Shown here: one piece after another, positions 1-34,644 of the stretch
Layout of the letters: each line of letters opens with the position of its first letter
How positions within the stretch are numbered: position 1 is the first letter of the stretch
DNA from: Planctomycetota bacterium
GTDB lineage: Bacteria; Planctomycetota; Planctomycetia; Pirellulales; Pirellulaceae
Direction: 5' to 3'
Assembly (NCBI GenBank): GCA_963204995.1
Contig: CAUJKL010000025.1
Coordinates: 1 to 34,644 of the forward strand
DNA: 34,644 bases
The notes under the pieces: model-generated
What the model saw: only the letters and a program-made list of their open reading frames with translations
What the model was told of the DNA's origin: nothing
Database searches by the model: none
Translations under genes and position numbers: made by a program

Positions 1-9
1 GGCGGGCGG

Positions 10-90
10 GTGGCTGTGGCGGAGTCTTCGACGCCACGGCTGATTGGAGTTCATGGTAAGCCGGGGCTTCGCGGACTCAGCCCCAGCCAC
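10..90. repeat. Inverted-repeat element family 1, copy A
   Basis: Two arms of about 31 bases form an imperfect palindrome around a spacer of about 20 bases. The left arm begins GTGGCTGTGGCGGAGTC and the right arm ends GACTCAGCCCCAGCCAC. The same arms recur at 8126-8206 with an unrelated spacer, so this is a dispersed repeat and not a local hairpin. It lies downstream of the zinc-ribbon gene at 123-575 on the minus strand, where its transcript could fold into a long stem. No transposase is associated with it, and its mobility is inferred only from the second copy. Confidence 0.75.
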
Positions 91-122
91 CTCGTTCCAT
101 GAAGTTATTTTCTGGACGATCC

Positions 123-575
123 TTATCTCAAGAAATAGGCCAGGATCGAGACCAGGACAATCGTACAACAGACCCACACGATCATATTCTTGACGAACTT
201 TCGAGACGCTCGATCATCAGCCAGAGCTTGGCGAGAGCGTAAGGCATCGGTGATCGCATCGTGTTCCCGTGCTCCCTGTGGCTCGACTTCATCCCGCGAG
301 ACGGACGCACCGGGCGGCAACAGGTCGGCGGGCGAACGAATTTGCGGGCGGTTAGCAGGGATACCGGCAATTTGTGGTTGTGCCGGCGGTGGCGGCGCGA
401 AGAGTGGCGGTTCAGCCATCGGCGGCGCGGAAACTGGGCTCTCGGAAACTGGGGGCTCGCTCGCCAGCGCGACCGGCTGTCGGCAATGAGGACAGGCAAC
501 TTGCAGCGTGGGCAGCGACGTATCGACCTGGAAGGGACCGCTACAATGCGGGCAATTGAACTGCGATAGCGTCAT
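123..575 (-). CDS. Tail-anchored zinc-ribbon protein of unknown function
   Basis: A 150-residue protein. Residues 8-31 carry two CPHC knuckles (C8/C11 and C28/C31), which should bind one zinc as a ribbon. A proline-rich linker follows (about residues 38-90), then a charged helix-prone stretch, and one hydrophobic segment near residues 126-148 close to the C-terminus. The protein is therefore probably held in the inner membrane by its tail with the ribbon in the cytoplasm. The frame is open up to 788, but I place the start at 575: the ribbon begins directly there, an AGGAG lies about 13 bases upstream, and the longer version would be translated through an inverted repeat. Small zinc-ribbon membrane proteins of this type are common in planctomycetes. 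The function is unknown. Confidence 0.7.
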   Translation of the reverse strand: MTLSQFNCPHCSGPFQVDTSLPTLQVACPHCRQPVALASEPPVSESPVSAPPMAEPPLFAPPPPAQPQIAGIPANRPQIRSPADLLPPGASVSRDEVEPQGAREHDAITDALRSRQALADDRASRKFVKNMIVWVCCTIVLVSILAYFLR

Positions 576-611
576 CGTGTGTACTCGCTCCTGAGAGGCA
601 CCAGTTCCAGT

Positions 612-662
612 GTAGCCGCAAGCTTCCAGCTTGCGAGCTGACAAGCTGGAAGCTTGTCGCCA
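612..662. repeat. Inverted-repeat element, AAGCTGGAAGCTT type
   Basis: Two short palindromes sit back to back: GCAAGCTTCCAGCTTGC, then GACAAGCTGGAAGCTTGTC. They are also near reverse complements of each other, so the whole block can fold either as two hairpins or as one long stem. It lies in the spacer upstream of the zinc-ribbon gene on the minus strand. It resembles the other intergenic palindromes of this window in size but not in sequence. Confidence 0.65.
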
Positions 663-808
663 CGGACAATCATTACAACCGGTGTTACCGACCAATGGAA
701 GCTTGGCATCGTCGCGATTGTTGGCGAGTTGTCGGCCTTGCGATAAACGATCACCCATACTTGCCCAATGGACTTTGTAGAGTGCCACTTCGATATGAGG
801 ATTGAGCG

Positions 809-1078
809 ATGCAGGGATATCGAACTATCGTGTTGCTGGTTGGACTCTTCGCTGGCGCGACGGCAACGCACGTGGAAGCGAGTCACCCGTCCTATCTGAT
901 CCTACGTGGGCCCGTCGCTGCCAATCCGCATCACACAAGCCAGGGATACTATCCCGGTTATGGCTACGCGGTCCAACCGCAAGCGTATTCTTATGGCTAC
1001 TTCGGTGCGCAGCCTACCAAGCAATGGACGCGGCACTTCGGCTACTATCGTAACTATACCGAGTGGTCAGCCCGATAG
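809..1078 (+). CDS. Small secreted Tyr/Gly-rich protein
   Basis: An 89-residue protein with an N-terminal signal peptide (a hydrophobic run of about residues 7-19 followed by small residues ATATHVEA). The mature part is rich in Tyr, Gly, His and Pro, with a segment of repeated aromatic residues (QGYYPGYGYAVQPQAYSYGY), and ends in a basic, aromatic tail. The start at 809 is the only ATG that gives a complete signal peptide, and a GAGG lies about ten bases upstream. It is probably exported and cell-wall or surface located. I recognise no domain and give no function. Its 3' end comes within 16 bases of the convergent barrel gene, so the two may share transcription end signals. Confidence 0.6.
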   Translation: MQGYRTIVLLVGLFAGATATHVEASHPSYLILRGPVAANPHHTSQGYYPGYGYAVQPQAYSYGYFGAQPTKQWTRHFGYYRNYTEWSAR

Positions 1079-1093
1079 CCGTCACACTTGCTG

Positions 1094-2722
1094 CTACCGG
1101 CCGAAACCGAAGAAGAAGCTGAAGTTCTGAATGTTGTCACCCGGTGCGTGATGAACTGGAATGGCAAGGTCGAGTGCCAGCGGAGCTGGTCCCATGGCAG
1201 GGATCGAAATTCGCAAACCCACGCCAGGTGACACGCGGTAGTTATTGGCATCGATCTCGATATTCTGTTCTACCGTTCCATAGTCGCAGAACACGACGCC
1301 CTTCATCATGTCGTCTGCAGTCAACGGGAACATGTATTCCACGGAACCGAGGAATTGGAATCGACCGCCCAGCGTGACGCCGCTGGCCGCATCGCGCGGT
1401 GAGGCACCGCGGAAATCAAAGCCTCGCATCGTCGAGAAACCACCCGCAAAATAGTTCTCAAAGATCGGCGTCTGCGCACCGGAGAAACCGAGCTGGAAGC
1501 TATAGGCGAGTGTGTGTCGACCCGATCCGTCCGGACGCTCACGAGCCAGGAAGTATTGACGATAGTCGATCTCACCTCGCGGATAATCGAACGAGCCGAA
1601 TACTTGTTCGTAGCTCAGCTCGATCAAGTGTCCTTCGGTCGCGGCGAACGGCGTGTCGCGAGTGTCGTGTGTCATGATCGTCTTGCCGCTGAACAAGTCG
1701 TTATTGCCGCGTACGGCGTCGAGCTGCGGAACGCCAGCGACTCGCAAATTGCTGATGTTCACGTTTTCGGCTCGCAGAGCACCGCTCAACGACAAGTCGT
1801 GTGTAAGTCGATAACCGAGCGCCAAGCGTCCGCCGAGCCGTTGTTCACTCCAGTCGAAGTAACGCCGATTATAGAACGAGGCACTCGTATTCAGACTGAA
1901 CGGAGTCGCCACGGAACCAAGGTACAGATAGGGTTGCGTGAAGCTAACGAGATAGCGTTGGACCTGCGTGCCGGGTTGAGCTTCAAGGCGGAAACCTTGG
2001 CCGCCACCGCGCCATGCAGTGCCGTTGACCACGTCCTCCCAACTCGTCGGCGGCCGTCGCCAATCGACATTGCGCTCGTCGATGGTGATCAGCCCGGTAA
2101 CACCCAGGTTCGAATTGACACCCATCCCGAACATGAAGCGTCCGGTGCGCGTCTCGTCCACGTAGACGTCGAAATCGACTGTTGGCGGCAAGGGCACTGC
2201 CGGCTGCAGTAACGGGTCGGCATTGCCCTCTGGCAAGACACCCGGAAACGCTGGCAGGGGTTCCGGCAGCGGATTCTGTACCATCTGAGCGACGGGAGAA
2301 TTATTGTTGTAGCCACCTTGCGGCGGATAATTCGTGGGAGCTGGATAGCCGTAGGCAGGGCTCTGGCCGCGCATCACGGGCTCGCCGGATACTTGCATCG
2401 GCCGTCGCCAATGATCGCTGCTCCCGGCCGTTGGCTCGTTCGCCGGGGCGAACCAATCACGCGGACTCTGACCGCGCACGATCCGCTCGGACTTCTGCTC
2501 GTCGGACTTTGGTTCAACGGCACTCGAATGGTTCATCCCGACACCGACTGCACTCGATCCAGTTTCCGGAATGCTGATCGCTGGCGCATCGACGGAACGC
2601 GCCGGTGACGTGCGCGGAGCATGCGGTTGGGCATGCGGCTTCGTCGGCGTCAACGTTGCACAACCGGCTGTGCAGAGCACAGCGGCAATCCAACTTGCGA
2701 CGATCGTCTGGATGAATCTCAA
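1094..2722 (-). CDS. Omp85/BamA-type beta-barrel protein lacking POTRA domains, likely lipoprotein
   Basis: 542 residues. The N-terminus is a signal peptide with a probable lipobox ending CTAGC, which makes Cys21 the likely lipidated residue; Thr at -3 is not ideal. Residues 22-180 are low-complexity and Pro/Gln-rich and contain RGQSP twice (about residues 83 and 118). From about residue 182 the protein matches the Omp85 barrel: a VDFDVYVDETRTGRFMFG lead-in strand, the GTQVQRYLVSFTQPYL region, then alternating strands to an aromatic C-terminus (FSFFFGFGR). No POTRA domain is present. The POTRA chain is the gene directly upstream, eight bases away, so the two products should work together in outer-membrane protein insertion, as BamA does. 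A TamA- or D15-like role is the alternative. The call of an Omp85 barrel is firm; the lipoprotein call is moderate. Confidence 0.88.
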   Translation of the reverse strand: MRFIQTIVASWIAAVLCTAGCATLTPTKPHAQPHAPRTSPARSVDAPAISIPETGSSAVGVGMNHSSAVEPKSDEQKSERIVRGQSPRDWFAPANEPTAGSSDHWRRPMQVSGEPVMRGQSPAYGYPAPTNYPPQGGYNNNSPVAQMVQNPLPEPLPAFPGVLPEGNADPLLQPAVPLPPTVDFDVYVDETRTGRFMFGMGVNSNLGVTGLITIDERNVDWRRPPTSWEDVVNGTAWRGGGQGFRLEAQPGTQVQRYLVSFTQPYLYLGSVATPFSLNTSASFYNRRYFDWSEQRLGGRLALGYRLTHDLSLSGALRAENVNISNLRVAGVPQLDAVRGNNDLFSGKTIMTHDTRDTPFAATEGHLIELSYEQVFGSFDYPRGEIDYRQYFLARERPDGSGRHTLAYSFQLGFSGAQTPIFENYFAGGFSTMRGFDFRGASPRDAASGVTLGGRFQFLGSVEYMFPLTADDMMKGVVFCDYGTVEQNIEIDANNYRVSPGVGLRISIPAMGPAPLALDLAIPVHHAPGDNIQNFSFFFGFGR

Positions 2723-2730
2723 CGAATTAC

Positions 2731-4245
2731 CTACCGTGAAGGACCATACGGCAACGGCCCGTACGGAGATGGCGAGAACTGACGGGGCTCTGATGGATCC
2801 GGTACAGGGTCGACGTAGATATCGATATCAAGCTCATTGGCATCGGGGCTTTGGCCTCGAACTGTTCCAGGCCGCTGCTGTTTGGCGATCCCGCCCGTGT
2901 CATTCAAGTCGGGCGGTTTAATCACGACCCGCGGTTCCTTGCCAGATTGCGGGTCTGTCTCGAACAGTTGCGATGACTTTAAGCGCCGCTCGCTCGAACG
3001 GACTTCGCGAATGTCGACGATATCGCCGGGGCGGATCGACAACCGATCGAGGATGACGCTTTCCCGTGTGTGAGGAAACTCGCCCGCAATATGAACGTTA
3101 ATCTTTCCAACACGAAACTGTTCGCCTTCGGTTACGTTGTAGACCAAATCGAGCTCGCCGGGATTCTCGAACGAGAAGCGAGGTTCCGCCTTGACGTCTG
3201 CAAAGATGTAACCCTGTCCGCCGTACACATCGCGCAGCGTGTTTACATCGCGATCCATCTTGCCTTGATTGAAGTATTCGCCCGAGTGAAGATTCAACGA
3301 ACTCTCGAGCGCCACCGTTTCGAACAGCGAATTCCCAAGCACCGAGACGTTGCGAACGACAAACTGAGGCCCTTCGTCGATGACAAACCTCAGTGTCAAC
3401 CACTTGTTGTTCTCGTCGAAATCCAGCTCGCGCCCGATCCTTGCTTTGAAGAAGCCGAAGCTTCGATAGTACGCGGTGAGCTTTTCGACGTCGGCTTCGA
3501 TCTTCGAGCGGTCCACTTTGCCGCGAAGCAGGTAATACAAGTATCCCGGCTTCGACTGAATCTGCGTTTCCAACCGCTTCGCCGAGACAAACGTGTTGCC
3601 GACAAACTCGACCTTTTCGATCCGCTGTAGCGTTCCTTCGGCGACACCAAAGACGGCGCTTCGATGTTCCGGCTCGTTCCCTTCGATGATCGAAATCTCG
3701 GCTTTCGGGAAGCCCTTGGATCGATAGTAGTCCTCGATCTTCCGGCGAGCTTCCTCGATCGCGTAGAAGTTCATCGAGTCGCCCACCTTCAGGCCGCACT
3801 GTTTGAGCAAGGTTCGATCTGTTATTCCACGATTGCCGCGGAACTCGATCGCTCGGATCGTCGGGCGTTCGAATACCTCGAACGTCACGACCATGCCTTC
3901 GGCCGCTTGCTGCGTGTAGATGCGGACTTCGCGAAACAGGCCCGATGACGTCAGCCGCCGCTTGTCGGCTTGCAACGTCTCGGGATCGTACAGCCGATCT
4001 TTGCGAGTTCGTAGATAGGACAGAACCGTGTCCTCCTTCACCGTTTCATTGCCGGTAATTCGCACTTCGGTAACCAACGGCCCTTGTGGTGCCGGTAATT
4101 GCTCTGGCGCGACGGCAAACTGCGGATCGTAGGGTTGCTGCGCTAATCCCGTACCGGTGCCAAGCGTAAGCGTGCCGACAGCCATCAAGACCAACGACAG
4201 AACCGCGTGCTCGACGAGCCACGAAGTCTGATGACGACTAAGCAT
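2731..4245 (-). CDS. POTRA-repeat protein, the periplasmic half of a split BamA
   Basis: 504 residues. A signal peptide (hydrophobic residues about 12-32, ending near GTGLAQQ) precedes about five POTRA repeats, visible as units such as VTEVRITGNETVKEDTVLSY, IRAIEFRGNRGITDRTLL, IEKVEFVGNTFVSAKRLE and VRNVSVLGNSLFETVALE. The chain stops at the point where a normal BamA enters its barrel. The last 40 residues carry RGQSP (463-467) and LDIDIYVD (472-479), then a Pro-rich end. The barrel follows as a separate gene eight bases downstream. I place the start at 4245, where the signal peptide begins; the frame is open further upstream to 4488 without such a signal. Probable role: recruiting outer-membrane protein substrates and passing them to the barrel protein. 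Family identity is clear; the functional pairing is inferred. Confidence 0.88.
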   Translation of the reverse strand: MLSRHQTSWLVEHAVLSLVLMAVGTLTLGTGTGLAQQPYDPQFAVAPEQLPAPQGPLVTEVRITGNETVKEDTVLSYLRTRKDRLYDPETLQADKRRLTSSGLFREVRIYTQQAAEGMVVTFEVFERPTIRAIEFRGNRGITDRTLLKQCGLKVGDSMNFYAIEEARRKIEDYYRSKGFPKAEISIIEGNEPEHRSAVFGVAEGTLQRIEKVEFVGNTFVSAKRLETQIQSKPGYLYYLLRGKVDRSKIEADVEKLTAYYRSFGFFKARIGRELDFDENNKWLTLRFVIDEGPQFVVRNVSVLGNSLFETVALESSLNLHSGEYFNQGKMDRDVNTLRDVYGGQGYIFADVKAEPRFSFENPGELDLVYNVTEGEQFRVGKINVHIAGEFPHTRESVILDRLSIRPGDIVDIREVRSSERRLKSSQLFETDPQSGKEPRVVIKPPDLNDTGGIAKQQRPGTVRGQSPDANELDIDIYVDPVPDPSEPRQFSPSPYGPLPYGPSR

Positions 4246-4551
4246 TCGCTTAGATCCGATCGTTCGAGATAAGTTAGACAAGTTACGCCCGATGCAGCTC
4301 CGATCGTCCCCGCACGAGCATGGAAAAGAGCTGGCGCGGCACGAGACCTGACCAGCGGGCGGTAGAAATACAAGAAGTCGCGAGTGGCGACAAGGCGAAT
4401 TCGACGTACCGATAGACTTTGCATGCACTGTAGATCTCCCTATCACAGCATGAGCAACGGCAATTTCGGCTGGCCATATCGCGAACATGACATGGACGCC
4501 CCAGCCCCGACCGGATTTGTACGATCAATCTCGCGAATGGTTCACGCCCCA
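4246..4551. other. Gene-free leader upstream of the POTRA gene
   Basis: About 300 bases precede the POTRA gene on the minus strand. Several short frames run through it but none has a convincing ribosome site or recognisable domain. I see no clear promoter hexamers. The transcript could come from mobB/tatC upstream or from a local promoter here. Confidence 0.4.
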
Positions 4552-4625
<74 letters not shown>

Positions 4626-4649
4626 CACACTCACACCTTTGACGCGGCA

Positions 4650-5153
4650 CTAGTCGCGAGCGACAGCTTCGAGCAGCAACTTTGCTATGCGACTGACATC
4701 AGAACGGCTCCACGCGGGCACGGTCAACTCGACGGGATCGTCCGTGATCACGGCCGAGATCGAAGCATCCGTCGAGGCAATTGGAGCCTCCGTGATGGCG
4801 GCTCGCCAAACTTCGACTTTGAAGGCCGTGGTTTGCAAGTTGCCCTCCACTAAGACGAGATCACAGTCCGCAAACATCGGTGCCAACTTCTCATATCGAT
4901 CGGACCCATCATGTGCATCGTCGTCCGTCGGCTGAAAGACCGCCGTCATACCAGGCGACAGAATCCCCACGACCGCAGCTCCCGCTCTGCGATGCCGGTG
5001 CGAGTCCTTGCCCGGCGTATCCAACTCGTGGTGGTGATGCGTGTGCTTAATCGTGCCAACGCGATAGCCGCTGGCCGTCAAGTGCTGTACCAAATCAACG
5101 ACCAGCGTTGTTTTGCCGCTGTTCTTTCGACCGACGATGTGAACGCGTTTCAA
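4650..5153 (-). CDS. mobB: Molybdopterin-guanine dinucleotide biosynthesis protein MobB
   Basis: 167 residues, the usual length of the family. The Walker A loop is GRKNSGKTT at residues 8-16, followed by LVVDLVQHLTASGYRVGTIKH, the typical MobB start. A His-rich segment with the D-T-P-G-K-D-S-H-R-H pattern follows, and D-L-V-L-V-E-G gives the Walker-B-like strand near residues 98-104. MobB is a GTP-binding adaptor that helps MobA turn molybdopterin into its guanine dinucleotide form, used by DMSO-reductase-type enzymes. It works in the cytoplasm. The gene lies downstream of tatC on the same strand, separated by 105 bases holding an inverted repeat. The pairing makes sense because many molybdoenzymes leave the cell through Tat. 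No mobA is seen in the window. Confidence 0.93.
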   Translation of the reverse strand: MKRVHIVGRKNSGKTTLVVDLVQHLTASGYRVGTIKHTHHHHELDTPGKDSHRHRRAGAAVVGILSPGMTAVFQPTDDDAHDGSDRYEKLAPMFADCDLVLVEGNLQTTAFKVEVWRAAITEAPIASTDASISAVITDDPVELTVPAWSRSDVSRIAKLLLEAVARD

Positions 5154-5183
5154 GATAATTCATTTCCTTGGAAGCGAGTGTCT

Positions 5184-5252
5184 GTACGACGGGCCTCTGA
5201 GCCCGTCGATGTAAACGACGACAAGACCGACGGGCTCGGAGGCCCGTCGTAC
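5184..5252. repeat. Inverted-repeat element between mobB and tatC
   Basis: 25-base arms at 5184-5208 and 5228-5252 match with a single mismatch. The left arm begins GTACGACGGGCCTCTGAG and the right arm ends GGCCCGTCGTAC. Each arm also holds a shorter GC-rich palindrome. It ends six bases before the tatC stop codon, so it sits directly in the tatC 3' end and could separate tatC from mobB expression. Similar GACGGGCC...GGCCCGTC elements are known as frequent intergenic repeats in planctomycete genomes. Confidence 0.8.
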
Positions 5253-5258
5253 TGGACG

Positions 5259-6299
5259 CTAAGGTTCATAGGCTTCATCAAACGGATTCCTGCCGCGTGG
5301 CATCCACTTGCAGAGTGCGACACCAAGAAAGTAAAGCGCGGTTAAAGGAACGGCCATCAGCAACATGCTGATCGGATCGGCGGGAGTCAGGAACATCGAG
5401 ATGACAAAGATCCCTAGGATCGCGATTCGCCATTTCTCGGTATACGTCTCGATGCTCACGATGCCGATGCGATTAATCAGCAGCATCACGAGCGGCAGTT
5501 GAAACGCGACTCCGAAACCAATCGGCAGGAACAGCACAAAGCTGATCACTTCGCTGATTCGCAAGTCGGGGTCGATCCCCATCGAGCGGCTGAAACTGAA
5601 CAGGAAGTCCAGCACCGGGCCGAACACGAAGAAGAACGCCAACGCAGCACCGGACAGGAACAACGTGAGACTGAAAGGCAAGAACACATAGACATAGCGC
5701 TGCTCGTGCGGGTAAAGGCCCGCCGCGACGAACACCCAGATCTGATAGAAGAGGTAGGGGCTGGCGAGGATCAAGCCCGCCACGAAGCCGGCTTTCATCC
5801 AGATCATGAATGCCTCGTGCGGGCTGAGCGTTGTCAGCCGAGCTCGCGCTGGTCTCCAGATTCGCGTCTTTACCAAGTCGACGGAAGGAGCCGGCAACCG
5901 TTCTTCGAGAACCGTCTCGATAGTCTCCATCGGCGTCGCCAACTTCGGAGCCACTTGTTCCGTCGCGGCACCAAGCCGGACCAGCTCGTTTCGCTCGATG
6001 AAGATCTCTTCGAAAATGAAACCATAATCCGTTGCCATTGTGTCGAGTTCCGGCGGGACTTCGTCGCCATAGATGCCATGCATTTTGTCCTTGGCGACCG
6101 CTCCAAAATGTCGTTCCAAGGCGACGATGAGCGGCCCTTCGACGAACTTAACCACTCCATTCGCCATCATCATCCCAATGAGAACGCCGACGGTCAGCCC
6201 GAGTAATCCACGGACCAGAACAACCCGGAGTTCCTCCAGGTGTTCGCCGAACGTCATCTTGGTGCCTTCGAACAGGTCTTCGTTTAAATGTCGTGCCAT
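5259..6299 (-). CDS. tatC: Twin-arginine translocase subunit TatC with an enlarged first periplasmic loop
   Basis: 346 residues against about 250-260 for most TatC. The N-terminus has the family motif FGEHLEELR (18-25) that forms part of the signal-peptide site, then TM1 (about 26-47). The usual short loop is replaced by about 90-100 extra polar residues (about 62-157). The family pattern resumes at LSPHEAFMIWMKAGF, with YLFYQIWVFVAAGLYPHEQR, the Pro/Phe-rich TM3-TM4 region, and TM5-TM6 to residue 329. TatC recognises twin-arginine signal peptides and builds the pore with TatA. No tatA/B is nearby. I place the start at 6299, immediately before the conserved N-terminus; the frame is open to 6359. 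The identity is certain; the role of the insert is unknown. Confidence 0.95.
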   Translation of the reverse strand: MARHLNEDLFEGTKMTFGEHLEELRVVLVRGLLGLTVGVLIGMMMANGVVKFVEGPLIVALERHFGAVAKDKMHGIYGDEVPPELDTMATDYGFIFEEIFIERNELVRLGAATEQVAPKLATPMETIETVLEERLPAPSVDLVKTRIWRPARARLTTLSPHEAFMIWMKAGFVAGLILASPYLFYQIWVFVAAGLYPHEQRYVYVFLPFSLTLFLSGAALAFFFVFGPVLDFLFSFSRSMGIDPDLRISEVISFVLFLPIGFGVAFQLPLVMLLINRIGIVSIETYTEKWRIAILGIFVISMFLTPADPISMLLMAVPLTALYFLGVALCKWMPRGRNPFDEAYEP

Positions 6300-6627
6300 G
6301 ATTTGGCTCCCGCGCAATCTTTTCTGTGGAGGCTGTTGGGTGACCTCGCCTTCTCGCAAGCCAAAGCACAGACGCCGTCGACGAAGCCTTCAAGGCCGAC
6401 AATGGCGGATTGTTTGGTAAGAGGCGAACAGGAGGTGTACGGAAGGAAACTGCCGTACCAGCAGGGGCGGGCGGTAGTGCGTTACACAACCGGGTTCTAT
6501 GATAGCACAACGATCTCTGGCTGCAAACACGCGATCGGTCATCGGTACAGTTCAATGTAGGCTGTGTGCAACACACCAATTCCTCTACCATCACCGGCCA
6601 TTTCTACGTCATCCCAGGAAGTTGCCA
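6300..6627. other. Divergent intergenic region between tatC and the isomerase gene
   Basis: 328 bases separate two divergent genes and must hold both promoters. Several open frames cross it but none has a ribosome site or domain that I recognise. I could not pick out convincing -35/-10 pairs by eye. Confidence 0.4.
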
Positions 6628-7599
6628 ATGCCTCTTGACTATCCGCTTCGCTTCGAGTCGCTGTTTCGTCGCTATCTGTGGGGCGGTCGACGACTTCAGA
6701 CGGTGCTTGGCAAGCAGATTGGCACAGGCGACGACTATGCAGAAAGTTGGGAGATCGTCGATCATGGCTCCGATCAGAGCGTCGTCAGGGCAGGGGAGTG
6801 TGCCGGGAAGTCTCTCCGGGATTTGGTGCGGGAGTCCGGTCACGAGTTGTTCGGTCGGCATCATCCGCAGGCTCAGTTTCCGCTACTGTTCAAATTCCTC
6901 GACGCGCACCGCAACCTCTCGGTTCAAGTTCACCCGAATGACGAGCAGGGCCAGCATCTCGATCCGCCTGATCTCGGCAAGACCGAGGCGTGGGTCGTAT
7001 TACATGCGGAACCTGGCAGTCTAGTCTACGCTGGACTCAAGCGAGGCTTTGATCGCCAGGCTTTCGAGCGAGAAGTCAATCGCGGGACGACCGAGTTATG
7101 CCTGCATCGCTTCGAGCCCCGTGTCGGCGATTGCATCTTCATTCCGGCTGGCACCGTCCATGCACTCGGCGCGGGATTGATCATCGCCGAGATTCAGCAA
7201 GCCAGCGACACAACGTTCCGCGTCTTTGATTGGAATCGAGTCGGGCCTGATGGTCAGCCTCGCCCGTTACACATCGAACAGGCATTGAGCGTGATCGACT
7301 ACGACACGGGTCCGGTTACGGCCCGCCAACCGCTACCGACCGACCGCAGTCATGTTTCAAGACTCGTCGCCTGTGACAAGTTCGTTCTCGATCGTTGGGA
7401 GTTTGATGCCACGCAAACAATCGGCGGTGATGACCGCTGTCACATCCTCGCCGTCCTCGAAGGAGAAGTGCGAGTATCGGGCGACCCGATGGATGAACCG
7501 CTAACAAGGGGACAAACGATGCTGCTGCCGGCCGCAGCTGGCGAGTGCAAGTTGATTACCCGCACCGAGACGCGGATGCTCGATATGTATCTCCCATAG
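6628..7599 (+). CDS. Class I mannose-6-phosphate isomerase
   Basis: 323 residues, matching the short bacterial type I enzymes. Zinc-site residues are visible: Q100 and H102 in LSVQVHPND, E120 in GKTEAW, and H178 in IFIPAGTVHALGAG. The N-terminal Y-L-W-G-G and A-E-S-W-E-I segments are also family hallmarks. The enzyme interconverts mannose-6-phosphate and fructose-6-phosphate in the cytoplasm, linking glycolysis to GDP-mannose and polysaccharide synthesis. I chose the start at 6628 because an AGGAAG precedes it and the family N-terminus begins there; upstream frame to 6499 shows no homology. The gene is divergent from tatC and is followed by a 259-base gap. The symbol manA would suit, but similar proteins act on other sugars, so I leave it open. 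Confidence 0.92.
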   Translation: MPLDYPLRFESLFRRYLWGGRRLQTVLGKQIGTGDDYAESWEIVDHGSDQSVVRAGECAGKSLRDLVRESGHELFGRHHPQAQFPLLFKFLDAHRNLSVQVHPNDEQGQHLDPPDLGKTEAWVVLHAEPGSLVYAGLKRGFDRQAFEREVNRGTTELCLHRFEPRVGDCIFIPAGTVHALGAGLIIAEIQQASDTTFRVFDWNRVGPDGQPRPLHIEQALSVIDYDTGPVTARQPLPTDRSHVSRLVACDKFVLDRWEFDATQTIGGDDRCHILAVLEGEVRVSGDPMDEPLTRGQTMLLPAAAGECKLITRTETRMLDMYLP

Positions 7600-7858
7600 C
7601 CTGGGATAGCTCCATTGGACGGTTCACCGCAGCTGTCATAGCTTGCCTCTTCGGCTTGGCCGTCCACCAGATCCGATACAGTCCGAAATACCCTAAGAGG
7701 CTCGGTCTAAATGAGTTGCGGCAGCTCAAGCCTCTCTATCGAAGCGTCGATGCTGATACTTGTAGCTGGGGAATCTCAAGAGATTGGCGTTCATCAACCT
7801 CGCCAACCTCTCTATAATCCCCGCCCCGACCGTGCGTCCAGCGAACGAGGCCAGAGAC

Positions 7859-8110
7859 ATGACGAACAACATCAAACTAGCCGTGGCCAGTTGTTTCGTC
7901 ACGATGACACTGGGCTGTAGCCTGCCGCGTCCGCTGTTCGCACCACCCGGCCCCGTTCGCTATCAGCAGAACAACGCCTCGTATCACGATCCGTATCCCG
8001 ATCCCGATGCTGGTCCGGAAATCGATGGCGGGCGGCCTCGCGATTTTCAGATTCCGAGTGCCGAGCCCGTCCGCAGTCGCGTCTACACCGATCGATTGCA
8101 AGGCCGATAA
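7859..8110 (+). CDS. Small planctomycete-type lipoprotein
   Basis: 83 residues with a lipoprotein signal: MTNNIKLAVASC then a hydrophobic stretch ending in the lipobox TLGC, so Cys20 should be lipidated. The mature part is short, Pro/Asp-rich and likely unstructured, with the segment DPYPDPDAGPEIDGGRPRDF. I recall very similar short lipoproteins in other Pirellulales, but know of no function. The start at 7859 is preceded by GAGG and begins the signal peptide directly; the frame remains open upstream to 7784 without a signal. The 259 bases before it hold nothing I can name. The family 1 inverted repeat follows 15 bases after the stop. Confidence 0.7.
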   Translation: MTNNIKLAVASCFVTMTLGCSLPRPLFAPPGPVRYQQNNASYHDPYPDPDAGPEIDGGRPRDFQIPSAEPVRSRVYTDRLQGR

Positions 8111-8125
8111 ACGGCCGTGCATCGG

Positions 8126-8206
8126 GTGGCTGTGGCGGAGTCTTCGACGCCACGGCGACTTCCAACGCATCTAAGGCCAGGGCCTCGCAGACTCAGCCCC
8201 AGCCAC
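8126..8206. repeat. Inverted-repeat element family 1, copy B
   Basis: The arms are the same as in 10-90: GTGGCTGTGGCGGAGTC on the left and GACTCAGCCCCAGCCAC on the right, while the central spacer differs. It lies in the gap between the lipoprotein and the pseudouridine synthase gene. Conservation of arms and not spacer suggests selection on, or spreading of, the foldable structure. Confidence 0.8.
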
Positions 8207-8297
8207 TTCCGTAGACCGAGCCGCCTGCTCGATGCACCTCACGTGTGCTATGATGGGGCGTTTGCCCGCCCGAAGCTCTACCCATCGGTGAATTGCT

Positions 8298-9449
8298 GTG
8301 CCTCCTCGTCGCCCTGCCTCCAAAGCTCGCCCCGCCTCGAAACGTCGCACCGCGAATTCCGCTGAACAAGAGTCGACCGGAGCCGAGCGACTCCAAAAGG
8401 TTCTAGCAGCCGCCGGAGTCGGCAGCCGCCGCGACTGCGAGCAATTGATCCTCGAGGGGCGAATTGAAGTTGATGGCAACATCGTTCAAACACTCGGCAC
8501 TCGCGTCGATCCGCAGACTCAACGCATCCGCGTCGATGGGACAACGTTGCCGACCCCGAAGCGTGTTTACTACATGCTCAACAAGCCTCCTGGCGTATTG
8601 TGTACCAACAACGACCCCAGCGGACGGGCGCGAGCCGTCGACCTGATTCGCAGCAACGAACGGCTGTTCACGGTGGGTCGGCTCGATCAAGCCAGTGAAG
8701 GTCTGATCGTCATCACGAACGATGGAGAACTTGCCAATCAACTGACACATCCGCGCTACGGGATCGAGAAGGTTTACCGCGTTCGTGTGGCAGGCACGCC
8801 GGAAGCCGCCGTCCTCGGCAAGCTTCGGCAGGGAGTTCATTTTGCCGACGGGTTCGCCAAGGTATCCGATGTGCGAATCAAGAGTCGGCAGAAGCAGTGT
8901 ACCGACCTGGAGATCGTGCTGAGCGAAGGTCGCAACCGCGAGATCCGCCGACTGCTGGCCCGCATCGGGCACAAAGTACTCAGCCTCACTCGAATCGCGA
9001 TGGGACCATTGCGGCTGGGCGATTTGCCGAGCGGAGCCCACCGTCAATTGACGCGAGAAGAAGTGAAGTCTCTCCGCAACGCCATGCCCACTCCGGGCGA
9101 CGAGTCGAAACGCCCCTCAACTCGCAAGTCAACCGGCGGACGTATCAAGCCGCCGCGCGAGGTAGTGGTCGCATCACGCGCGGGTGCCAAAGCGAAGTTC
9201 AAACCAAAGTCCAAACCGCCGGTTTCACCATCCCCTTCGCCAGCGAAGTCACGCGAATTCTCATTCTCGGATCAACCCAAGCCGGGTGCCATCTTAGGTG
9301 GTGATGACGTGCCCGAGGTGAAAGAGACAGCCAAGCCCCAGACGAAGAAGGCAAGTTCACGGCGCACGAATTCGAGGACGACCACAGACCGGAAGCCAGG
9401 TGGTCGGACGACCGGTCGTGGCAAGCCTCCGAAGAAGGGACGCCGATGA
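8298..9449 (+). CDS. RsuA/RluB-family 16S/23S rRNA pseudouridine synthase with a basic tail
   Basis: 383 residues from a GTG start. After a basic leader (1-28), an S4 RNA-binding domain covers about residues 30-75 (ERLQKVLAAAGVGSRRDCEQ). The synthase domain follows, with the catalytic Asp130 in VGRLDQASEGLIVITNDG and the NREIRR signature near residue 215. These enzymes convert a specific uridine in rRNA to pseudouridine. From about residue 255 the protein continues for some 130 residues rich in Lys, Arg, Pro and Ser, far beyond the family's usual end; this is probably a disordered RNA-binding tail. GTG at 8298 is the only start that keeps the S4 domain. The stop overlaps the pyrK start by four bases (ATGA), so the two are translationally coupled. 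Which rRNA site it modifies cannot be read from sequence. Confidence 0.9.
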   Translation: MPPRRPASKARPASKRRTANSAEQESTGAERLQKVLAAAGVGSRRDCEQLILEGRIEVDGNIVQTLGTRVDPQTQRIRVDGTTLPTPKRVYYMLNKPPGVLCTNNDPSGRARAVDLIRSNERLFTVGRLDQASEGLIVITNDGELANQLTHPRYGIEKVYRVRVAGTPEAAVLGKLRQGVHFADGFAKVSDVRIKSRQKQCTDLEIVLSEGRNREIRRLLARIGHKVLSLTRIAMGPLRLGDLPSGAHRQLTREEVKSLRNAMPTPGDESKRPSTRKSTGGRIKPPREVVVASRAGAKAKFKPKSKPPVSPSPSPAKSREFSFSDQPKPGAILGGDDVPEVKETAKPQTKKASSRRTNSRTTTDRKPGGRTTGRGKPPKKGRR

Positions 9450-10318
9450 GCAACCCGCTCCACGCCAAGTTCTATGCTGACCAGGCGACTCAGTTGTCCG
9501 TCGAGGTCGTCGAAAACGTAAAGATGGCGCGCGATACCTTTCGCGTGCGCTTTCATTGCCCGGAACTAGCCGCCCGCGCCTTGCCCGGTCAGTTCGTAAT
9601 GCTCCGACTCGCCGGTTACGACGACCCGTTGATCGGCCGACCGTTGGCGGTCTATGACGTGATCCACTCGTCGATAGGCGAACCCGATTCGATCGACGTG
9701 ATTTATCTCGTCAAAGGAAAGCTGACGACTCGGCTCGTGAAGTTTCAATCGGGCCAGCGACTAGACGTATGGGGCCCGCTCGGGAACGGCTTCGAACCGA
9801 TCGCCACCAAACATCTCGTGATGGTGGCGGGCGGCATTGGCCAGACACCATTTGTGTGTTTGGCGAAAGAGTATCTCGGCCTGCAGCGATTCGGAGTCCC
9901 GCAGCGTGAACCGGCTCGTTGCGACAACGTGACACTGTGCTACGGCGGTCGCTCGGCGGATCTGCTGGCCGGCGTCGAGGATTTCAAGCGGATTGGCGTC
10001 AATGTTCGAATCGCAACTGACGACGGATCGCTCGGTCACCACGGCCTCGTGACGGACGTGCTCGCTCAAGTATTGGCCGAGTCCGACGAGGATTGCCAAG
10101 TCGTGTGCTGTGGTCCAGAACCGATGATGGAAGCGGTCGCAAGGGTGACCGGCACGGCCAACGTGCCTTGTCGAGTCTCGTTAGAAACGCCGATGGCGTG
10201 CGGCATCGGCATCTGCTTCACCTGCGTCGCCAAAGTCCGCGACAAATCGGGCGAGTGGGACTACAAACGAACTTGCGTGGACGGCCCGGTGTTCGATGCG
10301 GAATTGATCGAGTGGTAG
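9446..10318 (+). CDS. pyrK: Dihydroorotate dehydrogenase B electron-transfer subunit PyrK
   Basis: 290 residues. A ferredoxin-reductase-type FAD domain carries GRPLAVYDV (64-72). The NAD-binding half has VAGGIGQTP (127-135) and C-C-G-P-E-P-M (221-227). The C-terminal [2Fe-2S] site is complete: C252, C257, C260 and C277 in ACGIGICFTC and TCVDGPVF. PyrK passes electrons from the catalytic PyrD subunit to NAD+ in pyrimidine synthesis. The partner pyrD is not in the window, so another role as a sulfide dehydrogenase-like reductase cannot be fully excluded, but the C-terminal sequence is typically PyrK. The start overlaps the upstream pseudouridine synthase by four bases, and the next gene begins six bases after the stop, giving an operon of three. 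Confidence 0.9.
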   Translation: MSNPLHAKFYADQATQLSVEVVENVKMARDTFRVRFHCPELAARALPGQFVMLRLAGYDDPLIGRPLAVYDVIHSSIGEPDSIDVIYLVKGKLTTRLVKFQSGQRLDVWGPLGNGFEPIATKHLVMVAGGIGQTPFVCLAKEYLGLQRFGVPQREPARCDNVTLCYGGRSADLLAGVEDFKRIGVNVRIATDDGSLGHHGLVTDVLAQVLAESDEDCQVVCCGPEPMMEAVARVTGTANVPCRVSLETPMACGIGICFTCVAKVRDKSGEWDYKRTCVDGPVFDAELIEW

Positions 10319-10324
10319 GATCCC

Positions 10325-11293
10325 ATGCCTCGCGAAACCGTGAGTCTGGCGACGGACGATGACGTCCTAACTGACGAACAGCTCAAGGCATTCGCGAACC
10401 CGCCGCTTTCAATTAAGGTTCCAGCGTTCCTCTTTATCGCGGCAGGCGTCGCGAGCTGCATTCAAATGGGACTAGAACTCCTACTGTCCTCGGACTTTGA
10501 GTTCAATATCGGCTTCGTAGGAATCTTTGTCGGGCGAGGGCTGTTACGATTCCGCAACGGTTGGCGAGAGGCAGCGATTCTGCTCACGATCTTTCCAATC
10601 GGTGGACTCATCACCATTGCGATAGTCTGGGTGTTGGTCTCCGTTACACACCTCGAAAGCCTCACCGGTAGCATCTCGTCGACCGACATTGCGATATCCG
10701 TATTCGTTATTGCGTACGCGATTTGGCAGGTCCTGTGTCTTCTAAACTCCGACTATGCTTGCATGTGCCGGATCGTTTCCATAGAGCGAAACGCGGAAGC
10801 TCTCAGGATAATCGCATCTCGCAAGCTAAGTTTGTCTTCCTTGCTCCTGGCTGTTGCGGCGTTATGCATTGTATTCGCGATGATGAACGAATACCTGCAC
10901 GAGGGGCTAACGCAGCGTTCGTCAACGAGCCGGATTGCGACGACAACGACGGGCATCGTCACTGTGGCGCATCGACGCTCGAAAAGCCGAATTTTTGGCG
11001 ATGACCGAGTCGAGGTCGTCATCGCACACTCGGCACCACAGTCAAATCATTCGACTGGAGTAAACTGGCGTGGATCAGGGCGACGAAACCGTGAGTTCGA
11101 GTGGGACGGCAATATGTACTACTTTCCGCCGGCCGACCGATTGTGTGAGATTAGAAACGGAACTGCAAAGTTCTATCCGACGGCGGTTGACTACGACCAG
11201 TTGCAAGCGTTCCTACGACAAGTGCCAACGTCTGAGTGGTCAGTTCCTGCGTTGATTGAGTTTGTAAACGCAAGCCGCGATGTCGACTATTGA
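10325..11293 (+). CDS. Unknown multi-pass membrane protein
   Basis: 322 residues. I see about five hydrophobic segments, near residues 31-52, 59-72, 84-106, 118-137 and 174-190. A soluble C-terminal part of about 130 residues follows, rich in Arg, Ser and Thr, with a basic stretch (VAHRRSKSRIFGDDRVEVV). AGGA lies just upstream of the ATG, six bases after pyrK, so it is probably co-transcribed with it. I recognise no family. The C-terminal domain, with a beta-rich start and a helical end, may face the cytoplasm or periplasm. Its base composition is slightly less GC-rich than pyrK, in keeping with a less constrained or acquired gene. Confidence 0.6.
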   Translation: MPRETVSLATDDDVLTDEQLKAFANPPLSIKVPAFLFIAAGVASCIQMGLELLLSSDFEFNIGFVGIFVGRGLLRFRNGWREAAILLTIFPIGGLITIAIVWVLVSVTHLESLTGSISSTDIAISVFVIAYAIWQVLCLLNSDYACMCRIVSIERNAEALRIIASRKLSLSSLLLAVAALCIVFAMMNEYLHEGLTQRSSTSRIATTTTGIVTVAHRRSKSRIFGDDRVEVVIAHSAPQSNHSTGVNWRGSGRRNREFEWDGNMYYFPPADRLCEIRNGTAKFYPTAVDYDQLQAFLRQVPTSEWSVPALIEFVNASRDVDY

Positions 11294-11306
11294 ATAGACT
11301 ATACGT

Positions 11307-12873
11307 ATGACTCCACACGACCTCGCACTTTCCCCTGCACCAGACGCCGACCTCTCGGGGCGCCAGTTCGGCGATTATCTCGTCTTGCGCCGTCTCGGGC
11401 GTGGCGGCATGGCCGACGTCTATCTCGCTGAGCAAAAGTCGTTGCATCGTCAGGTTGCCTTCAAGGCGTTACACGCTCGCTTAGCCAGCGATGACACCTA
11501 CGTTCGTCGCTTTCATAATGAAGCGCAAGCCGTTGCCGCCCTCGTCCACGCGAATATCGTTCAGATTCACGGGGTCGATTGTATCGACGGCGTTCACTTC
11601 CTGATTCAAGAGTATGTACCCGGCCAGAACTTGCAGCAACTGCTTGCCAAACACGGGACGCTGTGCGTCGCAATCGTCGTCAACCTCATGCGCCAAGTTG
11701 CCGCCGCCCTTCAAAAGGCCAGCGATCGCGGTATCGTGCATCGCGACGTCAAGCCGGAAAACATCTTGCTGAGTGCGACCGGCGAAGCGAAGGTCGCAGA
11801 TTTCGGGCTTGCTCAGATCGCTGATCTCCAAAACGGTACAGACGTCGGTATCACGCAAGTTGGCATCACGATGGGACTCCGCTCTACATGAGTCCCGAAC
11901 AAGTCGAAGGGCATGAGATCGATCATCGCAACGATCTCTATTCATTCGGTGTCACCTGCAACCAGATGCTCGTTGGTCGCCCTCCGTTTCAAGGCGACAC
12001 AGCATTGGGCGTCGCCGTTCAACACCTGAAAAACGAACCGCGCGCGATCAGTGAAATGCGGCCCAACGCACCAACCGAGTTATGTCCCATAATTCACAAG
12101 CTGCTGGCGAAGTCTGTTAACGATCGATATCAGAGCGCAGCAGAGTTGCTGCGAGACCTCCGCACTTGGAGATCGAATCGACCGACGAAGACTGGCCTGG
12201 CGAAATTGGCGAGTGGACGACGCAAGAATTGCTGGCGCTGACGGCGGGTCGAACGGCCGCAACCCAGCAGCTGCAAACAGCCATGCTGTCGGAGACACGG
12301 CTGCGAACGTCACACTCCGTGTGGTTGTGGATTGGGCTGGCCACCTTCGCTGCATTCCTGGTCGGTTGCATAGTCGCCTCGATCACGCGTCCTGAATCCT
12401 TGCTCGCGCACGGTCAGATCCCGCGCGTCGAACGATTCGAGACAGCCTCGGACCAGTTCAGCCACGCGATGCAAGTGGGTACGGAAGTGGCGTTCCAAAG
12501 TGTCATCGACTATTTCGGCAACGACGCCACTGCGATCAGCGAGTCGTACGTCAATAAGGCCAAGCTGCAGTTGGCATACTTATATTCGGATCGAGAAAGA
12601 ACGGCGGAAGCCATGCAGTTGTTGATCGAATTATCCGATCAGCAGACTGACCTAAAACTTCGAGCGATGAGCCTCATCCGGCAAGCCAATACCTACGCCC
12701 AACGCAATCAATTCGCAGAAGCCAATCAAAAGACGTTCGCGCTTGCCAAACTGATTGAAGACACGGAACAACTGAGTCCCCGGCAACGCCAAACGTTACG
12801 GATCGAAGCCCAGGCCACGCTGGCCCCAAAACTCCTCGCCGACTTCCGGCTTCAGCTCCGCGACACGCAATAG
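11307..12873 (+). pseudogene. Ser/Thr protein kinase with C-terminal membrane and helical repeat region, broken by two frameshifts
   Basis: Three consecutive frames make one protein. Frame one (from 11307) has the glycine loop LGRGGMADVYLA, the VAIK-type lysine in RQVAFKA, HRDVKPEN and ADFGLA, and stops at 11891. Restoring one base after 11876 gives TPLYMSPEQVEG and continues through the kinase C-lobe (DLYSFGVTCNQMLVGRPPF). Restoring one base near 12165 continues into a linker, one transmembrane segment (LWIGLATFAAFLVGCIVA) and a TPR-like helical region to 12873. All catalytic motifs survive. The family is Hanks-type kinases, usually membrane signalling proteins with an extracytoplasmic sensor. 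Both losses are in short base runs (A and T), so recent inactivation or sequencing error are both possible. It starts 13 bases after the membrane protein gene. Confidence 0.85.
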
Positions 12874-12933
12874 TCGCCTGCAAGACGGTCAATACTGCAT
12901 AAATCTTGCACTTTCGAAGTGCGTGACCGGGAG

Positions 12934-12962
12934 TTGACAACATTCGAACGCATGGCAAAACT
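12934..12962 (+). promoter_or_regulatory. Possible promoter for tRNA-Glu
   Basis: A perfect TTGACA (12934-12939) is followed after 17 bases by AAAACT, a weak -10 match. The position, 36 bases before the tRNA 5' end, fits a short leader. A small hairpin, GCACTT-TCG-AAGTGC (12908-12922), lies just upstream and may end the kinase transcript. This call rests on the -35 hexamer and position alone. Confidence 0.3.
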
Positions 12963-12998
12963 AGTTCCTTATCGATTGTCGGTGACAATCAAGGCTAC

Positions 12999-13071
12999 GC
13001 CCCCATCGTCTAGTGGCCTAGGACTCCGGGTTCTCAGTCCGGCAACAGGGGTTCGACTCCCCTTGGGGGTA
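12999..13071 (+). tRNA. tRNA-Glu (anticodon CTC)
   Basis: A 73-base cloverleaf. The acceptor GCCCCCA pairs with TGGGGGT, and the final pair is G-T as is common in tRNA-Glu. The D arm is GTCT/GGAC. The anticodon stem CCGGG pairs with TCCGG around the loop TTCTCAG, giving anticodon CTC at 13033-13035. The T arm is AGGGG-TTCGACT-CCCCT and the discriminator is A. CCA is not encoded. It reads GAG codons. The antisense strand of its 3' half is read by an integrase remnant, which marks the 3' end as an old integration site. Confidence 0.96.
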
Positions 13072-13450
13072 CTTCGTTTGACTGCATGGCAACGCCGCAA
13101 GCTGCACGGGCATGCAATTAGCCCGATTAACGCGGGCCTTTTTCGTTTCTTGCGAGTCAGGGCAATCCGATGTGGCAGCCTGCTGCTTCACTACTTGCTT
13201 AACATGTGCTGCGCTTCGCGCTGAACCTTCAACAGCCTCGGCGAAGTGGTTGTCGGTCACTTGCAGGTAATGTGTGGCCGCGATGACCTGACTATTGCCG
13301 ATCCACTGACAAACGACATGCCGGGGGAACTGGGCCGTCAATTCTGTCTCGCGACTGCCCCGCAAATTATGAAAGAGTTTCGGGCAGGACTCTAAACCGG
13401 CTCTCTTGATGATCCGCAACATTTGAGCCCGTAGGCTGTAGTTCGAGTGT
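13018..13450 (-). pseudogene. Tyrosine-recombinase (integrase) C-terminal remnant antisense to tRNA-Glu
   Basis: The readable frame keeps the last half of a tyrosine recombinase catalytic domain: the HxxR box in FHNLRGSRETEL, a WIGNS box in HVVCQWIGNS, and the nucleophile Tyr in ATHYLQV. The first catalytic Arg and the DNA-binding N-terminal domain are missing. Homology seems to fade about 13440-13450, just before an inverted-repeat element at 13468. The C-terminus (YPQGESNPCCRTENPES) is simply the tRNA 3' half read backwards, as expected when an integrase gene abuts the att site in a tRNA gene. This is the scar of an integrated element inserted at tRNA-Glu; the rest of the element has been lost or lies beyond recognition. 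Confidence 0.8.
13121..13145 (+). terminator. Intrinsic terminator of tRNA-Glu
   Basis: GCCCG and CGGGC form a stem around a short A/T-rich loop (13121-13136), followed by CCTTTTTCG. It lies 50 bases after the tRNA 3' end in the correct orientation. The integrase remnant reads across it on the other strand, which shows that this part of its frame is not genuine coding sequence. Confidence 0.7.
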
Positions 13451-13776
13451 ATTCGAGTACGGGATTCGACAGGAAGATGTTGTGACAGGAAGATTTCCTA
13501 CTCGGTCCCTCGTAATTTTCCTGCCGTCAAATCTTCCTGCCGTTCCCGATCGTGGAGAGGGTGGCTTGGCACTGTCCGTGAAATAGATGTTCGCTTCGAG
13601 GTGAGCGGTTCGGAACTAGCCGAAGGCCTGATAAAACGCATGAAGAACCGGCGGCTTGTGCCATTCCGCTGAGGTTATCTCGCGAACGCTCCCAACTACC
13701 GGACTGACACCCCGGCGTTTAGTATTCTGAGTGGTCGTTTTCTCAGAAGTCCCAGCATCCTAGGCGATCAGCACGC
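13451..13776. other. Gene-free scar between the integrase remnant and the second kinase
   Basis: About 325 bases hold the inverted repeat at 13468-13543 and otherwise no frame with a ribosome site or recognisable domain. It lies in the integration-scar zone next to tRNA-Glu. I looked for a second copy of the tRNA 3' end that would mark the other att site and found none here. Confidence 0.45.
13468..13543. repeat. GACAGGAAGATTT inverted/direct repeat element
   Basis: GACAGGAAGAT occurs twice in direct orientation (13468 and 13484), and AAATCTTCCTGCC at 13529 is the inverse of the second copy, with another TTTTCCTGCCGTC copy between. The block can form a stem of at least 11 pairs. It lies about 20-30 bases beyond the point where integrase homology ends, so it may mark the deletion edge. 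Confidence 0.6.
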
Positions 13777-15398
13777 ATGAAATCGCTTGGTTGTCCACAG
13801 CAAGTGGAACTGAAACAGTTCGTCGTCGGTCGCGTCGATGATTCCGTTGCCGATCGCATCGAGTCGCACATCAAGGTTTGTTTGGCCTGTGCGGCGGCGC
13901 TCGACGCGCTCGATGCGGAAGCGTATCCGCAAGCTGCGTCAGCATTGGAATTAGACGAAACGGATGAGGAGTCCACTCGACTCACCGCCTTCCTGAGCAG
14001 ATTGAGGCATCTTTCGCATCGCGACAGCTCCAGCAACAACGCTCAAGGCCCTCGCCGCCCGACACTCGTCGATTCGCTGGGGCATCTGAGTCGCTATAAA
14101 ATCCGCGAGTGCTTGCGAGTGAGCCGGATGAGCGAAGTGTACCGGGCCTACGATTCGGCACTGGATCGCGAAGTCGCGCTCAAAGTCCTGCCATCGCATC
14201 ATCGCGATGACACGGAGTCTTCACTGCGATTCGTCCGTGAGATGAAGAATGCTGCGGGGCTGCGTCATGCAAACATCGTGCCCGTGCTGGAAGCAGGAGA
14301 AGTTGACGGCGTTTGTTACTACACGATGGAGTTTATCCAAGGAGCGAATTTCGCGCAGGTGTTGCGGGGGCACAGCCAAGAACAACACAGCGAACTGACT
14401 TCCACGGATTGTGGCGGGATTAAGGAAGAAACTGCGAATGCAGCTGCTTTCGCAAAGCAGATCTTCGACCGCCTCTACGACGGGAGGCTTGATACGGACG
14501 CGAAACGGAGGCGTGAATACCATCAGGCTATAGTGTGAATCGGCTGGATGGTGGCGGATGCATTGAGCTATGCACACGGAAAAGGCATTCTGCATCGCGA
14601 CGTTAAGCCATCCAACCTACTCATCGACACACAACACATCGTCTACCTGACGGATTTTGGACTCGCCAAGGCGTTCGATGACGATCGTGATCTTACCGCG
14701 ACCGATGCGATCGTGGGAACGCCCAGCTACATTCCTCCCGAAGCTTTTGAGGGATCGTCCGACGCGCGCGGGGATGTCTATTCGTTGGGCATCACGCTGT
14801 ACGCGCTGCTCACGCTGAAACTGCCCTACAGCGATTCTTCTCGTGAGCAGTTGGTCCAACAAATCGTGAACGGGAAGGCGCAGCGGCTCGAGATTTTCGG
14901 CGCTGCCATACCGAAGAACTTGGCGACGATCATCCACAAGGCCATGCACATCGAGCCAACACGCCGATACGAGACTGCTCGCGACATGGCCGATGACTTG
15001 CTCCACTTTATGAAGGACGAGCCCATCTCGGCGCGCCCCGAGTCGCTGTCTGAATGGGCGGGAAGAGTAGCAAGGAGAAACCCGGTCGCAACTAGTCTCG
15101 CCATCTTGATCGTAGCTGCTGTCTTGGTTGCCGCCATCGGATTCGCGATAGCCTGGCGACACTCGTCTCAGTTGGCTGCCGCAAACGGCCAACTCGCCGC
15201 ACGACGATCGCAATGGTTCGCTACTACAAAAGGAGTAAGCGGTACGAGGACGCCAAGAATCTTCAAGCAACCCTCGTTGAGTTAAGCCGGTCAAGATTCA
15301 GACCAAGTCATCCGCTAGTGATCTCGGTAGAAGATAATCTACGCGCTATCGAATCGCTGCTCTCGGCGCAACAAGCCAGCAATCGCGTGGCACCATGA
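13777..15398 (+). pseudogene. Second Ser/Thr protein kinase, inactivated
   Basis: The frame starts with an anti-sigma-like zinc knuckle (C6, then HIKVCLAC at about residues 31-38), then a kinase domain. An in-frame TGA at 14536-14538 interrupts it; a CGA-to-TGA change fits the flanking sequence. Reading continues in the same frame with HRDVKPSN, TDFGLAK and DVYSLGITLYALL to a transmembrane segment (LAILIVAAVLVAAIGFAIAW). The glycine loop has degenerated: RVSRMSEVYRA stands where GxGxxGEVY is expected. After about residue 480 the frame is lost at 15285. A shifted frame at 15213-15398 has the usual TPR-type tail (YKRSKRYEDAKNLQATLVEL), so a long sensor region is deleted. Two kinds of damage plus loop erosion make this a real pseudogene. 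Confidence 0.85.
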
Positions 15399-15568
15399 GG
15401 CTCAACAATCTGTGCTCAGCGATTAGCTCCATCGGAATAGAGACTAATTTGGCACTCGGCGATGCGGAGAAAGAACCTGCGTTAACCAATTTCTCACAAT
15501 CCGGTGCAAGCGGTGTCAATTCGTGACAAATGGGGCGAGTTGGCAGGATTGCCCCAAGAAGTAAATAA

Positions 15569-15596
15569 AGCCCGTAAACCTAACGATTTACGGGCT
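15569..15596 (-). terminator. Intrinsic terminator of tRNA-Asp
   Basis: A perfect 10-base stem (AGCCCGTAAA / TTTACGGGCT) with an eight-base loop. On the minus strand it is followed by TTATTTAC, a T-rich tract. It starts ten bases past the 3' end of tRNA-Asp. Confidence 0.8.
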
Positions 15597-15605
15597 ATTC
15601 AGGAG

Positions 15606-15679
15606 CGAGGCCGACGGGGCTCGAACCCGCAACCTCTGGATCGACAGTCCAGTGCTCTAACCAATTGAGCTACGGCCCC
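15606..15679 (-). tRNA. tRNA-Asp (anticodon GTC)
   Basis: On the minus strand a 74-base cloverleaf: acceptor GGGGCCG with CGGCCTC, D arm GCTC/GAGC, anticodon stem CTGGA/TCCAG around CTGTCGA, giving anticodon GTC (complement at 15643-15645), and T arm GCGGG-TTCGAGC-CCCGT. The discriminator is G, as AspRS requires. CCA is not encoded. A clear terminator follows. Confidence 0.96.
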
Positions 15680-15891
15680 TGAAATTGGAAGCTGAATTAT
15701 ACCTCTGACCTATCGGTTCGCAAGGGCGGCCAGCTTGATCTCGGTATCCCAAGAAACGCAGGGTTTCTTTGCAGATACGGTCACGAGTAAACCGTATTTC
15801 CGCCCTCAATTCATTCCCCCAGAAGATCGGGCAGCGGTCGTGTTTGTGTCCTATACTTGCGCGGATCATCACGCGTAATGAGGACTTTGCT

Positions 15892-16032
15892 ATGTGGAGT
15901 TTTGTCGAGCGGGCTGCGAATGACTTGTTTCGCATCACGGGGCATTTGGACCGAGAACAATGGATTGGGGTCTTTGCTGCCGCCTTGGTCATTGGTGCTT
16001 TCTTGCTACGCGGATTCGGACAGAGAATCTGA
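15892..16032 (+). CDS. 46-residue single-pass membrane protein
   Basis: A short frame with a good GAGG nine bases upstream of the ATG at 15892. The sequence has an amphipathic N-terminus (MWSFVERAANDLFRITGHLD), then REQW and a membrane segment (WIGVFAAALVIGAFLLRGFG) ending with two basic residues. Proteins of this shape, with the W-x-x-A-L-V-I-G-x-x-L-L-R-G-F-G ending, recur in Pirellulales as far as I recall, but no function is known to me. The gene lies 50 bases upstream of the diguanylate cyclase and may share its transcript. The frame can be extended upstream to 15769 but without a ribosome site. Being so short, it needs conservation to confirm it. Confidence 0.55.
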   Translation: MWSFVERAANDLFRITGHLDREQWIGVFAAALVIGAFLLRGFGQRI

Positions 16033-16082
16033 TTTTCGCCGTTGGCACAGCAAATGAAGAACTTCGCGAGGAGTACCAGACT

Positions 16083-17021
16083 GTGATTTGGTTCAACTAC
16101 TTCAGCCCGATCATCATGGTGGCTGCCGTCTGGATCGCCTATCGCGTTGGCAAGCGGTCGCGAGACCAGTTGGAGCAGCAGGGCCTTGGCGACGTTGGGC
16201 AGGCGAAAATCGTCGTCCGGGACTTAGAGCAAATCTCGCAGCAAGTGCGGCGAAGTCTGGTGAGCCATCACGCGAGCATCGTTCAATTCAAAGAGCGAAT
16301 TAGCAAGCTGACAGAGACCGGCGATTCAGAAGCGCTCATGGAGCTGACGCGAGAAGCCGAGCAGATTCTGCAGCCGACGATCCAACTGGCCAGCCAAATC
16401 GCACATGCCTACGACGACATTCGGCAACAAACGGACCAGCTTAGTTCCCCAGAGCAGCTGCGAACCGATGCTCTTACTGGATTGAGCAGTCGGCGCGCGA
16501 TGGAAGATATCCTGAAGATGTTGTTCGCGATGAAGTCGCGCTACGACACTCGTTTTGCAATTGCACTGATCGACATTGACGGGTTTCAGAAGATCAACGA
16601 TCAGTACGGGCATGTCCGCGGCGACGAAATGCTGCGGTCGTTTGCCGCCACCTTGGACAGTACGGTTCGCGAAACCGATGTCGTCGTCCGATTTGGAGGC
16701 GAGGAGTTTGTGGTCATCATGCCCGAGACGGATCTTCCTGGCTCCTGTGTCTTCGGTCAGCGACTGCGAAAGAGCGTCCGCGACAAGCTCGATCTGACGG
16801 TCAGCGTTGGCGTTGCTGAAGCACGGGATGGCGATACGCTAAAGTCGCTGCTTTCCCGCACGGACAGCGCCCTGTACAGCGCCAAAGCTGGCGGCGGTGA
16901 CTGTGTTTTCCAGCACACTGGGAGGCACATCGAGTTGGCTCGACCGCTCAAGGCTGTTTCATTACCACCGGCGGACGGCAGCGAGTCGGACGCATCTGCG
17001 ACGACAGCAGCCGGTGCTTAA
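16083..17021 (+). CDS. Membrane-anchored diguanylate cyclase (GGDEF domain)
   Basis: 312 residues from a GTG start, chosen because GAGGAG lies about nine bases upstream. A transmembrane segment occupies about residues 5-22 (NYFSPIIMVAAVWIAYRVG). A helical, probably coiled-coil region follows (about 27-125). The GGDEF domain then starts at DALTGLSSRRAMED and carries FGGEEFVVIMPE with the active site GGEEF at 205-209. An RETD sequence exactly five residues upstream (196-199) is a complete allosteric I-site for product inhibition. The enzyme makes cyclic di-GMP from two GTP. No EAL domain is present and no PAS or HAMP domain is recognised. The last 35 residues are low-complexity Ala/Ser. It converges with the TPR gene, with six bases between them. 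Confidence 0.93.
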   Translation: MIWFNYFSPIIMVAAVWIAYRVGKRSRDQLEQQGLGDVGQAKIVVRDLEQISQQVRRSLVSHHASIVQFKERISKLTETGDSEALMELTREAEQILQPTIQLASQIAHAYDDIRQQTDQLSSPEQLRTDALTGLSSRRAMEDILKMLFAMKSRYDTRFAIALIDIDGFQKINDQYGHVRGDEMLRSFAATLDSTVRETDVVVRFGGEEFVVIMPETDLPGSCVFGQRLRKSVRDKLDLTVSVGVAEARDGDTLKSLLSRTDSALYSAKAGGGDCVFQHTGRHIELARPLKAVSLPPADGSESDASATTAAGA

Positions 17022-17027
17022 CACTCG

Positions 17028-17954
17028 CTAAAACAGCTGCTCGTTGGGCTCAAATCCCAAGGCACGAACGCGCTCACGGTCGACTTTCGCTTCGTCTTTC
17101 AATCCCAAACGATCGTACACCAACGAGCGATGGTAGAGCATCACCGCGAGAGCTTGCTGATAGGACATACGTTCTGTTTCGGATTGGTAGCTACGGACGC
17201 CCGATAACCCTTGGGCTTCCTGATAGGCGACCAGCTTCTCCCACACTTCGACCGCTCGCTCGATGTCTACCTTGGCGGCTTGGGAGTCGCCGAGGCGATA
17301 TTTGACGAATCCACGGGTATCCAAGAACGCAGGGTTGTCGCCCGCTAGCCGTAAAGCCTCGTCGATATGCTCCAAGGCCTCGTTCAGTTGCGTGTCGCCA
17401 ATCGCTTGTGCGTAGGCCAACGAATTCAGCGCGGTCGGAGCGCTGCCGATCCATTCTTTCTCGGCCCGTCGCAACAGTTCTTCGCAGACTTTGATCGCCT
17501 CGTCGTGCTTGCCAAGGTGGTGCAACACTTGGCTCTTTAGCGCTAATGCCGTCGTTGAATCTGTAGACAGTTCGATGATGCGTTGGACATCCGCGAGTGC
17601 CTTCTCGTACTCTTTGGCTTCCAAATAGAACTGGACGCGCTGCTCGTAAATGGCGACCGTCTCTGGAAACTCAGCAGCTGCGATATCGAGAATCGATATG
17701 GCCCCCGGCAGATCACCCTCGAGCCACTTGGCCTGAGCCGCTGCAATTTGCCACTTGGCCCGCTCCGAAGGCAGCCAGTAGAGCATCAGCGCGACCGACA
17801 CGCCGACCGCAACGAGAAACAGCAGCACGCGGCGATCTCGGCGATTTCGCGACCGGCGCGGCGTGGAATCGGCAAATTCCGCTTGAAAAACGTCTTCTTC
17901 GCCGGCGAATGATGGAGAGAGTGGTTCGGATTCTTGTGACGAGGTCGAGTTCAT
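17028..17954 (-). CDS. Membrane-anchored tetratricopeptide-repeat protein
   Basis: 308 residues. A charged cytoplasmic leader (1-42, ending RRSRNRRDRR) precedes one transmembrane segment (about residues 44-62, LLFLVAVGVSVALMLYWL). The rest is a series of TPR units, for example KWLEGDLPGAISILDIAAAEFP, LEAKEYEKALADVQRIIELS and LAYAQAIGDTQLNEALEHIDEALRLAG. The basic leader predicts an N-in topology, with the repeats on the outer side of the inner membrane. TPR arrays bind other proteins; the partner is unknown. The start at 17954 begins this leader; the frame upstream to 18200 has no support. Function unassigned. Confidence 0.85.
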   Translation of the reverse strand: MNSTSSQESEPLSPSFAGEEDVFQAEFADSTPRRSRNRRDRRVLLFLVAVGVSVALMLYWLPSERAKWQIAAAQAKWLEGDLPGAISILDIAAAEFPETVAIYEQRVQFYLEAKEYEKALADVQRIIELSTDSTTALALKSQVLHHLGKHDEAIKVCEELLRRAEKEWIGSAPTALNSLAYAQAIGDTQLNEALEHIDEALRLAGDNPAFLDTRGFVKYRLGDSQAAKVDIERAVEVWEKLVAYQEAQGLSGVRSYQSETERMSYQQALAVMLYHRSLVYDRLGLKDEAKVDRERVRALGFEPNEQLF

Positions 17955-18117
17955 AATGTGCTGCCAAAGACCAGATGTAGCGGTTTGTCGGGGCCTGATA
18001 TACCGCAATTCATTAAAACCTGTGATTCCCGCTATTGAATCGCCTGTGTGAACTGTATCATATCGGGCATTGGAGTATGTCAACCCATCCGAACTCGAAG
18101 CACATAAGGAGTCCGTG

Positions 18118-18447
18118 ATGCCACTGTTCGAGGTAGAAACGAACGCGCACATCATTATCACTTGGGCTGCTGACGAAGATGCCGCATCGGCAGTCGTCAA
18201 CGAGGCCTACCCCAACGACACAGTCACCCGGCTAACGAAGCGGCCACGCGATACTTGGGTCATTTCCAAGGGAGCGTTGGGCTTGACTGATAGCACGGCG
18301 ACCGACCCGTGCGGGGTGGCTCGCGACTGCTTGTCCAAGTCCGCAGGCGACAAAGTCCACGCCATTCGACTGTACATGCATGAAACCGGCACTGACCTGG
18401 AAAATGCTAGGAAAGTCATCGAATCGAACGTTGTGATGGGCTGGTAA
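18118..18447 (+). CDS. Small protein with a ribosomal L7/L12 C-terminal-like motif
   Basis: 109 residues, with AAGGAG eight bases upstream of the ATG. The N-terminal half (1-50) looks like an alpha/beta fold with a DEDAASAVVNEAYPND segment. The C-terminal part, from about residue 76 (GDKVHAIRLYMHETG, then DLENARKVIE), resembles the helix-turn-helix of the L7/L12 C-terminal domain, which has the pattern K-x-x-A-I-K-x-h-R-x-x-x-G-L-x-L-x-x-A-K-x-x-V-E. In ribosomes that domain recruits translation GTPases. Here it is a stand-alone domain and the resemblance does not establish a ribosomal role. It is cytoplasmic, with no signal peptide. A second small gene follows 82 bases later on the same strand. 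Confidence 0.72.
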   Translation: MPLFEVETNAHIIITWAADEDAASAVVNEAYPNDTVTRLTKRPRDTWVISKGALGLTDSTATDPCGVARDCLSKSAGDKVHAIRLYMHETGTDLENARKVIESNVVMGW

Positions 18448-18529
18448 GGCTCAAGTCACAAGTTTCTCTGATCTTAAAGCTCGCTCGTGTTCGATGACTC
18501 TAGGAAGAGCAATCGTACAGGAGCGAGCA

Positions 18530-18751
18530 ATGATCCGTTTTGATACTTCACAAACCGAGGTAGCGTTAGTCAGTAACCCTGGGCTGGTCCGCAATTTTCG
18601 CGTTCAGGTGCGCGAAGGCGGCTCCCGCGACTGGCGCATGCACAGCACCTTTCGTCATCGTACGCAGGCCGAGTCCTGCGTCGTCGCTTTACAGACCAAG
18701 GGCGTCTCCGCACGGCTGGTCGATTGCGACCGCTGTCCCACAGCAATCTAA
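18530..18751 (+). CDS. Small hypothetical protein
   Basis: 73 residues, with AGGAG seven bases upstream of ATG 18530, a strong ribosome site that fixes the start. The sequence has the pattern FRVQVREGGSRDWRMHSTF, then a helix with AESCVVALQTKGVSARLVDC, and no signal peptide. The beta-strand/helix spacing suggests a compact alpha/beta protein. It may be co-transcribed with the L7/L12-like gene upstream. I recognise no family. The frame could start upstream at 18494, but that ATG has no ribosome site. Confidence 0.6.
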   Translation: MIRFDTSQTEVALVSNPGLVRNFRVQVREGGSRDWRMHSTFRHRTQAESCVVALQTKGVSARLVDCDRCPTAI

Positions 18752-18817
18752 GCTGGCGTACGTTCACGCGCCGTACGACGACGTGTGAAGATTTCTACCC
18801 GATTGGGAAGTGCATGC

Positions 18818-19570
18818 CTATTTGCGAGCTGCCTTAGCTTGCGCGTCGAGCGAGAAGATCTTCACGTCGTCCACCACCGCGTTCTTCGGCACGGCCAATC
18901 GAAGCATTCGCTTGGTGGGATGCGCGATCCCTTCCGAGGCGAATGCGCCGACTTCCTTACCGTCGATGGATACGCTCAGGTTATCGCCGACGATTTTTGC
19001 CAATAACGTATACCATTTCCCGGTCTCCAGTTGATGAGGAAACTTCTTGACCTTGGTCCTTAACATCGCTTGCTGAGCGGGAGTCAGCTGGTTGGCTTGC
19101 CGCAACTCGCGAATCTTCAGGTCCATGTTGCCAGTCTTGAGATCTGACAACTCCACGCCGGTGGTGCTAACCTTCGCGGCGAATAAATGACCCGCATGAA
19201 CTTCTTTGTAGCTCAGATCAGCAAAGTTCAGGCCGAGACTGTCTTGCTTGTCCTCCAGCATGAACCGCAGTTCAACGCGACCGTCACGGAACTCGGCCGG
19301 GTGCGTGACTGACACCGCGTGGTCCGCGACTTTGTGGATGTAGATGTACATGGCACCATCGCGGAGATCGACTTGCTTGTTGCCGGCAGCGCGAGACTTA
19401 CTGTTCGACCCCCAGCCGTTGCCGATCTCGTCCGTTTTCTCCTGAGATTCGTTGCGTTCGAAATCGTCCTCGAAGATCAAGGTGCCACGCTCGTCCGCGA
19501 GAAGGGCCGAGGAAAAGAGTGTGATGGAAAGTGCGAGCGCACGGGCGGCGATGATGAATTGTTTGTTCAT
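18818..19570 (-). CDS. Secreted LamG/DUF1080-like beta-sandwich protein
   Basis: 250 residues. A signal peptide (residues 1 to about 22, ending SSALLADE) precedes a concanavalin-type beta-sandwich. It opens with GTLIFEDDFERNESQE and has the alternating strands DHAVSVTHPAEFRDGRVELR, GKWYTLLAKIVGDNLSVSID and VVDDVKIFSLDA, a pattern shared by LamG and DUF1080-like secreted planctomycete proteins that bind or cut glycans. I place the start at 19570, after the AGGGA that precedes it. The gene diverges from the sulfatase-DUF1080 gene across 171 bases, so both may share a control region and a glycan substrate. Catalytic residues are not obvious, so it may only bind. Confidence 0.8.
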   Translation of the reverse strand: MNKQFIIAARALALSITLFSSALLADERGTLIFEDDFERNESQEKTDEIGNGWGSNSKSRAAGNKQVDLRDGAMYIYIHKVADHAVSVTHPAEFRDGRVELRFMLEDKQDSLGLNFADLSYKEVHAGHLFAAKVSTTGVELSDLKTGNMDLKIRELRQANQLTPAQQAMLRTKVKKFPHQLETGKWYTLLAKIVGDNLSVSIDGKEVGAFASEGIAHPTKRMLRLAVPKNAVVDDVKIFSLDAQAKAARK

Positions 19571-19741
19571 TGTATGAGTCCCTGTCATGGATTGGTTTAC
19601 CAGGCGAACGGCAATGTCGATTTCGTGGGGTGGGAAGTTGCTCTCGGATGATGTCAAATGTGGCCTACCGAGCGGCTGTCTGGCCTGGCCCTAGTGTACA
19701 CAGATCGCACGACCATCACCTAGCCTCACAAGAAGAACATC

Positions 19742-21934
19742 ATGCAAATCCGTCTGCCATTACTCCTTGCCGCCATCCTGCTGAGCGTTCTCAGCCTGCG
19801 TGCTAGCGAACGCCCTAATATTGTCTTCTTCTTTACCGACGACCAGACGACAAGCACGCTCGGCTGCTATGGCAATCCGATTGTGCAAACGCCGAATATC
19901 GACGGCTTGGCGCGGCGGGGTGTGCGATTTGAAAACGCGTTCGTCAGCCATTCGATCTGCTGGGTTAGTCGCACGACGGTACTCACGGGACTGGTGGGAC
20001 GCAGTTACGGCGAGCCGAGTAATCCCGAGCAAGCACGGGCCGATGCGGTTGAGACGTTGTATTCGGATATCTTGCGCGAGAACGGTTATCGCACTGGGTA
20101 TTTCGGCAAGTGGCACGCCAAGATGCCTTCCGGATACCGCAACGCAGACCACTTCGACGAGTTCGAGGCGATCGGGCGAAATCCGTATTACAAAAGACAA
20201 CCCGATGGCAGCCTACGGCACGAGACGGAATTGATCGTCGATCGCGGCATCGAGTTCATAAAGAATCAGCCACAGGAAAAACCCTTTGCCTTGAACTTGT
20301 GGTTCAACGCCTGCCACGCCGAAGACGGTGATCGCCGCCCCGGCATCGGGCATTTCCCGTGGCCACAAGCGGTCGACGGCATGTACGAGGATGTCGAGCT
20401 GAATCCGCCGCGATTAAATGATCCGGCGATCTTCGAATCACAACCTGACTTTCTCAAAACGACGATCAACCGCGAGCGTTACTTCTGGCGGTGGAACACG
20501 GACTATAAATATCAGATCAACATGCGGGCCTATTATCGCATGGTCAGCGGGATCGACGGAGCGATTGGGCGCTTCATGCAAGCGCTCGAAGAAGCCGGAC
20601 TCGCCGACAACACGATCATTGTCTACTCGGCCGACAACGGCTACTACATGGGCAATCGCGGATTCGCCGGTAAGTGGTCGCACTACGAGGAATCGCTCCG
20701 CGTGCCGCTGATCGTGGCCGACCCGCGCGTACCCGAATCGCAGCGGGGCAAAGTTACGGACGCGCTCGCCCTCAACCTCGACTTACCTGCGACGTTTCTG
20801 GATTGGGCGGGCGTCGAAGTGCCACAGCGTTATCAGGGCCGCAGCTTGCAGCCCATCGTCGCCGAGGGAAAACCGGGCGACTGGCGTACCGAAACGTTTC
20901 ACGAACATTTTGCTGTGCGCAACCGCATTCCTGCGTTTGAAGGGTTGCGCAACGATCAGTTCAAGTACGTCCGCTACTTCGATCATGGGAACTACGAGTT
21001 CCTGCACGATTTGAAGAACGACCCGGACGAGTTGGTCAATCTGGCCAACGATCCCAAGCACGCCGAGACACTTGAGGCCATGCGCGAGCGAACGACAAGA
21101 CAGGTGGCTGCCTACGGCGGTCCGCTCGCCCCGCTGCAAGGTAAGTTCACGGCATCGACCGTCCCACATCCCGAGGCATCAGCCGCCGTCACCGTCACGC
21201 CGGGCAAGGACGGATTCGTCCAGCTATTCAACGGCAAGAACCTAAATGGCTGGACGGGCGATCCAGAGTACTGGTCCGTCAAAGACGGTGCGATTACTGG
21301 CGTGACGGACGGCTCGCTGAAGATGAATCGCTTCCTCTCCTGGGAAGGCTCAACGATCCGCAACTTCGATTTGCAAGTGCAGGTGAAAGTCACGCCCGGC
21401 GGCAACAGCGGCATTCAGTATCGTGGACTGTCGCGGCCCGAAATCGGGCTCGACATTGTGTCGGGCTACCAATGTGACGTCGTCGCGAACACTCCGGAAT
21501 ACAACGGCATGTTGTACGAGGAACGAGGCCGCCGGATCCTGTCGCATACTGGTGAGAAAGTCATCATCGATACCACCGGCCAACCGTGGGTGGTCGGCCA
21601 GTTGCCGTTCAAAGAGTTCGCACCGGATCAATGGCACGATTACCGCGTTCTCGTCGAAGGCAATCATCACCAGCACTGGATCGACGGCCACCCGACAGCG
21701 GACTTGATCGACCTCGATGAAAAAGGCCGTGCCCTGGAAGGCGTCCTAGCCGTGCAAGTCCACGTCGGTCCCGCGATGACCATTCAGTACAAAGACTTCA
21801 AGATCAAACATCTGCCTGATGACATGCCTTTGCAGAAGGCCGAAGACCATCCGATTCCCAACGACGCGTACGGTGTGAAGCCGCAAGGAAAATTACCTGC
21901 GGATTGGAAGGCACCGGTTTACGGAGAGAGATGA
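19742..21934 (+). CDS. Sulfatase fused to a C-terminal DUF1080 (3-keto-disaccharide hydrolase-like) domain
   Basis: 730 residues. Signal peptide about residues 1-22, then a type I sulfatase fold: metal ligands D33 D34 in FFTDDQT, GYRTGYFGKWH (115-125) and YSADNGYYMG (295-304). The formylglycine site is C73-W-V-S-R77; the usual form is C-x-P/A-x-R, so Val replaces Pro/Ala. After the sulfatase ending (about residue 460), a linker leads to a DUF1080 domain from residue 491 (GFVQLFNGKNLNGW) to about 710. DUF1080 proteins include hydrolases acting on 3-keto-glycosides and binding modules. The protein should leave the cytoplasm and remove sulfate from a polysaccharide. The exact substrate is not readable. 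Confidence 0.93.
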   Translation: MQIRLPLLLAAILLSVLSLRASERPNIVFFFTDDQTTSTLGCYGNPIVQTPNIDGLARRGVRFENAFVSHSICWVSRTTVLTGLVGRSYGEPSNPEQARADAVETLYSDILRENGYRTGYFGKWHAKMPSGYRNADHFDEFEAIGRNPYYKRQPDGSLRHETELIVDRGIEFIKNQPQEKPFALNLWFNACHAEDGDRRPGIGHFPWPQAVDGMYEDVELNPPRLNDPAIFESQPDFLKTTINRERYFWRWNTDYKYQINMRAYYRMVSGIDGAIGRFMQALEEAGLADNTIIVYSADNGYYMGNRGFAGKWSHYEESLRVPLIVADPRVPESQRGKVTDALALNLDLPATFLDWAGVEVPQRYQGRSLQPIVAEGKPGDWRTETFHEHFAVRNRIPAFEGLRNDQFKYVRYFDHGNYEFLHDLKNDPDELVNLANDPKHAETLEAMRERTTRQVAAYGGPLAPLQGKFTASTVPHPEASAAVTVTPGKDGFVQLFNGKNLNGWTGDPEYWSVKDGAITGVTDGSLKMNRFLSWEGSTIRNFDLQVQVKVTPGGNSGIQYRGLSRPEIGLDIVSGYQCDVVANTPEYNGMLYEERGRRILSHTGEKVIIDTTGQPWVVGQLPFKEFAPDQWHDYRVLVEGNHHQHWIDGHPTADLIDLDEKGRALEGVLAVQVHVGPAMTIQYKDFKIKHLPDDMPLQKAEDHPIPNDAYGVKPQGKLPADWKAPVYGER

Positions 21935-21980
21935 TATATCGCATTTCGCTCACAGGTCCTTTCAGCTTCACGTTACGCAA

Positions 21981-22052
21981 AATCAGCTGCCGGTGTCGCA
22001 AGTAAATTGCGATCGCCACGCAGACTTCGGCCAGTTTGAGTGACGAATGCAT
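21981..22052 (-). pseudogene. DUF433-type antitoxin C-terminal scrap, copy 1
   Basis: On the minus strand 24 residues (SLKLAEVCVAIAIYLRHRQ) resemble the end of a DUF433 protein, where L-x-L-A-E/D-V-Y-A-A-I-x-Y-Y/H-x-x-x-R is conserved. A second, better kept copy is at 23351-23461, about three-quarters identical at the DNA level. The N-terminal part is missing. It lies between the sulfatase gene and the small gene at 22155. Confidence 0.5.
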
Positions 22053-22154
22053 TTCGACGGTGATTTCGGGTGTTACCCTTGAGATGACTGAGGACTTGCT
22101 ACAATGGGCAAGTCCGGTGAGTTTTGTTCGGCAACTTACGTTTGCGAGGATTAG

Positions 22155-22379
22155 ATGGCATCAACAATTGACGCGCCGCTTCAGTGGGTGGAAAGCATCA
22201 CGATGTTGCGACTACCTGAACATGCCGACCAGCGATTGCAAGAGCTGATGGATCGAAATAACGAAGGCCAGTTGACCGAAAGTGAGAAAGCTGATCTGGA
22301 AGCACTTGCGGAACTCAGCGAACAGCTCTCGCTCGTCCGAGCAGAAGCCCTTCATCTTCTCGGTCGCGAACCTTCTTAA
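22155..22379 (+). CDS. Small helical partner of the HNH nuclease
   Basis: 74 residues, with GAGG eight bases upstream. The N-terminus (MASTIDAPLQWVESITMLRLP) is followed by a helical, Glu/Leu-rich sequence with ADQRLQELMDRNNEGQLTES and LEALAELSEQLSLVRAEALH, then LLGREP. I recall the same architecture immediately upstream of HNH nucleases in several planctomycetes and cyanobacteria, so the pair is probably a unit. The partner might bind or control the nuclease, similar to an antitoxin or immunity protein. This is inference from position. The HNH frame begins 11 bases after the stop. Confidence 0.65.
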   Translation: MASTIDAPLQWVESITMLRLPEHADQRLQELMDRNNEGQLTESEKADLEALAELSEQLSLVRAEALHLLGREPS

Positions 22380-22390
22380 CGGGAAGATCG

Positions 22391-22800
22391 GTGACTTTCC
22401 GAACTAGCATTCTCGAACAAGTTCAGACGCGCGCCGATCAACGGTGCGAGTACTGCAAAATGCACCAATCGCTGCAAGGCGCGACGTTCCATCTCGAACA
22501 CATCGTGCCAAGAACGCAGGGCGGGCATCGGACCTCGACAATCTCGCGTGGGCATGTCCCAGTTGCAACTTACACAAGGCCGATCGGATCGAACTCCCTT
22601 CACCCGACGCCGAGGGAATCGTTGGCATGTTCAACCCGCGTCGCGACGTGTGGTCGGAACATTTCAAGTGGGACGAGCACGCGATCATCGGGAAGACTAC
22701 GAAGGGACGAGCAACGGTCGACGCGCTGCTGCTGAATCATCACCGACGATTGAAGATTAGACAGGCTGAACAAATGTTCGGATTGTTCCCTCCAGAATGA
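22391..22800 (+). pseudogene. HNH endonuclease broken by one frameshift
   Basis: The GTG start at 22391 follows GGGAAG and gives TFRTSILEQVQTRADQRCEYC, an HNH zinc-ribbon start, then FHLEHIVPRTQGG (the H and metal residues). The frame breaks within GGG at 22523-22525. Adding one G continues it as ASDLDNLAWACPSCNLHKADR with the second C-x-x-C, and then a typical tail (MFNPRRDVWSEHFKWDE...) to 22800. Apart from the single missing base the protein is complete, about 136 residues. It would cut DNA with a beta-beta-alpha-metal site. Either sequencing error in the G-run or recent inactivation explains the break. Confidence 0.8.
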
Positions 22801-23350
22801 GAGCGATGCCTCCCGTGGAACGAACTCGCCACACTCCTCCAATATGGCGTGCGACCTCAGGACCAGAAAAGCTGTCAGCGACCGTTGTTTTGTTTCTTGG
22901 GTCTGCCATGAGGGTGAAGCGTGCTCTCCAGGCCGAGTTGCTGAACCATTTTGCCTGCGGATTGGAAGGCACCGATTTATGGAACGCGATGATCGCGAGC
23001 ATCTCGCTCACTAATCCGTTTGGCATCGCGTATCGTGGTCGCCAGAGCTGAGGCATGTCGTGTCGAATCGTCATGGACGAGGAAGCAATGATTCGCTCGG
23101 CTGCGGAAGCTTCACGCCCTGATTGGCGTTCACGTATTGTTGTTGCTCGTCACTCCACCGAATGTCGAGCGTCGCGGATAGTGTTTTCAACGCACCCCAA
23201 CGTTCGTCGTTGGCCTAGGGAGAACTCCGGAGACGAGCCGGTAGTGGTGATTTTGACCTTTTGGTTCCCGAAGTTAAGTTGGCACGTCGCTGGAGTAATC
23301 GTTGGCGAATTTCCCGCACCTCCGGCTACCGCTTTGGTCATTCGGCGAGT
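22801..23350. other. Scar region with a duplicated sulfatase tail
   Basis: About 550 bases without a gene that I believe. Frames cross it but none has a ribosome site and recognisable domain. At 22951-23011 there is a diverged copy of the 3' end of the sulfatase gene: the translation LPADWKAP-(I/V)-YG-x-R followed by stop is present at both places, together with about 20 bases past the stop. This appears to be the edge of a degraded duplication. Confidence 0.55.
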
Positions 23351-23461
23351 TTCTTCCCCTCGTCGCCGCCGTGCGTCTAAATAATCCTGGATCTGCTGCC
23401 GGTATCGCAAGTGATACACGATCGCCGCATAGACGTCCGCCAGCTTGAGTGTCGGGTACAT
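23351..23461 (-). pseudogene. DUF433-type antitoxin C-terminal scrap, copy 2
   Basis: On the minus strand 37 residues start with MYPTLKLADVYAAIVYHLRY, then RQQIQDYLDARRRRGEE, which matches the conserved C-terminal helix of DUF433 proteins (small DNA-binding antitoxin-like proteins). The DNA-binding N-terminal half is absent: 15 bases upstream is the stop codon of the nucleotidyltransferase gene. Beyond residue 37 the frame loses resemblance. Confidence 0.5.
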
Positions 23462-23476
23462 CTCCCAATTGCCATT

Positions 23477-24055
23477 TCATGATTGTTCCAGCAGCCGTTC
23501 TAGAAGATCAGCCACACCCACCGATTCGCTCGCCGCTTGCAAGTACTCGATGTCTGTATCGCCACCTAGAAGTTTGATGAGTTTCGTGACGTCGTCCCAC
23601 TGTCTCTCGGACGTTTCATTCGTCAGCCGAATCCATTCCAACTTGCTCACGATGGAGTCTTCCGCAGTTGCAATTGGTACCGCGACCGTTCGGCTTTCGC
23701 CGAGTAGCTGTGTGGACGCTCGCTGCATCGCGTTGAGATCGAACAGACGGCCTCGACTTATGAAAATGTCAACTTTGAATGACGTGGGCAGGTGGATCAG
23801 GTTGAAGCACGACTTGCGTCTGACCGCATCGCGTATTGCTGACTCACTGATGTAAAAATCATCGTCAAACGACGCGATGAAGGGCGCGATGTGACTTTCC
23901 GTCAACTCACAAACAAGATCGACATCCATCGTTGAACGCGTCGCCCCGTGGAAGGAGCTGGCCACGCTTCCGCCGACGAAATGGGATACGCCAAGCGTCT
24001 TAAGAGCAGCAATGACGGGAGATAAAGCGTCGACTAAATCGTCAGTTTCCCTCAA
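23477..24055 (-). CDS. Nucleotidyltransferase-fold protein, likely part of a two-gene defence or toxin-antitoxin module
   Basis: 192 residues from a TTG start at 24055. AGGAG is eight bases upstream of it and the protein begins exactly where the fold begins. The start of the upstream ATG frame (24106) would lie deep inside the partner gene. Residues 26-47 (FVGGSVASSFHGATRSTMDVDL) carry the minimal nucleotidyltransferase signature, GGS followed by the two catalytic Asp of TMDVD (D44, D46). A kinked helical region follows, with EDSIVSKLEWIR. Related proteins (AbiEii/DUF1814 or MNT type) add NMP groups to tRNA or to a HEPN partner. The gene overlaps the stop of the gene upstream by 14 bases, so the two are translationally coupled. 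Confidence 0.75.
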   Translation of the reverse strand: MRETDDLVDALSPVIAALKTLGVSHFVGGSVASSFHGATRSTMDVDLVCELTESHIAPFIASFDDDFYISESAIRDAVRRKSCFNLIHLPTSFKVDIFISRGRLFDLNAMQRASTQLLGESRTVAVPIATAEDSIVSKLEWIRLTNETSERQWDDVTKLIKLLGGDTDIEYLQAASESVGVADLLERLLEQS

Positions 24056-24323
24056 TGCCCCGCTCCTGCTTCCACCGACGAACGTCGTCGGCCAACGATT
24101 TTCCATAGGTCAGTTCGATGAACGCCATCCGGACTTCTTCTTCATTGAACTCGGGATGCCGACGTCGGATTGCGTCGAATGCCATGTTCCGCACCTGCCG
24201 CGAGAGCGCGCACATCTTTCTAATTCGTTCGCGTGGCGATTGCTTCCGCACGCAGTCCAGTTGCACAGCGAGAGCGTCGGCAGATGTGTCGGTTGTATAG
24301 ATGGGAGGATTCATCAGATGCAT
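24042..24323 (-). CDS. Small partner of the nucleotidyltransferase
   Basis: 93 residues, helical and charged: TDTSADALAVQ, then SPRERIRKMCALSRQVRNMA, RRHPEFNEEEVRMAFIELTYG and SLADDVRRWKQERG. The C-terminal E-E-E-V-R-x-x-F-x-E-x-x-Y-G shape is one I associate with proteins lying immediately upstream of stand-alone nucleotidyltransferases in planctomycetes and other phyla. I do not recognise a HEPN active site (RxxxxxH) in it. A second in-frame ATG at 24314 is equally possible as a start. The coupling with the downstream gene suggests a complex or toxin-antitoxin pair. Confidence 0.65.
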   Translation of the reverse strand: MHLMNPPIYTTDTSADALAVQLDCVRKQSPRERIRKMCALSRQVRNMAFDAIRRRHPEFNEEEVRMAFIELTYGKSLADDVRRWKQERGIEGN

Positions 24324-24338
24324 TTTACTAGGACCGCG

Positions 24339-25253
24339 TCACTGCCCCAAGATATCCCACGGGATCGGTTCATTCCCGCTGCGAGTGGCCATGCCTTCGA
24401 TATAGTCGGCCGGTGTGGCGTCGTCGAGGAAGAGGACGGTGCCATCGGCAAGTAAGACGTGGGCACCTTCGGCGTGATGGCTGCCCATCTCTTGGCCAAA
24501 ACCTCCGTTGACGACGTACTGCATGCGATCCGCTTTCAGATCGCGCGGGTTCAGCCACGTGACGCCGGTGACTTGCGTCTCGACCACGAGGATCGAAGTC
24601 GTCAGGTCGTCCTGAGCCCGGTTGATGCTGGTGGGCTCGGCGTCCGGGAAGAACGTCTCCGCGCCTGTAATCACCATGTAGCTCGTTTCACCCAAAGTTC
24701 TCGCGTCTGGATCGGCGGGACAACCGTAGACGTCCGGCATATACGCTACGAGTTGCAGATTGTTGGGGCCATCCCAAGGCTCGTCGAAGTCGTAGCGAGC
24801 GTACAGTCCCTGCTCATTGAGAAATGGCAGCAGCAACACGCGCCAGCTGTGCATGGGATTGCCGGTTGCATCAGGAATATAGGCTGGCGGCAGCGTGCCG
24901 TGTGCGGCTTCGTAAGCTCGCAGCGCGATCCCGATTTGCACGAGGTTGGACTCGCAACTCCGCTTATGCACCATCGTCCGAGCCGCGCCAATCGCCGGAA
25001 ACAACGCGACAAAGGCGATCGTCGCCATCATCGCGGCCGCTCCCAGTCCACCGAAGACCAGCAAGATGATCATTCCCGTCGAGATCGGACGACGTTTCAC
25101 GACAATCGGGCCGGTGGCTCCATCGCCTCGCGCCGATTGATACGGAACCGTAATCTCCTTGCCACACGCAGCACACGGCCCGCGCTGTCCGACGTATTCA
25201 TCGTCGACAAGCGTATCGAGGCCGCAATGAGGACAGGTGAAGGAGATGGGCAT
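24339..25253 (-). CDS. DUF1559 pseudopilin-like protein with N-terminal zinc ribbon
   Basis: 304 residues. Residues 7-33 are a zinc ribbon: CPHCG, then C-A-A-C-G. A Pro/basic spacer leads to a transmembrane segment (about residues 60-90, MIILLVFGGLGAAAMMATIAF). The outer domain has the DUF1559 features KRSCESNLVQIGIALRAYEAAHGTLPPAY, SWRVLLLPFLNEQGLYARYDFDEPWD and a final His-rich motif SHHAEGAHVLLADGTVLFL. The DUF1559 family is hugely expanded in planctomycetes and related to type II secretion pseudopilins, but function is unknown. The prepilin peptidase site is replaced here by the ribbon, so it is probably a non-cleaved, membrane-anchored form. A tandem repeat lies 61 bases upstream of its start. 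Confidence 0.85.
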   Translation of the reverse strand: MPISFTCPHCGLDTLVDDEYVGQRGPCAACGKEITVPYQSARGDGATGPIVVKRRPISTGMIILLVFGGLGAAAMMATIAFVALFPAIGAARTMVHKRSCESNLVQIGIALRAYEAAHGTLPPAYIPDATGNPMHSWRVLLLPFLNEQGLYARYDFDEPWDGPNNLQLVAYMPDVYGCPADPDARTLGETSYMVITGAETFFPDAEPTSINRAQDDLTTSILVVETQVTGVTWLNPRDLKADRMQYVVNGGFGQEMGSHHAEGAHVLLADGTVLFLDDATPADYIEGMATRSGNEPIPWDILGQ

Positions 25254-25313
25254 GGGAGCGAGTTTAATGGACCGAGAACTTCAGCCTAATCGTATTGAAT
25301 GACCAAGTCCGAA

Positions 25314-25369
25314 TGACCAATGACCAATGACCAATGACCAATGACCAATGACCAATGGCCAATGACCAA
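25314..25369. repeat. Heptamer tandem repeat TGACCAA, eight copies
   Basis: Eight consecutive 7-base units, seven identical and one TGGCCAA (25356-25362). Further near copies lie just before (25300-25306). It lies between the start of the DUF1559 gene and the end of KDPG aldolase, 27 bases beyond the latter's stop. Seven-base periodic repeats are prone to slippage. Confidence 0.9.
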
Positions 25370-25395
25370 ATTCGATCAGGCATCGGTCATCTTTT

Positions 25396-26055
25396 TTATG
25401 TCTCACCATTCTCTCGCGTTGCGCGGACAATGTCCACGTACTGCCGGGCCAGGGACTCGATTCGTGCCATATCGCCGGCCTCGACCGCTTTGGCTTCGAC
25501 CAGCGAACCGCCGATGCCGAGTGCGTATGCGCCCGCCTGGAGGAACCCGGCTGCGGTCTTCAGGTCGACCCCGCCGGTGGGCATCAGATTGACTTGCGGC
25601 AGCGGGCCGTGGAGGGCTTTCAGGTACGAAGCACCTCCCATCGAATCGGCTGGGAAGATTTTGACGATGTCGGCCCCGGCTTCCCAGGCCGTTACCACTT
25701 CGGTTGGCGTAAGAGCCCCCGGCATGATCGCCTTGTCGTAGCGGCGGCAGAGCCGAATCAAATCGACATTCGTCGAGGGCGAGACGATAAACTCGGCTCC
25801 CGCCAACATCGCAGCCCGCCCTGTTTCTGTGTCGAGAACCGTTCCGGCACCTAGCAAAGCGCGATCGCCAACCTGATCGGCGACACGTTCGAGAACTCGC
25901 AACGCTCCCGGCACGGTGAACGTGATCTCCATGACGGTGACACCGCCAGCGAGTAACGCTTCGGCGACGTCTACGAGCAGTTCGCTGCTGCGAGCCCGAA
26001 TAACCGCCACGATTCCGCTCTCTTTGACACGTTGGAGTTGTTCAGTCTTTCCCAT
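25396..26055 (-). CDS. eda: KDPG/KHG aldolase
   Basis: 219 residues, full length. Catalytic residues are in place: E43 in VMEITF, K132 in DIVKIFPAD (the Schiff-base lysine), and the phosphate-binding LMPTGGV (158-163). The enzyme splits 2-keto-3-deoxy-6-phosphogluconate to pyruvate and glyceraldehyde-3-phosphate in the Entner-Doudoroff and uronate pathways. In planctomycetes it often serves sugar-acid breakdown after sulfated polysaccharide hydrolysis, and the nearby sulfatase would fit, but no other pathway gene is here. The start at 26055 is the family start; the frame continues to 26100. Confidence 0.93.
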   Translation of the reverse strand: MGKTEQLQRVKESGIVAVIRARSSELLVDVAEALLAGGVTVMEITFTVPGALRVLERVADQVGDRALLGAGTVLDTETGRAAMLAGAEFIVSPSTNVDLIRLCRRYDKAIMPGALTPTEVVTAWEAGADIVKIFPADSMGGASYLKALHGPLPQVNLMPTGGVDLKTAAGFLQAGAYALGIGGSLVEAKAVEAGDMARIESLARQYVDIVRATRENGET

Positions 26056-26263
26056 GGCAGCTTTGCATCCGGAATTTAAATGAAACGCGATGGTCGACAA
26101 TATGTCCCCATCGAAGCAAGTCAGTAAGTCCCCACCGTAACAGACGTTAGCGACTTTGCGGCAAAAATCCTGGACTCGCGGTGTCGGTTGTGCATAATAT
26201 TCGATGTTCTCACGTCAGCAAACCCTTGCAGATCAGTCGGCTAGTCGGTCGGTTCTCACGTCG

Positions 26264-26527
26264 ATGAAGGATTTTCTTCTAACTACACCTGCCCAGCTTG
26301 TGATCTGGACGACGGTGCTGCTGGTCTTAATGACGGTAGGGTGGTACCTCGTGGGAAGGTTTCGCGATAACGCCGACGACGACCGCCTGACGGCCAATGA
26401 ACTGCTAACGAATTTCGAGGAACTGCATCACCAGGGTGACATCAACGACGCGGAATACCGAACTATAAAGACGGCGTTAGGGGCCAAGCTCCGAAAGGAG
26501 TTAGAGGATGCGGAGAACAAGGGTTAG
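26264..26527 (+). CDS. Small membrane protein with a SHOCT-like C-terminus
   Basis: 87 residues from ATG 26264 (MKDFLLTTPAQLVIW). One transmembrane segment (about residues 9-28, AQLVIWTTVLLVLMTVGWYL) is followed by a cytoplasmic helical part (TANELLTNFEELHHQGDINDAEYRTIKTALG) with the L-x-x-L/F-h-x-x-G-x-I-x-x-x-E-Y/F pattern of SHOCT domains. Similar small proteins occur upstream of clpX in other planctomycetes as far as I recall. The frame is open to ATG 26204, which lacks an obvious ribosome site as well, so the start is uncertain. Confidence 0.6.
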   Translation: MKDFLLTTPAQLVIWTTVLLVLMTVGWYLVGRFRDNADDDRLTANELLTNFEELHHQGDINDAEYRTIKTALGAKLRKELEDAENKG

Positions 26528-26538
26528 GAGGATTTGCG

Positions 26539-26727
26539 ATGGTCGCTCGGACAATCGCATTGGTGGTCCGCCTAACCGGAGTGATCCTTACGTCCGGTAG
26601 CCACAAGGTTAACTTGACGACGAATGAGAACAGCGTGCGTGACTGCTCGACGACAGTGGAAAGGATTCCCCGTTTAGTTGGATTTGGTCTGACGACCCTC
26701 TCCAGCACCAGCGAGCTTAACAACTAG
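26539..26727 (+). CDS. Possible 62-residue protein with a perfect ribosome site
   Basis: AGGAGG (26526-26531) lies seven bases before ATG 26539, an ideal Shine-Dalgarno, and the frame starts 11 bases after the SHOCT-like gene. The predicted product begins [17 protein letters not shown], then a Ser/Thr-rich part, and has no recognisable domain. It may be a short real protein, the relic of one, or a leader frame for clpX. Only the ribosome site supports it. Confidence 0.35.
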
Positions 26728-26798
26728 GAGTCTATTTTCGATTTCAAGTCCGAGTGATTGGCAACGAGATCGGGGATCCGAAAAGGAGTGTCGAGTCT

Positions 26799-28085
26799 AT
26801 GTCCGGTGGAAAAGATACAACAACAACCACGACGGGGCGCCGCGGGGGCACCACGAAGAAGAACGCTTTCTGTTCCTTCTGTCGTAAGAGCTATCGCGAC
26901 GTCGGGCCTTTGGTCGAAGGACCAGGCGACGTCTATATCTGCGGCGAGTGCATTGAGCTCTGCCAATCGATCTTGGAGCAGGAGCAACGTCGCCGCGGCT
27001 CCAGCAAGCAGCTCTTTACCGAAATACCTTCGCCTCGCGAAATTGTCGCACATCTTGACGAGTATGTGATTGGCCAAACACCCGCGAAGCGAGTCTTGGC
27101 CGTGGCCGTTCACAACCACTACAAGCGATTGTCGCACGGTTGGGAGGGGTCGGACGTCGAGATCGAGAAGTCCAACATCATGCTGATCGGACCCACGGGT
27201 TCCGGTAAGACGCTGTTGGCTCGAACGCTGGCTCGAACGCTAAACGTTCCCTTTGCGATCGGCGATGCAACAACGCTGACCGAAGCTGGCTACGTTGGTG
27301 AAGATGTCGAGAACCTGTTGCTCAAACTGCTGCACGCAGCCGATTTCGATGTTGAATCGGCGCAACGCGGCATCCTGTACATCGACGAACTCGACAAAAT
27401 TGGCAAGACAAGCCAAAACGTGTCGATCACTCGCGATGTGTCAGGTGAAGGTGTTCAGCAAGCTCTGCTCAAAATGCTGGAAGGCACGATTGCCAACGTT
27501 CCTCCGCAGGGTGGACGTAAGCATCCGGAGCAGCAGTATATTCAAATCGATACGACGAATATCCTGTTCATCTGCGGTGGCACATTCGTTGGAATCGAGG
27601 ACATCATCCGCAAACGACTCGGCAAACGTAAGCTTGGCTTCGGTCAGGCTTCGGGTGCTCACCGCGAGTTGTCGACGGCTGAAGTGCTGCCGCAGGTCAC
27701 GACAGACGACGTGTTGGAATTCGGTTTGATTCCCGAACTCGTCGGACGCCTGCCGGTTACAACCGCCCTTGCGCCGTTGGATCAAGAGGCGCTCGTCCGC
27801 GTGCTGCAAGAGCCAAAGAACGCTCTGATTCGACAGTATCAAAGCCTGTTCGAGATGGAGAACTGTGAGCTGAGTTTCACGACGGAAGCTCTGATCGCCA
27901 TCGCCAAACGAGCCCAAACGCGAGGCACCGGTGCTCGCGGGCTGCGCAGTATCATCGAGGACGTGATGCTCGACATCATGTTCGACTTGCCGGATCAAGA
28001 ACGAGGGTCGAAGTTTGAGGTGAACGCCGACATCGTCGAAGGTCGCACCAAACTGTTCAAGATGCCGACCAGCAAAACCGCCTAG
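26799..28085 (+). CDS. clpX: ATP-dependent Clp protease ATP-binding subunit ClpX
   Basis: 428 residues. The N-terminal zinc domain has C25, C28, C48 and C51 (CSFC, CGEC). The AAA+ core has Walker A GPTGSGKT (131-138), pore loop GYVG (164-167), Walker [11 protein letters not shown] (192-201) and the RKH loop (240-242). The ClpP-docking loop reads LGF (279-281) where most ClpX have IGF. ClpX unfolds tagged proteins and feeds them to ClpP. I chose the start at 26799 because of AAGGAG ten bases upstream. A Ser/Thr-rich leader (about 18 residues) precedes the zinc domain. No clpP is in the window. A strong terminator lies 43 bases past the stop. Confidence 0.97.
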
Positions 28086-28127
28086 TTAGTTCACAACGAA
28101 GATAGCTCGGATCTGCCCTCCCAAGTC

Positions 28128-28166
28128 GCGGGCGACAGCGAATGAATCGCGGTCGCTCGCTTTTTT
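28128..28166 (+). terminator. Intrinsic terminator of clpX
   Basis: GCGGGCGACAGCG (28128-28140) pairs with CGCGGTCGCTCGC (28148-28160), with one wobble and one A-G mismatch and a seven-base loop. A run of six T follows directly (28161-28166). This is a textbook intrinsic terminator 43 bases beyond the clpX stop. Confidence 0.85.
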
Positions 28167-28365
28167 GCGCGCTGACGCGCGTGTCACGCGTGTGCGTATG
28201 GGCGCAGCGGTGAGCCTTGTACCGTTATTTCAGCGGTTCCATCACCTCATAGACGAAGAGTCTCACAAATGGCACACTAAGTGCATACGGTCTGGTGCTT
28301 ACAGTCAGTCGACTGATAACACGGAACCAGTACCCTACAAATTAGTCCATCGAAAGGAGTCTCGC

Positions 28366-29952
28366 GTGGCCTCGTTCCAACTCGATACACACGGCATCTC
28401 GGTTACAAATATCGCTCACAATCCCGCACCGTCGCAGTTGTACGAAGAGGCAATTCGCCGCGATCCAGGAACCAGCATCTCGAATACGGGCGCGTTGATT
28501 GCGTATTCTGGCGACAAGACAGGAAGGTCTCCCAAAGATAAGCGAGTGGTTCGGCATCCTGACTCAGAAGCCGACGTCTGGTGGGGCTCGATCAACATGG
28601 AGATTGATGCTTCGACATTTGCGATCAACCGCGAACGAGCCATCGACTATCTTAACACTCGTAAACGCCTGTACTGCATCGACGGCTACGCGGGTTGGGA
28701 TCCCAAGTATCAAATCAAAGTACGTGTTATCTGCGCGCGACCGTATCACGCGCTGTTCATGCACAACATGCTCATTCGTCCGACGCGCGAGCAACTCGCG
28801 AACTTTGGCGAACCGGATTGTGTGATCTACAACGCTGGCGCTTTTCCCGCTAATCGGCATACGGCGGGGATGACATCCAAGACGAGCATCGATCTGGATC
28901 TCGAAAACAAAGAGGTTGTCATTTTGGGCACCGAGTACGCTGGCGAGATGAAGAAAGCCGTCTTCACACTGATGAACTATTTGATGCCGAAACGCGGTAT
29001 TCTGTCGATGCACTGCTCAGCGACCGCGGATCGTGACACCGGTCGATCGTCAGTCCTGTTCGGATTGTCAGGCACTGGCAAGACGACACTGTCCGCCGAC
29101 CCTCGACGCCTGTTGATCGGCGACGACGAACACTGCTGGACCGACTCTGGGATTTTCAACATCGAAGGAGGCTGCTACGCCAAAGCCGTTTTCCTGACGC
29201 GAGAAGCCGAACCGCAGATCTTCGACGCGCTTCGCTTTGGCGCGGTGCTTGAGAACGTCGTTTATGACGAAGCCAATCATCACGTCGACTTCGCCAAAAC
29301 GACGATCACAGAGAACACGCGAGGCTCCTATCCGATCGAGTTTATCGATAATGCCAAGATCCCTTGCGTCGCCGACCATCCGACGGACGTCATCTTTCTA
29401 ACTTGCGATGCGTTCGGCGTTCTGCCGCCTGTCAGTCGGCTCACACCGGAGCAAGCCGAATATCACTTCATCAGCGGCTACACGGCCAAGGTTGCCGGTA
29501 CCGAAGTCGGAGTCACCGAACCGCAAGCGACTTTCTCGCCCTGTTTCGGTGGTCCGTTCCTGGTCTGGCACCCGAGCAAGTACGCTGAATTGCTCTCGGA
29601 GAAACTTTGCCAGCACAACACGCGGGTGTGGTTGATCAACACCGGCTGGAGTGGCGGGCCTCACGGCGTTGGCTCGCGAATCAAGTTGAGGTATACCCGA
29701 GCCATTATCGACGCGATTCACTCCGGCACACTGGCGGACGCTCCCACACAACAAGACCCGGTCTTCCGGATTGCAGTGATTACTCAATGTGCAGAAGTCC
29801 CGAGCGAAATGCTAATTCCGAAGAACACCTGGTCGGACCAGGCGGCGTTTGATGCAACGGCGAAAAAGTTGGCTCAACTCTTCACCAAGAATTTCGCGGC
29901 TTATGCCGACGGCGTTCGCGAGGAAGTACGAGGTGCCGGGCCCGTGGCGTAG
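28366..29952 (+). CDS. pckA: ATP-dependent phosphoenolpyruvate carboxykinase
   Basis: 528 residues, the normal length of the ATP-type enzyme, from a GTG start with AAAGGAG seven bases upstream. The substrate-side TGRSPKDK is at 52-59, the P-loop GLSGTGKT at 233-240, and the metal-binding second kinase motif in LIGDDEHCW (250-258). GGPFLVWHP and [14 protein letters not shown] are in the C-terminal half. It turns oxaloacetate and ATP into PEP and CO2 in the first step of gluconeogenesis. A 280-base leader separates it from clpX and begins with the clpX terminator. The upstream in-frame extension to 28165 lacks a ribosome site. Confidence 0.96.
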
Positions 29953-29984
29953 TGCGGCAGTCGCGGTCACTCGCCGGCCGGTCC

Positions 29985-30002
29985 CATGGCGTTCGCGCCA
30001 TG
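29985..30002. repeat. Perfect CATGGCG-TTCG-CGCCATG hairpin between pckA and tagA
   Basis: A seven-base stem closes a TTCG tetraloop, an unusually stable RNA hairpin. It lies in the 75-base gap between the convergent pckA and tagA genes. No T-run follows on either strand. As a symmetric structure it could protect both 3' ends. Confidence 0.55.
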
Positions 30003-30027
30003 TGGTGGCACTCTCGTTGCCAGCTAA

Positions 30028-30636
30028 TTACTTCGGACTTCGCGCACGCATTTGCTCGACCGCTGCGAAGGCGAGACAACTTGGCAGATGATCGTTCACC
30101 ATGCCCATCGCTTGCATGAAGGCATAGCATGTCGTCGGGCCGACGAACGACCAGCCGCGCCGCTTGAGTTCCTTGCTCAACGACTTCGATTCCGGTGTCA
30201 TCGATCGGCAGCCATCGAATGCTGGTTGCGAATCCGGCGCGTACTGCCAAAAAAACGCGGACAGTGAACCGAATTCGTCGGCGAGCTTTAAGGCTTGCTG
30301 TGCGTTGTTGATCGTGGATTCGATCTTGCCGCGATGCCGGATGATCTTGGCATTGGTGACCAACTTCTCCACCTTCACAGTCGAAAAGCGAGCCACCTTC
30401 GCGAATTCAAATCCTGCGAACGCCTTGCGGAAGTCTTCTCGTTTGCGGAGCACCGTGATCCACGACAAGCCGGCTTGGAAGCCTTCCAAGCAAATCTTCT
30501 CGAACAGCCGGACATCATCATTCACAGGAACGCCCCACTCGTGATCGTGATACTCGACGTACAGTGGATCGTCGCCGCACCACCAACAGCGTGCCTGCCC
30601 GTCGGCACCGGTGATTAGTGTTGGTTTTGTCGCCAT
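30028..30636 (-). CDS. tag: DNA-3-methyladenine glycosylase I
   Basis: 202 residues. The N-terminus CWWCGDDPLYVEYHDHEWG includes the zinc ligand Cys17 and His30 (YHDHEWG). The helix-hairpin region has FEKICLEGFQAGLSWITVLRKRE and a WxFVGPTTCYAFMQA(M)G segment. The C-terminal zinc ligands are H and C in NDHLPSC. The enzyme removes 3-methyladenine from alkylated DNA. GAGG lies nine bases before ATG 30636. The inverted-repeat element at 30648-30697 begins 12 bases upstream, which would place it in the promoter or leader region. Confidence 0.94.
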   Translation of the reverse strand: MATKPTLITGADGQARCWWCGDDPLYVEYHDHEWGVPVNDDVRLFEKICLEGFQAGLSWITVLRKREDFRKAFAGFEFAKVARFSTVKVEKLVTNAKIIRHRGKIESTINNAQQALKLADEFGSLSAFFWQYAPDSQPAFDGCRSMTPESKSLSKELKRRGWSFVGPTTCYAFMQAMGMVNDHLPSCLAFAAVEQMRARSPK

Positions 30637-30647
30637 GTGTTCCTCAA

Positions 30648-30697
30648 GTACATCAGGCTTTCCAGCCTGACATGTCAGCCTAGCAAGGCTGACGTAC
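30648..30697. repeat. Double-hairpin repeat upstream of tag
   Basis: Two palindromes, TCAGGCTTTCCAGCCTGA and GTCAGCCTAGCAAGGCTGAC, are arranged head to tail within GTAC...GTAC ends. The block overlaps the 3' end of the pseudogene at 30675-31040 and supplies that frame's stop. It is another of the intergenic palindromes that punctuate the window. Confidence 0.75.
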
Positions 30698-31040
30698 AGC
30701 ATACCACTTCGCCTTGAATCTCGGGCAGCCACTCATCTCGTCCAAGGTGCCGGTAGGTGAGTTGGTCTTGATCGAGGCCCAACAAATGCAAGATTGTCGT
30801 GTGAATATCGCGAAAGTGATAGGGCGACTTGACGGCCTTACCAACACCATAGGATTCGAGTATCGCCTGCGATTCGAACGCAGGGACTGGCCAGTCCTTT
30901 GGTAGGACGAACGCCCAATGCTCGCGTTCGTAATCGAAGTACTCATCCTCTGCGATCGACGAGTTCGTAGCGATCCAGGCTATCAGGAGCATGAAGACTG
31001 AGAAGTGAATTCGAGAAGGGGGTAGGTCATCGATGATCAT
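30675..31040 (-). pseudogene. Deletion-fused remnant: start of a PSD1-like gene joined to the end of a DUF1501-like gene
   Basis: 121 residues. Residues 1-30 are a signal peptide (IHFSVFMLLIAWIATNSSIAE). Next comes YFDYEREHWAFVLPKDWPVPAF, the pattern of the N-terminus of PSD1-type proteins (H-W-A-F-x-P-P). After residue about 62 the sequence changes to YHFRDIHTTILHLLGLDQDQ, then TYRHLGRDEWLPEIQGEVV, the C-terminal signature of DUF1501/sulfatase-like proteins. PSD1 and DUF1501 genes are normally neighbours in this order, so one internal deletion explains the fusion. The last residues come from the inverted repeat. The product is probably non-functional. Confidence 0.65.
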
Positions 31041-31183
31041 GGACGTTCGATTATGACCGGATCGAATCGATTGTAAAACATCCAAGGCGGCAAAATTCTG
31101 GTGCCGCTTGGCGATTTGCCCGTCACGGGGATATCGGCTAGGATCTTGGTCAGACGAAGTTGCCCCCGAATGAGGTTTGCGAG

Positions 31184-31402
31184 ATGACGAAGTTACTGGA
31201 ACAAGCTCTCACCGAAGTCAAGAAGCTCCCGGAGTTGGAACAAGATGCGATTGCTTCGCTGATCTTGGACGAACTTTCGGACGAACGGCGTTGGCAGGAA
31301 AGTTTTGCCCGCTCGCAGGATCAATTATCGCGTCTGGCCGCCAAGGCTCGCGAGGACATCCGAGCCGGTCGGGTTAAACAGGGAGGCTTCGATCAACTGT
31401 GA
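31184..31402 (+). CDS. Antitoxin of a type II toxin-antitoxin pair
   Basis: 72 residues from ATG 31184 (MTKLLEQALTEVKKLP), with GAGG nine bases upstream. The protein is a helical chain with LPELEQDAIASLILDELSDE, then a basic tail (AAKAREDIRAGRVKQGGFDQL), the standard shape of small RelB/ParD-like antitoxins encoded ahead of RelE-like toxins. It is expected to bind the toxin and repress its own operon. It overlaps the toxin gene by four bases. Confidence 0.85.
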   Translation: MTKLLEQALTEVKKLPELEQDAIASLILDELSDERRWQESFARSQDQLSRLAAKAREDIRAGRVKQGGFDQL

Positions 31403-31662
31403 ATTCGCAACTCACGTCGGACTTCCTGACTTGCTTTGCCAAACTGCCCGAGGCCGTCAAAGATCAAGCCCGGAGATGTTACCAAATCTGGCGTGAAAAC
31501 CCCGCCCATCCGAGTTTACATTTCAAGCGAATTCACGGTCATGAAAACCTGTATTCGGTTCGTGTCGGACTGGGGTGGAGAGCGCTGGGACTCTTGGAGG
31601 ACAACACGATCTCTTGGTTCTGGATCGGCTCACATGCGGAGTACGACACGCTAATTCGTTGA
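31399..31662 (+). CDS. RelE/ParE-family toxin
   Basis: 87 residues from a GTG start that overlaps the antitoxin stop (GTGA). The fold pattern is readable: SDFLTCFAKLPEAVKDQARR, then NPAHPSLHFKRIHG, NLYSVRVGLGWRALGLL and WFWIGSHAEYDTLI, the last being the typical RelE/ParE-like ending. The family includes mRNA interferases and gyrase poisons; the sequence does not say which. It is complete. It lies between the PSD1/DUF1501 remnant and the full PSD1 gene, so it may be an accessory insertion. Confidence 0.85.
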   Translation: MNSQLTSDFLTCFAKLPEAVKDQARRCYQIWRENPAHPSLHFKRIHGHENLYSVRVGLGWRALGLLEDNTISWFWIGSHAEYDTLIR

Positions 31663-31874
31663 AGGCGAGGCCGAACCATCTGCCCCAGCGGACTAAATGT
31701 GCCGACGCCTACGAAAGAGTTCTGGACCGCAATTTCCGACTGTCGAAACGAGTGCGAACGTTAGTTCATGTTGTGACAGCCGCGAACAACCCGTTAGAAT
31801 AAATGCCCCGCCGCGACCCCGCCCGAGAGTCAACATTGACTGCGATCGCTGCAGCTTTTCATACAGAACTCGCT

Positions 31875-34505
31875 ATGAACTACAGGTTGCTAAAAACAAG
31901 TTCTTTCACACTTGCACTTGCAATTGTCGGCATCCTCTCGGTGACTGTCTCTGCCGAGGAGATCACCTACGAGAAAAACGTCCGTCCGATCTTCAAAACA
32001 CATTGCTTCCAGTGCCACGGCGAAGGAGGCGAGTTGCAGGGCGGGCTTGATGTCAGGTTACGCCGGCTCGTTGCTCAAGGCGGCGATTCGGGCGAAGCCT
32101 TTGTCGCGGGCAAGCCGGAAGAAAGTCTGCTGCTTCAGCGTTTGCTGGCCGGTGAAATGCCGCCGGAAGAAGCGTCGATCCGCCCCACGACGGACGAAAT
32201 TGCCACGATCCAGCAATGGATCGCGGGCGGTGCGATCGCTAGTCGGCTAGAGCCCGATGACCTCGATCCGGACAATTACATCACCGAAGAAGAACGCGCC
32301 TTCTGGGCCTTTCAGCCTGTCGATCGAAAGCAGCCGCCCAGCGTCGAGGCAGTCGAACGTGTGCGGACTCCGATCGATCAATTCGTTATCGCGAAGCTTT
32401 CAGCGAGCAGTTTGTCACTGTCGCCCGACGCGGACGCGCGGACACTGGTTCGCCGCGTGTATTTCGATTTACTCGGTTTACCGCCTGCGCCCGAAGAAGT
32501 CGAAGCCTTCGTCAACGACTCATCGCCCAATGCCTACGTTAAATTGCTTGATCGCGTCCTGAACTCGCCACACTACGGCGAGCGGTGGGGGCGACATTGG
32601 CTGGACGTCGCGGGCTATGCCGACTCGGAAGGGTACACGGAGGACGATCCGATCCGGCCCGCCGTCTACAAGTATCGCGACTATGTGATTCGGGCGTTCA
32701 ACGACGACAAGCCGTTCGATCAGTTCGTTGTCGAGCAACTTGCCGGTGACGAGTTACTAACTCCTCCGTTTAAGAATCTAACATCCGACCAGGCAGAAAA
32801 ACTTGTCGCGACGGGCTTCTTGCGAATGGCACCGGACGGGACCGGCGTTGGCGGTGTCGATCAGAATCTGGCCCGCAATGATGTCATGGCAAAGACGATC
32901 GAGATCGTCTCGACCTCGCTGTTGGGACTGACGGTCGGCTGTGCTCAATGTCACAACCATCGATACGATCCGATCTCGCACGAAGACTATCACGCAATTC
33001 GTGCGATCTTCGAGCCGGCGCTCGATTGGAAGAATTGGCTCGTCCCAGCCAAACGCCAAATCTCGCTGTACACTGACGCCGATCGCGCTAAGTCTGCCGA
33101 GATCGAAGCCGAGGCGCTCAAGCTGCTCGACGAGCGAACCAAGAAGCAGGACGAGTACATCGAGGCCACGTTCCGACGTGAATTGGCCAAGCTGCAAGAG
33201 AGTTTGCACGAATCGATTACCAAGGCGCGTCACACGCCCGAGAAGAATCGCACGGCTGAGCAGAACAAGTTGCTCAAGGAGCATCCCAGCGTCAACGTCA
33301 CGGCGAGTTCGCTCTACTTGTACGACAAGAAGGCTGCCGACGAACTTAAGAAGATGGCTGACAAAGCCAACGCGATCCGCCAGACGAAGCCGAAAGAAGA
33401 ATTCGTCCGAGCGGTATGGGAGCCCGCTGGAAAGGCTCTGCCGACAACATTCCTCTTTCATCGCGGCGATCCTGAACAACCAAAGCAGGCGATTGCGCCT
33501 CGTGAACTGACTGTGCTGACATCGGCTAAGTCGGCTGCGTTGCCCGTGAACGACGAGACGTTGCCGACCAGCGGACGAAGGTTGGCCTACGCCAAGTGGC
33601 TCACGAGTGGTGAGCATCCATTGACGGCTCGTGTGATCGTGAACCGGATCTGGCTGAACCATTTTGGTCGCGGCTTGGTGGCAACGCCGGGCGACTTCGG
33701 AGCCCTGGGTGTCGAGCCGACGCACCCTGAACTGCTTGATTGGCTGGCCAGCGAGTTCGTCGCCAGCGGTTGGAGCGTGAAAGAGCTGCATCGTTTGATC
33801 ATGAACTCGACGACGTATCGACAGGCTTCGTTGCATCACAGCGCAGGCGATGCCGTCGATGCCGACAACCTGCTGTACTGGCGCATGGCTGTGCGTCGGC
33901 TGGAGGCGGAAGCCATCCGCGACACGACGCTCGCCATCAGCGGCGAGTTGAACAACAGGGCTTTCGGACCTGCGGTTCCGGTTATGGCGGATACTGTCGG
34001 GCAATGGGTGATTGGCCAAGAGAATCTTAATGCCGGTCGTCCGGGTGACGTCATTCCGATGAAAGGCGAAGACCTGCGTCGCAGTATCTACATCGAGTCG
34101 CGTCGCAGTCGCCCGTTGAGTGTGATGGACCCGTTCGATCTACCTCGCATGGAGCCGAACTGTACATCGCGCAGCTCTTCCACCGTCTCGCCGCAATCGT
34201 TGATGTTGATGAATAGTGAGTTTGTTTTGACGCGAGCGAAACAATTCGCCGAGCGAGTTCGTCAGGAGGCAGGCGAGGACGTTGCCGCACAGATCAAGTT
34301 TGCTTGGCAACTCGCGTTCGCCGCGACGCCCCACGACGATGAATTGGCGGAAGCGGTTTCGTTCGTCCAGGAACAGACGCAACACTTCGCCGCCAACCCT
34401 CCCCCTGAAACAAAAGACAAACAGAATGCAGACCCAGCGGGCGAAGCCTTAGCCAGTTTCTGTCACGCGTTACTAAGCTCGAACCGTTTTCTTTACATTG
34501 ATTAA
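31875..34505 (+). CDS. Planctomycete surface cytochrome-type protein (PSD1; DUF1549 and DUF1553 domains)
   Basis: 876 residues. Signal peptide about residues 1-27 (SFTLALAIVGILSVTVSAEE). A cytochrome-c-like domain follows with CFQCH (heme site) in THCFQCHGEGGELQGGLD and GEMPPEEA. The DUF1549 domain runs about residues 150-370, with LGLPPAPEEV, HYGERWGRHWLDVAGYADSEG and a second CAQCH. A coiled-coil-prone region (about 400-500) precedes DUF1553, with ARVIVNRIWLNHFGRGLV and SYxxS-like endings. PSD1 proteins are abundant in planctomycetes and usually precede DUF1501 genes. They are thought to work outside the cytoplasm in polymer breakdown or redox chemistry, but no activity is proven. The start at 31875 begins the signal peptide. 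No DUF1501 gene follows. Confidence 0.9.
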   Translation: MNYRLLKTSSFTLALAIVGILSVTVSAEEITYEKNVRPIFKTHCFQCHGEGGELQGGLDVRLRRLVAQGGDSGEAFVAGKPEESLLLQRLLAGEMPPEEASIRPTTDEIATIQQWIAGGAIASRLEPDDLDPDNYITEEERAFWAFQPVDRKQPPSVEAVERVRTPIDQFVIAKLSASSLSLSPDADARTLVRRVYFDLLGLPPAPEEVEAFVNDSSPNAYVKLLDRVLNSPHYGERWGRHWLDVAGYADSEGYTEDDPIRPAVYKYRDYVIRAFNDDKPFDQFVVEQLAGDELLTPPFKNLTSDQAEKLVATGFLRMAPDGTGVGGVDQNLARNDVMAKTIEIVSTSLLGLTVGCAQCHNHRYDPISHEDYHAIRAIFEPALDWKNWLVPAKRQISLYTDADRAKSAEIEAEALKLLDERTKKQDEYIEATFRRELAKLQESLHESITKARHTPEKNRTAEQNKLLKEHPSVNVTASSLYLYDKKAADELKKMADKANAIRQTKPKEEFVRAVWEPAGKALPTTFLFHRGDPEQPKQAIAPRELTVLTSAKSAALPVNDETLPTSGRRLAYAKWLTSGEHPLTARVIVNRIWLNHFGRGLVATPGDFGALGVEPTHPELLDWLASEFVASGWSVKELHRLIMNSTTYRQASLHHSAGDAVDADNLLYWRMAVRRLEAEAIRDTTLAISGELNNRAFGPAVPVMADTVGQWVIGQENLNAGRPGDVIPMKGEDLRRSIYIESRRSRPLSVMDPFDLPRMEPNCTSRSSSTVSPQSLMLMNSEFVLTRAKQFAERVRQEAGEDVAAQIKFAWQLAFAATPHDDELAEAVSFVQEQTQHFAANPPPETKDKQNADPAGEALASFCHALLSSNRFLYID

Positions 34506-34521
34506 CGAAATGTCGTAGGCC

Positions 34522-34585
34522 GGACCAAGTCTGCGCAGTTCCGGCCTCTGGTTGCGTGCGCGCCGGCACAGCGCAGACTTGGTCC
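34522..34585. repeat. Inverted repeat after the PSD1 gene
   Basis: 15-base perfect arms, GGACCAAGTCTGCGC and GCGCAGACTTGGTCC, enclose a 34-base loop that has its own GCGTGCGCGC block. It begins 16 bases after the PSD1 stop and would fold at the 3' end of its transcript. The right end of the window (34586-34644) holds nothing else that I can name. Confidence 0.7.
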
Positions 34586-34644
34586 AACCAACGAGAAAGT
34601 TTACCAATAACGAGTTGCGCTGTATAACAACGACCGAATACAAA

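Follow-up and report, generated by a model that had tools for sequence, protein, structure and literature searches.

Can a BamA be built from two separately encoded chains, and if so, where is the protein divided and how do its parts meet again? Ordinary BamA, as in E. coli, is one chain in which five POTRA domains precede a 16-strand Omp85 barrel. To our knowledge, this single-chain form is regarded as near-universal, and the connection between POTRA5 and the barrel is counted in its working. In the window, by which we mean the whole 34,644-nucleotide stretch of planctomycete DNA analyzed here, the same parts are encoded by two adjacent open reading frames (ORFs).

Both ORFs lie on the minus strand. 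The first (POTRA chain, 2731-4245) starts with an ATG at 4245, stops with a TAG at 2731-2733 and encodes 504 amino acids, while the second (barrel chain, 1094-2722) starts with a TTG at 2720-2722, stops at 1094-1096 and encodes 542 amino acids. Only 8 bases (2723-2730) separate the POTRA stop from the barrel start. These ORFs bear out an earlier note on this DNA, which had described a POTRA chain with its own stop followed eight bases later by a barrel with its own signal peptide, and the same arrangement was found in all sampled genomes of the window's family. Both N termini indeed resemble export signals, as that note had proposed. Residues 1 to 36 of the POTRA chain (4138-4245, minus strand) end in GLAQ, lack a lipobox and do not satisfy the strict lipobox rule, and the hydrophobic stretch of the barrel chain (2660-2722, minus strand) ends in the lipobox-like sequence LCTAGC, with Cys21 at 2660-2662. 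The barrel chain then continues into a proline-rich linker (residues 22 to 178; 2189-2659, minus strand) that contains two RGQSP motifs.

MobB and TatC are encoded upstream of the POTRA gene, likewise on the minus strand. In congeners and close relatives, a ribosome-site-like AGGAG precedes the same TTG start, whereas in the window it has been removed by a 10-base deletion and is absent from the 8 intergenic bases, so that, in the window, the barrel may be produced only if the POTRA gene is translated. On the plus strand (809-1078), facing the barrel gene, a small predicted secreted protein rich in tyrosine and glycine is encoded (89 amino acids, no Pfam match).

We then asked whether the two chains together amount to a BamA. 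Pfam identified five POTRA matches in the POTRA chain (2.9e-55) and Omp85 (PF01103) alone in the barrel chain (2e-45, model positions 2 to 322 of 325). The matches to POTRA1 to POTRA4 were full or nearly full length (3865-4077, 3637-3864, 3370-3624, and 3124-3360), and that to POTRA5 (2959-3099) covered only model positions 5 to 54 of 79. Five POTRA units thus precede the barrel, the fifth being whole only if a strand on the barrel chain is counted. The barrel itself (1097-2146, minus strand) harbors STMRGFDFRG, a loop 6 motif of the VRGF/Y type aligned with STVRGF of E. coli, and ends in FFFGFGR. The pair therefore resembles single-chain BamA in the order of its parts, its five POTRA units, its Omp85 barrel, its STxRGF motif and its presence as a sole copy; it differs in having two genes and two signal peptides, a break within POTRA5, proline-rich tails and a likely, predicted lipid on the barrel chain. 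POTRA domains and barrel are not on a single polypeptide, a stop and 8 bases lying between them.

Family models gave a corresponding picture. Against the NCBIfam BamA model (TIGR03303; cut-off 297 bits), the POTRA chain scored 241 bits and the barrel chain 161 bits, each falling short by itself, but their coverage was complementary (model positions 3 to 372 and 385 to 738) and jointly spanned most of the model. Since neither half alone reaches the cut-off, annotation pipelines may overlook BamA in these bacteria. With lipo_TamL (NCBIfam), whose cut-off is 400, the two chains reached only 49 and 21 bits, so the pair does not qualify as TamL. In the whole assembly, these two genes gave the sole Omp85 match and the sole POTRA matches above cut-off. 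The genome had no match to TamB (PF04357) at an E value of 0.01; the BamD model matched long TPR-like frames both above and below its cut-off, so that none stood out as a clear BamD, and one Skp/OmpH candidate was present. In another planctomycete, Planctopirus limnophila, bamA is essential (PMC10632474).

To locate the break, we combined structure prediction with alignment. In the AF2 prediction for the POTRA chain, based on nine sequences and with a mean pLDDT of 75, POTRA1 to POTRA4 each appeared as strand-helix-helix-strand-strand, i.e., with three strands, at a pLDDT of mostly 80 to 94. In contrast, POTRA5 (chain residues 381 to 443; 2917-3105, minus strand) was modeled as strand-helix-helix-strand with two strands only (E345-349, H359-363, H376-388, and E403-407 in mature-chain numbering), its pLDDT dropping to about 46 to 72, and the tail beyond it was disordered. 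Structural alignment placed this model on residues about 24 to 408 of many E. coli BamA entries. Profile alignment (hhalign) placed the barrel chain on E. coli BamA residues 409 to 807, the aligned part beginning with VDFDVYVDETRTGRF opposite VDVVYKVKERNTGSF, the segment in which the end of POTRA5 runs into barrel strand 1. The last POTRA5 strand is thus VDFDVYVDE on the barrel chain (2153-2179, minus strand), matching VDVVYKVKE of E. coli BamA. This pre-barrel strand and the TGRF that follows it were found in all complete barrel sequences extracted, split or fused. For the barrel chain, AF2 reached a mean pLDDT of only 31; this model was set aside, and the geometry of barrel and strand therefore rests on homology.

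One chain thus takes over from the other at E. coli residue 408/409, which puts the cut in the POTRA5 loop that joins the second strand to the third and last one. The earlier note had put the break between the POTRA domains and the barrel; AF2, hhalign and structural alignment instead place it inside POTRA5, with the last strand left on the barrel chain. Its picture of a POTRA-only chain and a barrel chain holds insofar as this is a real two-gene BamA, but the first chain falls short of a full set of POTRA domains and the second is more than a barrel.

Taking the two chains, their conservation, the position of the break, the sole copies and the purifying selection described below as observed, we consider it probable that the only BamA of this genome consists of two subunits from adjacent genes that are rejoined by POTRA5 strand complementation, the barrel probably being lipid anchored. 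Complex formation, strand donation, lipidation and BAM function are the proposed parts of this model. The POTRA subunit, comprising POTRA1 to POTRA4 and POTRA5 without its last strand, would be secreted to the periplasm, and the barrel subunit, probably carrying a lipid on Cys21, would fold into the outer membrane. There, the latter would display the strand that POTRA5 lacks, immediately ahead of barrel strand 1 and just inside the membrane. By binding the donated strand, the POTRA subunit would make POTRA5 whole and place POTRA1 to POTRA4 as in ordinary BamA. The old linker would persist as two free tails, and most species would add a lipid tether. The third strand occupies the middle of the sheet in the POTRA fold; POTRA5 lacking it should therefore be unstable alone, which should make assembly with the barrel obligatory.

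The POTRA chain might alternatively complete POTRA5 with its own tail. A strand-like segment, LDIDIYV (2812-2832, minus strand), follows the motif RGQSPD (2842-2859, minus strand) in the window, a similar one occurs in 11 of the 43 split species, and several fused relatives have such segments behind their first RGQSPD. The subunit would then be self-contained and would dock by another surface, the barrel-side strand serving as a mere attachment. However, the segment is missing in about three quarters of the split species, several of which stop right after strand 2, and AF2 leaves LDIDIYV undocked at a pLDDT under 40. Furthermore, it is the barrel-side strand that matches E. coli POTRA5 and that is present in all complete barrel chains. 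We hence regard completion by the tail as unlikely and favor strand donation by the barrel subunit.

We next considered the lipid anchor on the barrel chain. Under a relaxed rule (a hydrophobic stretch ending in cysteine), 40 of the 43 split barrel chains, including that of the window, have a lipobox-like site. The residue before the cysteine is nearly always glycine, and in several species this cysteine is the only one of the chain. The strict PROSITE pattern PS51257 was matched by 28/43 barrel chains, compared to 3/43 POTRA chains and 3/17 fused proteins; LCTAGC of the window fails it solely through the cysteine at position -4. The lipobox that the earlier note had deemed likely (CTAGC) is thus upheld as a relaxed match, and the barrel chain is probably lipidated at Cys21, as far as its signal sequence allows a prediction. 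Three barrel chains have no lipobox, namely L050 and L059, the two copies of genome G058, and L052, which belongs to the window's family. Because of these three, a lipid, as predicted from the signals, is common yet not obligatory for the split.

A two-chain BamA whose barrel subunit carries an ordinary signal and no lipid, and is held in the membrane by the barrel alone, overlaps with our preferred model, the lipid being the sole difference. The failure of the strict rule in the window, owing to the cysteine at -4, and in 15 of the 43 chains would fit such a subunit, as would the complete lack of a lipobox in L050, L052, and L059. Nevertheless, the recurrence of a cysteine behind a hydrophobic stretch, nearly always with glycine at -1, in 40/43 chains, several of them from species whose chain has no other cysteine, makes an unlipidated barrel improbable, and we retain the lipid-anchored subunit.

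A more radical possibility is that the two products have separate jobs, the barrel inserting proteins without the help of POTRA domains and the POTRA chain acting as a soluble chaperone. POTRA-less Omp85 proteins are indeed known ("noNterm" group; PMC4104836), but every locus read has the two genes side by side, the genome has no other BamA, and POTRA5 is incomplete unless the barrel chain is present. Such a division of labor thus appears very unlikely, and we continue with a BamA of two cooperating subunits.

To see how widely this form is distributed, as the earlier note had suggested, we sampled first 60 relatives and then two wider draws, including 55 genomes of the window's family from about 42 genera. 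A fused frame was absent in 55/55 of these. Every family member had a barrel frame well below fused size, and wherever the locus was read, a POTRA frame preceded it directly in the same orientation; the very short barrel frames of G007, G017, and G024 are due to contig ends. The split was also seen in single-contig genomes of the family (e.g., G008, G013, G021, and G030). In each of the 43 loci read, the POTRA and barrel genes were direct neighbors with the same orientation. The other families of the order mostly have the fused form: about 98 of 113 sampled genomes carried one fused frame of 937 to 1,496 amino acids, and some short frames were contig ends. Further split cases outside the window's family occurred in families f3, f4, and f9 and in G058 of f5. 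In the wider phylum, BamA is mostly ordinary, at about 800 amino acids (780 to 900).

Across the 43 loci, the barrel frame relative to the POTRA frame was scattered over all three frames (10/17/16), and we therefore rejected stop readthrough or a programmed frameshift. Additionally, dN/dS in the folded parts of both chains, determined against two congeners, was about 0.05 to 0.08, i.e., strong purifying selection. A frameshift, assembly error or decaying gene, which the mere eight bases between stop and restart and an assembly in 1,093 contigs could have brought to mind, is excluded and retains practically no probability, given the same split in single-contig genomes and about 42 genera, the 10/17/16 frames, the signal peptide between the chains and the strong purifying selection. 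The earlier argument against a frameshift thus stands, now on family-wide grounds.

Some genomes of the sample deviated from these patterns. G058 has two complete split BamA loci (L050 and L059), both without a lipobox, i.e., a duplicated split form without a predicted lipid anchor. Four genomes of the same order (G040, G357, G359, and G420; 93 to 99% complete) gave no BamA barrel match, probably because of assembly gaps, and G040 gave no POTRA match either. G377 has a short, 671-amino-acid barrel frame (C141:7043-8086), while other members of its family, f17, are fused, and this frame is possibly an independent split or a contig problem.

The fused relatives also indicate how the split came about. 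The stretch between the POTRA5 helix and TGRF, counted from where the helix ends, measures 26 to 28 residues in E. coli and in each of three ordinary planctomycetes. It is 135 residues long in a fused relative that belongs to the class but not to the order, and fused members of the order itself have about 177 to 467 (mis-anchored values for L055 and L060 were left out). Fused relatives have, in this same POTRA5 loop, an insert of 150 to 440 residues that is rich in proline, glutamine and glycine and carries RGQSPD-type motifs, often two. Similarly, in most split species the tail of the POTRA chain bears one such motif and the linker of the barrel chain a second. These long-linker single-chain BamA proteins of the class and of the other families of the order thus share the position of the POTRA5 insert, the RGQ motifs and the pre-barrel strand with the window, but differ in their uninterrupted gene, their one signal peptide and, mostly, the lack of a lipobox. 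The earlier note had held that a fused form in close relatives with the break at the same point, together with frameshift evidence in reads, would refute its reading. Fused genes with an extra linker there do exist, but they reveal the route of the split rather than an error. With the long insert at the same loop, the split therefore followed linker growth; judging from these alignments, the break fell in an already long, disordered loop, where a new signal peptide arose. The free proline-rich tails of both chains are probably remnants of the old linker.

RGQSPD is found one to several times per disordered BamA linker across the order (fused L038 to L091 in addition to the window), and the RGQ form is also found at class level, the motif being well conserved amid an otherwise variable linker sequence. 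A strand-like DIDVYVD found both where the POTRA chain ends and ahead of the barrel had prompted the idea of a tandem duplication of the fused gene with complementary loss. This is unneeded, as a single chain of the fused relatives already combines the RGQSPD segment with the pre-barrel strand.

A phylogeny of BamA recovered the window's family as a single clade with full support. On this tree, five changes between the split and the fused state are required, and the starred branches force no fewer than two. Grouping all split forms into one clade was weakly rejected (p-AU 0.0445). More than one origin of the split is thus likely. A broader proposal, to which we would give an even chance, is a family-wide two-subunit BAM core that arose repeatedly from long-linker ancestors and in which a lipid-anchored barrel donates the last POTRA5 strand to an exchangeable POTRA subunit, so that the arm could dock, leave or be swapped.

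Related Omp85 proteins share some of these features. The parts of Heinz and Lithgow (PMC4104836) consulted describe POTRA-less as well as lipid-anchored Omp85 groups, the latter with three POTRA domains in one chain, and a search of that text found no planctomycete. Like the Omp85 lipoproteins/TamL of Bacteroidota covered there, the window encodes an Omp85 protein with an N-terminal (in the window, predicted) lipid anchor. In TamL, however, POTRA domains and barrel form one chain with the lipid before POTRA1, whereas the predicted lipid of the window would be attached to a barrel chain that has no complete POTRA domain. The absence of complete POTRA domains is shared with the "noNterm" and other POTRA-poor barrels of the same source, but the window encodes five POTRA units next door, and its barrel chain retains the last POTRA5 strand. 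BamA has been reported for Pirellula and Blastopirellula (PMC3422733), and the searchable text of that report gave nothing for POTRA, split, or two genes. Neither a split planctomycete BamA nor a BamA cut within POTRA5 was described in the literature found, which covered subscription papers and preprints thinly and is thus weak evidence on this point.

A BamA cut in POTRA5, fixed across dozens of genera and here the sole copy, would mean that the protein can do without the covalent link as long as the strand can be supplied in trans. A naturally split BAM would also offer a ready system in which to study the role of the POTRA arm, substrate hand-over and movement.

Finally, elsewhere in the window, on the plus strand, a Ser/Thr kinase gene (13777-15285) contains an in-frame TGA at 14536-14538, with Pkinase model positions 12 to 108 matched before it and 107 to 254 after it. 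This could be a decayed gene, a sequence error, or a second start at the ATG of 14548. A second kinase ORF (11307-11891, plus strand) ends at Pkinase model position 152 of 263 and is apparently truncated, giving two broken kinase genes within 4 kb.
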